Positions 1 through 64,000 of a stretch of 64,000 nt of DNA are shown here, piece after piece. How positions within the stretch are numbered: position 1 is the first letter of the stretch; every line of letters begins with the position of its first letter. Made by a program: the position numbers and the translations under genes. The notes beneath the pieces are model-generated. The model searched no databases. It was not told where the DNA came from and worked only from the letters and a program-made list of their open reading frames with translations. The stretch is from assembly GCF_001552475.1 (NCBI RefSeq), contig NZ_BCRG01000004.1, positions 62,001-126,000 on the forward strand, written 5' to 3'. The stretch comes from Microbacterium oleivorans NBRC 103075 (GTDB lineage Bacteria > Actinomycetota > Actinomycetes > Actinomycetales > Microbacteriaceae).

Positions 1-890
1 CCCACCGCGCCGCCGGCACGCAGGAGTCGGTTGAGCACGGCCGCACCGACGCCGCTCATCACGACGCGGGCGCCGAGCCGCTCGCCGCCAGCGATCTCGA
101 CCTCGCCGTCGGGAGTCATCGCGACCACCTCCGCATCGGTACGGATCTCGGCGCCGGCGGCGCGCGCCGCACGCTCGAGTTCGCCGCTGACCGCACCCAT
201 CCCCCCGACGGGGACATCCCAGTCCCCGGTCCCGCCACCGATCACGTGATACAGGAAACAGCGGTTCTGGCGGAGGGAGGTGTCGTCCGACCGTGCGAAG
301 GTGCCGATCAGCCCATCGGTGAAGGCAATGCCGCGGGCGACATCGGTGTCGAAGGAGTCGCGCATGAGCGATCCGAGCGGCTGCCGCGTCACGGCATCCC
401 ACAGGGCGTCGTCACCGGTCGCTGAGCGGACCTCGGCCTCGCGCCGCAGTGGCGCCGTCACCGTCGGGAACAGGGTCGCGCCGAGCGGAGCCAGCCGCTC
501 GTAGAACTCCGCGAACCGCGCCGCCTCGCGGTCGTCGCCGGTCGCTCGGGCGAAGCTCGCGGCGGTGGCGGCGGCATCCGCGTTGTCGATCAGGATGCCG
601 CGGTCCGGGGCATCCGGCAGGGGCGTGTACGACGAGTAACGGCGGCGCTCGAGGCGGATCCGCAGGCCGAGGTCGTCGATCACGGTGCGCGGCAGAAGGC
701 TCACGAGATAGGAGTACCGCGACAGCCGCGCGTCGACTCCTGGCCACGGCCGTTCTGACACCGCGGCGCCGCCGACGTGTGCCCGGCGTTCGAGCACCGT
801 GACGGTGCGCCCCGCGCGAGCGAGGTAGGCGGCGGCGACGAGGGCGTTATGCCCTCCGCCCACGATGACGACGTCGCGGATGGCGCTCAT
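1..890 (-). CDS. FAD-dependent oxidoreductase, phytoene desaturase/PYROXD2-like (partial)
   Basis: I translated the minus strand from the ATG at 890 and it stays open to the window edge, giving 296 residues with the C-terminus missing. The N-terminus is a Rossmann dinucleotide-binding fold: GGGHNA at residues 11-16, the ribose-binding acid E34 in VLERR, then VGGAA around 39-43. This layout is typical of the NAD(P)/FAD oxidoreductases related to carotenoid desaturases and PYROXD2. No carotenoid gene is visible nearby, so the substrate is unknown. The gene is divergent from the inositol-monophosphatase-like gene, with a gap of about 30 bases that must hold both promoters. Family call is good; specific reaction is not claimed. 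Confidence 0.8.
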   Translation of the reverse strand, partial: MSAIRDVVIVGGGHNALVAAAYLARAGRTVTVLERRAHVGGAAVSERPWPGVDARLSRYSYLVSLLPRTVIDDLGLRIRLERRRYSSYTPLPDAPDRGILIDNADAAATAASFARATGDDREAARFAEFYERLAPLGATLFPTVTAPLRREAEVRSATGDDALWDAVTRQPLGSLMRDSFDTDVARGIAFTDGLIGTFARSDDTSLRQNRCFLYHVIGGGTGDWDVPVGGMGAVSGELERAARAAGAEIRTDAEVVAMTPDGEVEIAGGERLGARVVMSGVGAAVLNRLLRAGGAV

Positions 891-921
891 GGTGCTCAAC
901 CTAGCGGCGTACCGTGGAGGG

Positions 922-1710
922 ATGGATGCCGCTGCGCTCGCCGACCTCGCCCTCGACATCGCCCGTGAAGCCGGTGAGCTCGCGCTTCGACGCAGGCAGG
1001 AGGGTGTCTCGATCGCCGCTACGAAGTCCGTGATCGCCGACATCGTCACCGAAGCCGACCGTGAGGTCGAGGAACTCATCCGTGGGCGGCTGAGTTCCGA
1101 GCGACCCGATGACGGCTTCCTCGGCGAGGAGTCCGGCGCCGAGCGGGGCACCTCCGAGATCACATGGGTCGTCGATCCCATCGACGGCACGGTGAACTAC
1201 TCGTACGGGATGCCGCACTACGCCGTCAGCATCGCGGCCGTCACCGGCGAGCCCACCCCGCCGACGTGGACCGCGCTCGCCGGTGTCGTCCACAACCCGG
1301 CTGTCGGTGAGACCTTCCACGCGATCCGCGACGGCGGGGCGTGGATGGGGGAGCACCGGCTCACGGTCTCGAGCGTCGGCGAGGCCGGAGGGCTCGTGGC
1401 GACCGGGTTCGGCTACGACCCGAAGCACCACGAGGAGGACCTTGCACGCGTCGCCGCCGTCATGCCGCTGCTCCGCGACCTGCGCCGTGCGGGAGCAGCC
1501 TCGCTCGACCTCGCGTACGTCGCGGCGGGCAGGCTCGACGGCTACTTCGAACGCGGTCTGCACCCGTGGGATCACGCCGCGGGAGCGCTGCTCGTGACCG
1601 AAGCGGGCGGTCTCATCACAGGCTCACCCGACGGGTTCCCGGGGCGGGACATGACGATCGCCGCCGGTCCGGACCTGTTCGCCCGGCTGACCGCGACGAT
1701 CGGATTGTGA
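922..1710 (+). CDS. Inositol monophosphatase family protein
   Basis: A 262-residue Mg-dependent phosphatase of the IMPase/FBPase/CysQ superfamily, acting on inositol phosphate or a related sugar or nucleotide phosphate. The metal and phosphate motifs are all present: GEES at about 68-71, DPIDGT at 85-90, and WDHAAG at 216-221. The start at ATG 922 is preferred over in-frame upstream codons because GTGGAGGG lies directly before it and the protein then begins at the normal first helix. It is divergent from the FAD oxidoreductase. The exact substrate cannot be read from the motifs; histidinol-phosphatase and CysQ-like roles are alternatives. Confidence 0.9.
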   Translation: MDAAALADLALDIAREAGELALRRRQEGVSIAATKSVIADIVTEADREVEELIRGRLSSERPDDGFLGEESGAERGTSEITWVVDPIDGTVNYSYGMPHYAVSIAAVTGEPTPPTWTALAGVVHNPAVGETFHAIRDGGAWMGEHRLTVSSVGEAGGLVATGFGYDPKHHEEDLARVAAVMPLLRDLRRAGAASLDLAYVAAGRLDGYFERGLHPWDHAAGALLVTEAGGLITGSPDGFPGRDMTIAAGPDLFARLTATIGL

Positions 1711-1792
1711 ACGGACATCCCATTCCCAGCCCCGTTCGTGTAGCGTGGTTATCTGATCGTTACCTTCGCTGCCCGAGCGGAGGATTTTCCTG

Positions 1793-3199
1793 ATGAGTCC
1801 GCGGCCCCGCCGCTCTACCCGAGAGCCCGCACGTTTGACTTTCGAGATCCCCCCGACTGACGCGCCCGCAGCGCGCCGCGATCGGCGACCCGCCACGTCC
1901 GGCACCACGCCGTTGACCCGTGCGGAGCTCCGACGCCGAGCCGCTCACACCGCGGCCACGAGCGACGTCGAGACCGCCGCTGTGCAGGCCGTCGCCGCCA
2001 TGGGTGAGGTCATCGCACTGGTCCAGGCCGCCGAAACCCCGTCGCCGCGCCGACGCCGCACCCGTGATGCGGCGGCCACCGAGACGATCGCGACCGAGAC
2101 CCTGGTCGCCGAGGTCGCACCCGCATCCATCGCCGAGTCCGTTGTCGCAGAGGCAACAGCCGGCACCCTTCCGCTTCGCCGTCGGTCCCGCGCGGCGGCT
2201 GCCGCCGCGCCGGTTGCCGATGCCGCACCCGTCCGCGAGTTCCTCGACGAGACGATCGTTCTCCCTTCCGCCGGGTCCACCCACGCGACGGCGCACGAGG
2301 CCGGGCCGAGCGTCGACGAGTTCGAGCTCGCGGCCAAGGCCTTCTCTTTCACCGGCGAGACTCCGATCCAGGTGGCCCGCGCTGCTGTCGAGGCAGAAGA
2401 ACGCGCGACGCCGACCACGCGCGTCCGCATGGCCGATCAGGCGCCTCGTCCTCGGCGTGGCCGGATCGTGTTCAAGCGGCTGGCCGCGGCATCCTTCTCC
2501 GTCAGCGTCGTCGGTGTCGTCGGGCTACTCGCCATCGGGACGACCACCCCCGTCGCGGCGGTCGGTGCGTTCGGACAGGAAGTGCGCGGCGACATGATGC
2601 TCGCCAGCGACACCACCGACGCCGCCTCTCCCGAGATCCAGGCGTACGTCGCCGGGTCGACCGTCGCCGCCAGCGACCTCGCGCGCTCCGACGAGTACGA
2701 CATCGAGTCGATGTCCGACGTCGCGGCGGACTCCGGCGTGACGAAGTTCGCCGGCACCTGGGTGAACGACGCGACCGCCGACGTCCAGTGGCCGTTCCCC
2801 GTCGGCGTGCCGATCTCGGCTCAGTTCGGCTCGGTGTCGTACATGTCGAAATTCTCACGGCCGCACCACGGCACCGACTTCACCCCGGGCCGCGGCGCTG
2901 AGGTTCACGCCGTCGCCGGAGGAACCGTTCGCATCGCGACCGAAGCCGGCGGCGACTACGGCGTCACCGTCGTGCTCGACCACATCATCGACGGCAAGCT
3001 CGTTTCGACTCGCTACGGCCACATGGAGTACGGCTCGCTCCGCGTCTCGCCCGGCGAGACGGTCAAGGCCGGCGAGGTCATCGGTCTCGTCGGGAGCACG
3101 GGCAAGTCGACGGGCCCTCACCTGCACCTCGAGGTGCTCCTCGGTGGCACGACGCGTATCGACCCGCTCCCGTGGTTGAAGGAGCACACCCGGGGCTGA
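1793..3199 (+). CDS. Membrane-anchored M23 family metallopeptidase
   Basis: A 468-residue protein with three parts. Residues 1 to about 225 are Ala/Pro/Arg-rich, low complexity and probably disordered. A single hydrophobic segment lies at about 232-252. A C-terminal LytM/M23 domain carries the zinc motifs HHGTD (358-362) and HLHLE (443-447). M23 enzymes cleave peptidoglycan cross-bridges or act as wall-remodelling factors. The domain would sit outside the membrane with the long tail in the cytoplasm. All zinc ligands expected for an active enzyme are seen. RBS GGAGGATTTTCCTG precedes the ATG. It stands alone before the tRNA pair. Confidence 0.88.
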   Translation: MSPRPRRSTREPARLTFEIPPTDAPAARRDRRPATSGTTPLTRAELRRRAAHTAATSDVETAAVQAVAAMGEVIALVQAAETPSPRRRRTRDAAATETIATETLVAEVAPASIAESVVAEATAGTLPLRRRSRAAAAAAPVADAAPVREFLDETIVLPSAGSTHATAHEAGPSVDEFELAAKAFSFTGETPIQVARAAVEAEERATPTTRVRMADQAPRPRRGRIVFKRLAAASFSVSVVGVVGLLAIGTTTPVAAVGAFGQEVRGDMMLASDTTDAASPEIQAYVAGSTVAASDLARSDEYDIESMSDVAADSGVTKFAGTWVNDATADVQWPFPVGVPISAQFGSVSYMSKFSRPHHGTDFTPGRGAEVHAVAGGTVRIATEAGGDYGVTVVLDHIIDGKLVSTRYGHMEYGSLRVSPGETVKAGEVIGLVGSTGKSTGPHLHLEVLLGGTTRIDPLPWLKEHTRG

Positions 3200-3204
3200 C
3201 CCGG

Positions 3205-3235
3205 TTACAGAGGGATGCCGCGACTCTGGTATCCT
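3205..3235 (+). promoter_or_regulatory. Possible tRNA promoter
   Basis: TTACAG at 3205-3210 and TATCCT at 3230-3235 are separated by 19 bases and end 28 bases before the first tRNA base. The -10 element is reasonable; the spacer is long. This is a weak call from position and sequence only. Confidence 0.35.
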
Positions 3236-3263
3236 CGTCTAGTTGCCCGGTTGCGGGTGGCAC

Positions 3264-3335
<72 letters not shown>

Positions 3336-3359
3336 CGCAGCATCCTTCAGATGCGCCAC

Positions 3360-3433
3360 GGCGGGGTAGCTCAGCTGGTCAGAGCGCACGACTCATAATC
3401 GTGAGGTCGCGGGTTCAAGCCCCGCTCCCGCTA
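3360..3433 (+). tRNA. tRNA-Met (CAT anticodon, elongator type)
   Basis: A 74-base cloverleaf. Acceptor GGCGGGG pairs with TCCCGCT with G-T pairs at both ends, discriminator A. The anticodon stem CACGA/TCGTG closes the loop CTCATAA, giving CAT. The anticodon stem lacks the three G-C pairs of initiator tRNA, so this is the elongator. The T arm is GCGGG/CCCGC. Confidence 0.95.
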
Positions 3434-3436
3434 CGC

Positions 3437-3473
3437 AAAACCCCTGGGCTCCACCCCGGGGGTTTTGTCTTTT
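3437..3473 (+). terminator. Intrinsic terminator after the tRNA pair
   Basis: AAAACCCC(T)GGG, a short loop, then CCC(C)GGGGGTTTT forms a strong hairpin ending in a T-rich tract (TTTTGTCTTTT). It lies four bases after tRNA-Met. Confidence 0.75.
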
Positions 3474-3580
3474 CCGGTCCCGGATCAACCCATCACAGGC
3501 CGAGTGCAGCCAATGGTGTAGCCGATGACGGCCGCCGAGGTCTCGTGCGCTGGCGCGCGCGGGCAGATTGGCTCGCGGGC

Positions 3581-3769
3581 ATGGACGCCGCAGAACTCAT
3601 CTTGGCTCTCGTGCTCGCGGTGCTCGTCAACGTCGTGATCCTCTGCTTCGTGATCGAGGCAGCCGTGAAGAACGCCCTCGCGGACGACCGCGTCTTCCAG
3701 TCGAAGGTCCGCGCCCCGCGCGACGCGTCCCCGATACAGAGCAGGCGCGTAGGGGGTCGCCCGACGTGA
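3581..3769 (+). CDS. Small predicted membrane protein
   Basis: A 62-residue protein starting at ATG 3581. Residues about 4-27 form one hydrophobic helix rich in Leu, Val and Ile; the rest is charged and ends in a basic tail. An upstream in-frame extension would run back through both tRNA genes and is rejected. No clear ribosome-binding site is seen, and I do not recognise a family. It sits 13 bases before the next gene in the same direction. Many actinobacteria have rpmG directly after these tRNAs; this is not rpmG. Confidence 0.45.
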   Translation: MDAAELILALVLAVLVNVVILCFVIEAAVKNALADDRVFQSKVRAPRDASPIQSRRVGGRPT

Positions 3770-3782
3770 AAGGATCTTGACC

Positions 3783-4157
3783 ATGCTCGATGGTGTCATC
3801 ACGATCGCAGGTGAACTGCTGAACATGGCGGTCACCGGCATCCTGTCCCGCGACCGGGAGCGCACCGTCCACTCCACCCTCCGCCTCACAGACGGGGAGG
3901 CTAACGGTCTCGTCCTCGACGAACCGGTCGAGGGTGACGCTGTCGTCTCCTGCCAGCGCATCCGGCTCGACGCCGTGGACCTGACAAATGTCGAGGTGGT
4001 CTGGAACTCGCAGAACGTGCGCGACCCGGCGCTCACCGCTTACATCGCAGAGGGCGCCGCGGTCCTGATCATCCGCATCGACGGTGGCGTCGCCGAATGG
4101 ACCGTCCCCGCCGGTCGGGTGGGCGCCGTCGGGAAGTGGCTCACTGCTCGGGAGTGA
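3783..4157 (+). CDS. Hypothetical protein
   Basis: A 124-residue soluble protein starting at ATG 3783 with AAAGGATC six bases upstream. It has no membrane segment beyond a mildly hydrophobic start. Its alternating beta-strand pattern (repeats of V/I with charged residues, ending in a Trp- and Gly-rich stretch around WTVPAGRVG) suggests a small beta-rich domain. I do not recognise the family. Codon use is like the neighbours, which supports a real gene. Confidence 0.6.
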   Translation: MLDGVITIAGELLNMAVTGILSRDRERTVHSTLRLTDGEANGLVLDEPVEGDAVVSCQRIRLDAVDLTNVEVVWNSQNVRDPALTAYIAEGAAVLIIRIDGGVAEWTVPAGRVGAVGKWLTARE

Positions 4158-4194
4158 CCCTCGCGCGCACGCGGGCGGGGTGCCACGATGACTC

Positions 4195-4446
4195 ATGAGT
4201 TACGACGACAGCCTCCGCGCGATGGTCGAACGAACGAAAGAGAACACGATCGCGCAGGCGATGATCGACGTCGAGCGAGAACATCAGATCAAGGTTGCCC
4301 CTTGGCGCCGGAGCAAGGCTGCCTCCTACTCTTCACCGCTCCGCCCCGTGAGTGCGTCAGATGTCGCCACTCGGCGGCCGCGCTACAGTACGCGGTCGGG
4401 ATTGCCGACGCTTGTTGTGCCCTCGGCGAGAGCCGAAAGCAACTAG
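4195..4446 (+). CDS. Doubtful small hypothetical protein
   Basis: An 83-codon frame. The first 45 residues look like a plausible charged helical protein. The second half is Ser/Arg-rich with poor third-position bias and overlaps the 3' end of the opposite-strand membrane protein by 90 bases. No good ribosome-binding site is seen. It may be a decayed gene whose 3' part is lost, or chance. Confidence 0.25.
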   Translation: MSYDDSLRAMVERTKENTIAQAMIDVEREHQIKVAPWRRSKAASYSSPLRPVSASDVATRRPRYSTRSGLPTLVVPSARAESN

Positions 4447-4869
4447 GCGCCCGATTGCCGTACAGATCCCGCACACGGCCGCGCCGAGGAGGATGACAGG
4501 TTCGAAGAAGGGGCTCCTGGCGGGGGAGAGGGCAACGAAGATCAGCCACAGCACGCCCACGGACGCCACCGCGCCGAGGACCCAGAACGTTGCCACATGC
4601 GCGAGCATGCCGGGCACGCGGCGCATCCGCCGTCCCACCAAATAGGACACGGGTGCTCCCAGGCAGACGAGCACGAAGGTGGCGGCAATCATCGCGATCG
4701 CGATGAACACGGCGAGCTGCTCTCCGCCCTCGGAAACTCCAAAAGCAGTGGTCTGAACGACCCAGAACGCCGTGATGAAGACAGCGGCGGACGCCCATGT
4801 CGCGAGGGTGTAGACGACGTTGTCACGCCCGTCGAACGGAGTGACCACCGGGCGAAGTTCGTCTTTCAT
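4357..4869 (-). CDS. Hypothetical membrane protein, four predicted TM helices
   Basis: A 170-residue protein starting at the ATG at 4869. It has four hydrophobic stretches, at about 24-42, 50-72, 88-112 and 120-145, separated by short basic loops (LVGRRMRR between the second and third). The C-terminus is a basic tail. No catalytic motif or recognised family is visible. The longer upstream frame is rejected because it lacks the hydrophobic pattern and natural codon bias. It is convergent with the doubtful 4195 frame. Confidence 0.6.
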   Translation of the reverse strand: MKDELRPVVTPFDGRDNVVYTLATWASAAVFITAFWVVQTTAFGVSEGGEQLAVFIAIAMIAATFVLVCLGAPVSYLVGRRMRRVPGMLAHVATFWVLGAVASVGVLWLIFVALSPARSPFFEPVILLGAAVCGICTAIGRLVAFGSRRGHNKRRQSRPRTVARPPSGDI

Positions 4870-5199
4870 GGGCGTCCTACGGTCGGTATCTGCGGTGAAT
4901 GCGTGGGGCGGGGTCGGGGCCGCAGTCGCGTGTTCCACCCTGTGGCGAATCGAGTGACCCGCGGGCTGCACGCAAGCTCGCCTTCCCCCAGGGCTCATCC
5001 TGGCAGACGGGTCGGCTTGCGGGCATAGCCGGACGTGGCCGCCTCGTGGGGGCGTCATCATCGTTGGCTGCATAACTCGCCCATGGTGTACGTTTCGATC
5101 ACCGTTCCCGATCCGTGATCGCATCGACCGCCACCGACGTCGCCATCGTCCACAGCTCTTGTGCACGCCCGCCGGCGGGGCCTCAAAGAAAGCCCGCTC
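4870..5199. other. Gene-free stretch between divergent genes
   Basis: About 330 bases with no frame I trust. It must contain the promoters of the membrane protein on the left and the flotillin on the right. I see no clear -35/-10 pair, tRNA, hairpin or repeat. Confidence 0.5.
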
Positions 5200-6645
5200 T
5201 TGGACTTCACCATCATCATCGTCGTCGCGGTCGCTGTCGTCGTTCTGCTGTTCATCCTCGGCATCGGCCTCCTCCTCTTCCGCGCCTGGTACCAAGTGCC
5301 GCAGAGCGACGAGGCCATCGTCGTCGTCGGAAAGAAGCAGCGGGGCTCCGACGGGACGACCTCGAACATGACCGTCATCACGGGCGGCGGCGCCTTCGTC
5401 AACAAGCTGACTCAGCGGTCCGACAAGATCTCGCTCCGCTCCCGCCAGATCAAGATGGAGCCGACAGCACAGACGACCCACGGCGTGACGCTGCACGTGG
5501 CCGGCGTCGCGCTCGTCAAGATCGGTTCCCAGCCCGACCAGGTGCGTGCCGCCGCCGAGCGGTTCGCGTCGCAGGACCAGGCCATCGACACGTTCACGAC
5601 CGAACAGCTCGAGGGTGCGCTCCGTGGCGTCGTCGCGATGCTCTCCGTCGAAGAGGTCATGAAGGACCGCCAGAAGCTGAGCGACCAGATCGCCGAAGGC
5701 GTCAAAGGCGACCTCCTGGCTCAGGGTCTCGTCTTGGACTCGTTCGCGATCCAGGGAATCAACGACACCAATGGGTACATCGAGGCGCTCGGTGCCGCCG
5801 AGGTCGAGCGCGTCCGCCGTGAAGCAGAGGTCGCCCGCATCAACGCGGCCCGCGAGGTGAAGGCGCGCCAGATCGCGACCGACGAGGCGAACCTCATCGA
5901 ACAGACCGCCCTAGACAAGAACAAGGCCTCTGCGAAAAGCGAGGTCGGCCGTGCGAACGCGGAGGCCGAGCAGGCTGAGCACCTTGCCCGGGCGGAGCGT
6001 GAGCAGGCCGTCCTCGTGCAGAAGGCTGAGAACAAGCAGGCCACCCTCGACGCCGAGGTCAAGAAGGTCGCCGACGCCAACAAGTACAAGGCGCAGACCG
6101 AAGCTGACGCGAACGCCTACACGCGCCAGAAGCAGGCCGAGACCGACCGCGCCGTCGAGCAGCAGAAGGCAGACGCCGACGCCTACAAAGTGCAGCGTGA
6201 GGCTGACGCCCGCCAGGCATCCGCATCTGCTGAAGCTGCCGCCACTCTCGCCAAAGCCGAGGCCGAAGCGCAGGCTCGCCGCGCGACGGCCGAGGCTGAG
6301 GCCGACGCCATCCGTGCGACCGGTGAGGCCAAGGCTGCTGCCATCCAGGCAGAGGCCGAGGCTCTGCAGGAGAACCTGGAGGCGGTCCTCACCCGCGAGG
6401 TCGTCTCGAAGCTCCCCGACATGGTTGCGTCGTTCTCGTCCGGCTATGCCAGCGTCGGCAAGATCACCCTCATCGGTGGCGACACCGCCGCGACCCACAT
6501 CGCGCGTGAGCAGTCGCAGAGCCTCGCGGCCACGTTCGACGCGGTCAAGAGTACGACCGGCCTGGACATCGCCGCGCTGGTCCAGGGTCAGGCGCTCGGC
6601 CGCGGTATCGCCGACGGCGCGAAGCCCGACGTCACGGTCGACTGA
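5200..6645 (+). CDS. Flotillin-family (SPFH/Band 7) protein
   Basis: A 481-residue membrane scaffold protein. An N-terminal hydrophobic helix (about 2-24) is followed by a Band 7 domain to about residue 190. A long Ala/Glu/Lys-rich coiled coil (about 200-390) contains repeated EAEA, QAEA and KAEA segments, and a short globular tail follows. This is flotillin architecture, linked in bacteria to membrane microdomains. TTG 5200 is preferred as start because AAAGAAAG lies seven bases before it and the protein then begins just ahead of the membrane helix. GTG 5161 would add 13 basic residues without a ribosome-binding site. An IS element lies 30 bases downstream. Confidence 0.88.
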   Translation: MDFTIIIVVAVAVVVLLFILGIGLLLFRAWYQVPQSDEAIVVVGKKQRGSDGTTSNMTVITGGGAFVNKLTQRSDKISLRSRQIKMEPTAQTTHGVTLHVAGVALVKIGSQPDQVRAAAERFASQDQAIDTFTTEQLEGALRGVVAMLSVEEVMKDRQKLSDQIAEGVKGDLLAQGLVLDSFAIQGINDTNGYIEALGAAEVERVRREAEVARINAAREVKARQIATDEANLIEQTALDKNKASAKSEVGRANAEAEQAEHLARAEREQAVLVQKAENKQATLDAEVKKVADANKYKAQTEADANAYTRQKQAETDRAVEQQKADADAYKVQREADARQASASAEAAATLAKAEAEAQARRATAEAEADAIRATGEAKAAAIQAEAEALQENLEAVLTREVVSKLPDMVASFSSGYASVGKITLIGGDTAATHIAREQSQSLAATFDAVKSTTGLDIAALVQGQALGRGIADGAKPDVTVD

Positions 6646-6675
6646 CGCTCGCGCCCGAAGAATCGCCCACCGCTA

Positions 6676-7616
6676 GGCCGTGTTGATCAAGTGGTTCCGC
6701 CACTGGTTGGGTGAGTCTTGAACGGTGACGCGGCAGGAGATCTCTGACGAGGTGTGGTCGGTTACGGAAGCGTTGATGCCGACGGTGACAGGGCGGTCGC
6801 GGCCGTGGACAGATCATCGACTCGCTCTCGAGGGGATGGCGTGGAAGTACCGCACCGGGGCGCCGTGGCGGGACGTGCCAGAGCGATTCGGGAAGTGGAA
6901 CTCGATCTACAAGCGGTTCAATCGGTGGGCTGAGGATGGCACCTGGACGAAGCTGCTTGCCGAGGTGCAGAAGCAGGCCGACGCTGCCGGGAAGATCGAC
7001 TGGGTTGTCTCGATCGACTCGACCATCGCGCGCGTGCATCAGCACGGTGCGACCCTAAAGAGGGACACAGGGGGCTCTGTCGAATCACAAGACTCCGTGG
7101 TTCGAGCCGCCTGATCACGGCATCGGCCGCTCCCGTGGCGGGCTGACGACCAAGCTGCACCTGGTCTGTGACGGCCGCGGCAGACCGCTGGGGATGATGG
7201 TTACCGGCGGGAATGTCAACGACACGACGATGATGACCGCGGTACTCAAGGACATCTGCGTGCCCCGCGCCGGGAAGGGCAGACCCCGCACCCGTCCCGA
7301 TCGGGTGCTCGCCGACAAGGGATACCCGTCGAAGGCGAATCGCGCATGGCTCCGCGATCGCGGGATCGCCGCGACGATTCCTGAGCGGGACGATCAGATC
7401 GCGCACCGTCGCAAGAAGCCGGGCCGGCCGATCGACTTCGGCGACCAGCAAAAGACCCGCTACCGCGGCCGGAACGTCGTCGAGCGCTGCTTCAATCGGC
7501 TCAAGCAGTGGCGCGGCATCGCGCTGCGCTCAGACAAGACCGCACGCAGTTACCGCGCCGCGATCACCCTCGCCGCCACGCTGATCTGGATCAAGACTGA
7601 CTTGATCGGTACGGCC
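6676..7616 (+). mobile_element. IS5-family (IS427-group-like) insertion sequence
   Basis: A 941-base element. The left end GGCCGTGTTGATCAAGT (6676-6692) matches the reverse complement of 7600-7616 at 14 of 17 positions. TA flanks both ends (6674-6675, 7617-7618). It encodes a DDE transposase in two overlapping frames. The flanking tetranucleotides are CTAG on the left and CTAA on the right, so the duplication is not perfect at four bases. Confidence 0.88.
6725..7114 (+). CDS. IS5-family transposase, upstream frame (orfA)
   Basis: 129 codons from GTG 6725. It carries the N-terminal helix-turn-helix-like region and the first catalytic Asp in VSIDSTIARVHQHG (about residues 98-111). After TLKRDTGG the reading goes out of register and stops at 7114. 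The continuation lies in the +1 frame. The G run at 7070-7074 (ACAGGGGGC) is a natural slip point: a one-base shift there gives GALSNHK followed by DHGIGRSRGG, which fits the family. The full transposase needs ribosomal frameshifting, or it is broken by an indel. Confidence 0.8.
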   Translation: MTRQEISDEVWSVTEALMPTVTGRSRPWTDHRLALEGMAWKYRTGAPWRDVPERFGKWNSIYKRFNRWAEDGTWTKLLAEVQKQADAAGKIDWVVSIDSTIARVHQHGATLKRDTGGSVESQDSVVRAA

Positions 7617-7619
7617 TAA
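7059..7619 (+). CDS. IS5-family transposase, downstream frame (orfB)
   Basis: The frame opens after a TAA at 7056-7058 and has no usable start until ATG 7194, so it is expected as a frameshift fusion with the upstream frame. It carries DHGIGRSRGGLTTK, the second catalytic Asp in VLADKGYPSK, and the catalytic Glu in RNVVERCFNRLKQWRG. With the first Asp upstream the DDE triad is complete. The TAA stop (7617-7619) lies just outside the element: its TA is part of the target flank, so termination depends on the insertion site. Confidence 0.8.
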   Translation, partial: RGTQGALSNHKTPWFEPPDHGIGRSRGGLTTKLHLVCDGRGRPLGMMVTGGNVNDTTMMTAVLKDICVPRAGKGRPRTRPDRVLADKGYPSKANRAWLRDRGIAATIPERDDQIAHRRKKPGRPIDFGDQQKTRYRGRNVVERCFNRLKQWRGIALRSDKTARSYRAAITLAATLIWIKTDLIGTA

Positions 7620-8280
7620 GGGCTGAGCGCTCCACCCATTCCGGTATCGCCATCAGTTCCCGGATGTCGTTGACGAGCCGCGCCGTGTGGAACCCGTCGG
7701 CCGAGGCGTGGTGCACCTGGACGGCCAGCGGCATGAACGTGCGCCCGCCGCGTTCGACGTGCCGGCCGATCGTAAAAATGGGCAGCAGATGCCGGGTGCC
7801 ACCGTCGATCTGGAGCGAGAACCCGGTGAAGTGCGTCCACGGCACGCTCGAGACGTCGAATACGTCGGGCGGTAGCTCGCCCCGCGGGAACATTGTGGTC
7901 GCGGATGCAGCATCCGCGACCACCTCGGCAGTGCGCTCGTGGAAAGTGACGAAGTCCATGTCGTACTGCGACCAAACCACGGCGAACGTTTCGCGCTCCG
8001 CGTTGAACACGGTGAACGCTGGATGCACTACGGGCCACGTGGCGGGCGCGCCATCCTCGGTGAGCGCCATCCGGAACTCACGGCGACGATTCACAACGTT
8101 CGCGATCGCCCAGATCTGCGCGAGGTATGTCTTGCGCCCTGTGCGTCGCAGCGCAGCGAGGAGCTGAGTCACGTCGATCTCGACGGTGATGGCGTAGGTG
8201 CACGGCACCCGCTCGCGGTAGTACTCGAACGTCTCGCGGCGCGTCCACGTTTCGAGGTCGATCGGTTCGGGCAGGATCAT
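7591..8280 (-). CDS. catA: Chloramphenicol O-acetyltransferase (type A CAT), 3' end fused to IS end
   Basis: A 229-residue homologue of the trimeric type A CATs, which inactivate chloramphenicol by acetyl-CoA-dependent acetylation. Hallmarks include REFRMAL, VHPAFTVF, PWTHFTGFSL, the LLPIF segment and the catalytic HHASADG at residues 190-196. The ATG at 8280 gives a normal N-terminus. Normal family length is about 213-220. Residues 222-229 (RPYRSSQS) and the stop come from the first 26 bases of the IS, so insertion removed the native 3' end and replaced it. The core is intact, so activity is plausible. Base composition looks slightly less GC-rich than neighbours. Confidence 0.87.
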   Translation of the reverse strand: MILPEPIDLETWTRRETFEYYRERVPCTYAITVEIDVTQLLAALRRTGRKTYLAQIWAIANVVNRRREFRMALTEDGAPATWPVVHPAFTVFNAERETFAVVWSQYDMDFVTFHERTAEVVADAASATTMFPRGELPPDVFDVSSVPWTHFTGFSLQIDGGTRHLLPIFTIGRHVERGGRTFMPLAVQVHHASADGFHTARLVNDIRELMAIPEWVERSALRPYRSSQS

Positions 8281-8340
8281 TCACCCATCCTCGCAGCACC
8301 TCGCGACGCGCCACCGTTCAACATCCGCCAAGAAGTCCCC

Positions 8341-8362
8341 GAACCTCTTGATCAACACGACC
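8341..8362 (-). repeat. Third IS-type terminal repeat
   Basis: Reading the minus strand from 8362, GGTCGTGTTGATCAAGAGG repeats the IS left end with two changes; similarity fades beyond 25 bases. It is followed by TAG. It is either the true distal end of a larger unit or a relic of a second copy. It lies 33 bases beyond the stop of the next gene (8395). Confidence 0.75.
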
Positions 8363-8394
8363 TAGGCGCCCGCGTCGGCGCGGGTAACGCCCAG

Positions 8395-8646
8395 TCAGAC
8401 GTCGATGGGGGAGAGGTCGCCCTCGCCCTCCTCGCCGAGCTCGACGATCACCGGGTCCTCGCCCTGCGACTCCGGCTGGATGTCGGTCGCGGCATATGTC
8501 TCTTCGACCTCGTCCGCCTCGCTGGGCGCGAAGCCCTCGAACTCGGCGTCCGCCTCGGCGGTATCTCCCACCGTGGTGTCTTCGGTGGGTGCGTCACTCG
8601 GGTCGAGCCGGATGCCGTCATCGATCGGGTTCTCGGGGGTGCTCAT
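8395..8646 (-). CDS. Small acidic hypothetical protein
   Basis: An 83-residue protein from ATG 8646 with AAGGAACC close upstream. It is dominated by Asp, Glu, Pro and Thr with almost no basic residues and no hydrophobic segment, so it is probably disordered. I do not recognise a family. It is divergent from the phosphoesterase gene, and its 3' end abuts the IS-type repeat at 8341. A longer upstream start (to 8694) would add a basic stretch with no ribosome-binding site and is not chosen. Confidence 0.6.
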   Translation of the reverse strand: MSTPENPIDDGIRLDPSDAPTEDTTVGDTAEADAEFEGFAPSEADEVEETYAATDIQPESQGEDPVIVELGEEGEGDLSPIDV

Positions 8647-8761
8647 GAGGTTCCTTCCATCGGGTTCTCGCCGCCCGTGGGGGCGTGGTCTCAAGCTTCA
8701 CCCACGTGGGCGCCCCGCGCAGGGGCTGTTCCCGCTTGGCCCGCTGGGCTACCCTTCCGCG

Positions 8762-9256
8762 GTGACCACGCGACTGCTCCTGATCTCCGACACGCACATC
8801 CCCGGTCGGGCGAGACGACTTCCCGATGCGGTGCTGCGAGAGGCGGATGCCGCCGACCTCATCGTCCATGCGGGGGACTGGGTCGCGGCATCCGTTCTCG
8901 ACGACCTTCGTGAGCACGGGGACGTGCTCGGTGTGTACGGCAACAACGACGGCGACGATCTGCGTGGGCTGCTGCCCGAGATCGCCCGGCGCGAGATCGA
9001 CGGAGTCCGCGTCGCGGTCGTGCACGAGACCGGGCAGAAGCTGCGGCGCGAGGAACGCATGGATGCCGCGTTCCCCGACACGGATCTCCTCGTCTTCGGC
9101 CACAGCCACATCCCGTGGGACACGATGACCCCGCGCGGGATGCGGCTACTCAACCCTGGCTCCCCGACGGATCGGCGGCGTCAGCCCGACCACACACTGA
9201 TGACGGTCGACGTAGCGGACGGCGGCATCCGTTCCGTGAAACTCCACAGCCTCTGA
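8762..9256 (+). CDS. YfcE/MJ0936-family metallophosphoesterase
   Basis: A 164-residue calcineurin-like phosphoesterase. The binuclear metal motifs appear in order: SDTH near residue 9, HAGDW near 38, GNND near 61, and GHSHIPWD near 112, followed by NPGSP. Members hydrolyse phosphodiesters such as bis-pNPP or 2',3'-cyclic nucleotides; the natural substrate here is unknown. It starts at GTG 8762, in frame with the first beta strand TTRLLLISDTH. The gene stands alone 67 bases ahead of the MFS exporter. Confidence 0.85.
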   Translation: MTTRLLLISDTHIPGRARRLPDAVLREADAADLIVHAGDWVAASVLDDLREHGDVLGVYGNNDGDDLRGLLPEIARREIDGVRVAVVHETGQKLRREERMDAAFPDTDLLVFGHSHIPWDTMTPRGMRLLNPGSPTDRRRQPDHTLMTVDVADGGIRSVKLHSL

Positions 9257-9323
9257 CGGGTTGCACCACGTCGCCGGAGGAGTACTATCGCTGTCGGATT
9301 GCTAGAAAAGCGAGGTAAATCTC

Positions 9324-10940
9324 ATGGCGAAGGACTCCCGGCGGTGGCTCGGCCTCGTCTTCATTAGCATCGCGGTGTCGCTCATCATCGTCGACTCGAC
9401 GATCGTGAACGTCGCGGTGCCCTCGATCGTCGAAGAGCTGAAGATCAGCTCGACCCAGGTCCAGTGGGTGCAGGAGGTCTACACGCTCGTCTTCGCATCG
9501 CTCCTGCTCCTGTTCGGCGCCTTGGCCGACCGCTTCGGTCGACGCCGGGTGATGCTCCTCGGAGTCTCGATCTTCGCGGCATCCTCTGTGCTCGCGAGCT
9601 TCGCGTCGACCGGCGAGCTGCTGATCCTTGCCCGGTTCGCCCAGGGTGTAGGCGGCGCCATGATCCTGCCGACGACGCTCTCCCTCATCAACTCGACCTT
9701 CCGCGGGCGTGAGCGCGGCATCGCCTTCGCTGTCTGGGGCTCGACCATCGGCGGCATGGCGGCGGTCGGCCCGCTTCTGGGCGGCTGGCTGACGACGGCC
9801 TTCTCGTGGCGTTGGGCGTTCGGCATCAACATCCCGCTCGGCATCATCATCGTGATCGGCGTGCTGCTGACGGTTTCCGAATCGCGCGAAGCGCGTCGCC
9901 GCTCGATCGACGTCGTCGGCGCGCTGCTGTCGATCGTCCTGTTCGGTTCGCTCGTGTTCGGCCTGATCGAAGGCCGCACGTTCGGCTGGTGGACGGCGGA
10001 GGACGGTCTCACGATCGGCGGCTGGACCTGGCCCCTCTCGATCTCCCCGATCCCCTTCGCCTTCGGCGTCACGCTGATCGCGCTCATCCTCTTCATCTGG
10101 TGGGGGCTCCGCCGGGCGCAGCGGGGCAAGGATCCGCTCATTGAGTTCTCGCTCCTGAGCATCTCCTCGTTCCGCAACGGCAACGTCGCCGCCCTCGTGG
10201 TCTCGCTCGGCGAGTTCGGCCTCATCCTCGCCCTGCCGCTCTGGCTGCAGTTCGTCCTCGGATTCGACGCCCTGCAGGTCGGCTTCCTCCTCCTCGCCCT
10301 CGCCGCAGGATCCTTCGTCGCGAGCGGCGCCGCGGGTGCCTTCAGCGGCAGGATCTCGCCGGTTGTCGTCGTCCGTGCCGGCATCCTCGCGGAGATCATC
10401 GGCATCGCGTGGGCCGGCTTCATCATCGGACCGGATGCCGCCTGGGGATGGCTCGTCCCGGCGCTCGCCATCTACGGCTTCGGCGTCGGACTCGCGACCG
10501 CTCAGCTCACAGGCGTCATCTTGCAGGACGTCCCCGTCGAAAAGTCCGGTCAGGGCTCCGGCATCCAGTCGACTGCGCGGCAGGTCGGGTCGGCGCTCGG
10601 CGTCGCGATCCTCGGCACCGTGCTGTTCACGACGACGGGAAGCGTCCTCTCATCGTCCCTCGACGACGCCGGCCTTCCCGCGCCCGCGGCCGACAAGGTG
10701 GTGACGGCCGTCGTGGACTCCGCGGGTGCCGCAATCGCCGGCTTCGACGCGAATCCGGCTGACGCGCAGATTGCGGATGCCGCGCGCACCGCCTTCTCCG
10801 ACGGCACCCGGGCCTCGGCCCTGACCGCGGCGGGCTTCTTGGTCATCGGTCTGGGCGCGAGCTTCGCGCTCGGCTCCGGCAAGCGCCGAGACGAGGACGC
10901 TCAGGAGTCGCGTGCCGAGGAGCGCGTCCACGGGTCGTAA
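9324..10940 (+). CDS. DHA2-family (EmrB/QacA-like) MFS drug exporter, 14 TM
   Basis: A 538-residue proton-coupled exporter. The DHA2 signature VDSTIVNVAVPSI lies near residue 22, MFS motif A as DRFGRRRV near 70, and motif C as GPLLGGWL near 150. Hydrophobic segments fit 14 helices. The C-terminus is a charged tail. RBS GCGAGG precedes ATG 9324. Family members expel lipophilic cations, antibiotics or dyes. The 3' end overlaps the opposite-strand polymerase gene by 40 bases, so the two transcripts converge. No regulator lies next to it. Confidence 0.88.
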   Translation: MAKDSRRWLGLVFISIAVSLIIVDSTIVNVAVPSIVEELKISSTQVQWVQEVYTLVFASLLLLFGALADRFGRRRVMLLGVSIFAASSVLASFASTGELLILARFAQGVGGAMILPTTLSLINSTFRGRERGIAFAVWGSTIGGMAAVGPLLGGWLTTAFSWRWAFGINIPLGIIIVIGVLLTVSESREARRRSIDVVGALLSIVLFGSLVFGLIEGRTFGWWTAEDGLTIGGWTWPLSISPIPFAFGVTLIALILFIWWGLRRAQRGKDPLIEFSLLSISSFRNGNVAALVVSLGEFGLILALPLWLQFVLGFDALQVGFLLLALAAGSFVASGAAGAFSGRISPVVVVRAGILAEIIGIAWAGFIIGPDAAWGWLVPALAIYGFGVGLATAQLTGVILQDVPVEKSGQGSGIQSTARQVGSALGVAILGTVLFTTTGSVLSSSLDDAGLPAPAADKVVTAVVDSAGAAIAGFDANPADAQIADAARTAFSDGTRASALTAAGFLVIGLGASFALGSGKRRDEDAQESRAEERVHGS

Positions 10941-12133
10941 TCGACCTCGAGCGGCTCTTGCGGCGGCCGATCGGGCTCGGGGACGTGCTGAAGGTTCACA
11001 CGCACGCGGTACCAGAGCGAGCTCGAGCCGCGCATGCCATCGACGAGCACGTCGGCGGGGGAGAGGAGGCTGACGACCTCGGGATGCCGCTTCTTCCACG
11101 TATCGAGCCCCGCGAGTGCCTCGCCCTTCGTCGCGGCTCGGGAGATCTCGATGAGCGGCATCGTCGACTGACGGCGACCGGACGCGTCACCGCCACGCGG
11201 AGCGCGGTCAGCCGGCCCCAGACGTCCGGCCAGCGCGAGCAGACGATCGAGTGAACCCGGAGCATCGTCGATGCCGGCGTGCGGGTCGCCGCGCTCGGCG
11301 AAGCGAGTGGGGACGGTGAGCACCGTGAAAGCCTCCGGCCGGATCTCCCGCAGCTCTTCCCATTCGACGGGAGTCGAGACCCGCGCATCCGGGAGCGGCC
11401 TCACAGAGTAGGCCGATGCGACCGTGCGGTCTTTCGCGTTCTGGTTGAAGTCGACGAAGACGCTCTCGCCGCGCTCCTCCTTCCACCAGTGCGCCGTCGC
11501 GAGGCCCGGCGCGCGGTTCTCCACCTCGCGGGCGAGCGCCTGCGCGGCCAGCCGGATCTGCGGGTAGTCGTGAGCCCGATCGGTGCGGACGAGAATGTGG
11601 ATGCCGCGTGATCCGGAGGTCTTCGGCCATCCGACCAGCCCCACATCGGCGAGCACGTCGCGGGCGACGAAGGCGACGTCCACGATCTGCGACCACTCCA
11701 CGCCGGGCATCGGGTCGAGGTCGATGCGGAGCTCATCGGGGTGGTCGAGGTCGTCCGCGCGAACGGGATGCGGGTTGAGGTCGAGGCATCCGAGCCCCAC
11801 CGCCCAGACGAGACCTGCGGCATCCCGAATCACCGCTTCTTCGGCACTCGTCCCGGAGGCGTACTGCAGGGTTGCCGACGAGACGAAGGCGGGTCGATTC
11901 TCGGGCACGCGCTTTTGGAAGAAGGCTTCCTGGTCGATCCCCTTCACGAACCGTTTGAGCACCATCGGACGATCGGCGACGCCGCGGACGGCGCCTTCGG
12001 CGACCGCGAGGTAGTACTCGGCGAGGTCGCGCTTCGTGAGTCCCGGTTGGGGGAAGACCACCTTGTCGGGGCTCGACAGGCGCACCTCGTGCTCGCCGAC
12101 CTCGAGGATCGCCGCATCGTCCTTCTTCGCCAT
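10901..12133 (-). CDS. LigD-type DNA polymerase/primase domain protein
   Basis: A 410-residue stand-alone relative of the LigD polymerase domain (archaeo-eukaryotic primase fold), which adds nucleotides during end joining and gap repair. Seen are the N-terminal KVVFPQPGLTKRDLAEYY, the metal-binding Asp pair in RIDLDPMPG (about 137-145), the nucleotide-binding KTSGSRGIHI (about 170-179) and VFVDFNQNAKDRT. There is no ligase or nuclease domain, and no Ku gene in view. It resembles the separate PolD proteins of mycobacteria. The C-terminal 100 residues are less familiar. It is divergent from the M18 peptidase and its 3' end overlaps the MFS gene. Confidence 0.85.
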   Translation of the reverse strand: MAKKDDAAILEVGEHEVRLSSPDKVVFPQPGLTKRDLAEYYLAVAEGAVRGVADRPMVLKRFVKGIDQEAFFQKRVPENRPAFVSSATLQYASGTSAEEAVIRDAAGLVWAVGLGCLDLNPHPVRADDLDHPDELRIDLDPMPGVEWSQIVDVAFVARDVLADVGLVGWPKTSGSRGIHILVRTDRAHDYPQIRLAAQALAREVENRAPGLATAHWWKEERGESVFVDFNQNAKDRTVASAYSVRPLPDARVSTPVEWEELREIRPEAFTVLTVPTRFAERGDPHAGIDDAPGSLDRLLALAGRLGPADRAPRGGDASGRRQSTMPLIEISRAATKGEALAGLDTWKKRHPEVVSLLSPADVLVDGMRGSSSLWYRVRVNLQHVPEPDRPPQEPLEVDYDPWTRSSARDS

Positions 12134-12239
12134 GGGCCCGGTCTACCGCGGCGGGTCGCGCGGCGCCACGGGGTTGCGCCGCCGCGGGGAAACTACGATC
12201 GGAGGGTCCCGCCCGGCATCCTTCTCTGGAGGCACACCC

Positions 12240-13535
12240 ATGTCCACGCCCGTGACCGGCTCCGCAGCGCTCGACCACGCTGCTGATCTCGCCGACTTCG
12301 TCGCCGCCTCACCGTCGAGCTACCACGCCGCCGCCGAGGTCGCGCGTCGCCTGCGGGAGGCCGGGTTCCACGAGCTCGACGAGCGCGAGGCGTGGCCGGC
12401 CCAGCCCGGCGGGCGGTTCCTCGTCGTCCGCGACGGTGCCGTGCTCGCCTGGGTCGTGCCCTCGGCAGCGGATGCCGCGACCGGCGTCCACGTCTTCGGT
12501 GCGCACAGCGACTCCCCGGCCCTGAAGCTCAAGCCCCGCCCGACGACGGGAAGCCTCGGCTGGCTGCAGGCGGGCGTCGAGGTCTATGGCGGCCCGTTGC
12601 TGAACTCCTGGCTCGACCGCGAGCTCCGTCTCGCGGGGCGGCTCGTCCTCGACGACGGCACGAGGGTCCTCGCCGCCACGGGCCCACTCCTGCGACTCCC
12701 GCAGCTGGCGATCCACCTCGACCGCGAGGTCAACGACGGTCTCGCCCTCGACAAGCAGCGCCAGACCCAGCCCGTGTGGGGTCTCGGCGATGCGGATTCC
12801 GCCGATCTCCTCGGCGAGCTCGCGGCTGAAGCAGGCGTCGATGCCTCGCGCATCCGTGGTTACGACATCGTGACGGCCGACGCCGCACGCGGTGCCGTCT
12901 TCGGCAAGGACGACGTGTTCTTCGCCTCGGGGCGCCTCGACGACCTCGCCTCCGTCCACGCAGGCGTCGTCGCGATCGAGCGCGCGGCCGAGGGGTTCGA
13001 CGCCGACCGTATCGCCATGCTCGCCGTCTTCGATCACGAGGAGGTCGGGTCCGCCACCCGGTCAGGTGCCGCCGGCCCGTTCCTCGCCGACGTCCTCGAG
13101 CGCATCCAGCTGTCGCTCGGCGCCGACCGCGAGCAGCAGTTGCGGGCGCTCGCCGACTCGTGGTGCGTCTCGAGCGACGTGGGCCACGCGGTCCACCCGA
13201 ACTACGCCGAGAAGCACGACCCCGTCGTCCAGCCCCGTCTCGGGTCCGGCCCGATCCTCAAGATCAACGCCAACCAGCGCTACGCGACCGACGGCTCGGG
13301 TGCCGCCGCCTGGCACGGCTGGTGCGACGCGGCGGGCGTCGGCTCGCAGGAGTTCGTGTCGAACAACGCCGTGCCGTGCGGATCGACGATCGGTCCGATC
13401 ACCGCAACCCGGCTCGGAATCGCGACGGTGGACGTCGGCATCCCGATTCTGTCGATGCACTCGGCACGCGAACTCGCCGGCGTCAGCGACCTGCACGACC
13501 TGTCCCGCGTGGCGGAGGCGTTCTTCACCGCCTGA
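12240..13535 (+). CDS. M18 family aminopeptidase
   Basis: A 431-residue dinuclear zinc exopeptidase that removes N-terminal acidic or neutral residues from peptides in the cytoplasm. Metal and catalytic motifs are FGAHSDSPALKLKP (about 83-96), FDHEEVGS (about 262-269), HAVHPNYAEKH (about 315-325) and the C-terminal SMHSARE. ATG 12240 is chosen because CTGGAGGCAC precedes it and the protein then begins like its family. An upstream in-frame extension reads back through the opposite-strand polymerase gene and is rejected. A strong hairpin follows the stop. Confidence 0.9.
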   Translation: MSTPVTGSAALDHAADLADFVAASPSSYHAAAEVARRLREAGFHELDEREAWPAQPGGRFLVVRDGAVLAWVVPSAADAATGVHVFGAHSDSPALKLKPRPTTGSLGWLQAGVEVYGGPLLNSWLDRELRLAGRLVLDDGTRVLAATGPLLRLPQLAIHLDREVNDGLALDKQRQTQPVWGLGDADSADLLGELAAEAGVDASRIRGYDIVTADAARGAVFGKDDVFFASGRLDDLASVHAGVVAIERAAEGFDADRIAMLAVFDHEEVGSATRSGAAGPFLADVLERIQLSLGADREQQLRALADSWCVSSDVGHAVHPNYAEKHDPVVQPRLGSGPILKINANQRYATDGSGAAAWHGWCDAAGVGSQEFVSNNAVPCGSTIGPITATRLGIATVDVGIPILSMHSARELAGVSDLHDLSRVAEAFFTA

Positions 13536-13552
13536 GGCTGACCGCGGAAACG

Positions 13553-13599
13553 ACGGATGCCGCGGCCCCACCGACGTGTCGGGGGTCCGCGGCATCCGT
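13553..13599. terminator. Bidirectional hairpin between convergent genes
   Basis: ACGGATGCCGCGG (13553-13565) pairs perfectly with 13587-13599. The loop adds further C/G pairing. It lies between the M18 peptidase and the oppositely oriented transglycosylase-like gene and can serve both. There is no strong T tract. Confidence 0.65.
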
Positions 13600-13623
13600 T
13601 GTGTCAGCCGGGTCGGACGGAGA

Positions 13624-14661
13624 TCAGTACCAGCCGTTGTTCTGCGAGTGGCTCCACGCGCCGCACGGGCTGCCGTAGCGGCCGTCGATGTAGCCGAAGC
13701 CCCAGGCGATCTGCGTGGCGGGGTTGGTGCGCCAGTCGGATCCGACGCTGCCCATCTTGCTGCCCGGGAGGGCCTGTGGGATGCCGTAGGCGCCGCTCGA
13801 GGGGTTGGATGCCCGGTAGTTCCAGCCGGACTCCTTGTTCCAGAGCGAGACGAGGCACGAGTACTGGTCGTCGCCCCAGCCGTAGTCGCCGAGCATGGCA
13901 CGCGCGGTCGCCTTGGCGGCGGACGGAGACGTGCCGCCGCTGGAACCGCCGGACGACGGCGCGGGGGAGGAGTCCGACGAGCTCGAGCTGGTGCTCGAGG
14001 AGCGGGACGAGGACGCCTCTGCCTCGGCGGCAGCAGCCTCTTCGGCGGCCTTCTTCTCTGCAGCAGCCTTCGCCGCGGCCTCGGCCTTACGCTTCTCCTC
14101 GGCGACCCGCTCCTTCTCCTTCTCGACGGCGGCATCGAGTCGACCGCGCAACGCGCTGGTCTTCTCGTTCACCGTGGCGATCTCAGCCTCGACGGCCGTC
14201 GTGGCGTCGCGCGTGTCGAGGAGGAGGGGCATCGCGGAGACGGTCTCGAGCTCGTCGACGGCCGCCGTGAGGTCATCGGTCGGCACGGTGGTCGCCTTCG
14301 TTCCCACGTTGAGCTTCGAGGCCTTGATGTCGGCGGTGACGTCGGTCGAGGCGGCCACGGCCTTCTCGGCCTTGTCGATCGTCGACTGGATCTTCGACTC
14401 GGGAGCCGAGGTCGCGACGCCCTCGGTCAGCGATTCGGGGAGTGTCCGGGTGAAGGAAGCCAGTGCGATGGCCGGAGTGCTCATCTCCGCCTGTGCCGCC
14501 TGCGGCGCGGGGGCCATGGCGGTGGCGCTGGCGGCGATGACGAACGCGGTGGTGAGCGTGGAGAGGACGAGGATCGGACGGCGCCTGAGGCGGCGTTCTT
14601 CGAGTCGTTCTCCGGCTCGGATGGATCGGCGGGTGGGCGTGGATGTCGAGTCAGTAGGCAT
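13624..14661 (-). CDS. Secreted transglycosylase-like (SLT-fold) protein with coiled coil
   Basis: A 345-residue exported protein from ATG 14661. A basic N-terminus is followed by a hydrophobic signal or anchor segment (about 30-50). A helical region and a long Ala/Glu/Lys coiled coil (about 165-235) come next, then a Ser-rich linker, then a C-terminal lysozyme-like domain of about 85 residues. That domain has WNKESGWNYRASNPSSGAYG, IPQALPGSKM and two late Cys residues. The catalytic Glu of SLT domains is in NKESGW. It probably cuts or remodels peptidoglycan. GTG 14691 is an alternative start adding 10 residues. Ends in NNGWY, as these domains often do. Confidence 0.82.
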   Translation of the reverse strand: MPTDSTSTPTRRSIRAGERLEERRLRRRPILVLSTLTTAFVIAASATAMAPAPQAAQAEMSTPAIALASFTRTLPESLTEGVATSAPESKIQSTIDKAEKAVAASTDVTADIKASKLNVGTKATTVPTDDLTAAVDELETVSAMPLLLDTRDATTAVEAEIATVNEKTSALRGRLDAAVEKEKERVAEEKRKAEAAAKAAAEKKAAEEAAAAEAEASSSRSSSTSSSSSDSSPAPSSGGSSGGTSPSAAKATARAMLGDYGWGDDQYSCLVSLWNKESGWNYRASNPSSGAYGIPQALPGSKMGSVGSDWRTNPATQIAWGFGYIDGRYGSPCGAWSHSQNNGWY

Positions 14662-14863
14662 GCAGAAGTAAGGGTTCCGTGTAGGGGACACGCCCTTGAC
14701 GGGCGAGCGTGACCGTTCGGGCGGGCACGAGTCGCCTACTCTGTCCGACCGACCTGAGCGTTACCCGAATGTTACCTGGGCGTCGTCATTTCTTCGCCTC
14801 GCCGTAAAAGTCCTGATCAGTGAGCCTGGGAAGTTGCCGACGCCCGCCCGTGCAGGTTGTGAG

Positions 14864-14884
14864 CGATATATCGTTGTATATCGG
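14864..14884. promoter_or_regulatory. Candidate PadR operator
   Basis: CGATATATCG (14864-14873) is a perfect palindrome, followed at once by TTGTATATCGG, an A/T-rich block unlike its GC-rich surroundings. It lies 22 bases before the PadR start, where autoregulation is expected. The call rests on symmetry and position. Confidence 0.5.
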
Positions 14885-14905
14885 TCACGACGTGGAGGAG
14901 ACACC

Positions 14906-15514
14906 ATGAACAGTCCATTCGGTTCGCAGGGCTTTGGCTCGAACGGCTTCGGCGGCAACGGTCGCGGGTTCGGATCGGGTCCGCAGGGCCTCGATCTCGG
15001 CAATCTCGGCGCGGGCCTCATGGAAGCGTTCGAGCAGTTCCGCACGTCGTTCGATCAGCGTCCCGGTCCCTCCCGGATGAGCCGTGGCGATGTCCGCACC
15101 GCGGTCCTCGCGCTCCTCGCCGAGCGTCCTATGCACGGCTACCAGATCATTCAGGAGATCGATTCGCGCAGCGGCGGCTCGTGGAAGCCGAGCGCGGGAT
15201 CCGTCTACCCCACCCTTCAGCTCCTCGCCGACGAGGGCCTGATCGTCGCGGAAGAAGCGGGCGGCCGCAAGACCTATTCGCTCACCGACGCCGGCCGTAT
15301 GGTCGCGGAAGAAGCCGCCGGCTCCGCCCCGTGGGAGACCGCCGCACCCACGAAGGAGCACCACCGCGCGACCGCACTGCCCAAGGCGGGCGTTGAGCTG
15401 GCCCAGGCCGCCGCGCAGGTGGCGCGGACGGGCACGCCGGCGCAGGTGGCGGAGGCCGTGGAGATCCTCGACGAGGCTCGCCGCCGGCTCTACGCCCTCC
15501 TCGCGCAGGGCTGA
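14906..15514 (+). CDS. PadR family transcriptional regulator
   Basis: A 202-residue regulator. The first 60 residues are Gly/Phe/Asn-rich and probably disordered. A winged helix follows: RTAVLALLAERPMHGYQI, GSVYPTLQLLADEGLI, then a wing with GGRKTYSLTDAG. The C-terminal helical part (about 150-200) would form the dimer. GTGGAGGAG lies upstream of ATG 14906, and an A/T-rich palindrome in the leader is the likely operator. It is followed five bases later by the AarF-like kinase gene, so the two may be co-transcribed. PadR proteins usually repress exporters or envelope genes. Confidence 0.88.
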   Translation: MNSPFGSQGFGSNGFGGNGRGFGSGPQGLDLGNLGAGLMEAFEQFRTSFDQRPGPSRMSRGDVRTAVLALLAERPMHGYQIIQEIDSRSGGSWKPSAGSVYPTLQLLADEGLIVAEEAGGRKTYSLTDAGRMVAEEAAGSAPWETAAPTKEHHRATALPKAGVELAQAAAQVARTGTPAQVAEAVEILDEARRRLYALLAQG

Positions 15515-15519
15515 CCCGC

Positions 15520-17247
15520 GTGGCAGCACGGCGTCGGGAAGGCGAAGACCTTCCCGACGACCGCGACGCGCGAGCGCGCTACCGCCGCATCCTTCGATTC
15601 GCGGCGAGGGCGCTCGCCGTCACATGGTGGTTCGAGCTCTTCCTGCCGCGCATCGGTCTCGGCTGGATCGGCGTGCGGGGTCGGTCGGCGCGGATGCAGC
15701 GCATCGCGCGTCGCTTCCACGGCCTGGCGATCGATCTCGGCGGCCTGATGATCAAGGTCGGCCAGTTCATGTCGTCGCGCCTCGACGTCCTGCCCCCGGA
15801 GATCACGAAGGAGCTCGAAGGGCTGCAGGACGAAGTCCCCGCCGTCCCGTTCCCCGACATCCGGGCAGAAGCCGAAGGGCAACTGGGGGTGAGCCTCGAC
15901 CGCGCGTTCATCGGCGTCGAGACTGAGCCGGTCGCGGCGGCATCCCTCGGACAGGCGCACCGCGCACGGCTCGCAGAAGAGGACGCAGCTCTCACCGGGC
16001 TGGATGCCGTCATCCTCAAGGTGCAGCGCCCCGGCATCCAGGGAATCGTCGACACCGACCTCGCCGCCCTCCGTCGTGTCGGGCGCTGGCTCAGCCACGT
16101 CCGGATCGTGTCGGATCGCGTCGATGCCCCGCAGCTCGTCGAGGAGTTCGCCGAGACCAGCCTCGAGGAGATCGACTACCTCCAGGAGGCGGCGAACGGC
16201 GAGCGGTTCGCCACGAACTTCGCCGGCGACCCTCGCGTCGGCGTCCCCGCGGTCGTGTGGGAGCGGACGTCCCGGCGCACCCTCACCCTCGAAGACGTCA
16301 CAGCGATCAAGATCACCGACCACGAGGCGCTGCGTGCGGCGGGGATCGACCCCGACGAGGTCGCTCAGGTGTTCGCATCGGTGATGTTCGACCAGGTGTT
16401 CACGCACGGCTTCTTCCACGCCGACCCGCATCCGGGCAACATCTTCGTCACGCCGCTTCCGGGGACGGATGCCGACGGTGCCGCGACCCGCCCCTGGCGG
16501 CTCACCTTCATCGACTTCGGGATGATGGGCGAAGTCCCGCCGAACCTTCGCAACGGGCTCCGCCGGCTCATGATCGCCGTCGCCGCGCGAGACGGTGTCG
16601 CCCTCGTGCAGAGCATCCGCGACGTGGGCGTCCTTCTGCCGAGCGCCGACACGACCGAGCTCGAACGCGCCATGACCCAGCTGTTCGCGCGTTTCGGCGG
16701 CATGGGCTTCGCGGAGCTCCGCGAAGTCGACCCGCGGGAGTTCCGGGCGTTCGCGATCGAGTTCCAGGATGTCGTCCGCTCGCTGCCGTTCCAATTGCCG
16801 GAGAACTTCCTCCTCATCGTCCGTGCGATGTCGCTGACGTCGGGCGTCTGCAGTGCGCTCAACCCGGCTTTCAACCTGTGGGATGCCGTCGAGCCGTACG
16901 CCTCGCGCCTCGTGCGGGAAGAAGGACGGAACGCCGTCACCGACGTCCTCCGCCGTGCCGTGTCGGGGATCGCCACGGCGTCCCGTCTGCCCGCGCGCGT
17001 CGACGATTTCATCACCCGCGTCGAGGATCACCGGATCTCACTTCCCGACCCGGCGCTCGAGCGCCGCGTCGCGCGCCTCGAGCAGCTCGGCCGTCGCACC
17101 CTCTCGGGGCTGCTGTTCGCCGCGCTCCTGGTCGGTGGGGCCACGCTTCGCCCTGAGGACCCTGTGCTCGGCGGGGTCCTCATGACGGGGTCGCTCCTGC
17201 CGCTCGCGCACACGTTGCTGGCAGGCGTGTTCGGTCGCCGCTGGTGA
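15520..17247 (+). CDS. ABC1/AarF/UbiB-family atypical kinase
   Basis: A 575-residue membrane-associated kinase-like ATPase. Diagnostic motifs are the KxGQ segment MIKVGQFMSSR (about 80), the Ala-rich nucleotide loop AAASLGQAH in place of a Gly-rich loop, HADPHPGN (catalytic loop) and FIDFGMMGEV (DFG equivalent). Two hydrophobic segments at the C-terminus (about 525-570) form a membrane hairpin. UbiB relatives support isoprenoid quinone or lipid metabolism, and the role in menaquinone-using actinobacteria is unclear. GTG 15520 is five bases after the PadR stop, suggesting coupling. Confidence 0.88.
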   Translation: MAARRREGEDLPDDRDARARYRRILRFAARALAVTWWFELFLPRIGLGWIGVRGRSARMQRIARRFHGLAIDLGGLMIKVGQFMSSRLDVLPPEITKELEGLQDEVPAVPFPDIRAEAEGQLGVSLDRAFIGVETEPVAAASLGQAHRARLAEEDAALTGLDAVILKVQRPGIQGIVDTDLAALRRVGRWLSHVRIVSDRVDAPQLVEEFAETSLEEIDYLQEAANGERFATNFAGDPRVGVPAVVWERTSRRTLTLEDVTAIKITDHEALRAAGIDPDEVAQVFASVMFDQVFTHGFFHADPHPGNIFVTPLPGTDADGAATRPWRLTFIDFGMMGEVPPNLRNGLRRLMIAVAARDGVALVQSIRDVGVLLPSADTTELERAMTQLFARFGGMGFAELREVDPREFRAFAIEFQDVVRSLPFQLPENFLLIVRAMSLTSGVCSALNPAFNLWDAVEPYASRLVREEGRNAVTDVLRRAVSGIATASRLPARVDDFITRVEDHRISLPDPALERRVARLEQLGRRTLSGLLFAALLVGGATLRPEDPVLGGVLMTGSLLPLAHTLLAGVFGRRW

Positions 17248-17328
17248 CACCGGGATGCGGCGCGGCCGCCGCCTAGGATGAGTCCGGCGCGCCGGCACAG
17301 CTCTGACGGGGCGCGTAGAGGAGGCGGC

Positions 17329-17886
17329 ATGGCCGACAATCGCAGGACCTGGATTCTCGTCGACGGTGAGAACATCGACGCGACGCTCGGCGGATCGATC
17401 CTCGGGCGGCGTCCGCAGCCCGACGAGCGTCCGCGCTGGGACCGGATCCTGTCTTTCGTCGCCGACCAGTGGAACCAGGAAGCGCGCGGCCTCTTCTTCC
17501 TGAACGCCTCGATCAACCTGCCGATGTCGTTCGTCCAGGCCCTCCTGGCTCTCGGCTACCAGCCCGTGCCGCTCTCGGGCGATCCCGACGAGAAGGTCGT
17601 CGACCTCGCCATCCAGCGGACGCTGAAGGCGCTGCAGGCCCACGGCGACGACGTCGTGCTCGTCAGCCACGACGGCGACTTCGTCGACGACCTCGGCGTG
17701 CTGGCCGACGGCTCGCGCCGCGTCGGAGTGCTCGCCTTCGAGGAGTTCCGCAACGGCGGGTTCGCGCAGATCCCCGGCATTCGCTTCTTCGACCTCGAAT
17801 ACGACGCGAGCGCCTTCGACGCGCAGCTGCCGCGCGTGCGCATCATCCCGATCGAGGAGTTCGACCCGGAGCAGTTCCTGCGCTGA
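17329..17886 (+). CDS. NYN domain protein (PIN-like nuclease fold)
   Basis: A 185-residue protein with a single NYN domain. Acidic active-site positions are seen in ILVDGENIDA (about 6-15), DEKVVDLAIQRTL (about 87-99) and LVSHDGDFVDDL (about 110-121). These metal-binding Asp residues define the NYN/PIN ribonuclease fold, so an RNA-processing role is likely. AGAGGAGGCGGC gives a strong ribosome-binding site before ATG 17329. It is convergent with the lactonase gene with only six bases between stops. Confidence 0.85.
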   Translation: MADNRRTWILVDGENIDATLGGSILGRRPQPDERPRWDRILSFVADQWNQEARGLFFLNASINLPMSFVQALLALGYQPVPLSGDPDEKVVDLAIQRTLKALQAHGDDVVLVSHDGDFVDDLGVLADGSRRVGVLAFEEFRNGGFAQIPGIRFFDLEYDASAFDAQLPRVRIIPIEEFDPEQFLR

Positions 17887-17892
17887 GCGGGG

Positions 17893-18927
17893 TCAGGCGA
17901 AGCGCACCCAGTTCGCGCCGCGCCCCGTCTCGTATCGGCCCTGCAGGTGCAGGTCGGTGCCGTCGATCCGGTAGAGCGACACCGCCGTCGACTGCTCGCC
18001 GGCCGCGACGAGCAGCGTGCGGTCGCCGTTGACTGCGAAGCCGCGGGGCTGCGTCTCGGTCACGACGAATCCGGCGGGCGCGGCGAGGGAGCCGTCGGCG
18101 TCGATTGGGAGTGCCGCGAGCGTGCTCGCCGTGCGCTCAGACGCCCACACGACGCCGTCGGTGAGATGGATGTCGGCGCCCCACACGTAGCGATTCTTCC
18201 GAGGGTCTTCGTCGATGACGCTGTGGCGCAGCTTCTCGGACGGGTCGTGCGCGGGAGTCGAATCGACCAGAGCGAGCGCGCCCGACGACGGGTCGCGGTG
18301 GTAGCGCAACACCTCGCCGGTGAACTCGGTCAGGACGTAGACCGTTTGCTGGTCGTCACTGAACGCCAGGTGGCGCGGACCGCTGCCGGCAGGCGCGTCG
18401 GCAGTCGGCGGGTCGAGCGGCGTCAGGGAGAGGTCGCTTTCGAGCGAGAACTGCGCGACGAGGTCGGTCTCGAGCGAGACGAAGTAGGAGTGACGCCCGT
18501 CTGCGCTGGCCATCACGGAGTGGAGCCGCGGGAAGCGCACCTCGGCCGCGGGTGCCGAGACCTCGCCTCCGGCACCGACCACGCACACGATGCCGTAGCC
18601 GCCGGAGTAGGCCGCCCCCAGGAGGACCGAACCGTCCCGCGTCAGCGACAGGTAGTTCATCGCGCCGCCGGGCAGCGACACCCGGGACTGCGGCGTCAGC
18701 ACGCCGGTCTCACGATCGAGCGAGAGGGTCAGGATGCCGGCATCCGCGTTGTCATCGTCGGCTTTGACCGAGGCGTAGACGAAGCCGCGCTCGGCGTCGA
18801 CGGCGAAGTTCGAGCACCCGGTGGTCCCCTCGGTGACGGAGAGGCGATCGAGTCCGGCATCCGTCACGCGGAACGTGCTGATCGAGGAGTCACCGGCATT
18901 GGCTACGAGGACGAGCGAAGAGGACAT
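17893..18927 (-). CDS. Lactonase family beta-propeller protein (Pgl-like)
   Basis: A 344-residue protein of the seven-bladed 6-phosphogluconolactonase (YbhE-type) family, with repeated strand patterns such as VYASVKAD, GSGPRHLAFS, VYVLTEFTGEV and RGFAVNGDRTLLVAAG. Characteristic residues are GPRHLAF (about 188) and ADIHLTDGVVWASER (about 265). It may hydrolyse phosphogluconolactone in the pentose phosphate pathway, though many relatives have unknown substrates. ATG 18927 is chosen over a longer frame because the first blade starts there. It is divergent from the TSUP permease gene. Confidence 0.85.
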   Translation of the reverse strand: MSSSLVLVANAGDSSISTFRVTDAGLDRLSVTEGTTGCSNFAVDAERGFVYASVKADDDNADAGILTLSLDRETGVLTPQSRVSLPGGAMNYLSLTRDGSVLLGAAYSGGYGIVCVVGAGGEVSAPAAEVRFPRLHSVMASADGRHSYFVSLETDLVAQFSLESDLSLTPLDPPTADAPAGSGPRHLAFSDDQQTVYVLTEFTGEVLRYHRDPSSGALALVDSTPAHDPSEKLRHSVIDEDPRKNRYVWGADIHLTDGVVWASERTASTLAALPIDADGSLAAPAGFVVTETQPRGFAVNGDRTLLVAAGEQSTAVSLYRIDGTDLHLQGRYETGRGANWVRFA

Positions 18928-19015
18928 GATCCGATCGTATGCCGCACCCCGCAGGCGGTGTCGCGTCAGCCCGGGAGTAGGGTCGACGCATGCGTTTCGT
19001 GTCGGACCCTCTCTC

Positions 19016-19813
19016 GTGACCACGCTTCCGACCACCGACCGCACCGTCCGCTACTACCTCGGCGCGCTGTCGATCGGGCTGCTCGCGGGGCTCATGTCGG
19101 GCATGTTCGGCGTCGGCGGCGGCACGGTCATCGTCCCGCTGCTGCTGACGCTCCTCGTCTTCGACCAGCGCCGCGCGGCGGGCACGTCCCTCGCCGCGAT
19201 CGTGCCGACCGCCGCAGTCGGCGTCATCTCTTACGCCGCCGTGGGCGCGGTCGCCTGGATCCCGGCGATCATCCTCGCGGCGGGCGCCGTCATCGGCGCG
19301 CAGGTCGGCACGTGGCTGCTGGCGCGGCTGCCGCAGAACGCGGTCCGGTGGGGATTCATCGCCTTCCTCGTGCTCGTCATCGTGACGCTGTTCATCGTCA
19401 TCCCTTCGCGCGACGCCGAGGTGGCGCTCACCTGGGGAACCGGCGTCGGTTTCGCGGTGCTCGGCGTCTTCACGGGCACCATGGCGGGGCTCCTGGGCGT
19501 CGGCGGCGGCGTCATCGTGGTGCCGGCGCTCATGTTCCTCTTCGGCACGAGCGATCTCATCGCCAAGGGCACATCGCTGCTGATGATGATTCCGACCGCG
19601 ATCTCGGGCACGATCGGCAACCTCCGTCGTCACAACGTCGACCTCGTCGCCGCGGGCGTCATCGGCATTGCCGCGTGCACGACGACGGCACTCGGCGCGT
19701 GGCTCGCGACCCTCGTCGACCCGTTCACCGCGAACGTCCTGTTCGCCGTCTACCTCACCTTCATCGCCGTGCAGCTTGCGATCAAAGCTGTTCGCGCTCA
19801 TCGCTCGCGCTGA
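19016..19813 (+). CDS. TSUP-family (TauE/SafE) anion transporter
   Basis: A 265-residue inner membrane protein with the internal duplication of the TSUP family. The first repeat carries GMFGVGGGTVIVPLL (about 28-42) and the second GLLGVGGGVIVVPAL (about 160-174). About eight helices are predicted. Relatives export sulfite, sulfoacetate or related organosulfur anions; no sulfur gene is adjacent, so the substrate is open. GTG 19016 starts just ahead of the first helix and has no obvious ribosome-binding site. Confidence 0.85.
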   Translation: MTTLPTTDRTVRYYLGALSIGLLAGLMSGMFGVGGGTVIVPLLLTLLVFDQRRAAGTSLAAIVPTAAVGVISYAAVGAVAWIPAIILAAGAVIGAQVGTWLLARLPQNAVRWGFIAFLVLVIVTLFIVIPSRDAEVALTWGTGVGFAVLGVFTGTMAGLLGVGGGVIVVPALMFLFGTSDLIAKGTSLLMMIPTAISGTIGNLRRHNVDLVAAGVIGIAACTTTALGAWLATLVDPFTANVLFAVYLTFIAVQLAIKAVRAHRSR

Positions 19814-19850
19814 CCGGGCCCACCGGAGGCCCGGACGGTAGGATCGTCCG

Positions 19851-20297
19851 GTGCCTGTGAATCCCGAGTTGCTCGGTCGAGCTTTCCCGCCGACCGCCCC
19901 GTACCTCGTCGGCCGAGAGAAGGTCCGCGAGTTCGCGCGCGCCGTCTTCGCGACCGACCCGCAGCACGACGACCCCGCCGCAGCGGTGGCCCTCGGCTAC
20001 GCCGACGTCGTCGCGCCGCCGACATTCGCGATGGTCATCCAGGACTTCACCCTGCAGCAGTTGCTGAGCGAACCGGACTCGGGCATCGTCCTCGAGCGGG
20101 TCGTCCACGCTGAGCAGCGCTTCCGATACACGCGGCCGATCGTCGCCGGCGACGAGCTGTCGGCCGTTCTGACGGTCACCGCCATCCGCGCCTTCGGCAA
20201 GGGCGCGATGGTGACGAGTGAGGCCGAGATCACGGATGCCGGTGGCGACCACGTCGTCACGGCGACGTCCGTCCTGCTGGTGGGAGGCGACGAATGA
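19851..20297 (+). CDS. FAS1-like/MaoC-type dehydratase subunit (HadA-like)
   Basis: A 148-residue hot-dog fold protein matching the N-terminal type MaoC dehydratase that partners a catalytic subunit. Seen are an N-terminal GRAFPPTAPYLVGREKVREF, the hot-dog helix region APPTFAMVI and the strand RFRYTRPIVAGDEL. It overlaps the next gene by four bases, so the two are translated together, as with mycobacterial hadA/hadB. Mycolic-acid synthesis is not expected in this lineage, so the pair may dehydrate other 3-hydroxyacyl thioesters. Confidence 0.82.
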   Translation: MPVNPELLGRAFPPTAPYLVGREKVREFARAVFATDPQHDDPAAAVALGYADVVAPPTFAMVIQDFTLQQLLSEPDSGIVLERVVHAEQRFRYTRPIVAGDELSAVLTVTAIRAFGKGAMVTSEAEITDAGGDHVVTATSVLLVGGDE

Positions 20298-20701
20298 CCA
20301 CTCTCGAGGTCGGCACCGTCGTCGCCGAACGCACTGTGCACCTGACGCGCGCCTCGCTCGTCCGATACGCGGGAGCGTCGGGCGACTTCAACCCCATCCA
20401 CTTCAATGATGCTGTTGCGGAGCGTGTGGGCCTTCCCGGCGTCCTCGCGCACGGCATGCTCACCATGGGTCTCTCCGTCGAGACGATCGTCGAGTGGCTC
20501 GGCGACTCGGGCCGCATCCTCGAATACGGTGTGCGTTTCACGCGCCCCGTCGTGGTCGACAACGAGTCCGGCGCGAACGTCACCGTCGTCGCGAAGGTCG
20601 GTGCGATCGACGACGACACCGTCCGCATCGACCTGACCGTCAGTCACGAGGGCACGACGGTCCTCGGCAAGGCGCAGGTGCGCGTACGCGCGGCATCCTG
20701 A
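20294..20701 (+). CDS. MaoC family dehydratase (HadB-like)
   Basis: A 135-residue hot-dog dehydratase. The catalytic hydratase-2 motif is clear: YAGASGDFNPIHFNDAVA (about 25-42), with Asp and His in the usual positions, then GVLAHGMLTMG. It dehydrates or hydrates acyl thioesters, probably as a heterodimer with the upstream subunit. It is linked by ATGA to that gene, and its stop overlaps the murB start, so all three are likely one transcript. This MaoC-MaoC-murB order is common in high-GC Gram-positives. Confidence 0.87.
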   Translation: MTTLEVGTVVAERTVHLTRASLVRYAGASGDFNPIHFNDAVAERVGLPGVLAHGMLTMGLSVETIVEWLGDSGRILEYGVRFTRPVVVDNESGANVTVVAKVGAIDDDTVRIDLTVSHEGTTVLGKAQVRVRAAS

Positions 20702-21837
20702 TGCCCGAGATCACTCCCGTCCCGCTCTCGCAACTCACGACGCTCCGCGTCGGGGGAACGCCGCAGCGCACCGTCGACGCGCGGACGACCGGCGAGCTCG
20801 TCGACGCGCTCCGCGACGTCTGGTCGACGGGGGAGCGGTGGCTCGTCCTCGGCGGCGGCTCGAACCTGCTCTTCAGCGACGACGAGTTCGACGGCACGGT
20901 GATCCTCGTCCGGACGACCGGCATCGAGCGGCTCCCGTCGCCGAACCCGGGACACGTCCGACTCAAGGTGCAGGCCGGTCACTCCTGGGACGACCTCGTC
21001 GCTCAGACCGTCGCCGCGGGACTCAGCGGCATCGAGGCGATGGCGGGCATCCCCGGCACCACCGGCGCCGCTCCCATCCAGAACATCGGCGCGTACGGGC
21101 AGGAGATCGTCGAGACGCTCGTCGAGGTCGAGCTGATCGACGAGTCGACCGGTGACGTGTCGGTGGTGCCGGCATCCGATCTCGGCCTCGGTCTTCGCAC
21201 CTCGGTGTTGAAGAAGCACTACGGTTCGGTGCCCGAGCGCTCCGCGGTGATCCTGTCGGTCACGCTCGAGCTCGCTCAAGTCGGCCACGGTGCGGTACCC
21301 GTGCGCGGCACGCAGTTGCGTTCGGCGCTGGGGCTCGACGCGGATGCCGCGGTCCCGCTCGCGTGGATCCGCGAGACCGTCCTCGAGATCCGCGCCCGCA
21401 AGGGCATGGTCCTCGATGAGGGCGATCAGGACACATGGAGTGCCGGGTCGTTCTTCCAGAACCCCGTCGTCTCGGCGCAGTTCGCGGCCACGCTTCCCGC
21501 GGAGGCGCCGCGCTGGTCGATGGCGCCGGAACCCGAAGCAGACCGCGTCATTCCGCTCGACCAGTTCACCGGGTTCGTCCCGCCTCGCGTCGGCGGACCT
21601 GCGCCCGTGAAGATCAGCGCCGCCTGGCTCATCGAGCAGGCGGGCATGCGCAAGGGGTTCCGCCTCCCCGGCTCGCAGGCGTCGCTCTCGACGAAGCACG
21701 CGCTCGCGCTCACCAACCGGGGCCGCGCGACGGCCGAAGAGGTCGCCGCACTCGCCCGGCTCATCCAGCAGCGCGTGCAGTCGGAGTTCGGCGTGCTGCT
21801 GCAGCCCGAGCCGGTGCTCTTCGACGTCGAGCTCTGA
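20701..21837 (+). CDS. murB: UDP-N-acetylmuramate dehydrogenase
   Basis: A 378-residue FAD enzyme that reduces UDP-GlcNAc-enolpyruvate to UDP-MurNAc in cytoplasmic peptidoglycan precursor synthesis. FAD-binding motifs are GGGSNLLFSD (about 53-62) and GIPGTTGAAPIQNIGAYGQE (about 117-136). The proton donor Ser lies in WSAGSFFQNP. KISAAWLIEQAG and the C-terminal GVLLQPEPVLFDVEL, with its conserved Glu, complete the type I fold. Start ATG 20701 overlaps the preceding stop. A hairpin lies 13 bases after the stop, before the convergent aminotransferase gene. Confidence 0.95.
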   Translation: MPEITPVPLSQLTTLRVGGTPQRTVDARTTGELVDALRDVWSTGERWLVLGGGSNLLFSDDEFDGTVILVRTTGIERLPSPNPGHVRLKVQAGHSWDDLVAQTVAAGLSGIEAMAGIPGTTGAAPIQNIGAYGQEIVETLVEVELIDESTGDVSVVPASDLGLGLRTSVLKKHYGSVPERSAVILSVTLELAQVGHGAVPVRGTQLRSALGLDADAAVPLAWIRETVLEIRARKGMVLDEGDQDTWSAGSFFQNPVVSAQFAATLPAEAPRWSMAPEPEADRVIPLDQFTGFVPPRVGGPAPVKISAAWLIEQAGMRKGFRLPGSQASLSTKHALALTNRGRATAEEVAALARLIQQRVQSEFGVLLQPEPVLFDVEL

Positions 21838-21849
21838 GGCGCGCGTTCG

Positions 21850-21914
21850 GCGCCGAGGTCCCGATCCGGCCGGAAACAGCGCGCCCATTCCCGGCCCGAG
21901 TGGGACTTCGGCGC
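21850..21914. terminator. Inverted repeat between convergent genes
   Basis: GCGCCGAGGTCCC (21850-21862) pairs with GGGACTTCGGCGC (21902-21914) with one G-T pair. The 39-base middle also has pairing potential. It lies between murB and the convergent aminotransferase gene. There is no T tract. Confidence 0.5.
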
Positions 21915-21935
21915 TCGTCACCGAAGCCCGGGGCC

Positions 21936-23135
21936 TCAGGCGAACAGGCGCTGCAGGCGCTGGACGCCTTCGAGCAGCTGGTCCTCACCGAGCGCGTATG
22001 ACAGACGCAGGTAGCCCGACGGACCGAACGCCTCACCCGGGACGACCGCGACCTCGGCGCGCTCGAGGATGAAGTCCGCGAGTTCGAGCGATGTGTCGAT
22101 GCGGACACCGTCCCAGTCGCGGCCGAGCAAGCCCGTCACATCGGGGTAGACGTAGAACGCGCCGAGCGGGTTCGGCACCGTCACGCCGGGGATCTTGGCG
22201 AGCTCGGCGACGATGAGGCCGCGGCGGCGGTCGAACGCCTGCCGCATGCTCTCCGCCTCGTCCTGCGGACCGGTGAGCGCCGCGAGGGCGGCACGCTGGG
22301 CGATGTTGTTCACGTTCGAGCTGAGGTGCGACTGCAGGTTGGCGGCGACTTTGATGGCGTCGGCAGGCCCCACCATCCAGCCCACGCGCCATCCGGTCAT
22401 CGCATAGGTCTTCGCGACGCCGTTGACGAGGATCGTCTGCCCGGCGAGGTCGGGCACCGCTTCGACGATCGACTGCGACCGGGCGCCTTCATAAACGAGG
22501 TTCTGGTAGATCTCATCGCTGATCACCCAGATGCCGTGGGCGAGGGCCCACTCGCCGATGGCCTTCGTCTCGTCGGGCGTGTAGACCGCGCCGGTCGGGT
22601 TGGACGGCGAGACGAAGACGAGCACCGTGGTCTTGTCGGTGCGAGCGGCCTCGAGCTGGTCGACGGTGACCTTGTACTCCTGGTCGGCCCCGGCGAACAC
22701 CTCGACGGGCACACCGTCGGCGAGGGCGATCGCCTCCGGGTACGTGGTCCAGTACGGCGCGGGAAGCAGGACCTCGTCGCCCGGGTTCACGACCGCCTGG
22801 AACGCCTGGTAGACGGACTGCTTGCCGCCGTTGGTGACGATGACCTGCGACGGCGCGACCTCGAGCCCCGAGTCGCGGAGGGTCTTGCCGGCGATCGCTT
22901 CACGCAGCACCGGCAGACCGGCAGCGGGCGTGTAGCGGAAGTTCGCGGGGTCGCGGAGGGCCTCGGCAGCGGCATCCACGACGAACTGCGGCGTCGCGAA
23001 GTCGGGCTCTCCGGCGGCGTAGGAGATGACCGGTCGGCCGGCGGCCTGCAGGCCCTTGGCCTTGGCATCGACCTTGAGGGTCGCGGACTCGGCGATGGCG
23101 GTCAATTTGCGGGAGAGCGGGGCGCGTTCGGTCAC
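21936..23135 (-). CDS. aspC: PLP-dependent aminotransferase, aspartate aminotransferase type
   Basis: A 399-residue fold-type I aminotransferase. Seen are the substrate-loop [11 protein letters not shown] (about 34-44), the cofactor-contacting [22 protein letters not shown], and the Schiff-base Lys in [17 protein letters not shown] (about 237-253). It probably transfers amino groups between aspartate or a similar amino acid and 2-oxoglutarate. GTG 23135 gives the usual MTERAPLS start; GGAGG overlaps it closely, so initiation may be weak. In other actinobacteria this gene normally stands directly before tRNA-Trp and secE; here it is followed by a sugar locus. Confidence 0.88.
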
Positions 23136-23185
23136 CCTCCGAGCGTAGCGTCGCGGGGTGGGCACGCACAGCGCGGCGGCCCCTG

Positions 23186-25108
23186 TTACAGCGTCGTCGG
23201 GAGCCACACGCGCATCGTCGACGGTCCCCGGTCTCCCCAGTCGCGATATGGCACGAGCCTGACCTCGCGCGCCGCTGCGGCGGAGAGATCGGCCGGGCCG
23301 TACGGCCACGTACGGGCGTCGTCGTCACGAATCCCGATGGGCAGCCAGACCTCGCCGTCGCGTTCGACCGGACGCGCCCCTCGATCGACGACGGCCCGGT
23401 CGACGGAAGCGCCGAGGTCGGTCGATTCGAGCGCGTAGACGACCGGACCGCGCTCTATCGCGACACTCCCGCGCACCGCGTCGATGAGCGGATGCGGATG
23501 CGTCACCCGGGCCTCCAAGGGCAGACGCAGCTCGATCACATCACCGGCACGGAAGACACGATGCACCGTCGCCATGCCCGGGGCGAGCGTCTGCACGTCT
23601 CGTCCGTCGGTCAGGGTTGCGGAGTCGGCCCAGGACGGCACCCGGAGACTCAAGGTCCACGGGTCCTCCGGCGACTCGGTGATGCGCACCCGGATGAGTC
23701 CGTCGTCCGGGTACGCCGTCTCGACGTGGAAGGCGATGACGTCTCCGAACGGCGCGGTGGTGCGGATCTCGGCATCGGCGTATTGGTGAACCTGGATGCC
23801 GCGATCGTCCGCCGTGGCGACGTAGGCGCCCAGCGCGGCGATCGTGCGTGCCAGATTCGGCGGACAGCACGAGACCTCGAACCACGGCGCACGCACCGAT
23901 GACGAGGCGCGCGGCGACGTCGTCTCGGGATCGACGGGTTCGCCGGGGGTGCGCTGGTGGAGCGTGTTGGCATAGAAGAACGAGCGCCCGTCCGACCCGA
24001 CCGCGGTGGCGACGACGTTGAAGAGCGTGCGCTCGATGAGGTCGGCGTGCGCAGGGTCGCCGTCGGCGAGCAGCAGCCGCCACGACAGCATCACGGAGGA
24101 GACGCCCGCACACGTTTCGGAGTACGCGCGGTCTGCCGGCAGTTCCCAGTCCTCGCCGAAAGCTTCGTCCTGATGATGCGAGCCCTGGCCACCGGTCAGG
24201 TAGGTGCGCCGCGCGACGGCGTGCGAGGTCTGGCGACGGACGGCATCCAGCAGCTCGTCGTCGCCCTGCTCGACGGCGACGTCGACGGCACCGGCGGCGA
24301 GGTAGTTCGCGCGAACCGCGTGGCCGCGCAGCGAGTGCGCCTCGCGGACCGGCACATCGTCCTGGAAGTACGCGCGCCCCCACTCGATGTCGGCGAGCGT
24401 GCCGTGCCCGCGTCGCTCGATGAACAGCGCCGATTGCGCGAGGTAACGCGGCTCGCGAAGGGCGCGCCCGAGTTCGGCGAGCCCCGTCTCGACCTCGGCG
24501 TGGCCGCAGACCCGCTCAATCCCGCCGGGGCCGAAGACTCGGCAGACGAGGTCGGCCGCCCGCCGCGCGATCGCCACCAGCCCGTCGTCGGCGTCCGGTC
24601 GGGTGCGGTGCCGGGCGACGGCGGCCTGGAAGAGGTGACCCAGGCAGTACAGTTCGTGTCCCCACTCGAGTTCGGACCACCGGGGTGCCTGGCCCGCGCG
24701 CCCGAACATGGTGTTCAGGTACCCGTCCGGCTCTTGCGCCGCCGCGACCCTCGCGACGACGTCGCGGAAGGTCTGTTCGGCGGCCGCGTCGGGGCGTCGT
24801 CCCACCTCCCAGGCGAGGGCCTCGAGGTACTTGTAGACCTCGGAATCCGAGAACTCCCGCCCTCGACGACCCTCGGGGAGCGCGCCGCGCGCGGCACGGT
24901 CGAAGTTGCTTAGCCAGCCCTCGGACTCCAGTCGCGCATGGATGTGGGGGAGGGTCTCGGTGGCGTTGAGCTGCTGCCGTTCGGCCCACAGCCCCCCCGT
25001 CACGGTGACCTCGGACAGACCCAGGGGGCGCACCCGCCCGCGACTGGGGCTGGCAGGCGCGACGGGCGGAGTGATCGCAGTGTGCGGGAACAGAGGAGTC
25101 ATGGTCAT
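23186..25108 (-). CDS. Glycoside hydrolase family 127 protein (beta-L-arabinofuranosidase type)
   Basis: A 640-residue cytoplasmic enzyme with no signal peptide. GH127 members remove beta-L-arabinofuranose from arabino-oligosaccharides using a Cys nucleophile held by zinc. The active-site pair is in [10 protein letters not shown] (C414, C415). Supporting motifs are [38 protein letters not shown] and YANTLHQR. The N-terminal half is an all-helical barrel and the last 250 residues are beta-rich. ATG 25108 overlaps the TGA of the upstream permease gene. It would act on sugar imported by that transporter. Related GH families with other specificities are possible. Confidence 0.85.
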
Positions 25109-25998
25109 CCCTTGAAGGCGCCGGACATGAAGCCGCGGACGTAGTGGCGTTGCAGGATCAGGAAGAGCAGGATGCAGGGCAGTGCCAGCACGACGACCCC
25201 GGCCTCGGTGGCGCCGTAGTCGACGACTCCCTGGGCCTGACCGCGGAGGTTCGCGACGGCCAGGGGGAGGGTCATCCGGGCGGAGTCGTTGATGAGGATG
25301 AGCGGGGCGAAGAAGTCGTTCCACGCCGTCAGGAACGCGAACAGGCCGACCGTGATGAGACCCGGCTTGACCGCGGGGATGAGGACCCGCCACAGGGCAC
25401 TCAGCGGTGTGCATCCGTCGACCATGGCGGCCTCGTCGAACTCGCGGGGGACCGACTCGAAGGAGACCCGCATCATGAACATCGAGAACGGCAACTGGAA
25501 CATGGTGATGACCAGCGCCACGCCGACGAGCGAGTTCTGCAGCCCGACGGCGTTCAGCAGAACGTAGAGCGGGATCAGGAGGGTCGCGTAGGGCACCATC
25601 AGGATCGCCAGGACGAGCAGGAACAGGACGTTCTTCCCGGGGAAGTCGAAACGCGCGAACGCGTAGCCGCCCGTCAGCGAGAGCAGCAGTGTCAGGGTCA
25701 CGGTCAGCAGTGAGACGAAGAGCGAGTTGCCGAGGTACACCCAGACGCCGGCTTGATAGTCGGCGAGAGCGAGGTAGTTGCCGAAGCCCCATCCGTCGGT
25801 CTGGCTGGTGCCGGCCCGCGGGCCGACGGACGAGATCGCCGTCCAGATGAGCGGGTACAGGAAGATGATCGCGAGGGCCGTCGTGAAGACGGCGGACGGG
25901 ATGCCGAGCACCGCCCGTCGCGCACGGGACCGGCGGCGTCGGGGCGGCGTCGGGGCGGAGCCGGGGGCGATCAGGGTGCGGGTGGCGGTCATGGCCAT
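25105..25998 (-). CDS. Carbohydrate ABC transporter permease (MalG type)
   Basis: A 297-residue integral membrane protein with about six helices. The cytoplasmic EAA loop EFDEAAMVDGCTPLSALWRV (about 185-204) contacts the ATPase. The C-terminus is short and basic, as in MalG-type subunits. It is the second permease of a binding-protein-dependent sugar importer whose first permease ends five bases upstream. No ATPase gene occurs in the cluster. Confidence 0.92.
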   Translation of the reverse strand: MAMTATRTLIAPGSAPTPPRRRRSRARRAVLGIPSAVFTTALAIIFLYPLIWTAISSVGPRAGTSQTDGWGFGNYLALADYQAGVWVYLGNSLFVSLLTVTLTLLLSLTGGYAFARFDFPGKNVLFLLVLAILMVPYATLLIPLYVLLNAVGLQNSLVGVALVITMFQLPFSMFMMRVSFESVPREFDEAAMVDGCTPLSALWRVLIPAVKPGLITVGLFAFLTAWNDFFAPLILINDSARMTLPLAVANLRGQAQGVVDYGATEAGVVVLALPCILLFLILQRHYVRGFMSGAFKG

Positions 25999-26002
25999 CG
26001 CT

Positions 26003-26908
26003 TCAGCTTTCGTCGGGGCGGCGGAACGCGCGCAACTGGAAGATGTTGATGACGACGAGGGTGAGCAGCACGATCACCGAGAGGGCTCCGGCGACACCGA
26101 GGCTGTTCTGCCCTTGGAACGCGACGCTGTAGATGAGCTGCACGATGGTGACGGTGCTGTTGTCCGGGCCACCCTTGGTGAGGATGTAGAACTGCTCGAA
26201 CGCCAGCAACGAGCCGGTGACGCACATCACGGTGGTGAGTGCGAAGGTGGGGCGCAGCAGCGGAACGGTGACGTCGCGGAACGTCTGCCATCGTGACGCG
26301 CCGTCGATGCGCGCCGCCTCGTACACCTCGTCCGGGATGCCCTGCAGCCCCACGAGCATCAGCAGCATGTAGAAGCCGGCGTAGCGCCACACGATGAGGA
26401 ACACCGTCGACCACAGTGCGCCCTCGGGGGTGCCGAGGAAGGTGATGCCCCAGGCATCCATCAGGTCGGCGAAGGGGCCCGCGATCGGCGAGTAGAGCAC
26501 GTAGAAGAGCAGCGACGCGGAGGCGAGACCGAGGGCGCTCGGTACCAGGAACGCCGTCCGCAGGAACCCTTTCCAGCGTGTGCTCTCTTGCACGATGAGG
26601 GCGAGTCCGAGGCCGAGGCCGAGGAGGAGGACCGTCGTGATCACGGTGTAGATCAGGGTGAACCGGATCGAGTCCCAGAACAAGCGGTGATCGACCGCAT
26701 CGATGTAGTTCTCGGGGAAGTTCACTCCCCGGTTTCCCCCGAGCAGGGGCCAGTCGGAGACCGACATCTGGAGCACGAGCAGCAGGGGGATGACGAACAG
26801 GAAGATGACGAACAGCGCCGTCGGGGCGGCGAAGCCCCAGCCCTGAGCGGGTCCGCCGAGGGGGCGGGACCGCCGTCGGGTGCGCGGAGGGGGAGCGGTG
26901 ACGACCAT
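26003..26908 (-). CDS. Carbohydrate ABC transporter permease (MalF type)
   Basis: A 301-residue membrane protein with about six helices. The EAA motif is PDEVYEAARIDGASRWQTF (about 196-214), and LLAFEQFYILTKGGPDNST is typical of MalF-type subunits. ATG 26908 has AAAGGTCGAC upstream. A longer in-frame extension to 27061 is basic, low complexity, and overlaps the end of the binding-protein gene, so it is rejected. It forms the channel with the next permease. Confidence 0.92.
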   Translation of the reverse strand: MVVTAPPPRTRRRSRPLGGPAQGWGFAAPTALFVIFLFVIPLLLVLQMSVSDWPLLGGNRGVNFPENYIDAVDHRLFWDSIRFTLIYTVITTVLLLGLGLGLALIVQESTRWKGFLRTAFLVPSALGLASASLLFYVLYSPIAGPFADLMDAWGITFLGTPEGALWSTVFLIVWRYAGFYMLLMLVGLQGIPDEVYEAARIDGASRWQTFRDVTVPLLRPTFALTTVMCVTGSLLAFEQFYILTKGGPDNSTVTIVQLIYSVAFQGQNSLGVAGALSVIVLLTLVVINIFQLRAFRRPDES

Positions 26909-26970
26909 GTCGACCTTTCGTGCCGGGGTGGAAGCGGGGGTCGCATCGGTCGAGGCGACCCCCGCTCGGA

Positions 26971-28269
26971 TCACTGCTGGAGGATCGCGGTGATCTCGTC
27001 GTTGTCGGCGTCGACCGAGTCGCCGTCGCCGAGAACAGCGTTTCGGACGAGGGTCAGCCACGGGCTTCCGGGTGCGTTGAACGCCTGCTGGAAGTTGAGC
27101 GCGACCGGGGTGTCGCCCTTGCCGGCGACCTCGTTGATGGTGACGAGTCGGGGGTCGGCGTCGGAGAACGTGTTCGACGCGAGGTCAGCCCTCGAGACGA
27201 CGTCCTTGTTCTTCGCGAGGACACCCACCTGCGCGTCCTCGGACATCAGCCAGTTGAGGAAGTTCCATGCCTGCGGGGACTTCTTGGAATCCTTCGAGAT
27301 GCCGATACCGTCACCGCCGACGAAGGTCGAGGCGCCGCCGTTCGATCCCGCGATGCCGGCGACTCCGGCGTCGAAGGGCGTCGAGGACAGCAGGGTGGCG
27401 GGGTAGTACATGAGCCCGACCTTGCCCTCGGTGAATCCGGCCGTCCAGGTGGGACCCGTCTCGTCCTGCGAACTCGGAAGGACCGCGCCCGAGTCCCAGA
27501 GGTCTTTCCACGTGGAGTAGATCTCCTTCGCGGTGTCGCCGGCGAGCAGCGATTCGGTACCGTCCTCGCCGAGCACCTTCTCGCCGTCGGCCCAGATCGC
27601 GGGGAACCAGGTGAAGAGCAGGCAGCCGCCGCAGTTCAGGCCGGTCGCGGTTCCGTAGACGCCGGGCTTGTCGAGGGCCTGGATCGCCTTGGCCGCCGCG
27701 GCGAACTCCTCGAGGTCGGCGGGGGCCTTGTCAGGGTCGAGGCCCGCCTCGGTGAAGAGCTCCTTGTTCCAGAAGAGCATCGACAGGTCGAGCACGAACG
27801 GGAGCACGTGCTCCTTGCCGTCGGAGGTTCCGGCGCTCAGATGGCCCTGGTTGATCTGGTCCTTGAAGTCGAGCCCGTCGATCTGCGCGGAGATGTCCTG
27901 GAAGAGACCCTGCTCCACCCAGTTCGGGACATAGACGATGTCGGCGGCGAACAGGTCGGGAAGGCCGTTCGATCCGGCGGCCGCGCCCACTTTGGCGACG
28001 TAGTCGTCGTTCGGGACGACCGTCAATTCGACCTGGTTCTCGTGCGAGTCGTTGTACGCCTCGACGAGGAGCTTGGCCTGCTTCTCGAGCGGTGCGCGGG
28101 TCCACAGGGTCAGGGTCGATCCATCGTCGACGCCCTCCGCGGGGATGTCTGCGGGAGGTGTGGTGCCGGGCGAGCCGCCGGCGCAGGCCGCGAGCGAGCC
28201 GATGAGTGCTCCGGCTGCGAGCAGGGCCGTGAGTGTCCGCCGTCGGGAGCGGCGGGGGAAGGTGTTCAT
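26971..28269 (-). CDS. Sugar ABC transporter substrate-binding lipoprotein
   Basis: A 432-residue family 1 extracellular solute-binding protein. A basic N-terminus, hydrophobic stretch and lipobox SLAAC (Cys about 29) mark it as a lipoprotein anchored outside the membrane. Typical elements include LTLWTRAPLEKQ, the GLPDLFAADI segment and VGLMYYPATLL. It is the first gene of the leftward operon (binding protein, two permeases, GH127), divergent from the LacI regulator. Candidate operators lie in the shared intergenic region. Confidence 0.92.
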   Translation of the reverse strand: MNTFPRRSRRRTLTALLAAGALIGSLAACAGGSPGTTPPADIPAEGVDDGSTLTLWTRAPLEKQAKLLVEAYNDSHENQVELTVVPNDDYVAKVGAAAGSNGLPDLFAADIVYVPNWVEQGLFQDISAQIDGLDFKDQINQGHLSAGTSDGKEHVLPFVLDLSMLFWNKELFTEAGLDPDKAPADLEEFAAAAKAIQALDKPGVYGTATGLNCGGCLLFTWFPAIWADGEKVLGEDGTESLLAGDTAKEIYSTWKDLWDSGAVLPSSQDETGPTWTAGFTEGKVGLMYYPATLLSSTPFDAGVAGIAGSNGGASTFVGGDGIGISKDSKKSPQAWNFLNWLMSEDAQVGVLAKNKDVVSRADLASNTFSDADPRLVTINEVAGKGDTPVALNFQQAFNAPGSPWLTLVRNAVLGDGDSVDADNDEITAILQQ

Positions 28270-28353
28270 CGCGATGTCCTCTTACTCTCCGTCGAGTGAG
28301 TGTCGCGGCGGTCGCCGCAGGCACCAGGTGCTTCGGTCGGGCCTCGAAAATAT

Positions 28354-28367
28354 CGAAACCCATTTCG
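28354..28367. promoter_or_regulatory. Candidate LacI operator, distal half
   Basis: CGAAACCCATTTCG has inverted CGAAA/TTTCG arms four bases apart. A further TCGAAAA lies just upstream at 28343. It sits in the intergenic region shared by the binding-protein and LacI genes. Confidence 0.45.
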
Positions 28368-28408
28368 GGACGATACTGCCGGTAGGGAGTAGGGTCAAGA
28401 GCGTCCAC

Positions 28409-28421
28409 CGAAATGATTTCG
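28409..28421. promoter_or_regulatory. Candidate LacI operator, proximal
   Basis: CGAAATGATTTCG is a perfect odd palindrome, again with CGAAA/TTTCG arms (three-base spacer). It lies 12 bases before the LacI start codon. Autoregulation and control of the leftward sugar operon are the likely roles. Confidence 0.6.
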
Positions 28422-28433
28422 AAAAGGGATCGC

Positions 28434-29459
28434 ATGGCCAGTAACGACACGGGCGTCCGCACCACGACGCTCAGCGACGTCGCCCGACTCGCCGGAGTGT
28501 CGCTCGCGACCGCGTCGAAGGCGATGAACGGTCGCACCGACGTCGCGCCCGCGACTCGTCGACGGGTGCTGGAGGCCGCCGAGGACCTCGCCTTCACCCC
28601 GAACGCCATGGCCAGAGGGCTGCTCGCCGGTCGGACGGGGACCGTCGGCCTGCTCACGAGCGACCTCGACGGTCGTTTCATGCTGCCGATCCTCATGGGC
28701 GCCGAAGACGCTTTCGGGGCCGGTCAGGTCAACGTCTTCCTCTGCGATGCGCGCGGCGACGCGATCCGCGAGCAGCACCACCTGCGCGCGCTGCTGAGTC
28801 GCCGGGTCGACGGCATCATCGTCGTGGGGCGCCAGACCGACCCGCGCCCGTCACTCGGGCAGGACATCCCGGTGCCCGTCGTCTACGCGTACGCTCCGTC
28901 GGACGACGACCGGGACCTCTCCCTCACCCCGGACAATCGCGCAGGCGGTCGCCTCGCCGTCGAGCACCTCCTCGCGTGCGGGCGGACCCGTATCGCCCAC
29001 ATCTCGGGGGACCCGACCTACGCCGCCGCACGCGAACGGCTCGACGGCGCCCGCTCAGCGCTCGCCGACGCCGGGCTCGAATTCGTCGGCGAGCCGCTCT
29101 CGGGAGATTGGTCCGAGCACTGGGGACGGGATGCCGCGGCCACCCTTCTCGGGCGCCACCCTGAGATCGACGCGGTGTTCGCGGCATCCGATCAGATCGC
29201 GCGGGGCGTCATCGATACGGCGCGCGATCTCGGGCGCTCCGTTCCCGACGACCTCGCCGTGATCGGATACGACAACTGGGAGCTCCTCGCGACGAACTCG
29301 CGCCCCGAGCTCACGAGTATCGACGCCAACCTGCAGCAACTCGGTCGTCGCGCGGCCCAGCGCGTGTTCGAGGCGATCGATGGAGCGGAGATGGGTGAGG
29401 GTGTCCGGCATCTGCCGGTCCGCCTGGTCATCCGCGGGTCGACGGTTCCCCGTCGCTGA
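28434..29459 (+). CDS. LacI family transcriptional regulator
   Basis: A 341-residue regulator. The N-terminal helix-turn-helix and hinge is TLSDVARLAGVSLATASKAM (about 11-30), followed by RRRVLEAAEDLAFTPNAMAR. A periplasmic-binding-protein-like sensor domain follows, including AVFAASDQIARGV and DLAVIGYDNWELL. ATG 28434 has AAAAGGGAT upstream. An upstream ATG at 28413 falls inside the operator palindrome and is less likely. It most likely represses the divergent GH127 operon until an arabinose-containing ligand binds. Confidence 0.92.
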   Translation: MASNDTGVRTTTLSDVARLAGVSLATASKAMNGRTDVAPATRRRVLEAAEDLAFTPNAMARGLLAGRTGTVGLLTSDLDGRFMLPILMGAEDAFGAGQVNVFLCDARGDAIREQHHLRALLSRRVDGIIVVGRQTDPRPSLGQDIPVPVVYAYAPSDDDRDLSLTPDNRAGGRLAVEHLLACGRTRIAHISGDPTYAAARERLDGARSALADAGLEFVGEPLSGDWSEHWGRDAAATLLGRHPEIDAVFAASDQIARGVIDTARDLGRSVPDDLAVIGYDNWELLATNSRPELTSIDANLQQLGRRAAQRVFEAIDGAEMGEGVRHLPVRLVIRGSTVPRR

Positions 29460-29462
29460 GGC

Positions 29463-30236
29463 TCAGCGCGTGGGTCGCGTGAGGATCTCGTTGCCGGACT
29501 CGAGGATCGCCACGGTGTGCTCGGTGTGCGCCGTGCGGCATCCCGTCGCGCTCCGGAGCGTCCAGCCGTCGTCGTCGACCTTGAGCTCGTCGGTGTCGAC
29601 CATGACCCAGGGCTCGATGGCGAGCATGAGTCCGGGGCGCAGGCGGTAGCCGCGGCCGCCGCGGCCGATGTTCGACACATGGGGGTCCTGGTGCATCGTC
29701 GTGCCGATGCCGTGCCCGCCGAACTCGGTGTTGACGGGGTAGCCCGCCCCCGTGAGGACGTCGCCGATGGCAGCGGAGATGTCGCCGATACGGGCACCGG
29801 GCTGGGCGGCCTCGATGCCGGCGGCGAGGGCTTCCTGGGTCGCCGTGATGAGCGGGTCGTTCTCGGCGTGCGCGCCACCGCCCACCGTGAAGCTGATCGC
29901 GGCGTCGGCGGCGACGCCGCTCGTCTTGATCGCGAGGTCGAGGGTCAGGAGGTCGCCCGCCACGACACGCTGGTCGCGGGGTCGGCCGTGCAGCACGGCG
30001 TCGTTGACGGCGGTGCAGATGTAGTGACCGAACGGTCCGCGGCCGAAGGACGGCGCGTAGTCGACGTAGCAGGATTCGGCGCCCGCGCCGAGGATCATGT
30101 CCTTCGCCCACGCGTCGATCTCGAGGAGGTTCGTCCCCGGCTTCACCCGCTCCTTGATGCCGTGCAGGATGTCGCCCACGAGGCCGCCCGTCACGCGGGC
30201 GCGGTCGATCTGGTCAGGGGTGAGGATCTCGATCAC
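29463..30236 (-). CDS. map: Type I methionine aminopeptidase
   Basis: A 257-residue metalloprotease that removes the initiator Met from new proteins. Metal ligands are visible: Asp in LTLDLAIKTSG and DAAISF, His in GGHGIGTTMHQDPHVSN, Glu in LMLAIEPWVM, and Glu in HTEHTVAI. It lacks the N-terminal zinc-finger extension (type Ia size). GTG 30236 gives the family-like start MIEILTP; TTG 30272 would add 12 residues. A second map gene in the ribosomal region of the chromosome would be expected. Convergent with LacI, three bases apart. Confidence 0.9.
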   Translation of the reverse strand: MIEILTPDQIDRARVTGGLVGDILHGIKERVKPGTNLLEIDAWAKDMILGAGAESCYVDYAPSFGRGPFGHYICTAVNDAVLHGRPRDQRVVAGDLLTLDLAIKTSGVAADAAISFTVGGGAHAENDPLITATQEALAAGIEAAQPGARIGDISAAIGDVLTGAGYPVNTEFGGHGIGTTMHQDPHVSNIGRGGRGYRLRPGLMLAIEPWVMVDTDELKVDDDGWTLRSATGCRTAHTEHTVAILESGNEILTRPTR

Positions 30237-30333
30237 GAGGCAGTCCGTTCGGTCGGCAGGCGCAACGGACAATCATACGTCCGCAGGCGATCGCGTGGTC
30301 GGGGCCGCCCCGTGACGCACCTAGGCTCGTCGT

Positions 30334-30939
30334 GTGCTCGAGTGGATCCTGGCTGAGTGGATGCAGATCGTCGGATTCGCGACGGGAGCCGCCTGCGTGC
30401 TCCTCGCCGCTCGCCGGAACATCTGGACGTATCCGCTCGGCATCGCCAACAACATCGTCTTCCTCGTCGTCTTCGTGCCAGCGGGGCTGTACGCCGCGGC
30501 GGCGCTGCAGGTCGTCTACCTCGTGCTGGGCGTCCACGGCTGGGTCCGCTGGGCCCGCGGCGTCGAGCAGGACAAGGGCTACATCGCCCGGACGCCGCGC
30601 CGCGTCATCCCGTGGCTCGTGCTCACCGGGATCGGCGGCACGGCCGTGCTCGCGTGGTTCCTCGCGACGTTCACCGACTCGCAGGTGGCGTTGGCGGATG
30701 CCGCGACCACCGCGGCGAGCCTCGTCGCCCAGTACATGCTCAACCGCAAGTGGATCGAGAACTGGTTCGTCTGGATCGGGGTCGACATCGCGTTCGTGGC
30801 GCTCTCGATCGTGACGGGCCTGTGGATCGTCGCGGCGCTCTACGTCCTGTTCATCGGGCTCTGCGTCGGCGGGTACATCGGCTGGCGGCGCGTCGAGCGG
30901 ACGTCGGCTCCTGACGAGGTTGCGGCCACGCGTGTCTGA
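30334..30939 (+). CDS. pnuC: Nicotinamide riboside/mononucleotide transporter, PnuC family
   Basis: A 201-residue membrane protein with six or seven helices. The family signature WTYPLGIANNIVF (about 31-43) and the C-terminal LYVLFIGLCVGGYIGWRRV are present. PnuC proteins let nicotinamide riboside enter, with uptake driven by intracellular phosphorylation. The stop overlaps the start of the NadR-like gene, which would supply that kinase and the adenylyltransferase. Starts at GTG 30334. Confidence 0.92.
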   Translation: MLEWILAEWMQIVGFATGAACVLLAARRNIWTYPLGIANNIVFLVVFVPAGLYAAAALQVVYLVLGVHGWVRWARGVEQDKGYIARTPRRVIPWLVLTGIGGTAVLAWFLATFTDSQVALADAATTAASLVAQYMLNRKWIENWFVWIGVDIAFVALSIVTGLWIVAALYVLFIGLCVGGYIGWRRVERTSAPDEVAATRV

Positions 30940-32014
30940 CACGCGGTTCCGGCACGGCGTCGTGGTGGGAAAGTTCTACCCCCTCCACGCCGGTCACGCC
31001 CACCTCATCCGCTCCGCCGTCCGGCAGTGCGAGCGGGTGACCGTCGAGGTGATCGCCGCCTCGGTCGAATCGATCCCGCTCGCGGAGAGGGCCGCGTGGA
31101 TCCGTGAGGAGCACCCGACGGCGCGGGTCGTCGACCTGCTCGACGACACCCCCGTGGACTTCGCATCCGAGACCGCGTGGGACGCGCACACCGCGACCAT
31201 CGCCGGGCTCCTCGACGCACCCGCGGACGCGGTCTTCACCTCGGACCCCTACGGCCAGGAACTCGCTCGTCGCCTCGGTGCGACGTGGGTGCAGGTCGAC
31301 CCGGGTCGGCGGCACAACCCCGTCTCCGGGACGGCGATCCGCGCCGACGTCGCCGCGCACTGGCACGAGCTCGCCCCCGCCGCGCGCGCCTCGCTCGCGG
31401 CGCGCGTCGTCGTGCTCGGCGCCGAGTCCACGGGGTCCACGACCCTGGCTGCGGCGCTCGCCGCCGAGCTGGGCACGATGTGGGTGCCGGAGTACGGGCG
31501 CGAGTACTCCGAGATCCGCGTCGGCGGCCTCGACGCCCCGTGGCGCAGCGACGAGTTCGATCTGGTCGTCGACCGGCAGATCGCGATGGAGGATGCCGCC
31601 CTCCGCCGCGTCCCGACGCCGGTGCTCGTCTGCGACACCGACGTGCTCGCCACCGCGCTGTGGCACGAGCGATACGTGGGGTCTCCGGCCCCCGGCATCC
31701 GTCGTCGGGCGGACGGCCACCGGCCGGCGCTGTACGTGCTGACCGGCGACGAGATCCCGTTCGTACAGGACGGCATGCGCGACGGCGAGCACATCCGCCA
31801 CGCGATGCAGCGCCGCTTCCGCGAGGTGCTCGCCGAGCAGCCGGTGCCGTGGCTGGAAGTGCGCGGCTCGGTCGCCGAGCGGGTCGCCGCGGCGCTTCCC
31901 GCCGTCCGCGACGCGACGGCGCGCGCGACGTCGTTCGCGGCTCCGCTCGAAGGGCGTCCGCTCGCCGAGCAGGAGGCCCTGCGCGGTGGCCGGGGCGGCG
32001 ACGCACCCCGTTAG
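30932..32014 (+). CDS. nadR: NadR-like NMN adenylyltransferase / ribosylnicotinamide kinase
   Basis: A 360-residue two-domain NAD salvage protein. The N-terminal adenylyltransferase carries GKFYPLHAGH (13-22) with the HxGH motif. The C-terminal kinase-like domain starts near 155 with the P-loop-like GAESTGSTT (163-171), where the usual Lys is Ser169. Other kinase features are VPEYGREYSEIR and VCDTDVLATALWHERY. It lacks the DNA-binding domain of enterobacterial NadR. GTG 30932 overlaps the pnuC stop. It should convert nicotinamide riboside to NMN and NAD. The next gene follows after nine bases. Confidence 0.88.
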   Translation: MSDTRFRHGVVVGKFYPLHAGHAHLIRSAVRQCERVTVEVIAASVESIPLAERAAWIREEHPTARVVDLLDDTPVDFASETAWDAHTATIAGLLDAPADAVFTSDPYGQELARRLGATWVQVDPGRRHNPVSGTAIRADVAAHWHELAPAARASLAARVVVLGAESTGSTTLAAALAAELGTMWVPEYGREYSEIRVGGLDAPWRSDEFDLVVDRQIAMEDAALRRVPTPVLVCDTDVLATALWHERYVGSPAPGIRRRADGHRPALYVLTGDEIPFVQDGMRDGEHIRHAMQRRFREVLAEQPVPWLEVRGSVAERVAAALPAVRDATARATSFAAPLEGRPLAEQEALRGGRGGDAPR

Positions 32015-32023
32015 GCTGGCGCG

Positions 32024-33595
32024 ATGGCGGACCGCTGGCACAAGCTCTCGGAATCACCCACGACGAGCGCAGCGGATGCCGGTGTCGCACCGCTCACCGC
32101 GGATGACCTCTTCCGCGCCCCCGGTCGTGCCGAGGCTCCCGCGCTGGACGAGAAGGCCCGTCGGGCGTACTACTGGATCGTCAACCGCGCGGTCATCTCG
32201 CCGTACTACGACATCGAGTTCTCCGACGGCGACCCGCTGACCTTCGGGGTGGGGGATGCCGGGGCGGAGATCACCCTCCCCACGCAGCCGTCGTTCTCCT
32301 CGAACATCCTGCTTCCGCTCCTGACGTTCGTCGTCGGCGGCAAGTGCCTGCTCATCGGCGGTCCTGGTCGCGGCAAGACGACCGTCGCGGTCCTCATGGG
32401 GGTGCTCGCCGGTTCCCCCGCGCACGACGTCCGCCGCGGCGTGCAGCAGGGTCAGCCGCAGCTCACGATCAGCGACCTCGTCGGCATCCCGCTGCCCCGT
32501 GACCTCGTGCAGGCGGAGTCGCTGGCCGAGATCGGGATCGCATGGCGGGACTGGCTCACCCGGCCGGTGAAGATCGTCGACGAGTACAACCGCATCCCCA
32601 CGAAGACGCAGTCCGCGCTCCTGACGATGGTCGCCGAGGGGTACGTCGAAAGCCACGACCAGATGCGTCGGACCGCCCCCGCGTCAGGCGTGGAGAGCTG
32701 GTTCTTCACTGCGAACGACGACGCGGGCGGCGGCACGTTCCCCGTCATCCAGGCGCTTCGCGATCGCATGGACGTGACCGTTCCTGCCGCGGGGTTCAAC
32801 AGCCGGTTCTTCGATGAGCTCGTCGCCCGCGTCGAGGCAGGGGACAAGCCCGAGGAGCACGTTCCGGAGGAACTCATCTTCGACGGCGACGAGCAGACGC
32901 GGATGCGGGCTGCGGTCAGAGCCGTGCCTGTTCCGGATGCCGTGCGTCGCCGCCTCGAGTTCTTCTTCAGTCACTTCGAGTTCGTCCAGGGCGGCGGGCG
33001 CCGGTTCGAGTACCGGACGAAGGACACCGTGACGACGGCGGGCGGACGCGTACCCGAGGTCATCGAGTCCAACTCCGGAGCCGACCTCACCGCCGACCTC
33101 GGCGCCCAGACGACGAACGGTCTGTCGGTGCGGGCGCTGCAGACGCTCATCCTCTACGCCAAGGCGATGGCGTGGTTCCGTGGCCGGGCGGCGGTCGAGA
33201 TCGCCGACGTCGCCGCGATCCTGCCGTTCGTCCTCCGCGGCAAGCTGCTGCCCAATCCGACGCATCCGCGGTTCGACGTGGGAGCCGAGCGGGAGCTCGC
33301 GACCGACGTGTCCAGCTGGCTCAGCGACATGTTCGCCGAATCCTGCCGCCAGTTCGAGGCCCTCGGCCGGGGCCAGGAGGACCCGGTCCACGCGATGCTC
33401 GCCGACCTCGACCGCGGTCTCGACGGTGTCAGTGCCGTCGACGCCTCACGCCGCCTCACCGAGGTCGAGGCGCGGATCCGCGCGATCGCGGCGACGGGCA
33501 AGCTCTACGGGCGCGACTTCGATGACCTCGTGACGCTCAAATACCTCCACCAGCGCTACACCGCCTACGTGCGGTGGGCGGAGCGACGCGCGTGA
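32024..33595 (+). CDS. MoxR-type AAA+ ATPase
   Basis: A 523-residue AAA+ ATPase, longer than usual MoxR proteins (about 330). Walker A is GGPGRGKT (112-119) and Walker B is KIVDEYNRI with D186-E187. Sensor-like FFTANDDAGGGTFPVIQAL and an arginine-containing ALRDRMDV follow. MoxR ATPases act as chaperones with von Willebrand factor A partners, and the partner is two genes downstream. The C-terminal 180 residues are an extra helical region with a GKLLPNPTHPRF segment. First gene of the five-gene run; its TGA overlaps the next GTG. Confidence 0.88.
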   Translation: MADRWHKLSESPTTSAADAGVAPLTADDLFRAPGRAEAPALDEKARRAYYWIVNRAVISPYYDIEFSDGDPLTFGVGDAGAEITLPTQPSFSSNILLPLLTFVVGGKCLLIGGPGRGKTTVAVLMGVLAGSPAHDVRRGVQQGQPQLTISDLVGIPLPRDLVQAESLAEIGIAWRDWLTRPVKIVDEYNRIPTKTQSALLTMVAEGYVESHDQMRRTAPASGVESWFFTANDDAGGGTFPVIQALRDRMDVTVPAAGFNSRFFDELVARVEAGDKPEEHVPEELIFDGDEQTRMRAAVRAVPVPDAVRRRLEFFFSHFEFVQGGGRRFEYRTKDTVTTAGGRVPEVIESNSGADLTADLGAQTTNGLSVRALQTLILYAKAMAWFRGRAAVEIADVAAILPFVLRGKLLPNPTHPRFDVGAERELATDVSSWLSDMFAESCRQFEALGRGQEDPVHAMLADLDRGLDGVSAVDASRRLTEVEARIRAIAATGKLYGRDFDDLVTLKYLHQRYTAYVRWAERRA

Positions 33596-34230
33596 TCACA
33601 CGACCCGGGCACCTCGCCGCTGCGCCGGCCGCGCCCGCGTCGCCGCCGCGCGTCGAGGGAATGGATCTCGACCTCGCCGGCCGCAACGTCGCCGCGGCGG
33701 GCGGCGACCCACGCGTGTTCGCGGCGTCGTTCGCCGCGGGAGTCGCGGAGGCTCCCGAGGCGGACGCCGTCGCCCTCGCCGGCATCGCCGCGTGGCGGGC
33801 GGGTGCCCTCGCCTTCCGCGACGACGCCCTCCGTCGCCTCGACGGCCTGTCGCAGACGCATCCGGATGCCGCTGCCGCCGCGCTCGGGCTGGATCGAGCG
33901 GACCTCGACGCGTTCCTCGAGGCGCAGCGCGGGGATCGGTTCTGGTGGCCGGGGCGGGCGGCATCCCGCGGGTACGTCTGCGCCGTCGGCGGATTCGTCG
34001 GCCTCGGCGGCGTGTGGGTGGCGCCACCGGCGGAGTCGGTCGCGCTCGCCGATCCGGGGGCCTTCGGCATCCGGACGGGTGACGAGTGGTGGCGGCTCGA
34101 CGCCGACGTGTGGGGGGCGCGGATCCGCCCGCTCGACGAGCCTCCCGAGGCGGGACCCGGGGGAGCGGCATCCGTCATCTGCTTCCCGGACTCCTACCTG
34201 GCGTGGGTCCACGTGAGGGATGCCGCGTGA
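33592..34230 (+). CDS. Hypothetical protein in MoxR-vWA operon
   Basis: A 212-residue protein translated from GTG 33592, overlapping the AAA ATPase stop by four bases. The first half is Ala-rich and helical; the second half has Trp-rich segments: DRFWWPGR, VCAVGGFVGLGGVWVAPP, WWRLDADVWGARI and SYLAWVHV. There is no signal peptide. MoxR-vWA gene pairs often carry a small third component of unknown fold, and this fits that place, but I do not recognise the family. Confidence 0.7.
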   Translation: MITRPGHLAAAPAAPASPPRVEGMDLDLAGRNVAAAGGDPRVFAASFAAGVAEAPEADAVALAGIAAWRAGALAFRDDALRRLDGLSQTHPDAAAAALGLDRADLDAFLEAQRGDRFWWPGRAASRGYVCAVGGFVGLGGVWVAPPAESVALADPGAFGIRTGDEWWRLDADVWGARIRPLDEPPEAGPGGAASVICFPDSYLAWVHVRDAA

Positions 34231-36068
34231 GCGCTGTGGCGACGACGCCGCTCGAGGGTGAGACGCGGCACGCGTGGGAGAGCGCGCTCGAACTCTGGGG
34301 CGTGCACCTGCGCGACGTGCGCCTCGCTCCCGGCGAAGGGGCGGCGAAGGGCACCGCCGCCTGGTTCTCGTTCCCGCCATCGGTGACCGTCGACCCGCAG
34401 ATGCTCCGCACCTGGGGCGTGGAGCGCGAGGCCGAGAGCATGTTCGCGCACGAGATCGGTCATCACGTCCTGGCACCGGCGACCCGGATCGATGCGCTGA
34501 AGATCCGGCATCAGCTCGCTCGCACGCTCGCCGCGGCCGGCGCGGACCCGGTTTCGAGCGACGACCTCGGTCTGCTGTCGAACCTCTGGACCGATCTGCT
34601 CGTCAACGCCCGCGTCGCTCTGCTGCAGCGGCGCCGGGGTGACGCGGAGCCGGTCGGGATCGTGCGTCTCGTGCAGGCGACGCTGCCTGCGCCCGAGAGC
34701 GCGGATCGCCTCTGGTGGGTGTACCTGCGCACCTTCGAACTGATCTGGGGTCTTCCCGCCGGACGCCTCTGCCCGACCAGTCCGCCCCCGCCTGCTCCGC
34801 CGGCGGCCCGCGGGGCCGAGTCGGAGCCACCGCTCGACAGCATCCCCGAGAAGCACCGCGAGAAGGAGCGGGCCTTGCGCGATGCGCGCCGGGAGCGCGA
34901 ACGCATCGCCGCGGAACTCGCGGGCGTCATCACGACCCGACCAGAAGTGGATGCCGACCAGATCGCCGCGGTCGTGCGCGCGTTCGCGGGCGACCCGGTG
35001 CTCGGGGCACTGCGGTTCGGCGTGCTGACGGCCCCGTACCTCGTCGAGCGGCAACGATCCGCTCGCCCGCAGAGCGGCAACGGAGCGGGCTGCGCCGCCG
35101 ACGACGCGCCCGCGAGCGCGGAGGAGCTCGGCCGCATCCTCTCTGACCGAAGGCTCCACGAAGTGGTCCCCGCGCATCCCAGCTCGAGCGGGCCCGGGGC
35201 GGCCGCACCCGCGACCGGCAGCGGCGAGGGTCGCGGCCAGGCTCTGGGGCTCGCCCACACGCTCGCTCTCTACGGCGCGAGCGACCCCGACGAGGTCATC
35301 GCCGCGTGGTACCGCGCCGAGGCGGCGCCCTGGGTGCGTCCGTTGACGCAGCTGATGCCCGCGGTCCCCGCGCCCGACCTGCCCGGCCCGCTGGAGCTGT
35401 GGGAGGCGGGCGACGACCTCGCCGACCTCGATTGGCCGGCGACCCTGCAGGCCGGTGCAACGGTTCTCCCCGGGGTCACGACGCGTCGACGCTCTTTTTT
35501 GCCTGACGAACCGATACCCCGCGAGGCCAGCATCACGCTCGACGTCTTCATCGACTCGTCCGGGTCGATGCCGCGCCCGGAGCGAGGGTCGTCCGCCGTG
35601 CTCGCCGGAATGATCGTGGCGCTGTCGGTGCTGCGAGGCGGTGGTCGAGTGCGGGTCACGAGCTTCTCGGGAGCGGGCCAGGTCGCCGGCTCCGAGGACT
35701 TCCAGCGCACCGTCCCCGGTGTCGTGCGCGATCTCGCCTGCTACTTCGGCGGCGGGACGACGTTCCCGCTCGACCTTCTCGAGCGGCGCTACGCCGACCT
35801 CCGCCCGCCGCTCCCCGACGAGCGACGGCACCTCCTCGTCCTGTCGGACGACGGCCTGGTGTCGATGTTCGGAGACGGCAACGATGCGTTCGCCGGTGTG
35901 GCGGCGCGGGTCCGTCCGCTGCTGACGACCGCGACGCTCCTGCTCTCGGTGCGCTCCGACCATGTCGACGCCCAGGCTGCCGCCGCGGGATACGACGTCC
36001 TGCACGTGAAGACGATGGATGAGGCGCCCGCCGCGTGCGCTCGACTGGCGGAGGTCCTGCATGGCTGA
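34227..36068 (+). CDS. vWA domain protein with N-terminal HExxH metallopeptidase-like region
   Basis: A 613-residue protein joining two elements. Near the N-terminus FAHEIGHHVLAP has HEIGH at 75-79, a zincin signature. The C-terminal vWA domain has the full MIDAS: DSSGS with D443, S445, S447, then GGGTT (508-512) and LSDDG (539-543). The middle contains a Pro-rich linker (about 190) and a charged coiled coil (about 205-235). vWA proteins pair with MoxR ATPases in metal-dependent remodelling of targets. The HExxH element suggests a protease or zinc-binding role. GTG 34227 overlaps the previous stop; its own end overlaps the next ATG. Confidence 0.85.
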   Translation: MSAVATTPLEGETRHAWESALELWGVHLRDVRLAPGEGAAKGTAAWFSFPPSVTVDPQMLRTWGVEREAESMFAHEIGHHVLAPATRIDALKIRHQLARTLAAAGADPVSSDDLGLLSNLWTDLLVNARVALLQRRRGDAEPVGIVRLVQATLPAPESADRLWWVYLRTFELIWGLPAGRLCPTSPPPPAPPAARGAESEPPLDSIPEKHREKERALRDARRERERIAAELAGVITTRPEVDADQIAAVVRAFAGDPVLGALRFGVLTAPYLVERQRSARPQSGNGAGCAADDAPASAEELGRILSDRRLHEVVPAHPSSSGPGAAAPATGSGEGRGQALGLAHTLALYGASDPDEVIAAWYRAEAAPWVRPLTQLMPAVPAPDLPGPLELWEAGDDLADLDWPATLQAGATVLPGVTTRRRSFLPDEPIPREASITLDVFIDSSGSMPRPERGSSAVLAGMIVALSVLRGGGRVRVTSFSGAGQVAGSEDFQRTVPGVVRDLACYFGGGTTFPLDLLERRYADLRPPLPDERRHLLVLSDDGLVSMFGDGNDAFAGVAARVRPLLTTATLLLSVRSDHVDAQAAAAGYDVLHVKTMDEAPAACARLAEVLHG

Positions 36069-36672
36069 ATCCGAAGCACTGCTGTCGGCGTGGTCGGCAT
36101 CCGCTCCCCCCGAGGGTCACGCCTGGCAGGCGACCGTCCCCGGCCCGGCGCTCGCCGCCGTTGCGGCGCGGATGGCGAGCGTGCCGCGCTCGTTCCTCGA
36201 TCCGCGCGTCTCCGTCGCCGCGCTCGCCGGCGACGTCGTCCGCCAGCGCCTCCTCTCTCTCGACCACGAGTCCGATGACAGGGTCCGGCGCGGTGCCGCC
36301 GTCGGCCTGTGGCTCGTGGCGAGCGAAGACCTCGTCGAGCCGTTCACCCCGTCGATCGCCGCAGCAGCGGGTGTCGGGCGCGCGATCGACGCCCTCGCGC
36401 TCCGGCTCGCGCCCGTCGTCGACCCGTGGGAGTGGCTGTCCGACGACGAGCGTCGGGAGGAGGCCGTCCGCACGTTCCTCCTCTGGGCGGGGATGCGGCC
36501 CGCCGAAGAGGACGTCGACACCGCCCGCAGCCTGCTCGACGCCCGTGACTCGCTCCGCCGAAACGCCGCGCTCGCGCAGGCCTACGCCGCGCACCGGCAT
36601 CGCGACGAGATCGCCCGCCGCCTCGCCGAGGCCCGTGCGAAGGAGGCCGCGGCGAGGTATTCGAGTGAGTGA
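36061..36672 (+). CDS. All-helical hypothetical protein in MoxR-vWA operon
   Basis: A 203-residue soluble protein from ATG 36061, overlapping the vWA gene end by eight bases. It is Ala/Arg/Leu-rich and predicted almost entirely helical, with segments such as RVRRGAAVGLWLVASEDLV and RRNAALAQAYAAHRHRDEIA resembling stacked helical repeats. No catalytic motif is seen. Its position inside a strictly coupled operon argues it is a structural or adaptor partner. Family not recognised. Confidence 0.7.
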   Translation: MAESEALLSAWSASAPPEGHAWQATVPGPALAAVAARMASVPRSFLDPRVSVAALAGDVVRQRLLSLDHESDDRVRRGAAVGLWLVASEDLVEPFTPSIAAAAGVGRAIDALALRLAPVVDPWEWLSDDERREEAVRTFLLWAGMRPAEEDVDTARSLLDARDSLRRNAALAQAYAAHRHRDEIARRLAEARAKEAAARYSSE

Positions 36673-38014
36673 CCCCGACGACGGCCTCACCCTCGCCGAG
36701 TACGCCCCGGGTTCGGCGGCGGTCCTGACGGACGCCGAGCGCTGGCCGACGATGGATGCCGCCGGTGCCGCGCGGCTCGACCGGTGGAGACGGCATCCTT
36801 TCGCTCCCGACTGGGTGCACGCGACCGGCGACCGGCTCACGGCTGAGATGGTCGAGCGCACGCGGATGCCGCTGTCGACGAACGGCTGGCTCGAGGAGCA
36901 CCTCACGACCGCCCGGAACCTGCTCGCCTACCGGGGACGTGACGGCCTGGTGTCGCTCGCCGACTTCCCGCCGATCACGCGCCAGCACCTCGTCGACGAT
37001 CTCGCGTCGTTCGTCCCGCTCGACGCGGACCTCGATCGGATGCTGCACGGCACGAGCTCCGGGTCGACGGGAGCGGCGCTCCTCATCCCCGACGATGTCG
37101 AAGAGGTCGCCCGCGGCTTCCACCTGATGGTGTCGCTCGTCCGGGCGCAGGGGATCGATTGGGTTCCCGACGGGGAGCGGTTCGCCGTGGCATCCGTCGT
37201 CTTCCAGCGTCAGGCGTTCACGTACGTCTCGCTCGTCAGCGGCTTCGCGCACCGCGCCATGGCACGGCTCAACCTCGACACGGGGGTGTGGCGGACGCCG
37301 TCGGACCGCACCGACTTTCTGCGGGATGCCGACCCCCAGGTCATCTCGGGGCACCCGACCAGCCTCGCCGAACTGCTGAGCCCCGACCTCCGCGGGGCGG
37401 TCCGTCCGCTCGCCCTCTTCTCCAGCGCGATGTCGCTGTCAGGGCCCCTCCGTGCCGACCTCGAGGACGCGTTCGGATGCCCCGTCTTCGACGTCTACGG
37501 TCTGCACGAAACGCGTCAGATCGCCGTCCGCACCGACGACGGCCCGTTCCGCGTGCTCGATCGGCGGGTGCACGTCGAGATCCTCGACTCTGCCGGGGAA
37601 GTGCTGCCGGAGGGCGAACGGGGCGAGATCACCGTGACGGCGGGAGAGAACCCGCTCCTCCCGCTCGTTCGATACCGAACGGGCGACGTCGGTCGTCTCG
37701 TGCGGCTCGCCGACGGCGGTATCGGGATCGCCGACCTCGAAGGCCGTGAGAACACGGTCTTCCTCGGCTCAGACGGGCGCCGAGTGCCGTGCGTCGATCT
37801 GACGCAGCAGTTGCAGACGCACGGCGCACGGGGGTGGAGCATCGTCCAGGCCGTGGACGGCAGCGTCGCCGCCGAGATCGTCGGTGGGGATGCCGGGGCA
37901 GTCGACCGCACCCTCCGCGCCCTCCTGAATCAGCCCGTCGCGGTGACGCGGCACGAGCGGCTCATCGACCTCGGCGAGGGCAAACCACGCCGCTATCGCA
38001 GCGCCGCCGGGTGA
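36665..38014 (+). CDS. PaaK/F390-synthetase-like adenylate-forming enzyme
   Basis: A 449-residue member of the ANL (acyl/aryl-CoA ligase) superfamily, phenylacetate-CoA ligase branch. The phosphate loop is GTSSGSTGAALL (about 128-139). The A5 motif is VYGLHETRQ, the A7 Asp is in YRTGDVGRL, and the C-terminal Lys is in EGKPRRYR. All core catalytic positions appear present, so it should adenylate a carboxylate or related group; the acceptor may be CoA or something else. GTG 36665 overlaps the preceding stop by eight bases. No phenylacetate pathway gene is near, so a role tied to the MoxR-vWA proteins is inferred. Confidence 0.83.
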   Translation: MSDPDDGLTLAEYAPGSAAVLTDAERWPTMDAAGAARLDRWRRHPFAPDWVHATGDRLTAEMVERTRMPLSTNGWLEEHLTTARNLLAYRGRDGLVSLADFPPITRQHLVDDLASFVPLDADLDRMLHGTSSGSTGAALLIPDDVEEVARGFHLMVSLVRAQGIDWVPDGERFAVASVVFQRQAFTYVSLVSGFAHRAMARLNLDTGVWRTPSDRTDFLRDADPQVISGHPTSLAELLSPDLRGAVRPLALFSSAMSLSGPLRADLEDAFGCPVFDVYGLHETRQIAVRTDDGPFRVLDRRVHVEILDSAGEVLPEGERGEITVTAGENPLLPLVRYRTGDVGRLVRLADGGIGIADLEGRENTVFLGSDGRRVPCVDLTQQLQTHGARGWSIVQAVDGSVAAEIVGGDAGAVDRTLRALLNQPVAVTRHERLIDLGEGKPRRYRSAAG

Positions 38015-38056
38015 GCGGACCGGGTGCTTCCCAGCCCACTCCACTACGGTGGATAG

Positions 38057-39856
38057 GTGAGTGACCCCCAGACCCCTACTGAAACCGCAGAGACCCCCGC
38101 CCTTCCCGGCTTCGACGAGCTGGGCCTCACCGGTCCCGTGCTCGCCGCCATCAAGGACCTCGGCTACGAGACGCCCTCCGCGATCCAGGCCGCGACGATC
38201 CCCGTCCTCCTCGGCGGCCGCGATGTCGTCGGCATGGCGCAGACCGGTACCGGCAAGACCGCCGCCTTCGCCCTTCCCATCATGGAGAACCTGGACCTGA
38301 GCCAGAAGACTCCGCAGGCCCTCGTGCTCGCCCCCACCCGTGAGCTCGCGCTCCAGGTGTGCGAGGCGTTCGAGTCCTATGCCGCCCGCATGAAGGGCGT
38401 CCACGTCCTCCCCGTCTACGGAGGCCAGGGCTACGGCGTGCAGCTGTCGGCCCTTCGCCGCGGCGTGCACATCGTCGTCGGGACCCCCGGTCGCATCATG
38501 GACCACCTCGAGAAGGGCACCCTCGACCTCTCGCAGCTCAAGAACCTCGTCCTCGACGAGGCCGACGAGATGCTGAAGATGGGCTTCGCCGAGGACGTCG
38601 AGCAGATCCTCGCGAAGACGCCCGCCGAGAAGCAGGTCGCCCTGTTCTCCGCGACGATGCCGCCCTCGATCCGCCGCCTCGCGCAGCAGTACCTGCGCGA
38701 CCCGGAGGAGATCACGGTCAAGACCAAGACCTCGACGAACACGAACATCACGCAGCGGTACCTGATCGTGTCGTACCAGCAGAAGGTCGACGCCCTCACC
38801 CGCATCCTCGAGGTCGAAGACTTCGACGGGATGATCATCTTCGTCCGCACGAAGAACGAGACAGAGACTCTCGCCGAGAAGCTCCGCGCCCGCGGGTTCA
38901 GCGCCGCGCCGATCAACGGCGATATCCCGCAGCCGCAGCGTGAGCGTTCGATCTCGCAGCTCAAGGACGGCAAGCTCGACATCCTCGTCGCGACTGACGT
39001 CGCCGCGCGCGGTCTCGACGTGGAGCGCATCAGCCACGTCGTGAACTTCGACATCCCGACCGACACCGAGTCGTACGTGCACCGCATCGGCCGCACCGGT
39101 CGTGCCGGCCGCAAGGGTGACGCGATCAGCTTCGTCACGCCGCGCGAGCGCTATCTGCTCGCGCACATCGAGCGCGCGACGCGTCAGGCTCCCACACAGA
39201 TGCACCTGCCGACGACCGAGGACATCAACTCGACGCGCCTCGCTCGCTTCGACGACGCGATCACCGCGGCGCTCGCCGAAACCGACCGCATCTCGGGCTT
39301 CCGTGACGTGATCGCTCACTACGTGCGCAATCACGACGTGCCCGAGCAGGACGTCGCCGCAGCTCTCGCCGTCGTCGCGCAGGGCGAGACGCCGCTGCTT
39401 CTCGACCCGGCATCCGACCAGCTGGCCAAGACCCTGGCCGCCGACGCCGACCGTGGCAACCGCAGCAAGGACCGTCCGGCGCGCGAGCGCTCGGACGCTC
39501 CGCGCGAGCGTCGCGGCAAGGGTGACTTCACGACCTACCGCATCGCCGTGGGCCGTCGTCACCGGGTCGAGCCGCGTCAGATCGTCGGCGCGCTGGCGAA
39601 CGAGGGCGGCCTCGGCCGCGATGACTTCGGTGCCATCACGATCCGGCCCGACTTCTCGCTCGTCGAGCTGCCGACGTCGATGGACTCCTCGGTCCTCGAC
39701 CGTCTGAGCGGCACCCGCATCTCGGGTCAGCTGATCGAGATCCGTCCCGACCGTGGCCGTCCCGGTGGCGAGCGCCCGCAGCGCTCCTTCGACGACCGCC
39801 CGAAGCGTTCCTACGACGACCGTCCCGAGCGGAAGCCGCGCCACTCGCGCGACTGA
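38057..39856 (+). CDS. DEAD-box ATP-dependent RNA helicase with DbpA-type C-terminal domain
   Basis: A 599-residue helicase. Motifs in order: Q motif with SAIQAATIP, Walker A AQTGTGKT (about 60-67), PTRELA, TPGRI, DEAD as LDEADEMLKMGF, SAT, the helicase C motifs ATDVAARGLDVE and HRIGRTGRAGRKG. A DbpA RNA-binding domain (about 485-560) and an Arg/Asp/Pro-rich tail follow. It resembles CshA/DeaD proteins, which act in cold shock, ribosome assembly and mRNA decay. GTG 38057 stands 42 bases after the adenylating-enzyme gene and probably has its own promoter. Confidence 0.93.
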   Translation: MSDPQTPTETAETPALPGFDELGLTGPVLAAIKDLGYETPSAIQAATIPVLLGGRDVVGMAQTGTGKTAAFALPIMENLDLSQKTPQALVLAPTRELALQVCEAFESYAARMKGVHVLPVYGGQGYGVQLSALRRGVHIVVGTPGRIMDHLEKGTLDLSQLKNLVLDEADEMLKMGFAEDVEQILAKTPAEKQVALFSATMPPSIRRLAQQYLRDPEEITVKTKTSTNTNITQRYLIVSYQQKVDALTRILEVEDFDGMIIFVRTKNETETLAEKLRARGFSAAPINGDIPQPQRERSISQLKDGKLDILVATDVAARGLDVERISHVVNFDIPTDTESYVHRIGRTGRAGRKGDAISFVTPRERYLLAHIERATRQAPTQMHLPTTEDINSTRLARFDDAITAALAETDRISGFRDVIAHYVRNHDVPEQDVAAALAVVAQGETPLLLDPASDQLAKTLAADADRGNRSKDRPARERSDAPRERRGKGDFTTYRIAVGRRHRVEPRQIVGALANEGGLGRDDFGAITIRPDFSLVELPTSMDSSVLDRLSGTRISGQLIEIRPDRGRPGGERPQRSFDDRPKRSYDDRPERKPRHSRD

Positions 39857-39950
39857 CCGCACGGCTCATATTGGGCCCTGAACGCGAGCCGGGCCGAGAG
39901 GCGGGATCCCCCGTTTCTCGGCCCGTTGCCGTTGGGGGCGGCGTGGTGTG

Positions 39951-40010
39951 CGGCCGAAGCCGCGGGCCGCGGCATCCGCTCGGCCGAAGCCGCGGGCCGC
40001 GGCACCCGCT
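39951..40010. repeat. Tandem duplication of a 30-base unit
   Basis: Bases 39951-39980 and 39981-40010 are identical except for one T/C difference (GGCATCC against GGCACCC). Each unit contains CGCGGGCCGCGG, itself nearly self-complementary. It lies just ahead of the palindromic repeat at 40033, between two convergent genes. Confidence 0.85.
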
Positions 40011-40032
40011 CTGCTGTCGCGGCTCGCTGCTT

Positions 40033-40112
40033 GCGGATGCAAGGGATCGCGCGCGGCGCGCCGTGCGCCGGGCCGGGATCTCGGGGTGTCGGCCGAGATC
40101 CCTTGCATCCGC
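40033..40112. repeat. REP-like palindromic element, copy 1
   Basis: GCGGATGCAAGGGATC (40033-40048) has a perfect inverted partner at 40097-40112, with a 48-base GC-rich middle. The same arms bound a similar middle (shared GGxGTGTCxGCC) at 47302-47379. It lies between the convergent helicase and GH2 genes and may also end both transcripts. Confidence 0.8.
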
Positions 40113-40125
40113 CACCGGCCCGTCG

Positions 40126-41937
40126 TCAGTTCGCGTGGTGTCCGACGATCGCCGCGCGGATGCGGTCGACCGGGATCTTCGGGGTCCGCTCGTCCGTGAC
40201 GAGGCCGTTCGTCTCCTGCAGCGTGTCGGCCAGCTGCGTGTAGCAGAAGCCGGCGAGAGCCTCGCTAGCGTGGACGGCGGCCATCAGCCCCTCGAAGCGC
40301 TCCGCGAAGTCGTCGGGTGAGGTCGCGGAGGAATACCCCCACGCGCCGTCGGCCGCCGACGTGTCGAACGAGATGCCGCCGAACTCCGTGAGCATGACGG
40401 GCGCCTGCGAGACGTCGCCGCTGAGGATCAGTGCCCGACCGGCGGGGCCGACCGAGTCGATGAGACGGCGGATGTCGGCATCCGTCGCGTACCGCTGCCG
40501 GACGACGTCCGGACGCCACTCGTAGTCATGGATCGCGACGATGTCGGTGTCGACCTGCTCCCACCCGTCGTTCGAGACGACGGGTCGTGTGGGATCGAGG
40601 GCCTTCGTGAGCGAGACGAGCGAGCGGGCGAAGTGCTGCATGCGCGGGTCGGCAGCGATGTGCTGCACGCCCCAGCTCTCGTTGAGCGGTACCCACGTCA
40701 CGATCGAGGGGTGCGACATGTCGCGGCGGACCACCTCGAGCCATTCCCGCGTCGTCCGCTCGATGGCGGTCGGGGTGAAGGTGTAGGTGCCGGGCGCCTC
40801 GCCCCAGACGAGCAGGCCGAGCTGATCGGCGGCCAGGAGGAAGCGCGGGTCCTCGAACTTCTGGTGAACGCGTGTCGCGTTGAAGCCGAGTGATCTGATC
40901 AGCTCGGCCTCGTCGCGGAGCGCTTCCGCGGACGGAGCCGCGAGGTGAGATTCGGGCCAGTAGCCCTGATTGAGGACGGACCGTACGTAGTACGGCCGGT
41001 CATTCAGCCAGAACCGTCCTCGGGCGACATGGGCGGTGCGGATGCCGAGGTACGAGTACACGACGTCGTCACCCACCCGCACCTCTGCGTCGAGCAGCCG
41101 CGGATTCTCCGGCGACCAGAGGAGTTCCTCGTAGGACTGACCGTTGCGGAGTTCGGCGATCGGGATGACGACGGTCGTCTCGCGGTCGGTGGCGACGGCG
41201 CTGACCGCCGCGAGCTCGCGACCGTCGAAGGACACGGAGATCGTCGCCTCCGTGCCGGTAGTCGGACGCACCGACAACTCGATGTCAGCGGTCACGATGC
41301 CGGCGCGGGGATCCGCGGTCCACCTGAGCGCGGTGATGTGGACGGCGGGGACGCTCTCGAGCCAGACCGGCTGCCAGATCCCCGTCGTGCGGTGGTACCA
41401 GATGGCGTGCGGGTGCTCCCGCCAGTCCTGTTTTCCGCGGGGCTGCGAGATGTCGAGCGGGTCGTCCTCCGCACGCACGACGATCCGAGCACCTTCGCGC
41501 GCCGAGCCGGTGATGTCCAACGCGAACGGTGTGTGGCCGCCCTCGTGCGATCCGGCGAGCTGCCCGTCGACCCACACGTCGCAGCGGTAGTCGACAGCGC
41601 CGAAGTTCAGCAGGAGGCGACGGCCCGCAGCGTGGCCGGCACCGGCGAGGTCCGCGGTGGTGAGGTCTCGCGAGTACCAGACGACGCGGTGCATCCCGGT
41701 GTCGCCGACGCCGGAGGCCGACGACTCAGGAGGGAAGGGGACGACGATGTCGCGTTCCGAGACACCGGCTGACGACCACCCTGAGGCGATGCCCTCGTCC
41801 GCATCGTCGTACGCGAACGACCAGGTGCCGCAGAGGTCCGTCCAGGCCGACCGGAGGAGTTGGGGCCGGGGGTAGGTGCCGTCTTGCGTGCTGGCGCGCA
41901 CGGCGGTGTGGTCGTCGTCGATCATGGCGTCCAGCAT
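40126..41937 (-). CDS. Glycoside hydrolase family 2 protein
   Basis: A 603-residue cytoplasmic enzyme with three GH2 parts: a jelly-roll sugar-binding domain (SHEGGHTPFALDIT, WYHRTTGIWQPVWLE), an immunoglobulin-like domain, and a TIM barrel. The acid/base Glu is in VPLNESWG and the nucleophile Glu in MLTEFGG. GH2 includes beta-galactosidases, beta-glucuronidases and related activities; the neighbours (GH43 enzyme, sugar importer) suggest a plant oligosaccharide substrate. It is the last gene of the leftward LacI-GH2 pair. ATG 41925 is an alternative start. A LacI-type operator lies 11 bases upstream. Confidence 0.88.
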   Translation of the reverse strand: MLDAMIDDDHTAVRASTQDGTYPRPQLLRSAWTDLCGTWSFAYDDADEGIASGWSSAGVSERDIVVPFPPESSASGVGDTGMHRVVWYSRDLTTADLAGAGHAAGRRLLLNFGAVDYRCDVWVDGQLAGSHEGGHTPFALDITGSAREGARIVVRAEDDPLDISQPRGKQDWREHPHAIWYHRTTGIWQPVWLESVPAVHITALRWTADPRAGIVTADIELSVRPTTGTEATISVSFDGRELAAVSAVATDRETTVVIPIAELRNGQSYEELLWSPENPRLLDAEVRVGDDVVYSYLGIRTAHVARGRFWLNDRPYYVRSVLNQGYWPESHLAAPSAEALRDEAELIRSLGFNATRVHQKFEDPRFLLAADQLGLLVWGEAPGTYTFTPTAIERTTREWLEVVRRDMSHPSIVTWVPLNESWGVQHIAADPRMQHFARSLVSLTKALDPTRPVVSNDGWEQVDTDIVAIHDYEWRPDVVRQRYATDADIRRLIDSVGPAGRALILSGDVSQAPVMLTEFGGISFDTSAADGAWGYSSATSPDDFAERFEGLMAAVHASEALAGFCYTQLADTLQETNGLVTDERTPKIPVDRIRAAIVGHHAN

Positions 41938-41947
41938 GCCTCATGCC

Positions 41948-41961
41948 CTGCAGCGCTGTAA
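41948..41961. promoter_or_regulatory. LacI-type operator upstream of GH2 gene
   Basis: CTGCAGCGCTGTAA shares the half-site AGCGCTGTAA with the site at 43096-43109; a full palindrome would be TTACAGCGCTGTAA. It lies between the LacI stop and the GH2 start, so GH2 has its own control point. Confidence 0.7.
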
Positions 41962-41987
41962 ACCGGGAAAACCCGATCGAGCTGATC

Positions 41988-43007
41988 TCAGTCGTCCGTG
42001 GCGGCGGGGGCGCTTTCGCGAACGACGATCCGGTGCGGTGCGATCTCGTGTCGCCCGACCCCGTCGTACCCCGCGATCCGCTCGAGAAGCAGGCCCATGG
42101 CGCGCGTGAAGAGTGCGTCGACGTCGGGGCTGACGCTGGTCAGGCTGGGGAAGGTCACCGCGCTGAGCCTCGTGTCGTCCCATCCCGTGACGGCCACGTC
42201 CTCCGGGACCCGGATGCCTCGTTCGTGGAGTGCGCGCAGAGTGCCCATCGCCGCGAGGTCGTCGCGGCAGACGACGGCATCGACCTCCCACCCGTCCGCC
42301 AGGGCCTCGCGCACCGACGCTGCCGTGTCAGTGGCGTCGATCGAACTGGTCGCGACCAGCATCCTCGGGTCGGCGCGCAGACCCGCTGCAGCAAGTGCCT
42401 CCTGATAACCCAGGATGCGCTGACGCGAGGTCTCGCTCAGCGCCGTCGTCTCGTGCCCGACGAAACCGATCCTGCGCCGGCCGGAATCCAGCAGATGCGT
42501 GGTGATCTCGCGGGCCGCGGCCACGTTGTCGATCATGACGTGGTCCATCGTCAGCGGCGCAGGCATCTCGCCGAGCAGGACGATCGGGATCTGTGATCGA
42601 TGCTGCGCGATCTCGGACGAGCTCATCTTGGAGGGCTGGAACAGCATCCCGTCGACCAGTCCCGCCTCGGAGCTGGCGATCAGCGCGCGCTCGCCCTCGA
42701 GTGTGTCGTCGGTCTCCTCGAGGAGTACTCGGTAATCGAAGTCCTGCGCACGACGCGACGCGACGTGCGCGAGCTCGCCGAAGTAGGGGATCGCCACGTC
42801 CGCGAACGCGACCGCGATGAAGCCGGTGCGGCCGGTCGCGAGGCGTCGTGCGACGACGTTGGGTCGGTAGCCGAGTTCGTCGATCGCGCGCTGGACGCGT
42901 TCACGCATTGCCGCGGAGACGTGCGGGTAGTCGCGGACGACGTTCGAGACGGTCTTCATCGACACGCCGGCCCGTTCGGCCACGTCCTGCAAGCGCGGTC
43001 CTCGCAT
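41988..43007 (-). CDS. LacI family transcriptional regulator
   Basis: A 339-residue regulator. The helix-turn-helix LQDVAERAGVSMKTVSNVVR (about 6-25) and hinge helix YRPNVVARRLATGRTG precede a sugar-binding domain with IGFVGHETTAL, AVVCRDDLAAMGTLR and VAVTGWDDTRLSAVTFPSLT. It is divergent from the binding-protein gene and upstream of GH2. Two near-identical palindromes (41948, 43096) flank it and are its likely targets. An oligosaccharide or its breakdown product would release repression. Confidence 0.92.
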   Translation of the reverse strand: MRGPRLQDVAERAGVSMKTVSNVVRDYPHVSAAMRERVQRAIDELGYRPNVVARRLATGRTGFIAVAFADVAIPYFGELAHVASRRAQDFDYRVLLEETDDTLEGERALIASSEAGLVDGMLFQPSKMSSSEIAQHRSQIPIVLLGEMPAPLTMDHVMIDNVAAAREITTHLLDSGRRRIGFVGHETTALSETSRQRILGYQEALAAAGLRADPRMLVATSSIDATDTAASVREALADGWEVDAVVCRDDLAAMGTLRALHERGIRVPEDVAVTGWDDTRLSAVTFPSLTSVSPDVDALFTRAMGLLLERIAGYDGVGRHEIAPHRIVVRESAPAATDD

Positions 43008-43083
43008 GGGGCTCCCTTCGACGGCTCGCGGGCAACAGTACAGCGCCCGACCTCTGCATTCCGGCGCCTCGCTACGTACCCCG

Positions 43084-43112
43084 TTGACAGCAAATTTCTA
43101 GCGCTGTAAGTT
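43084..43112 (+). promoter_or_regulatory. Promoter of second sugar-transport operon
   Basis: TTGACA (43084-43089) is followed 17 bases later by TAAGTT (43107-43112). The LacI operator lies in the spacer and reaches into the -10 element, a layout suited to repression. It points toward the binding-protein gene. Confidence 0.6.
43096..43109. promoter_or_regulatory. LacI-type operator upstream of binding-protein gene
   Basis: TTCTAGCGCTGTAA shares ten consecutive bases with the site at 41948-41961. The core AGCGCT is symmetric. It overlaps the -35/-10 spacer of the promoter above. Confidence 0.75.
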
Positions 43113-43168
43113 CGCACCCACACAGCGCGCTCGGTGACGGGCGGAAGTACTCAAAGGAGAGCAATCAC

Positions 43169-44470
43169 ATGACTACGCGACTATCGCGCGGCATCGGTAT
43201 CGGCGCGGCGGCAGCATTGGCTGTCACCCTGAGCGCCTGCGGCGCGTCAGGTTCCACCAGTGAAGGCGTATCGGGCGAGGACTACGACGGCCCCGCCGTC
43301 GAGGTGACGTTCTGGCACGGCTGGACCGGCGGCGCGGCGCCGACGATCGTTCCGAAACTCATCGACCAGTTCAACGCCGAGCACGACAACATCAAGGTCA
43401 AGAACGTCCCCCAGGAGTGGGCTGACATCGCCTCGAAGATGCCGCTCGCGGTCAAGGCCGGCAAGGGGCCCGACGTCGCAGTGCTCCACGGTGACGACCT
43501 CGCCACCTACGCCGCGCAGAACCTGCTCCAGCCCGCAGACGAGATCATCGACGGCCTCGGTTACGGCGAGGGCGACTTCCCGCCCGATGTCTTCGAGATG
43601 GGCGACTTCCGCGACGCGCAGTACGCGGTGCCGTGGAGCGTCACGCCGCTCGGCCTCTTCGCGAACAAGGGCGTCATGGCGAAGGCCGGACTCACCGAGA
43701 TCCCCACCGACCGCGAGGGCTACCTCGCCGCACTCGAGGCGCTCAAGGGCGCCGGTGTGCAGGGGGAGTGGGTCGACGGATACGTCTTCACGGGGACGTT
43801 CGAGTTCCAAAGCCTGCTCTGGCAGTTCGGTGGCGACTTGTACAACGACGACGTCACCGAGGCGACGTTCAACTCGGATGCCGGGGTCGAGGCGCTCACC
43901 TGGATGACCGACATGGTGGACAAGGGCTACAGCCCGAAGAACGTCGCGCAGGACGGCAACATCAAGGCGCTCCTCGCCGGCGACACAGCGTTCAACTGGA
44001 ACGGCGTCTGGCAGACGACCAACACCGCCTTCGGCGATCTCGACTGGGCCGCAGCTCCCGTGCCCCAGATCGGCGACGAGAAGGCCGTCTGGTCGAGCTC
44101 GACGCACTGGGTCTTCCCCGCGAACAAGGGACAGAACGCGGATGAGACGTCCGCCGCTGCCACCTTCGTCAAGTGGATGAACGACAACTCCGCCGGCTGG
44201 GCCGAGACGGGCGAGCTCCCCGCGGCGAACACCGTCCGCGAGGACCCGGCGATCCTGGAGAAGTACCCCAACCTCGAGCCGTTCATGGAGCAGCTGGACT
44301 ACGCGCACTACGAGACCGTTTCGCCCGGCATCAACGAAGCGAACGCCCTCATCACGACGGCGATCAACGAGGCGCTGACCGGCAAGAAGACGCCGCAGGC
44401 AGCCCTCGACGACGCCAAGGCGAAGGCAGACGCGATCATCACGCAGAACCAGCAGAAGTATGGCGATTGA
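43169..44470 (+). CDS. Sugar ABC transporter substrate-binding lipoprotein
   Basis: A 433-residue family 1 solute-binding protein. A short basic N-terminus, hydrophobic core and lipobox TLSAC (Cys about 24) give a lipoprotein signal. Typical body motifs are VTFWHGWTGG, KAGKGPDVAVLHGDDL and WNGVWQTTNTAFG. AAAGGAG precedes ATG 43169. It heads a four-gene operon with two permeases and a GH43 enzyme, under the operator at 43096. Its 3' end overlaps the first permease start by 11 bases. Confidence 0.93.
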   Translation: MTTRLSRGIGIGAAAALAVTLSACGASGSTSEGVSGEDYDGPAVEVTFWHGWTGGAAPTIVPKLIDQFNAEHDNIKVKNVPQEWADIASKMPLAVKAGKGPDVAVLHGDDLATYAAQNLLQPADEIIDGLGYGEGDFPPDVFEMGDFRDAQYAVPWSVTPLGLFANKGVMAKAGLTEIPTDREGYLAALEALKGAGVQGEWVDGYVFTGTFEFQSLLWQFGGDLYNDDVTEATFNSDAGVEALTWMTDMVDKGYSPKNVAQDGNIKALLAGDTAFNWNGVWQTTNTAFGDLDWAAAPVPQIGDEKAVWSSSTHWVFPANKGQNADETSAAATFVKWMNDNSAGWAETGELPAANTVREDPAILEKYPNLEPFMEQLDYAHYETVSPGINEANALITTAINEALTGKKTPQAALDDAKAKADAIITQNQQKYGD

Positions 44471-45437
44471 TCTCGCCGCCACGACGGCCGTCCCGGCCGA
44501 CCGCATCGTCGGTCGGCCGGGCGGCCGTGCCCGGCGTCCCGCGCGCCGGCAGCGGACCCTCATCGCCTACCTGTTCCTCGCGCCGTTCCTGGCCCTGTTC
44601 GTCACGTTCGTCATCGTGCCGGCCGTGTTCGGCGTGTGGATCAGCCTCACCAACTGGTCGCCGTTCCGTGACAGCCAGGACTTCGTCGGTCTGAAGAACT
44701 ACCTCGACCTGTTCACGGCGGGATCGACGACGTCGGCCGACTTCTGGAATGCGATGCGGGCGACGGGGCTGTTCGTGCTCCTCAGTGTCCCGTTCCTGGT
44801 GGTCGTGCCCCTCTTGATCGCCGTCCTGCTGAACCGCAAGCTCCGCGGCGCGACGTTCTTCCGCACCGTCTTCTTCGCTCCCTACGTCCTCGGCGTCGCG
44901 ATCGTCGGGGTCATCTGGAGCTACGTCTTCGACACGCAGTCCGGCATCCTGAATCATCTGCTCGGGCTCTTCGGACTTCCGAGCGATACTCCCTGGGTCG
45001 TCGACACCCCGTGGGTGTGGGTCTCGCTCGTCGGCGTCACCGTCTGGTGGACCGCCGGGCTCAACACGGTGATCTTCCTGGCCGGCCTCAAGGGCATCAA
45101 CACCGACCTGTACGAGGCGGCCGCCCTCGACGGCGCGGGAGCGGCACGGACGTTCTTCAGCGTCACGCTGCCGGGACTGCGTCCGGTGATGATCTTCATC
45201 ACGACGACGACCATCCTCGCGTCGGCGAACATGTTCGGGCAGTCGTTCCTGCTCACCAACGGGGGCCCGGGCAACGAGACGCGCACCGCCATCATGTACA
45301 TCGCCGATCAGGGCCTGTCGCAGAACAACATGGCGCCCGCCTCCGCGATGAGTTACGTCCTCTTCGCCTTCCTCGCGATCATCAGCGTCGTCAACTTCCG
45401 GCTGCAGCGCGAGCGCAGCGAGAAAGCCGTCTCATGA
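44460..45437 (+). CDS. Carbohydrate ABC transporter permease (MalF type)
   Basis: A 325-residue membrane protein with about six helices. The EAA loop is DLYEAAALDGAGAARTFFSV (about 218-237). The C-terminal part has QSFLLTNGGPGNETRT, typical of this subunit. It overlaps the binding-protein gene at its start and the next permease at its end (ATGA), so expression is coupled. Confidence 0.92.
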   Translation: MAIDLAATTAVPADRIVGRPGGRARRPARRQRTLIAYLFLAPFLALFVTFVIVPAVFGVWISLTNWSPFRDSQDFVGLKNYLDLFTAGSTTSADFWNAMRATGLFVLLSVPFLVVVPLLIAVLLNRKLRGATFFRTVFFAPYVLGVAIVGVIWSYVFDTQSGILNHLLGLFGLPSDTPWVVDTPWVWVSLVGVTVWWTAGLNTVIFLAGLKGINTDLYEAAALDGAGAARTFFSVTLPGLRPVMIFITTTTILASANMFGQSFLLTNGGPGNETRTAIMYIADQGLSQNNMAPASAMSYVLFAFLAIISVVNFRLQRERSEKAVS

Positions 45438-46315
45438 CCGACACCGCCGTCCGCCCCGACCACACGGCCACCCCTCCGGCACGCCGTCGTTCTCCGCGCC
45501 GAGCGGGAGACATCACCGCCTATGCCGTCCTCGGTGCGCTCACCCTCGTCGTGATCTTCCCACTCATCTGGATGCTCCTCACGTCGGTGAAGACCGACGC
45601 GGATGCCGTGCGGAACCCTTACGGGCTTCCCGATCCGCCGTCGCTGGAGGCCTACGGCACGCTGCTGCTCAGCGGCCAGCAGCCGATCTTCCTCTGGCTG
45701 TGGAACAGCTTCGCGGCGGCGACGCTGCAGACGGTGCTGATCCTGGTCACCGCATCGATGGCCGCCTATGCGCTCGCTCGTCTGGAGTTCGCGGGCAGGA
45801 ACATCGTCTTCGGCTTGATCATCGCGACACTGCTCGTGCCGCCGGTGGTGTTCTTGATCCCGAATTACCTGCTTGTCGAGAACTTCGGTTGGCTGGACAC
45901 GATTCTCGCGATCACCGTGCCCGGGGCGGCCAGCGCGTTCGGGGTCTTCTTCCTGCGGCAGTTCTTCCTCGGCATCCCGCCGGAGATCGAAGAAGCGGCC
46001 CGGATCGACGGCGCAGGCGACTTCCGCATTTTCTTCCAGGTCGCCCTTCCGTTGGCACGGCCCGCGCTCGCGACCCTCGCCGTGCTGTCCTTCCTCGGGA
46101 ACTGGAACGATTTCCTCTGGCCCGTGTACGTCCTCCTCTCCCCGGAGAACATGACGCTGCAGCCGGGTCTCGCGATGCTCCAGGGGGCCTTCCGCACCCA
46201 CTTCGGCATCGTCATGGCGGGAGCCGCGATCGCCTCCATCCCCGTCCTCATCCTCTTCGCGTTCGCGCAACGGCAGATCGTGGACTCGGTGGCCGGAGCG
46301 GCGGTCAAGGGATGA
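45434..46315 (+). CDS. Carbohydrate ABC transporter permease (MalG type)
   Basis: A 293-residue membrane protein with about six helices and EAA loop PPEIEEAARIDGAGDFRIFF (about 182-201). It completes the importer channel. Start and stop both overlap neighbours (ATGA). No ATP-binding subunit occurs in this operon or in the other sugar locus of the window. Confidence 0.92.
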   Translation: MTDTAVRPDHTATPPARRRSPRRAGDITAYAVLGALTLVVIFPLIWMLLTSVKTDADAVRNPYGLPDPPSLEAYGTLLLSGQQPIFLWLWNSFAAATLQTVLILVTASMAAYALARLEFAGRNIVFGLIIATLLVPPVVFLIPNYLLVENFGWLDTILAITVPGAASAFGVFFLRQFFLGIPPEIEEAARIDGAGDFRIFFQVALPLARPALATLAVLSFLGNWNDFLWPVYVLLSPENMTLQPGLAMLQGAFRTHFGIVMAGAAIASIPVLILFAFAQRQIVDSVAGAAVKG

Positions 46316-47289
46316 GGCGCGCGCCGGTGACCGTCGTCACCGCCCTTGTCGCTGCACTCGCGTTGAGCGGATGCGGCGGGGGAGAGGTCGCGCCGTCGCC
46401 GTCCTCGGAGGGCCCGGCATCCGCGTCGGGTTTCGTCCTCGACGAGGACTTTCCCGACCCCGACATCGTGTCGACGGATGCCGGCTACACGGCCTTCGCG
46501 ACCGGTAGCCACGGCCTGAACATCCGTGTCGCCACCTCGCCGGACCTCGCGAACTGGACGGTAGACAGGCGTGACGCCCTCCCTACCCTGCCCGCGTGGG
46601 CGTCACCGGGTCGCACGTGGGCGCCGGAGGTGGCGCCCCTGGGCGAAGGGTTCGTGATGTATGTGACGGCGGAACACACGGCATCCGGCCGACAGTGCAT
46701 CGGAGTCGCGACGTCGGCGTCGCTCGACGATCCGTTCACCCCCGCATCGGACGAACCGCTCGTCTGTCCCGTCGACGCGGGCGGTGCCATCGATGCGGCG
46801 ACCTTCGACGACGAGGACGGCGGGCGCTACCTGCTGTGGAAGACCGATGGAAACTGCTGCGCCCTGGACACCCGTCTCATGATCGCGCCACTGTCGGGGG
46901 ACGGGCTGTCACTGCAGAGTGAGCCCGTCGAGTTGCTCACGCAGGACCAACCCTGGGAGGGCGCACTCGTCGAAGCGCCGACCCTCGTCGCCCGGGATGG
47001 CGGGTACGCACTCCTCTATTCAGCGAACGACTACGGCGGGGACTCCTACGCCGTCGGCGTGGCGTGGGCTCGGACGCTCACGGGTCCGTACACGAAGCAG
47101 AGCGAGCCGGTCCTCTCGACCACGGGGAGCGATGGGGCCTTCCGCGGTCCCGGTGGTCAGGATGTCGTCGCGACACCGAACGGCGACGTACTCGTGTTCC
47201 ACGGGTGGGACGAGCAGTACATCTACCGCGGACTCCACACGGCGCCGATCGACCTCGAGCCGGGCCGCGCGACGGTGGACCTGGGCTGA
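46312..47289 (+). CDS. GH43-family glycosidase lipoprotein
   Basis: A 325-residue exported five-bladed propeller. A lipobox LALSGC (Cys about 20) gives a lipid anchor on the outer membrane-facing surface. GH43 catalytic positions fit: the base Asp in DFPDPDIV (about 46-53), an Asp in AIDAATFDD as transition-state modulator, and the acid Glu in ALVEAPTL (about 225). GH43 enzymes release arabinose or xylose from plant polysaccharides. Outside the cell it would trim substrate before uptake by the adjacent importer. Linked by ATGA to the permease gene. Confidence 0.85.
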   Translation: MRRAPVTVVTALVAALALSGCGGGEVAPSPSSEGPASASGFVLDEDFPDPDIVSTDAGYTAFATGSHGLNIRVATSPDLANWTVDRRDALPTLPAWASPGRTWAPEVAPLGEGFVMYVTAEHTASGRQCIGVATSASLDDPFTPASDEPLVCPVDAGGAIDAATFDDEDGGRYLLWKTDGNCCALDTRLMIAPLSGDGLSLQSEPVELLTQDQPWEGALVEAPTLVARDGGYALLYSANDYGGDSYAVGVAWARTLTGPYTKQSEPVLSTTGSDGAFRGPGGQDVVATPNGDVLVFHGWDEQYIYRGLHTAPIDLEPGRATVDLG

Positions 47290-47301
47290 CCGCGCCGCGC
47301 G

Positions 47302-47379
47302 CGGATGCAAGGGATCCTGCGCAACGCACCCGGGATGCCGCGGCCGGAGCGGCGTGTCCGCCCGGATCCCTTGCATCCG
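47302..47379. repeat. REP-like palindromic element, copy 2
   Basis: CGGATGCAAGGGATCC (47302-47317) pairs perfectly with 47364-47379; the middle is 46 bases. Arms and parts of the middle match the element at 40033-40112. It again lies between convergent genes (GH43 and the PucR regulator). Confidence 0.8.
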
Positions 47380-47393
47380 TGAACTCGCCCGGC

Positions 47394-48923
47394 TCACTCG
47401 AGGTGGAACGCGGCCCACAGCTCGGCGCGCGCGGAGAACGAGCCGAGGTCCGTGCCGAGCGCTTTCTCCGCCGCGGCGAGGCGCGTCCGCACGGTGTGGC
47501 GGTGCACGCCGAGCGCGGCGGCGGCGCGCTCGTTCGAGCCGTCGGACTCGAGCCATGCGCGGAGCGTCTCCTCGAGGCGCCCGCCCGTCTCCCGGTCGTG
47601 CGCGCGAAGCGGGGCGAGGTGTGCGGCGGCGACCATCGCGGCCTCCCCGGAGGACAAGGCCGACAGGATGCCGCCGGTCTGCACCTCCGCGAAGCGCGAG
47701 AGCCCCGGGGCCGTCGCGCGGTCGCGTGCCGCGCGGGCCTGTCCGAGCGCGCGGGCGACGTCGGCGTAGCCGGCCGGCTCCGAGACTCCGAGCCGGAGCG
47801 AGAAACGGACGGGGATCTCGTCCAGCGTCGACGCAGCGGATGCCGGGACCACGATCACGACATCGTTGTCGAGCGTGCCGTACACGAGGGCGCCGTGGCG
47901 CTCGTCGGCGCGGAGCTCGAGAACGTCGAGAAGCGCGCCCGTACGCGGGCCGCGGGCATCCGCCACCGCGACGACGATCGGCGCGGGCGGCAACGGACCC
48001 CACACGTCGCGCGAGATCTGCCGGGCCAGCGACGGGTCGCCGGTGAGGAGCGAGCGGACCATGCCCGAGCGGAGCGCCGTGCGGGCGCGCGAGAGTCGCT
48101 GGTGCTGCTCCAGCGCAAGACCCGCCATTGCGATGACGGCGGTCACGACGTCGCGGCCGGCCTGGTCGAGCTCGCCGGCAGCGATGGCGACGACACCCCG
48201 GAGGTCGCCGCCGCGGCCGAGGGTCTGCAATGTGAAGGCGTCGGTGTCGGAGCGGAGCGACGATCCCGCGCGGGCGCCCCTGCGGAGCACAGCCTCGACC
48301 TCGGCGCGGAGGACGACGGTGGCGCCCGCCGACAGGGTGCCGGCGGGATGCTCGCGGACGAGCTCTCCCGCCGCGTCGTACATCCCCACCCAGGTGTCGA
48401 GCTGGCGGGCGAGCTCGGCGATCGTGGCATCCAGCCCGTCGGGGCGGAGGGCCGCGAGCGCGATCGCGCGCTGGGCCGACAGCGCCCAGCTGCGTCGCGC
48501 ATAGGCCTGTGCGGCGACGGCCTCTGCGTTGGCGCGGGCGACGGCGATGAACGGGGTGCTGTACGGCACCTCGAACAGCGGCAGATGCGCGCGGCGGCAG
48601 GCGGCGACGAGCTCTGGCGGGATGCCGTCGCGCACCACCTCGGTACCGAAGCCCAGCGCGGCGACCCCGCGGTCGACGAGCCGCTTCACGTAGGCGTCGA
48701 AGGGGTACCGCGTTCCCGCCGGGAACTGCGTCCCGGTCGTGAGGAGCACGAGGTCGTCGGCGAGGAACGGCGTCGGATCGTCGAGCTCGGAGCTGTGCAC
48801 CCAGCGAGTGGCGCGGTCGAGTGCGCCCGGCGGCAGCTCGGCTTCGTCGCCGGCGAGGCGCAGCTGCAGTTCGCGTCGGCTGAGCAGAGCCCGCAGGGTG
48901 GGGTCGGCATCCCGTGCGACCAC
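47394..48923 (-). CDS. PucR family transcriptional regulator
   Basis: A 509-residue regulator with an N-terminal PucR ligand-sensing region (RALLSRRELQLRL, FLADDLVLLTTGTQF), a central CdaR GGDEF-like region, and a C-terminal helix-turn-helix ERAAAALGVHRHTVRTRLAA (about 472-491). GTG 48923 has GGGAGGGAGCG upstream. Longer in-frame starts read through the opposite-strand transaminase gene and are rejected. PucR proteins activate amine or purine use; the divergent GABA transaminase operon is the obvious target, with a palindrome in the shared leader. Confidence 0.9.
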   Translation of the reverse strand: MVARDADPTLRALLSRRELQLRLAGDEAELPPGALDRATRWVHSSELDDPTPFLADDLVLLTTGTQFPAGTRYPFDAYVKRLVDRGVAALGFGTEVVRDGIPPELVAACRRAHLPLFEVPYSTPFIAVARANAEAVAAQAYARRSWALSAQRAIALAALRPDGLDATIAELARQLDTWVGMYDAAGELVREHPAGTLSAGATVVLRAEVEAVLRRGARAGSSLRSDTDAFTLQTLGRGGDLRGVVAIAAGELDQAGRDVVTAVIAMAGLALEQHQRLSRARTALRSGMVRSLLTGDPSLARQISRDVWGPLPPAPIVVAVADARGPRTGALLDVLELRADERHGALVYGTLDNDVVIVVPASAASTLDEIPVRFSLRLGVSEPAGYADVARALGQARAARDRATAPGLSRFAEVQTGGILSALSSGEAAMVAAAHLAPLRAHDRETGGRLEETLRAWLESDGSNERAAAALGVHRHTVRTRLAAAEKALGTDLGSFSARAELWAAFHLE

Positions 48924-48939
48924 GTCGCTCCCTCCCGAA

Positions 48940-48954
48940 TGTACACGCCGTACA
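48940..48954. promoter_or_regulatory. Candidate operator between PucR and GABA genes
   Basis: TGTACACGCCGTACA has perfect TGTAC/GTACA arms with a five-base spacer. It lies 17 bases from the PucR start and 66 from the gabT start. Confidence 0.55.
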
Positions 48955-49019
48955 GTCCTCCGCTGAGAATAGACGTCTTGGCGAGTGACCGCACGCCCCC
49001 GCGCCTCTACGCTCGCGGC

Positions 49020-50378
49020 ATGAGCACCTCGATCGCACCCGTGACCACGCCCCTCGGTGGACCGTCCCTTCCGCAGGAACGCCGCCTCGAGACTGCGATC
49101 CCCGGACCGCGCTCGCAGGAACTGCTCGCTCGCAAGGCGGAGGCCGTCGCGGCAGGCGTCGGTCACACCGTGCCGATCGCCGCGGTCGCAGCCGGGGGCG
49201 GAGTCGTGGTGGATGCCGACGGCAACTCGCTCATCGACCTCGGGTCCGGCATCGCCGTCACGACGGTGGGCAACGCTCACCCGAAGGTCGTCGAGGCGAT
49301 CGCCGCGCAGGCCGCTCAGCTCACCCACACCTGCTTCATGATCTCGCCGTACGAGTCGTACGTCGAGGTGGCCGAGACGCTCAACCGGCTCACCCCCGGC
49401 GACCACGCCAAGAAGAGCGCCCTGTTCAACTCGGGCGCCGAAGCCGTCGAGAACGCCGTCAAGATCGCCCGCAAGTTCACGGGCAAGCAGGCCGTCGTCG
49501 CCTTCGACCACGCCTACCACGGCCGCACCAACCTCACGATGGCCCTCACGGCCAAGTCGATGCCCTATAAGAGTGGTTTCGGACCCTTCGCGGCCGAGGT
49601 CTACCGCGTGCCCGCGTCGTACCCGTTCCGCGATGGCCTCTCCGGTCAGGATGCCGCGGCCCGCGCCATCTCGATGATCGAGAAGCAGGTCGGTGCCGAC
49701 AACCTGGCCGCCGTCATCATCGAACCCATCCAGGGCGAGGGCGGCTTCGTCGTCCCCGCCGACGGCTTCCTCCCGGCAGTCGTCGAGTGGTGCCGCGCCA
49801 ACGACGTCGTCTTCATCGCCGACGAGGTGCAGTCCGGGTTCGCCCGCACCGGCGCGATGTTCGCGAGCGAGCACTTCGGGATCGTCCCCGACCTGATCAC
49901 CACGGCCAAGGGCATCGCGGGGGGCATGCCCTTGGCCGCGGTCACGGGACGCGCCGACATCATGGACGCGACCCACACCGGTGGCCTCGGCGGCACGTAC
50001 GGCGGCAACCCCGTCGCCTGCGCTGCAGCGCTCGCGGCGATGGACGCGTTCGAGAACGACGGCCTCATCGAGCGGGCTCAGGAGATCGAGACCCTACTGA
50101 CGGGGCGACTGCGGGAAATCGCGGCATCCGACCCCCGCATCGGCGAGGTGCGCGGTCGCGGCGCCATGATCGCCGCCGAATTCGTCGATCCGGAGACGGG
50201 AGCTCCCGATGCGGCGCTCACCGGTGCGGTCGCGAAGGCGTGCATCGCGGCGGGCGTCATCGTCCTCACGTGCGGCACCTACGGCAACGTCATCCGCTTC
50301 CTGCCCCCGCTGTCGATCGGAGACGACCTGCTGGCGGAAGGCCTCGACGTGCTCGCAGAGGCACTGGGGACGGTCTGA
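49020..50378 (+). CDS. gabT: 4-aminobutyrate (GABA) aminotransferase
   Basis: A 452-residue class III PLP aminotransferase converting GABA and 2-oxoglutarate to succinate semialdehyde and glutamate. Motifs: NSGAEAVENAVKIARKFTG (about 139-157), AYHGRTNLTMALTAKSMPYK, DEVQSGFARTG, and the Schiff-base Lys in TTAKGIAGGMPL. ATG 49020 is chosen; far longer in-frame extensions run through the opposite-strand PucR gene. First gene of the rightward putrescine/GABA operon. Confidence 0.92.
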   Translation: MSTSIAPVTTPLGGPSLPQERRLETAIPGPRSQELLARKAEAVAAGVGHTVPIAAVAAGGGVVVDADGNSLIDLGSGIAVTTVGNAHPKVVEAIAAQAAQLTHTCFMISPYESYVEVAETLNRLTPGDHAKKSALFNSGAEAVENAVKIARKFTGKQAVVAFDHAYHGRTNLTMALTAKSMPYKSGFGPFAAEVYRVPASYPFRDGLSGQDAAARAISMIEKQVGADNLAAVIIEPIQGEGGFVVPADGFLPAVVEWCRANDVVFIADEVQSGFARTGAMFASEHFGIVPDLITTAKGIAGGMPLAAVTGRADIMDATHTGGLGGTYGGNPVACAAALAAMDAFENDGLIERAQEIETLLTGRLREIAASDPRIGEVRGRGAMIAAEFVDPETGAPDAALTGAVAKACIAAGVIVLTCGTYGNVIRFLPPLSIGDDLLAEGLDVLAEALGTV

Positions 50379-50380
50379 GC

Positions 50381-51862
50381 ATGGCGGGTGCGGACAACTG
50401 GTCGAATCCCGTCTCGCCCGAAACCTCGGCGGGGCTCGGGGCGGTCACGAAGGCGCGCTCGAACAAGCTCCGTTCACGCCATGTGACGATGATCACGCTC
50501 GGCGGGATCATCGGCGCCAGTCTGTTCGTCGGCTCCGGCAACGTCATCCGGACGGTCGGCCCGGCCGCAGTCCTGTCCTACCTCGTCGGCGGTCTCCTCG
50601 TCTTCTTCGCCATGCGCATGCTCGGCGAGATGGCGGCCTCCCGTCCCGCGATCGGCTCCTTCATGGAGTACGCCCGGGTCGGGCTCGGCGACTGGGCGGC
50701 CTACCTCGTGGGCTGGCTGTACTGGTACTTCTGGGTCGGCGTGCTCGCCTACGAGGCGGTCCTCGGCGGCGAGACCATGCAGACCTGGTTCCCCGCCGTG
50801 CCGTCGTGGGCATGGTCCCTCATCCTCATCGCGATCTTCGTCGGCACGAATCTGATCTCGGTCCGTACCTTCGGTGAGGTCGAGTTCTGGCTCGCGAGCA
50901 TCAAGGTGCTCGCCATCGTCGTGTTCCTCGGTGCCGGCGTCCTCTTCGCCCTCGGCCTCTGGCCGAACGCGACGTTCGCCGTCCCCAACCTCTGGGAGCA
51001 CGGCGGCTTCGCCCCCAACGGGATCGGTGTCGCCTTCACGGGCGTCGCGCTCGTGATCTTCTCCTACTTCGGAACAGAGATCGCCGTCATGGCAGCGGCC
51101 GAGTCGGTCGATCCGGCGAAAGGCATCCGCCAGGCCACCAGCACGATCATCTGGCGCATCCTGCTCTTCTTCGTCGGCTCGGTCCTCGTCATCGTGACAG
51201 TCGTTCCCTGGGACGAGCTGCCGGTGCCGACCGACGTCGCGAATGCGCCGTTCACGATCGCTCTGGCAAAGTTCGGCATCCCCGGAGCCGATGTCATCAT
51301 GCAGCTGGTGATCTTCACCGCCGTGCTCTCCGTGCTCAACTCCGGCCTGTATTCGGCATCGCGAATGTTCGCGGCACTGGCAGACAAGGGCTTCGCGCCG
51401 AAGGCCGTGACCGCGCGGTCGAAGACCGGGGTTCCCGTGGTCGCGCTTCTCGCCTCGACGATCGGCGGGCTCGTCGCGACGCTCGTCAACTTCCTCGCGC
51501 CGGCGTCGGGCATCTTCGACTTCATCATGAATTCGGCCGGCCTCGTCGCCCTCTTCGTCTACGTCTTCATCGCCCTCACGCAGATGCGACTGCGGCAGAA
51601 GATGACGCCCGAGGAGGTGTCGAGGCTGAAGCTCAAGGTGTGGTTCCACCCGTGGCTCAACATCCTCCTCATCGCGGCGATCGCCGCCGTGGTGGTCGTG
51701 ATGCTGACCTCGGAGTCGGGACGCTCGCAGGTGTGGACGAGCCTCATCGCCACCGCCGTCCTCCTCGTGTTCTGGCCGCTTGTGCGGCGCAACCTCCGCC
51801 GTCGGCCCGACCACGCGTCCGCCGACCGGCATCCCTCCAATGAAGGAGCAGTAAATGACTGA
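50381..51862 (+). CDS. Amino acid permease (APC superfamily, GABA permease-like)
   Basis: A 493-residue transporter with 12 predicted helices. The APC signature begins MITLGGIIGASLFVGSG (about 36-52), then RMLGEMAASRPAIGSF, and SYFGTEIAVMAAAESVDPAK. This matches the AAT/GabP branch carrying GABA and other amino acids by proton symport. It starts three bases after the gabT stop and overlaps the amine oxidase start, so the substrate is probably GABA or putrescine. Confidence 0.9.
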   Translation: MAGADNWSNPVSPETSAGLGAVTKARSNKLRSRHVTMITLGGIIGASLFVGSGNVIRTVGPAAVLSYLVGGLLVFFAMRMLGEMAASRPAIGSFMEYARVGLGDWAAYLVGWLYWYFWVGVLAYEAVLGGETMQTWFPAVPSWAWSLILIAIFVGTNLISVRTFGEVEFWLASIKVLAIVVFLGAGVLFALGLWPNATFAVPNLWEHGGFAPNGIGVAFTGVALVIFSYFGTEIAVMAAAESVDPAKGIRQATSTIIWRILLFFVGSVLVIVTVVPWDELPVPTDVANAPFTIALAKFGIPGADVIMQLVIFTAVLSVLNSGLYSASRMFAALADKGFAPKAVTARSKTGVPVVALLASTIGGLVATLVNFLAPASGIFDFIMNSAGLVALFVYVFIALTQMRLRQKMTPEEVSRLKLKVWFHPWLNILLIAAIAAVVVVMLTSESGRSQVWTSLIATAVLLVFWPLVRRNLRRRPDHASADRHPSNEGAVND

Positions 51863-53213
51863 GATCACCCGTGACGTCGTCATCGTCGGAGCCGGCGCGG
51901 CCGGACTCACCGCCGCGAACGAATTGCGCAAGGCCGGTCTCTCCGTCGCCGTCCTCGAAGCCCGCGAGCGCGTCGGCGGAAGGCTCTGGACCGACGTGAT
52001 CGACGGCGCGATGCTCGAACTGGGCGGGCAGTGGGTCTCGCCCGACCAGGACGCGCTCATCGACACCGTCGCCGAACTCGGCCTCGAGACCTTCAGCCGG
52101 TACCGCGAGGGCGACAGCGTCTACGTCGGACCCGACGGCGCCGTCTCGCGCTTCACGGGCGAGATGTTCCCCGTCCGCCCCGAGACCGAGCGGGTGATCG
52201 ACGAGATCACCCACCGCCTCGATGCGATGGTCGCCGAGATCGACCCCGATCGTCCCTACGCTCACCCGAAGGCCGAGGAGTGGGACACCGTCACGTGGGA
52301 CGCGTGGCTCCGCCAGCAGACCGAGGACGACGAGGCTGTCCGCAACCTCGCCTTCGCAACCGGTTCCGCGATGCTCACGAAGCCGACCCACGCGTTCTCG
52401 CTGCTGCAGTCGCTGCTGATGGCCGCGAGCGCCGGAAGCTACTCGAACCTCGTCGACGCCGACTTCATCCTCGACAAGCGCGTCGTCGGCGGACTCCAGC
52501 AGGTGCCCGTCCTCCTCGCCGAGCGCCTCGGCGACGACGTCTTCCTGAACCGTCCGGTGCAGACCCTCGAATGGTCGGATGCCGGTGTCACGGCGCACGC
52601 GGAGGGGTTGACCGTCCGCGCCCGGAGCGCCATCCTCGCCGTCGCCCCTGTGCTGTACAACCGGATCTCGTTCGTCCCACCGATGCCCCGCCTGCAGCAT
52701 CAGATGCACCAGCACATCTCGATGGGCTTCGTCATCAAGGTGCACGCGGTCTACGAGACGCCGTTCTGGCGCGACAACGGACTCTCGGGCACCGCATTCA
52801 GCCCCTATGAGATCTGCCATGAGGCGTACGACAACACGAACCACGACGACCCGCGCGGCACGCTCGTCGGCTTCGTCGCGGGGCAGAACGCCGACGACAT
52901 GTTCCGACTCAGCGAAGCGGAGCGCAAGGACGCCATCCTCGAGTCGCTGTCGCACTACTACGGCCCCGAGGCGAAGGACACGGTCGTCTACTACGAGAGC
53001 GACTGGGGCACCGAGGAGTGGACGCGCGGCGCCTACGCCGCGAGCTTCGACATGGGCGGCCTCCACCGTTACGGGGCGGACCTCCGCACCCCCGTCGGTC
53101 CGATCCACTTCGCGTGCAGCGACATCGCCGGCGCCGGCTACCAGCACGTCGACGGTGCGATCCGGATGGGTCGCCTCGCGGCACGCAACATCCTGGAAGA
53201 CGGTCGGGTATGA
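51855..53213 (+). CDS. FAD-dependent amine oxidase, putrescine oxidase-like
   Basis: A 452-residue flavin monoamine oxidase family enzyme. The N-terminal FAD site is VIVGAGAAGLTAANELRKAG (about 9-28), followed by LEARERVGGRLWTD and GGQWVSP. Substrate-domain motifs include GSAMLTKPTHAFSLLQSLL. The C-terminal FAD segment is FACSDIAGAGYQHVDGAIRM. In context it should oxidise putrescine to 4-aminobutanal plus ammonia and hydrogen peroxide. A peroxide-detoxifying enzyme is not seen nearby. ATG 51855 overlaps the permease end. Confidence 0.9.
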   Translation: MTEITRDVVIVGAGAAGLTAANELRKAGLSVAVLEARERVGGRLWTDVIDGAMLELGGQWVSPDQDALIDTVAELGLETFSRYREGDSVYVGPDGAVSRFTGEMFPVRPETERVIDEITHRLDAMVAEIDPDRPYAHPKAEEWDTVTWDAWLRQQTEDDEAVRNLAFATGSAMLTKPTHAFSLLQSLLMAASAGSYSNLVDADFILDKRVVGGLQQVPVLLAERLGDDVFLNRPVQTLEWSDAGVTAHAEGLTVRARSAILAVAPVLYNRISFVPPMPRLQHQMHQHISMGFVIKVHAVYETPFWRDNGLSGTAFSPYEICHEAYDNTNHDDPRGTLVGFVAGQNADDMFRLSEAERKDAILESLSHYYGPEAKDTVVYYESDWGTEEWTRGAYAASFDMGGLHRYGADLRTPVGPIHFACSDIAGAGYQHVDGAIRMGRLAARNILEDGRV

Positions 53214-54094
53214 GCGGGCGCATCGTCGTCGGCTACACGGCGACGAAGTCGGGCCGCGACGCGGTGGCGGTCGCCGCCGGGCTGGCCGCGGCATCCGGAG
53301 CCGAACTCGACATCGTCCTCGTGCTCCCGGCCGAGGGGCGGAGCGTCATCACCCCGCCCGACGCGTCGTACGACCGGTACTTGCTCGGCCAGGCGGAGAC
53401 CTGGCTCGCCGAGGCCGCTGCCGATGTGCAGGCGGGCGTCGTCCACCGTGAGCACGCCCGGTACGCCGAGTCGTTCGCCGAGGGCCTCGTCGACGCCGCC
53501 GACGAGTTCGCTGCCTCGCACCTCGTCGTGGGCGCCGCCGACGGGGGCGCCCGCGGACGGCACCGCCTCGGATCGACGACGAGCCAGCTGCTGCACTCGT
53601 CCGACGTCCCCGTGATCCTCGTTCCGCGTGGTGCCCGCAAGCGGGTGACGGATGCCGGGGTCCCGCGCCTCACGGTTGCCGTCGGGACGCGTGCCGGAGC
53701 TGACGTGCTCCTCGACGAGGCCGCCGCGCTCGCCGCGGCGACCGGCGCCTCGCTGCGCCTGGTCTCGCTCGTGACGGTGGACCTTCCCGCCTCCGTCGAC
53801 ACGGGGGTCATCCGCCTGGCCGGAGCCGCCCACGCCGACAAGGTGCTCACCGACGTTCTCGCGGCCATCCCCGACGGGGTCCGCGCCGAGATCGTGACCG
53901 CGAAGGGCGACAGCATCGAGGATGCCGTCGCGAACCTCGACTGGCTGCCGGGCGAGCTGATCCTCGTCGGGTCGAGCCGCCTCGCGCAGCCGCGACGCCT
54001 CTTCCTCGGTTCCGTCGCTGCGAAGCTCCTCAGCGAGATCCCGGTGCCGATGGTCGTCGTGCCCCGCACCCGCACCCCCGAACAGTCCCGCTGA
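53210..54094 (+). CDS. Tandem-domain universal stress protein
   Basis: A 294-residue protein with two Usp domains (about 1-142 and 150-290). The first has a full nucleotide-binding pattern, GAADGGARGRHRLGST (about 110-125); the second has GSSRLAQPRRLFLGSV, a less perfect version. It lies inside the putrescine operon, joined by ATGA to the amine oxidase gene. A role in sensing nucleotide state or oxidative stress from the oxidase is inferred. Confidence 0.88.
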   Translation: MSGRIVVGYTATKSGRDAVAVAAGLAAASGAELDIVLVLPAEGRSVITPPDASYDRYLLGQAETWLAEAAADVQAGVVHREHARYAESFAEGLVDAADEFAASHLVVGAADGGARGRHRLGSTTSQLLHSSDVPVILVPRGARKRVTDAGVPRLTVAVGTRAGADVLLDEAAALAAATGASLRLVSLVTVDLPASVDTGVIRLAGAAHADKVLTDVLAAIPDGVRAEIVTAKGDSIEDAVANLDWLPGELILVGSSRLAQPRRLFLGSVAAKLLSEIPVPMVVVPRTRTPEQSR

Positions 54095-54111
54095 CCCGAA
54101 GGAGCTCGACG

Positions 54112-55677
54112 ATGAGCCAGCACGCACCCGCGCAGATTCCCGGCGCGAAAGACGCGGGGATCTCCGCCAAGGGCCTCAGCGCCGGAACGGTCGGCCTCGT
54201 CGGCGCGGTCGTCATCGGCGTCTCGACGATCGCGCCCGCCTACACCCTGACCGCGTCGCTCGGGCCCACGGTGTCCGCCGTGGGCGTCCAGGTGCCCGCC
54301 ATCATCCTCGTCGGCTTCATTCCGATGCTGCTGGTCGCCTTCGGGTACCGCGAGCTGAATCGCGCGATGCCCGACTCGGGGACGAGCTTCACGTGGGGTG
54401 TCCGAGCGTTCGGGCCGTGGATCGGCTGGATGACGGGGTGGGGTCTCATCGCCGCGACCGTCATCGTGCTGTCCAACCTCGCCGGCATCGCCGTCGAGTT
54501 CCTCTTCCTGCTGATCGCTCAGATCACCGGCAACGAGGGGATCGCTGACCTCGCGTTCAATCCGTTCATCAACGTCGCGGTGTGTCTGCTCTTTCTTCTC
54601 GGAGCGACGCTCGTCTCCTACCGCGACATGCAGACGACGCAGAAGTTCCAGTACATCCTCGTGGGGTTCCAGGTCATCGTGCTGGTGCTCTTCGCCGTGG
54701 TGGCCATCGTGAAGAGCTTCAGCGGCGACGGCGTCGATCACCTCGCCTTCGACTGGTCGTGGGTGAACCCGTTCGAGGTGTCGAGCTTCAGCGCCTTCGC
54801 CGCCGGCGTCTCGCTGTCGATCTTCATCTTCTGGGGCTGGGACGTCGTCCTGACGATGAACGAGGAGACGAAGGACCCCGACCGGACCCCAGGACGTGCC
54901 GCCATGGTGACCGTCGTCATCGTCATGGCGCTCTACCTCGCGCTGTCGATCAGCCTCATGATGTTCGCGGGAGTCGGGACCGGCGCGCTCGGGCTCGGCA
55001 ACGAGGACATCTCGGCGAACGTCTTCTTCGCGCTGTCGGGACCCGTTCTCGGGCCCCTCGCGTTCCTGGTCTCCCTCGCGGTGCTGTCGAGCTCGGCGGC
55101 ATCCCTGCAATCCACTGCGGTCGGGCCGGCACGAACCCTCCTCGCGATGGGCCACTACGGCGCACTTCCGCGCCAGTTCGCGGCCGTCAGCCCGAGGTTC
55201 TTCACGCCCGGCTTCGCCACGATCGTGTCGGCCATCGTCGCCGCTGTGTTCTACGCCGTCATGAGGCTGCTGAGCGAGAACGTCCTGACCGACACGATCC
55301 TGTCGCTCGGCATGATGATCTGCTTCTACTACGGGCTCACGGCGTTCGCCTGCGTCTGGTATTTCCGCAAGCAGTGGTTCGACTCGGTCCGGTCGTTCCT
55401 GTTCACGCTGCTGTGCCCCCTCGTCGGCGGCGTGATCCTCGCGGTCATCTTCGTCGCGACGCTCGTCGACTCGATGGACCCCGACTACGGGTCCGGTTCG
55501 GAGATCTTCGGCCTGGGACTCGTCTTCGTGCTCGGTGTCCTGATCATCGTCGTCGGCATCCTGGTCATGATCTGGCAGGCCGTCGTCCGGCCCGCCTTCT
55601 TCCGCGGGCAGACACTGTCCGCCGACGCACCCCCGAGCGCGCGAAAGCTGCGCGCAGAAAGCGAGAACATCCGATGA
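54112..55677 (+). CDS. APC family permease, putrescine/amine transporter-like
   Basis: A 521-residue transporter with about 12 helices. The N-terminal LVGAVVIGVSTIAPAYTLTA (about 26-45) and MPDSGTSFTWGVRAFGPWIG (about 85-104) identify the APC fold, and FFWGWD-like FIFWGWDVVLTMNEET lies in helix 6. The last 60 residues are cytoplasmic. It is a second uptake system in the operon, perhaps for putrescine while the first handles GABA. GAAGGAGCTC precedes ATG 54112, and it overlaps the next ATG. Confidence 0.9.
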   Translation: MSQHAPAQIPGAKDAGISAKGLSAGTVGLVGAVVIGVSTIAPAYTLTASLGPTVSAVGVQVPAIILVGFIPMLLVAFGYRELNRAMPDSGTSFTWGVRAFGPWIGWMTGWGLIAATVIVLSNLAGIAVEFLFLLIAQITGNEGIADLAFNPFINVAVCLLFLLGATLVSYRDMQTTQKFQYILVGFQVIVLVLFAVVAIVKSFSGDGVDHLAFDWSWVNPFEVSSFSAFAAGVSLSIFIFWGWDVVLTMNEETKDPDRTPGRAAMVTVVIVMALYLALSISLMMFAGVGTGALGLGNEDISANVFFALSGPVLGPLAFLVSLAVLSSSAASLQSTAVGPARTLLAMGHYGALPRQFAAVSPRFFTPGFATIVSAIVAAVFYAVMRLLSENVLTDTILSLGMMICFYYGLTAFACVWYFRKQWFDSVRSFLFTLLCPLVGGVILAVIFVATLVDSMDPDYGSGSEIFGLGLVFVLGVLIIVVGILVMIWQAVVRPAFFRGQTLSADAPPSARKLRAESENIR

Positions 55678-57134
55678 CATCTCACGAATCAGACCTCCTC
55701 GCCCAGATCCCGAACCAGCTCTTCATCGGCGGGGAGTGGGTGGATGCCGAGGAGGGGAAGACCCTCGACGTGATCGACCCGTCCACGGGCGAGGTCATCC
55801 GCCGCATCGCGGACGCCTCGCCGGCCGACGGCATCCGTGCTCTCGACGCCGCCGTCGCCGCGCAGGAGGCGTGGGCGGCGACCGCGCCACGCGAGCGGAG
55901 CGAGATCCTCCGCCGCGCCTTCGATCTCGTGCAGGCCCGCAAGGAAGACCTCGCGCTGCTCATGACGCTCGAGATGGGCAAGCCGCTCTCCGAATCGCGC
56001 GGAGAGGTCGCGTACGGCGGCGAGTTCCTCCGCTGGTTCAGCGAGGAGGCGGTGCGGATCTCCGGCCGCTACGGCATGAACCCCGAGGGCACGGGACGCA
56101 TGATCGTCTCGCAGCGGCCCGTTGGCCCGTCCTTCTTCATCACGCCCTGGAACTTCCCCCTGGCGATGGCGACGCGCAAGATCGCCCCTGCGCTCGCCGC
56201 CGGCTGCACGGTCGTGGTCAAGCCCGCCGAGCTGACGCCGCTGACGACCCTCTTCTTCGTCGAGCTGCTCGCCGAGGCGGGCGTTCCCGCCGGCGTCGTC
56301 AACGTCATCACGACGGCGTCGTCGGCAGCCGTGTCGGGCCCGATCATCTCCGACCCGCGGCTCCGGAAGCTCTCCTTCACGGGCTCGACCCCCGTCGGGC
56401 AGAAGCTCATCGCGCAGGCTGCCGAAGGCGTCCTCCGCGTCTCGATGGAACTCGGCGGCAACGCCCCCTTCGTCGTCTTCGACGATGCCGACCTCGACAA
56501 GGCGGTCGACGGCGCGATGCTCGCGAAGTTCCGCAACATCGGCCAGGCCTGCACGGCGGCGAACCGCTTCATCGTGCACGAGTCGGTGGCGGCCGAGTTC
56601 TCCCGCCGTGTCGCTGACCGCGTCCGCGCCATGAACGTCGGTCGCGGCACCGAGGACGGCGTGCAGATCGGTCCTCTCATCGATGATCGTGCCGTCGCGA
56701 AGGCCCAGCAGCTCGTCGGCGATGCCGTCGAGCGCGGCGCACGCGTCCTCGTGGGCGGCAACGCGCTCGAGGGACCCGGCACGTTCTACGAGCCGACGGT
56801 CGTCGAGGGCGTCGTTCCCGGGAGTGCAATCCTCCGTGAGGAGATCTTCGGTCCGGTCCTCGCGATCAGCACCTTCGCCGATGAGGATGAGGCGGTTCGC
56901 CTCGCCAACGACACCGAGTACGGCCTCGTGTCGTACGTGTTCACGCAGGACCTGGCCCGCGGGCACCGCATGATCGACCGTCTCGACACGGGGATGATGG
57001 GGCTCAACGTCGGCGTCGTCTCCAACGCGGCAGCGCCCTTCGGCGGCGTGAAGCAGTCGGGGATGGGGCGCGAGGGCGGCCTCGAAGGCATCCACGAGTA
57101 CCTGAACGTGAAGTACACCCTGATCCCGGCCTGA
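55674..57134 (+). CDS. gabD: NAD(P)-dependent succinate-semialdehyde dehydrogenase
   Basis: A 486-residue aldehyde dehydrogenase. Motifs: FITPWNFPLAMATRKIAPAL (about 155-174), LSFTGSTPVGQ, the general base Glu in VSMELGGNAPFVV, and the catalytic Cys in GQACTAANRF. Its length and MTLEMGKPLSESRGE match GabD-type enzymes, which oxidise succinate semialdehyde to succinate for the TCA cycle. ATG 55674 overlaps the permease stop. The second ALDH follows after 21 bases. Confidence 0.9.
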   Translation: MTSHESDLLAQIPNQLFIGGEWVDAEEGKTLDVIDPSTGEVIRRIADASPADGIRALDAAVAAQEAWAATAPRERSEILRRAFDLVQARKEDLALLMTLEMGKPLSESRGEVAYGGEFLRWFSEEAVRISGRYGMNPEGTGRMIVSQRPVGPSFFITPWNFPLAMATRKIAPALAAGCTVVVKPAELTPLTTLFFVELLAEAGVPAGVVNVITTASSAAVSGPIISDPRLRKLSFTGSTPVGQKLIAQAAEGVLRVSMELGGNAPFVVFDDADLDKAVDGAMLAKFRNIGQACTAANRFIVHESVAAEFSRRVADRVRAMNVGRGTEDGVQIGPLIDDRAVAKAQQLVGDAVERGARVLVGGNALEGPGTFYEPTVVEGVVPGSAILREEIFGPVLAISTFADEDEAVRLANDTEYGLVSYVFTQDLARGHRMIDRLDTGMMGLNVGVVSNAAAPFGGVKQSGMGREGGLEGIHEYLNVKYTLIPA

Positions 57135-57155
57135 CCGGAACCGCTGAGGAGCATC

Positions 57156-58520
57156 ATGAGCGATTACGCCGTCATCGACCCCGCCACGGGCGAGACCCAC
57201 GCGACCTACCCGACCGCCACCGCCGACGACGTCGAGCGCGCCCTCGCCACCGCCGACGAGGCGGCACGCGGGTGGGGTCGGGCATCCACCCCCGCCGAGC
57301 GCGCCGACCTGCTGCGCCGCGTCGCAGCGCTGCACCGTGAACGTCGCGAGGATCTCGCGAAGATCATCGTGCGGGAGATGGGCAAGCAGATCGACGGAGC
57401 CCTCGGAGAGGTCGACTTCGCCGCCGACATCACCGAGTACTACGCCGATCACATCGACGAGATCACCGCCGACGCGCCGATCCCGATCGAGGGGGAGGGG
57501 ACCGCCGTCATCCGCAAGGCCCCGCTGGGTGTTCTCCTCGGCGTCATGCCCTGGAATTTCCCGTACTACCAGGTCGCCCGGTTCGCAGCCCCCAACGTCG
57601 CGGTCGGCAACACGATCCTTTTGAAGCACGCGCCGCAGTGCCCCGAGTCGGCCGCCGCCATCGAGGCGATCTACCGTGACGCCGGCTTCCCTGCAGGTGT
57701 CTACACGAACGTCTACCTGACCAACGAGCAGGCCGCCGACGTGATCGCCGACCCGCGCGTCCACGGCGCGTCGGTCACCGGGTCGGAGCGCGCCGGCGCG
57801 GCCGTCGCCGAAGTGGCCGGTCGCAACCTCAAGAAGGTCGCGCTCGAGCTCGGCGGGTCCGACCCGTTCATCGTGCTGTCGGCGGACGACCTCGACGCCG
57901 TGGCGCAGGCCGCGGTCGACGCTCGTCTCGACAACACGGGGCAGTCCTGCAACGGCGCCAAGCGCTTCATCGTCGTCGACGGTCTCTACGACGCGTTCGT
58001 CGAGGCGTTCACGGCGAAGATGGCGGCCGCGTCGGTCGGCGACCCGTGGAGCTCCGACACCGTCCTCGGCCCGCTGTCGTCCGTCGCGGCGGCCGAGCGT
58101 CTCGAGAAGCAGATCCAGGATGCCGCCGCCCAGGGCGCGACGATCGTCACCGGCGGCACGCGTGACGGGGCCTTCTTCACGCCGACCGTCCTCACGGACG
58201 TCACGCCTGAGATGGACGTGTACCGCGAGGAGCTCTTCGGGCCCGCCGGCGTCGTGTACCGCGTCGCGGACGAGGATGAGGCGATCCGGATCGCCAACGA
58301 CACGCCGTTCGGGCTCGGATCGTACGTCTACACGACCGACCCCGAGCAGGCATCGCGCGTCGCCGACCGGATCGAGGCCGGCATGGTCTACGTGAACCTC
58401 GTCCTCGCCGACGAGCCGGGCCTGCCTTTCGGCGGCATCAAGCGAAGCGGAACCGGCCGGGAACTCGGCCTCCTGGCCGCCGACGAGTTCGTCAACAAGA
58501 AGCTCGTCCGCATCGGCTGA
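57156..58520 (+). CDS. Aldehyde dehydrogenase, semialdehyde/aminobutanal type
   Basis: A 454-residue aldehyde dehydrogenase with VMPWNFPYYQVARFAAPN (about 129-146), the base Glu in ALELGGSDPFIVL, and the catalytic Cys in GQSCNGAKRF. It resembles the shorter Sad-type succinate-semialdehyde dehydrogenases. With a GabD already present, it may instead oxidise 4-aminobutanal, the putrescine oxidase product, to GABA; this is inferred from pathway need. GAGGAGCATC gives a good ribosome-binding site. A long palindrome follows the stop. Confidence 0.9.
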   Translation: MSDYAVIDPATGETHATYPTATADDVERALATADEAARGWGRASTPAERADLLRRVAALHRERREDLAKIIVREMGKQIDGALGEVDFAADITEYYADHIDEITADAPIPIEGEGTAVIRKAPLGVLLGVMPWNFPYYQVARFAAPNVAVGNTILLKHAPQCPESAAAIEAIYRDAGFPAGVYTNVYLTNEQAADVIADPRVHGASVTGSERAGAAVAEVAGRNLKKVALELGGSDPFIVLSADDLDAVAQAAVDARLDNTGQSCNGAKRFIVVDGLYDAFVEAFTAKMAAASVGDPWSSDTVLGPLSSVAAAERLEKQIQDAAAQGATIVTGGTRDGAFFTPTVLTDVTPEMDVYREELFGPAGVVYRVADEDEAIRIANDTPFGLGSYVYTTDPEQASRVADRIEAGMVYVNLVLADEPGLPFGGIKRSGTGRELGLLAADEFVNKKLVRIG

Positions 58521-58523
58521 ACG

Positions 58524-58569
58524 GACGACGAGGGGCGGCATCCGATCGGATGCCGCCCCTCGTCGTTCC
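58524..58569. terminator. Long perfect palindrome between convergent genes
   Basis: Symmetric about 58546/58547. Bases 58526-58567 form a perfect 42-base palindrome with CCGATCGG at the centre; one G-T pair extends it. It closes the putrescine operon and the convergent TPR gene. There is no T tract. Confidence 0.8.
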
Positions 58570-58572
58570 GGC

Positions 58573-61365
58573 TCAGGCCGGGAGCGTCGAGCGCACCTCC
58601 GCGGCCTCGGCGTGGCGCCCGAGGCTTTCGTAGACGTCACCGAGTTCCAGCGCCGCCTGCTGGCGGAGCTGTTCGTTCTCCGCCGCGTGGTCGAGGGTCG
58701 AGCGGTAGAGCGCGACAGCGTCGGCCGAGCGCTCGGCGCCCACCAGCAGGCGCGCCGCGAGGAGCTCCGAGCCCGCGCCTGATCCGGCGTCGCCGGCGGC
58801 GGCGAATCCGTCCGCAGCCTGCAGCGCTGTCGCCACCGCCTCGTCCGTCCGGCCGCGGGCGGCGAGCAGGCGCGCGCGCGTGTCGGTCACGTCGGCGACG
58901 TACCAGTGCGCCTCGTTCGCCCGGCCGAGGGCGAGGGCCTCGTCGATGACGTCGAACGCGTCCTCGTCGCCCCGCTGCATCTTCGCCTGCGCGAGCAGGT
59001 GAAGCGCCTCGGCCTGGAGTCCGACCTGCTCCTCCTGTCCGCGGATGAGGCCGATCGCCGTGTTGACGGCGGTCACGGCATCGTCGAATTCGCCGAAGTT
59101 CCCGAGGTGGCGGCCCTGCTGCACGAGGGCATGCGCCTGACCGTCGACCTCGCCCGCCTCCTCGTGGAGGTCGGCCGCGAAGCCCCACGCGCCCACGGCG
59201 TTCCCGTAGTCGTCCGCGCCTTCGTAGGCTCGTGCGAGCAGTCCGACGGTGATGGCGCGCGAGCCTGCCGGCACCTCTGCGGCGGTCTCCTCCTGCAGCA
59301 CCTCGTGCAGGGCGTCCACTGCTTCCTGCGGCATCCCCGACGTGATCATCGCGCGCCCGAGTCGGTAGCGCGCGTCGGCCGTCGGCGCCCCCGCGGACTC
59401 GAACCGTTCGACGGCGGAGCGATAGCGTCCCGCCGCGAGCGCGCCCGAGCCGGCGTCCTCGTGGAGTGCTCCCGCGAGGACGAACGCCTCTCCGACCCGC
59501 AGGTCATCCGCGCCGAGCGTCAGCAGCAACCGCACCGTCTCGTCGGCGTCGGCCGCACCCTCCGCGAACTCCTCGGCAGCGCCGTGGAGGCGCGCGCGTG
59601 CGGCCAACGCGCGCGCGCGACGTCCGTCGCTGATCGGCTCGGCGAGGAGGTCCGCCACCAGAGCGCGCGCCTCATCGGTCTGCGAAGCGGATGCCGCTGC
59701 CTCCACCTCGAGCAGCCGCACACCCTGCGAGCGGGTCGCGTCTCCCGCCTCGGCGAACAGGCGCGCTCCTTCGCGGGCGTCCTCGCGAGCCTCCGCGAAG
59801 GCCCCCTCGTACATCCGCGCGACGGCGAGTGTCGCGATCAGGTCCGCACGCACCTCGGCGGGCGCGGACTCGGCGGCGGCGACCTCTGCGCGGAGGGCGT
59901 CGCCGGCGGTGGCGAGGTCCTTGCCGAAGAGGACGAGGCCGAGCCTCTCCTCGAGGTCCGCCTGTTCGACATGCCCCGCCGAGCGGAGCGCAGCAAAGCG
60001 TTCGGGGAGGAACGCCTCGGCCTCGTCGGTGCGCTCCACCGCGACCAGACCGCCCAGCAGGTGTGCCGACAGGGTCACACGCTCGTCGGGGGAGGCATCC
60101 GTCAGCAGTTCTCGGATCGGCTCGATAGCGGCGATCGATCCCGCCTGCGCAAGAGCGACGGCGCGATCGAGTCGCTCCTCCCGCGTCACGGCGGGAGCCG
60201 CCGGCACAGCGGTCGAGAAATCGTGCGAGCGGATCGGCACATCGTAACGCTCGGCGCCGGTGTCGCGGAGGCGCTCGAGGTTGCGCGTGTGGGCATCGGT
60301 CCCGTTTCGACGGTCGAACGCGGCGGCGATCGATCCTGCCGCCGCCCATGCCGCGGCGGCGAGGTCGTCGACGCGCCATGCGCCTTCGTGCTCGCCGAAG
60401 ACGGGGACGAGAGCCTCCGCATCGGAGCCGCGGACCGTGAGCTCGGGGTGGCCGGCGGCGGCCACCGCGTCGAGGGCGAGCGCGAAAGCGCCGAGCGCGG
60501 TCGCGTGCGCATCGGCGTTGAGGCCATCGTGGACGATCCACGGCAGGTGGCGTTCCACGAGCGCGAGGGCGCGAGCCTCATTGCCGGTGACGACGCAGAA
60601 CACGATGTTCTTCGCGACGATCGCGAGGTTGTCGGGGTTGTCCTTGGCGAGGCGGTAGCTCCGCAGGTGCGCGGTACGGGCCTCGTCGAGCATCCCGGCG
60701 CGGAGGTAGGGCAGCAGGATCCGCGACAGCGCGTGCTCGGGTTCCTCGCCGCACGAGAACCCGTTCTCGATCATCTCGTCGACGAGGCGGATGGCCTCGT
60801 CCTCGCGCCCCGTCTCGATGAAGAAGCCGGCGAACTGACTGCGCACGCAAGCGTCGCAGTGGCTGTAGTCGTCTCGCGGCGTGGCTTCGAGTGTGCGCTG
60901 CAGGTCGGTCGCCTCGTCCATGCGGCCTGCAGCCCAGGCATCCTCGAACCGTGCCATCAGCACCCCGCTGGGACCGACGCCCGCTCGCCGGTAGTGCGCC
61001 TCCATGTCGTCGAGCACCGCGGCGATCTGCTCCGAGGGGAACTCCGGCGACCCGCCGAGGGCGCTGGCCATCCACTTGTACTGCCAAAGGACGTCGCCGG
61101 CACGGTCGATCTCGGCCGGGAAGCGTTGCGGGTCGGCGTCGTGGTGCGCGAGGCACCACGCGAACGAGGTCAGCATGAGGTCGGTGTCGCCGCCCATGTT
61201 CGCGCTCGAGGTCTGGCGGAGGCGCGCCTCGTACTCGAGCCGCTCATCGCCGCTCTCCTGCGCGAGCGCGACCGCCTGCGCGACGAGGGCCTGCTCCTGC
61301 GGGCCCCACGGCGTGTTGTCGATCTCGTCGAAGAGGGATCGGATGCGGGTCGCAAAACCGGTCAT
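58573..61365 (-). CDS. Large TPR-repeat protein coupled to Hsp90-like ATPase
   Basis: A 930-residue soluble protein made almost wholly of helical hairpins of the tetratricopeptide type, with segments such as AVALAQESGDERLEYEARLR, ALVQQGRHLGNFGEFDDAVT and LGDVYESLGRHAEAAEV. There is no signal peptide, membrane segment or catalytic motif. ATG 61365 overlaps the stop of the Hsp90-like gene by three bases, so the two are made together. TPR proteins are classic partners of Hsp90 chaperones, which supports a joint function, probably client recruitment. Confidence 0.8.
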   Translation of the reverse strand: MTGFATRIRSLFDEIDNTPWGPQEQALVAQAVALAQESGDERLEYEARLRQTSSANMGGDTDLMLTSFAWCLAHHDADPQRFPAEIDRAGDVLWQYKWMASALGGSPEFPSEQIAAVLDDMEAHYRRAGVGPSGVLMARFEDAWAAGRMDEATDLQRTLEATPRDDYSHCDACVRSQFAGFFIETGREDEAIRLVDEMIENGFSCGEEPEHALSRILLPYLRAGMLDEARTAHLRSYRLAKDNPDNLAIVAKNIVFCVVTGNEARALALVERHLPWIVHDGLNADAHATALGAFALALDAVAAAGHPELTVRGSDAEALVPVFGEHEGAWRVDDLAAAAWAAAGSIAAAFDRRNGTDAHTRNLERLRDTGAERYDVPIRSHDFSTAVPAAPAVTREERLDRAVALAQAGSIAAIEPIRELLTDASPDERVTLSAHLLGGLVAVERTDEAEAFLPERFAALRSAGHVEQADLEERLGLVLFGKDLATAGDALRAEVAAAESAPAEVRADLIATLAVARMYEGAFAEAREDAREGARLFAEAGDATRSQGVRLLEVEAAASASQTDEARALVADLLAEPISDGRRARALAARARLHGAAEEFAEGAADADETVRLLLTLGADDLRVGEAFVLAGALHEDAGSGALAAGRYRSAVERFESAGAPTADARYRLGRAMITSGMPQEAVDALHEVLQEETAAEVPAGSRAITVGLLARAYEGADDYGNAVGAWGFAADLHEEAGEVDGQAHALVQQGRHLGNFGEFDDAVTAVNTAIGLIRGQEEQVGLQAEALHLLAQAKMQRGDEDAFDVIDEALALGRANEAHWYVADVTDTRARLLAARGRTDEAVATALQAADGFAAAGDAGSGAGSELLAARLLVGAERSADAVALYRSTLDHAAENEQLRQQAALELGDVYESLGRHAEAAEVRSTLPA

Positions 61366-63179
61366 GATGCTCCTTCAGCAGCGGACGGGGTGTCGGTGTC
61401 GATCGCGCGGTCGACGAGTTCGGACAGCGCCGTCGACATGAGGGCGCGGTCGTTCGGGCCGAGGGGATGGTGACCAGCGAGCAGCGACTGCACGTAGAGC
61501 AGCTGCACGCTCAGGTCGAAGACGCGGCCGGGTGGGGTGGAGGCCAGCTTGCGGATGACCGGGTTGGTCCAGTTCAGACACAGGCGGGCAGCGGGCTCCT
61601 CGGCTCCGCGACCCGAGACGGCGCTCGCGGCGCGGTCGAGGACACCGCCCCACAGGGCTCCGCCGGCGCTCCGCGCGCGACCCCGATCGAGGGCGCGCAG
61701 CACCTCGGGGTCGGCGACGAACAGGCCCGGCAGCTCCGGCCGTTCGAACGTGCGGACGGCGACGTCGATGTCCTCGAGTGCCGCCCGGGCCCGTTCCTCC
61801 AGCGACGTCGCCGCTGCCCGATCGTCGAGAGGTGCGAGGTCGAGGCGGTCGATCTCGCTCACCACGTCGGCGCGCTCGACCTCGACCCCGGGGAACAGCT
61901 CCGGCATGCGGCGGACGAGGTCGGCGTCGTAGAGGTAGCCGCCGTTGACGAGGATGCCGCCGGCAGAGGTCATGCTCGCGACCTGACGGAACTCGTCCAC
62001 GGTCTCGGCGTAGCGCACGCGCGGGAACCGTCGCGCGACCTCTTCGATGCGCAGCCGCCCCGCCGTCGTGTCCACGGAGAGCCACCGCACGATGAAGCGC
62101 GCGAGCTCGTCGTCGTGGCGGACGAGGGATTTGAGGGCGACCTCGTGGATGGAGACGAACTGCGACAGCCGCAGCGGGTCCTGGAGTGCGACTTCGAGGA
62201 TCCAGCGGCGGATGGCGTCGCCGATCTCCTGCCGTGTCTGCTCCAACGCGTCGTCGTCGACGAGCGACTCGCGGCTCGCCGTCGGGTGCAGCGAGCCCGA
62301 GTCGACGACGGCGCGGGCGAAGAACGCCCAGGCGGGCAGCAGGTCGTCGGCACGCTCGGTCAGCAGCATCCGTCGCAGGTACACCCGGGTGCTCTGGCGC
62401 GCGCCCGGGGGCGGGGCGAACGGGAGCACGAACGCCACACCGCGCGTCTGAGTGCCGGGCACGTTCAGCGGGATGACGTCGAGCGGCTCCGCGCCGATGA
62501 GTTCGTGACCGTAGACGAGCTGTCGTTCGAGGTCGCCGTCGAGGAAGGGAGCGGGCTCCGTCACCGTCGTCTCGCCACCGCCCGGAAGGTCGACGACGAC
62601 GGTATGCGGCAGGTAGCGGCCGAACGTCTCGGCCAGTTCCATGATCGTGCTCGTGGAGAGGAGGGCCCGGGTGTCGGAGCGCGGCGTGAGGTGCACGCTC
62701 GTGCCGACCGGGATGTCGTGCGGGTACGGCGCGACCGTGAACGTCCCGTCCGAGTGCCCGACCCACTCCACCGGCGCGGAGCCGTCGACGCTTCGCGACC
62801 GGATCACGATCGTGTCGCACACCATGAAGCACGACAGCATCCCGATGCCGAACTGCCCGAGGAAGTCTTCCCGCGGCAGGTCGAAGATGTCGCGCTTCGA
62901 GCTGCGTCCCACCGTCGCCAACAGATCGGCGACCTCGGTCTCGGTGAGTCCGATCCCGTCATCGCGCATCACGAACTCGGGGGAGCCGTCGCTGACCGGG
63001 GTGATGCGGATGCGGCCGCCGTCGCCGTCGGCCGCGCGACGGGCGGCGATCGCATCGACGGCGTTCTGCAGAAGCTCTCGCAAGAAGACGCGCGGGCTCG
63101 AGTAGATGTGACGGCTCAGCAGGTCGATCACCCCGCGGAGGTCGACCTGGAACTGTTGGGCGGCAGTACTGTCGGTCAC
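61362..63179 (-). CDS. Hsp90-family ATPase (HtpG-like)
   Basis: A 605-residue chaperone-like GHKL ATPase. The N-terminal domain shows the Bergerat fold: FLRELLQNAVDA (about 31-42), RDDGIGLTETEV (about 70), the flexible lid and GQFGIGML (about 100). The middle domain follows, including RRMLLTERADDLLPAWAFF and the REDLP-like ASRESLVDDD with the catalytic Arg region. The C-terminal part is shorter and more divergent than canonical HtpG. GTG 63179 has GAGGAGCGCG upstream. Overlaps the TPR gene by ATGA. It is probably a specialised paralogue. Confidence 0.85.
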   Translation of the reverse strand: MTDSTAAQQFQVDLRGVIDLLSRHIYSSPRVFLRELLQNAVDAIAARRAADGDGGRIRITPVSDGSPEFVMRDDGIGLTETEVADLLATVGRSSKRDIFDLPREDFLGQFGIGMLSCFMVCDTIVIRSRSVDGSAPVEWVGHSDGTFTVAPYPHDIPVGTSVHLTPRSDTRALLSTSTIMELAETFGRYLPHTVVVDLPGGGETTVTEPAPFLDGDLERQLVYGHELIGAEPLDVIPLNVPGTQTRGVAFVLPFAPPPGARQSTRVYLRRMLLTERADDLLPAWAFFARAVVDSGSLHPTASRESLVDDDALEQTRQEIGDAIRRWILEVALQDPLRLSQFVSIHEVALKSLVRHDDELARFIVRWLSVDTTAGRLRIEEVARRFPRVRYAETVDEFRQVASMTSAGGILVNGGYLYDADLVRRMPELFPGVEVERADVVSEIDRLDLAPLDDRAAATSLEERARAALEDIDVAVRTFERPELPGLFVADPEVLRALDRGRARSAGGALWGGVLDRAASAVSGRGAEEPAARLCLNWTNPVIRKLASTPPGRVFDLSVQLLYVQSLLAGHHPLGPNDRALMSTALSELVDRAIDTDTPSAAEGAS

Positions 63180-63397
63180 CGCGCTCCTCGTGATCGTCGT
63201 TCGTCCGGCGCCGCGCCCCCGACGCACTCGCGGCGGCACGTCCGGTCAAGCCTAGCGAGCACGATCACTGACGGGCAGGGACGCCCCGCGTTCGCCACCC
63301 TCCAAGGCATGCCGTATGCTTGTCCACGCAGTTGTCTGCATTCTTTTGCCGTGCCCATGGGTCGGACGGGATGTGGATTCCCGGGTCGAAAGACCTT

Positions 63398-63470
<73 letters not shown>

Positions 63471-63514
63471 CGCGTCAGCGTCAGCTGACTCGAACCGAGC
63501 AACAGGTGGGTTGA

Positions 63515-63781
63515 ATGGTCCAGGATGAGCCGAACGGCGAGGTTGTCGCTGCGAACAGCGGCGCCACCCGGGAGAAGAAGCTCAACTTCTTCCAGCGAAT
63601 CGCCCTCTTCATCCGCCAGGTAATCGCCGAGCTCCGCAAGGTCGTCACGCCGACCCGGCAGGAGCTGGTCAAGTTCACGCTCGTGGTCCTGGGATTCGTC
63701 GTGGTCGTGATGGCCATCGTCTACGGCCTCGACCTGTTCTTCACCTGGATCGTGGACATCGTCTTCGGTGTGCCCAGCTGA
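63515..63781 (+). CDS. secE: Preprotein translocase subunit SecE
   Basis: An 88-residue protein. The N-terminal 35 residues are charged, then RQVIAELRKVVTPTRQEL (about 34-51), the conserved cytoplasmic amphipathic segment, leads into one membrane helix (about 55-80). SecE stabilises SecY in the export channel. ATG 63515 has CAGGTGGG nearby. It lies between tRNA-Trp and nusG. Confidence 0.95.
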   Translation: MVQDEPNGEVVAANSGATREKKLNFFQRIALFIRQVIAELRKVVTPTRQELVKFTLVVLGFVVVVMAIVYGLDLFFTWIVDIVFGVPS

Positions 63782-63889
63782 CCCACGGACGCCCATCCGT
63801 CGCGGTGACGGACGGCATCCCGGTTCACCGGAACCGCTCGCCACGTCGCCGCTGAACATCGAAGCCGAACCTGCAGGGAAGTGAATCAC

Positions 63890-64000
63890 GTGACCGAAAG
63901 ATATGTGGACGACGCCGACTGGTCGACCGCCGCTGAGCAGTCCAGCGAGGACGACGAGGCCCAGGAGGGCAACATCCTGGCCGACCAGGAGCGTTCCGCA
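63890..64000 (+). CDS. nusG: Transcription termination/antitermination factor NusG (partial)
   Basis: 37 codons from GTG 63890 run to the window edge. They encode an acidic N-terminal tail (TERYVDDADWSTAAEQ, then many Glu and Asp). Actinobacterial NusG proteins carry such an extension ahead of the NGN domain, which lies outside the window. Position after secE fixes the identity. CAGGGAAGTG provides the ribosome-binding site. Confidence 0.88.
   Translation, partial: MTERYVDDADWSTAAEQSSEDDEAQEGNILADQERSA

Follow-up and report, generated by a model that had tools for sequence, protein, structure and literature searches.

MoxR-vWA machines are widespread, and for most of them we know of neither the client nor the trigger. 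One such machine belongs to a gene run in Microbacterium oleivorans NBRC 103075, found in a 64,000-nucleotide stretch of DNA (the window; positions 62,001 to 126,000 of contig NZ_BCRG01000004.1), where a MoxR ATPase and a vWA protein are encoded together with an adenylate-forming enzyme. All features described below lie on the forward (+) strand and are numbered from the first letter of the window.

Five genes of the run, here called A to E, overlap one another by 4 bases (A/B and B/C) or 8 bases (C/D and D/E), and both their coordinates and their overlaps agree with those given by an earlier, sequence-only reading of this DNA. The five-gene unit proposed in that reading is real, but its start was set about 1.7 kb too far to the right, since two further genes precede A. 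The first gene of the run (30334..30939) encodes the nicotinamide riboside transporter PnuC, which scores 71.3 bits against TIGR01528 (cut-off 42.45). The second (30932..32014) encodes a NadR-like protein that joins an NMN adenylyltransferase to a kinase-type domain. These two genes overlap by 8 bases, and a gap of 9 bases separates the second from A. The unit first proposed was therefore too small. The radical SAM partners found in other phyla were missed as well; a radical SAM gene is added in nine loci, none of them actinobacterial.

Protein A (32024..33595) is a MoxR-type AAA+ ATPase that matches Pfam AAA_3 and AAA_lid_2 above cut-off. Intact Walker A (GGPGRGKT; 32357..32380) and Walker B (DEYNR) motifs occur in all 77 A proteins counted; this and the other motif counts leave out second copies of genomes (L009, L010, L017 and L025) and cut or rearranged loci (L032, L036, L044, L062, L068 and L083). 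A survey of the phylum recorded A in 2 of 396 genomes, but as it scored only three candidates per genome, no prevalence is derived from it. Protein C (34227..36068) combines a zincin-type N-terminal part with a vWA domain that forms the end of the protein. Its HEIGHH motif (34449..34466) lies near the N-terminal end, and HExxH occurs in 77 of 77 C proteins; its MIDAS motif, DSSGS (35553..35567), lies near the C-terminal end, and D-x-S-G-S is found by pattern in 75 of 77. Neither half of C reaches a Pfam cut-off. VWA_2 is matched by only 4 of 32 C members (best value 0.02), and the Pfam models for DUF2201, a name for putative metallopeptidase-vWA proteins, are matched at 0.1 by none of the 32. 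Together, A and C show the general features of a MoxR-vWA pair, namely a MoxR ATPase with intact Walker A and B motifs beside a vWA protein with a MIDAS motif.

Proteins B (33592..34230) and D (36061..36672) vary greatly in sequence, with a mean column identity of 24% and 32%, respectively. Both are regular members of the set, with profile matches in 78 of 80 loci for B and in 76 of 80 for D. No Pfam family was matched consistently by 32 B and 31 D members at a threshold of 0.1, and B, which is assigned to no family, is a possible adaptor. Searches of B, C and D against NCBIfam likewise yielded little. Longer B homologues consist of helical repeats and a beta domain. The model of the B homologue in locus L086 (mean pLDDT 95.3) gave its best VIA-align result, a Z value of 8.5, with WD40 blades over residues 194-308. 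D is a small helical protein according to its AlphaFold model (mean pLDDT 96.6), for which VIA-align reached a Z value of 2.4 at best, and a Foldseek search with D and a B homologue returned nothing at 0.001. Because the VIA-align values fall in the range rated common, no fold is claimed for either protein. D ends in a conserved acidic tail (36637..36669), and 70 of 92 such tails terminate in Glu.

The last gene, E (36665..38014), encodes a PaaK-like ANL (adenylate-forming) enzyme. PaaK structures were matched at 1e-22 with the E family profile, and E belongs to the same sequence family as the PaaK-like and DVU_1553-type ligases and shares their A3/A5/A7-type motifs. However, it stays below the curated cut-off of every family that it matched: the DVU_1553 family of AMP-dependent CoA ligases (NF045666) was matched at 3e-20 but below cut-off, Pfam AMP-binding just under cut-off, and phenylacetate-CoA ligase PaaK (TIGR02155) with 44.3 bits where 646.3 are required. 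The core motifs A3 (phosphate loop TSSGSTG; 37052..37072), A5 and A7 are present by pattern in 72, 73 and 71 of 75 E proteins, respectively, so the core motifs of this enzyme are mostly kept, as the sequence-only reading had supposed. A pattern for the catalytic A10-type Lys near the C-terminus is found in 67 of the 75 proteins, and 8 depart from it. This Lys is replaced by Arg in L073, L082, L084 and L085, the tail is short or different in L079, L087 and L088, and the L092 protein is cut by a contig end. Such loss or replacement in some lineages, together with the tie to a MoxR-vWA operon, sets E apart from the PaaK-like and DVU_1553-type ligases.

Among 80 loci from several phyla that were fetched with the MoxR protein, all five genes are present in 75 and lie collinear as A-B-C-D-E in 72. 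This conserved order rules out a chance operon. The sequence-only reading had named a location of the ANL gene mostly away from the other four as a refuting result, and the opposite was found: across 247 genomes of the genus, 24 of 24 E orthologues have D and C directly upstream, so E is not an unrelated last gene. The five genes are co-inherited even where the cassette is broken, as in one Lysobacterales genome in which D-E has parted from A-B-C and both halves are kept on different contigs. ABC and (rSAM)-D-E are split as blocks in L078, L091 and the genome of L081. Two loci from planctomycetes have a closely related C, but in the stretches fetched L146 shows no detectable E, and L148 neither D nor E. 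The counts of full cassettes exclude a two-gene MoxR plus zincin-vWA arrangement of one actinobacterial family (L182-L191 and L202-L204), a diverged planctomycete and myxobacterial type (L139-L143 and L169-L173), and two loci from the phylum of L091 that have just C and D (L199 and L200). One phylogenetic tree was built without L044, L068, L075, L199-L204, loci lacking a long A and further skipped loci. An origin as a phage, plasmid or viral-contig element was ruled out, as the cassette had no match in the collections of such sequences that were searched.

The cassette is rare and scattered in every phylum sampled, and its flanking genes differ between cassettes within the genus. Both features would suit a role in anti-phage or inter-bacterial conflict, in which the MoxR-vWA pair would sense or threshold a threat, E and D would make an effector or signal, and PnuC-NadR would restore NAD. 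There is also a general likeness to the published MoxR-vWA ternary conflict systems, which comprise VMAP, iSTAND, FtsH and beta-propeller types (Kaur et al. 2020, PMC7159879). These systems likewise place a MoxR and vWA pair in an operon with further conserved proteins, and one FtsH subtype has a radical SAM enzyme, as do some cassettes here.

However, the testable features that define those systems (PMC7159879) were absent or unmatched here, and the relation that the sequence-only reading had considered possible is not supported. The third component of the FtsH subsystem carries two FtsH-type AAA+ domains, whereas no FtsH-type component was found by Pfam among A-E or by NCBIfam among PnuC, NadR and both flanking genes. 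One of 32 C members matches fvmX3 with a value of 0.063 over 29 residues. The C-terminal beta-propeller described on the vWA protein is not present on C. The P-loop GXXXTAKS, which is frequent but not universal in the FtsH and beta-propeller subsystems, is replaced by GGPGRGKT throughout, and effector modules, often exchanged in the published systems, are not exchanged in the collinear A-E loci, although the sequences of B and D diverge strongly. The cassette further adds an ANL enzyme, PnuC and NadR, and none of the strings 'acyl', 'adenylat', 'NadR' and 'PnuC' occurs in the text of PMC7159879. No Pfam match to VMAP or inactive STAND, families that Pfam may not model in every case, appeared at a threshold of 0.1 among 32 members of B, 32 of C and 31 of D. 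PADLOC returned only chance matches for the five proteins, the searched phage, viral-contig and plasmid collections were empty of the cassette, and the flanks of a few loci appear housekeeping-like by eye. We regard a role in conflict as unlikely.

A parallel for C occurs in jumbo phages, where a two-gene pair of MoxR and a metallopeptidase-vWA protein has been proposed to serve virion assembly (PMC7824862). In that description, the vWA co-chaperone likewise has an N-terminal metallopeptidase domain and is encoded beside a MoxR ATPase, but neither an ANL enzyme nor B, D or NAD salvage is mentioned with it. A tblastn comparison of C with a phage collection, which is a sequence rather than a profile search, gave no match at 1e-3. 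No description of the seven-gene set, and no paper treating PnuC, NadR and MoxR together, was found in the open-licence PMC literature, although a description of the set might exist elsewhere.

The PnuC-NadR pair resembles the usual salvage pair in that its PnuC exceeds the NCBIfam cut-off and its NadR-like protein has two domains and the motif GKFYPLHAGH. The NadR-like protein matches TIGR01526 at 5e-57, yet its 193.5 bits remain below the cut-off of 341. Solved NadRs carry a Lys in the kinase P-loop, whereas the corresponding sequence in the window, GAESTGSTT (31418..31444), is without it. The substrate of the protein is unsure because of this low score and the altered P-loop. The same Lys is missing from every actinobacterial NadR looked at, including that of a cassette-free Miltoncostaea, and this rules out its loss as a mark of the module.

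A-E might instead serve nicotinamide riboside salvage itself and maintain the function of PnuC or of the NadR-like enzyme; they could, for instance, remodel it or stand in for a kinase step that a P-loop without Lys may have lost. The tight order PnuC-NadR-A-E in actinobacteria and the missing Lys of actinobacterial NadRs would be in keeping with such a device. We nevertheless find it improbable, as cassettes are also linked to NadRs whose P-loop Lys is present (L088, L165, L168, L197 and L198), P-loops without Lys occur where there is no cassette, and many cassettes have no PnuC-NadR pair nearby.

Unlike the usual salvage pair, this one is tightly bound, within the genus, to the A-E cassette. 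PnuC-NadR lies upstream of A-E in 23 of 23 same-genus cassettes for which sequence is available there. All 5 genomes of the genus that hold the cassette have NadR, against 0 of the 44 that do not (exact p 5e-7, without correction for kinship). Of these 49 genomes, 14 lie beyond G000-G034, and their place among the 247 is deduced from the numbering (35 + 210 + 2 = 247). In the genus, the seven genes occur as a complete set or not at all. Loci of four further phyla (Pseudomonadota, Spirochaetota, Planctomycetota and Myxococcota) likewise have PnuC and/or NadR next to the cassette, in other arrangements. These comparisons demonstrate both the unit and its linkage to PnuC and NadR.

This linkage bears on a proposal in which no pyridine step takes part: E would activate a small acid and attach it to D or another protein, A-B-C would extract, refold or trim the tagged protein, and PnuC-NadR would be a passenger that shares only a transcript or an island. 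The proposal is close to the idea put forward in the sequence-only reading. The conserved acidic tail of D is compatible with it, and PnuC-NadR can also occur without the cassette, for instance on a Miltoncostaea plasmid. Moreover, 27 of 76 scored loci have neither PnuC nor NadR in the fetched flanks, a count made over the 80 loci less two second copies (L017 and L025) and two loci of under 5 kb (L032 and L062). Cassettes with neither gene nearby include those of Agreia, Mycolicibacterium, Schumannella and Pseudonocardiales. A passenger, however, accords poorly with the exact co-occurrence of NadR and cassette within the genus and with the different arrangements in which the pair adjoins the cassette across five phyla. 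Nor do the cassette-linked NadRs form one clade: their grouping against two cassette-free NadRs was rejected (p-AU 0.0015) in a test whose group was chosen after a first quick tree had been seen, which contains long branches, and which left out L079 (the longest branch in that tree) and most close Microbacterium rows. We consider tagging and remodelling with PnuC-NadR as a passenger rather doubtful, though slightly more likely than a role in conflict.

We tentatively favour, at somewhat less than even confidence, a horizontally moving seven-gene module, pnuC-nadR-A-B-C-D-E, that would couple an ATP-driven maturation or modification to pyridine-nucleotide salvage; its substrate, its client and the order of its steps are what we infer. 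Nicotinamide riboside, or a compound closely related to it, would enter through PnuC, and the mononucleotide would be adenylylated by the NadR-like enzyme. E might spend ATP to activate a carboxylate, whether of a protein or of a small acid of the aryl or pyridine type, and D, with its conserved C-terminal tail, would be the carrier or client. A is envisaged as a MoxR ring that works together with B as adaptor and C as zincin-vWA co-chaperone. The MIDAS motif of C could grip an acidic tail such as that of D, and A-B-C would remodel, load or trim D or a D-bound partner. A radical SAM step would be added in some phyla.

Several observations favour this coupled module: the collinearity of A-E (72/80) with E behind C-D (24/24); PnuC-NadR upstream (23/23) and NadR confined to cassette genomes (5/5 versus 0/44); the adjoining of PnuC and/or NadR in four other phyla with differing arrangements; the rejection of a single clade of cassette-linked NadRs; the separation of ABC and (rSAM)-D-E as blocks; and active-site motifs that are retained in A and C and, for the most part, in E. 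It is weakened by the 27 of 76 loci without PnuC or NadR in their flanks, by a NadR that is below its NCBIfam cut-off and has actinobacterial P-loops without Lys, by the 8 of 75 E proteins (one cut by a contig end) that depart from the C-terminal Lys pattern, and by the lack of a detectable E in the fetched stretch of L146 and of D and E in that of L148. Clustering of the flanks revealed no recurring client enzyme, and this, the want of a fold match for D or B, and the post hoc choice of the AU group with its long branches also count against it.

A more specific version of the coupled module, which we consider improbable, is that it makes and installs a new cofactor or protein modification derived from a pyridine nucleotide. 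PnuC and NadR would supply the pyridine nucleotide, E would adenylate either the carboxylate of that nucleotide or the D C-terminus, the D tail would carry the cofactor, and a radical SAM enzyme would finish it in some phyla. By analogy with chelatase-type MoxR-vWA pairs, the MoxR/B/zincin-vWA machine might then insert the cofactor into a client. The nicotinate-derived nickel-pincer route offers an analogue in logic, although its enzymes are unrelated.

Gene order across phyla and exact co-occurrence within the sampled genus thus tie a MoxR-vWA machine to one ATP-using ligase and to a specific metabolite route, that of nicotinamide riboside, NMN and NAD. This tie makes the question of what such a machine acts on, and why, directly testable, and if a pyridine-derived cofactor or modification is indeed its product, the seven genes would represent a new cofactor or modification pathway.

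The cassette at window 32024-38014 is laid out as an operon of five genes, which encode a MoxR-type AAA+ protein (A), a possible adaptor (B), a zincin-vWA protein (C), a small helical protein (D) and a PaaK-like ANL enzyme (E). Their positions in the sequence-only reading were confirmed, with overlaps of 4, 4, 8 and 8 bases. The five genes of the operon drawn there stand, but its extent was too small, because two further genes precede A. One encodes a NadR-like protein (30932-32014) and ends 9 bases upstream of A, and the other, pnuC (30334-30939), overlaps the NadR-like frame by 8 bases. The next gene upstream of pnuC, in divergent orientation, encodes a methionine aminopeptidase, and the next gene downstream of E encodes a DEAD-box helicase. 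Beyond the helicase lies a glycoside hydrolase gene (window:40126-41937, minus strand; beta-galactosidase-like, as judged by eye). PnuC scores over its curated cut-off, whereas the NadR-like protein is matched at 5e-57 yet remains under its own. The kinase P-loop of this NadR reads GAESTGSTT, and it lacks the Lys that the two solved NadRs among the alignments listed have at this place.

A search with a profile of A, using one genome per species, recovered 447 relatives, and the best 80 of these were fetched as loci. All five proteins were matched in 75 of the 80 loci and were collinear in 72. Four of the other five loci end at a contig edge (L032, L062, L068 and L072); the fifth, L081 from Lysobacterales, carries A-B-C only, and the same genome has radical SAM-D-E on a different contig. 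D-E is divergent from A-B-C in two Obscuribacterales loci (L078 and L091), and the cassette is rearranged in L044. By their record titles, the fetched loci represent Actinomycetota, Planctomycetota, Limisphaerales, Myxococcota, Gemmatimonas, Spirochaetaceae, Obscuribacterales, Fluviicoccus and Lysobacterales.

Because these loci had been selected by A, a reverse test was made with E. Orthologues of E occur in 24 of 247 Microbacterium genomes, with E-values of 1.6e-180 or lower, and a gap separates them from generic PaaK-like matches in 14 other genomes of the genus (1.8e-33 or weaker). D and C lie directly upstream in 24 of 24 E orthologues, which bears out the earlier assignment of the ANL gene to the unit, and neither D nor C adjoins any of the six generic PaaK-like genes with loci. 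The cassette is strongly supported as a unit.

Several loci depart from the compact arrangement. In Mycolicibacterium houstonense (L044:5950-14353), C lies upstream of A, with a C fragment and two copies each of D and E. In a Planctomycetales cassette, A and B are separated by a protein (L072:1723-2832) that weakly matches nucleoside 2-deoxyribosyltransferase, at 2e-4 and under the cut-off. Between C and D, a Spirochaetaceae locus (L088:13526-15099) has a cation efflux gene plus an opposite-strand ZIP zinc transporter gene, and a myxobacterial locus (L167:7932-13335) has about 4 kb of extra sequence. At L168:12236-16195, the full cassette is followed first by a further, diverged C-D pair and after that, on the opposite strand, by NadR and PnuC.

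The cassette is also linked to PnuC and NadR. Of the 80 loci, 76 were scored for the two, and 49 of these have one or both nearby. The order PnuC-NadR-A-B-C-D-E is present in all 23 Microbacterium cassettes with enough sequence (5 plus 18 of 19, the nineteenth, L213, being cut), and NadR was found in 5 of 49 genomes searched in this genus, which are exactly the cassette carriers. Elsewhere, PnuC-NadR directly follows E in two Pseudomonadota loci (L197 and L198), NadR lies at the end of E in Spirochaetota (L088), and PnuC follows E in Planctomycetota (L147). Divergent genes upstream of A encode PnuC and NadR in L079 and PnuC in L087, and in Myxococcota (L165 and L168) the linkage is on the opposite strand past the cassette. 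However, 27 of the 76 loci lack PnuC/NadR in the fetched flanks; loci without a nearby pair include those of Mycolicibacterium, Agreia, Schumannella and Rhodococcus/Pseudonocardiales. On a tree of A with 91 rows, no fewer than 10 changes are required to account for the linkage. Actinobacterial cassette NadRs group with a cassette-free Miltoncostaea NadR (support 99/97). A constrained tree placing all 25 cassette NadRs in a single clade was rejected (p-AU 0.0015), in a test whose cassette-free sequences numbered just two, each on a long branch, and whose group was chosen once a first tree had been seen.

A radical SAM gene is in or near the cassette in 9 of 107 locus records with any match (window included), none of them actinobacterial as judged by title or group. 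It lies between C and D in L070, L077 and L197, before A in L090, before D in L138 (the D-E half of the split cassette in the L081 genome), and after E in L078, L091, L145 and L169, the last being of a diverged type. On these placements, the module divides into ABC and (radical SAM)-D-E. Pfam confirms the assignment in all three tested of the nine (L070, L077 and L169) and also identifies a radical SAM protein of the B12-binding kind upstream of A in L140; NCBIfam gave matches in 7 of 7 radical SAM proteins tested, none over a cut-off. Besides PnuC, NadR and radical SAM, the flanking families found in at least three lineage groups are either shadow frames or generic ones, namely a response regulator, ABC ATPases, an SDR and one unplaced family, whose median distances range from 3 to 7 kb. 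In the Limisphaerales locus L070:16355-19485 (minus strand), the cassette is adjoined by another vWA protein together with one that bears a SWIM-like zinc-finger motif, both recognized by eye; the pair resembles E. coli yehP/yehQ.

Prevalence was estimated from C profile matches at 1e-15, with centre genomes included in the count. Matches occur in 10 of 199 Planctomycetota genomes, five at 1e-170 or better; among these five, the fetched stretch lacks E in one (G747, L146) and both D and E in another (G781, L148). Of 11 matches among 140 Myxococcota genomes, six reach 1e-170 or better, and all six have A-E. The 12 in 246 Actinomycetota comprise two of full type and 10 of a shorter relative. The phylum of L091 has 5 in 146, with one of full type and, among the diverged ones, two in which C and D alone are seen, and the phyla of L070, L090 and L077 have 1 in 135, 3 in 249 and 1 in 121, respectively. 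These low counts per phylum indicate that the cassette is rare and scattered. Among 99 loci scanned, the genes that flank the cassette in the window lie beside it in L217 and in L016/L215, which belong to one genome, and in no others, although stretches L210-L228 contain little downstream sequence. No match was found in plasmids searched with A, phages searched with C or viral contigs searched with the A profile.

A diverged second cassette type in Planctomycetota and Myxococcota (L140, L169 and L172) keeps the MoxR, zincin-vWA and ANL-like proteins, and its helical proteins differ. Separately, L202:1885-6264 holds a CRISPR-like array, in which a 25-base repeat recurs in 66 exact copies at a spacing of 65-69 bases, about 1 kb from the short relative, MoxR plus zincin-vWA, found in an actinobacterial family; no array of this kind was found in the L203 and L204 stretches.

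The sequence-only reading had considered a relation to MoxR-vWA conflict systems. As far as the sections available of the source describe them, the published ternary systems are unlike the cassette in the defining features testable here; kinship to VMAP and iSTAND may exist (PMC7159879). A MoxR gene beside a metallopeptidase-vWA gene is recorded in jumbo phages (PMC7824862). None of the papers in the literature searched brings MoxR together with PnuC and NadR, and none links MoxR and vWA to phenylacetate-CoA ligase.

The active-site motifs are conserved. A, whose weak structural relatives are 2r44 and ChlI, keeps its Walker motifs in 77 of 77 sequences. C of the window has HEIGHH close to its N-terminus and a DSSGS MIDAS close to its C-terminus; HExxH is present in 77/77 and the MIDAS in 75/77. 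The ANL motifs A3, A5 and A7 are found in 72, 73 and 71 of 75 E proteins; 67 of these 75 fit the pattern for a C-terminal Lys, which is replaced or lost in several lineages. B and D have no consistent family match. D is predicted with high confidence to be helical, with a final helix of 39 residues, and a B homologue is predicted to combine helical repeats with a beta domain; neither gave a convincing fold match among the solved structures compared. The end position of D is nearly fixed, and its tail is typically (K/R)EAAARYxxE in actinobacteria. The last residue (n=92) is Glu in 70, Tyr in 11, Val in 6 and Asp in 3.

We propose that a MoxR ring of A and the zincin-vWA protein C, with B as a putative adaptor, would remodel or load D. 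The vWA MIDAS sites of known MoxR-like systems bind acidic residues, and by analogy the acidic tail of D would suit the part of a MIDAS ligand. E would activate a carboxylate using ATP, and PnuC and NadR may supply or consume pyridine nucleotide.
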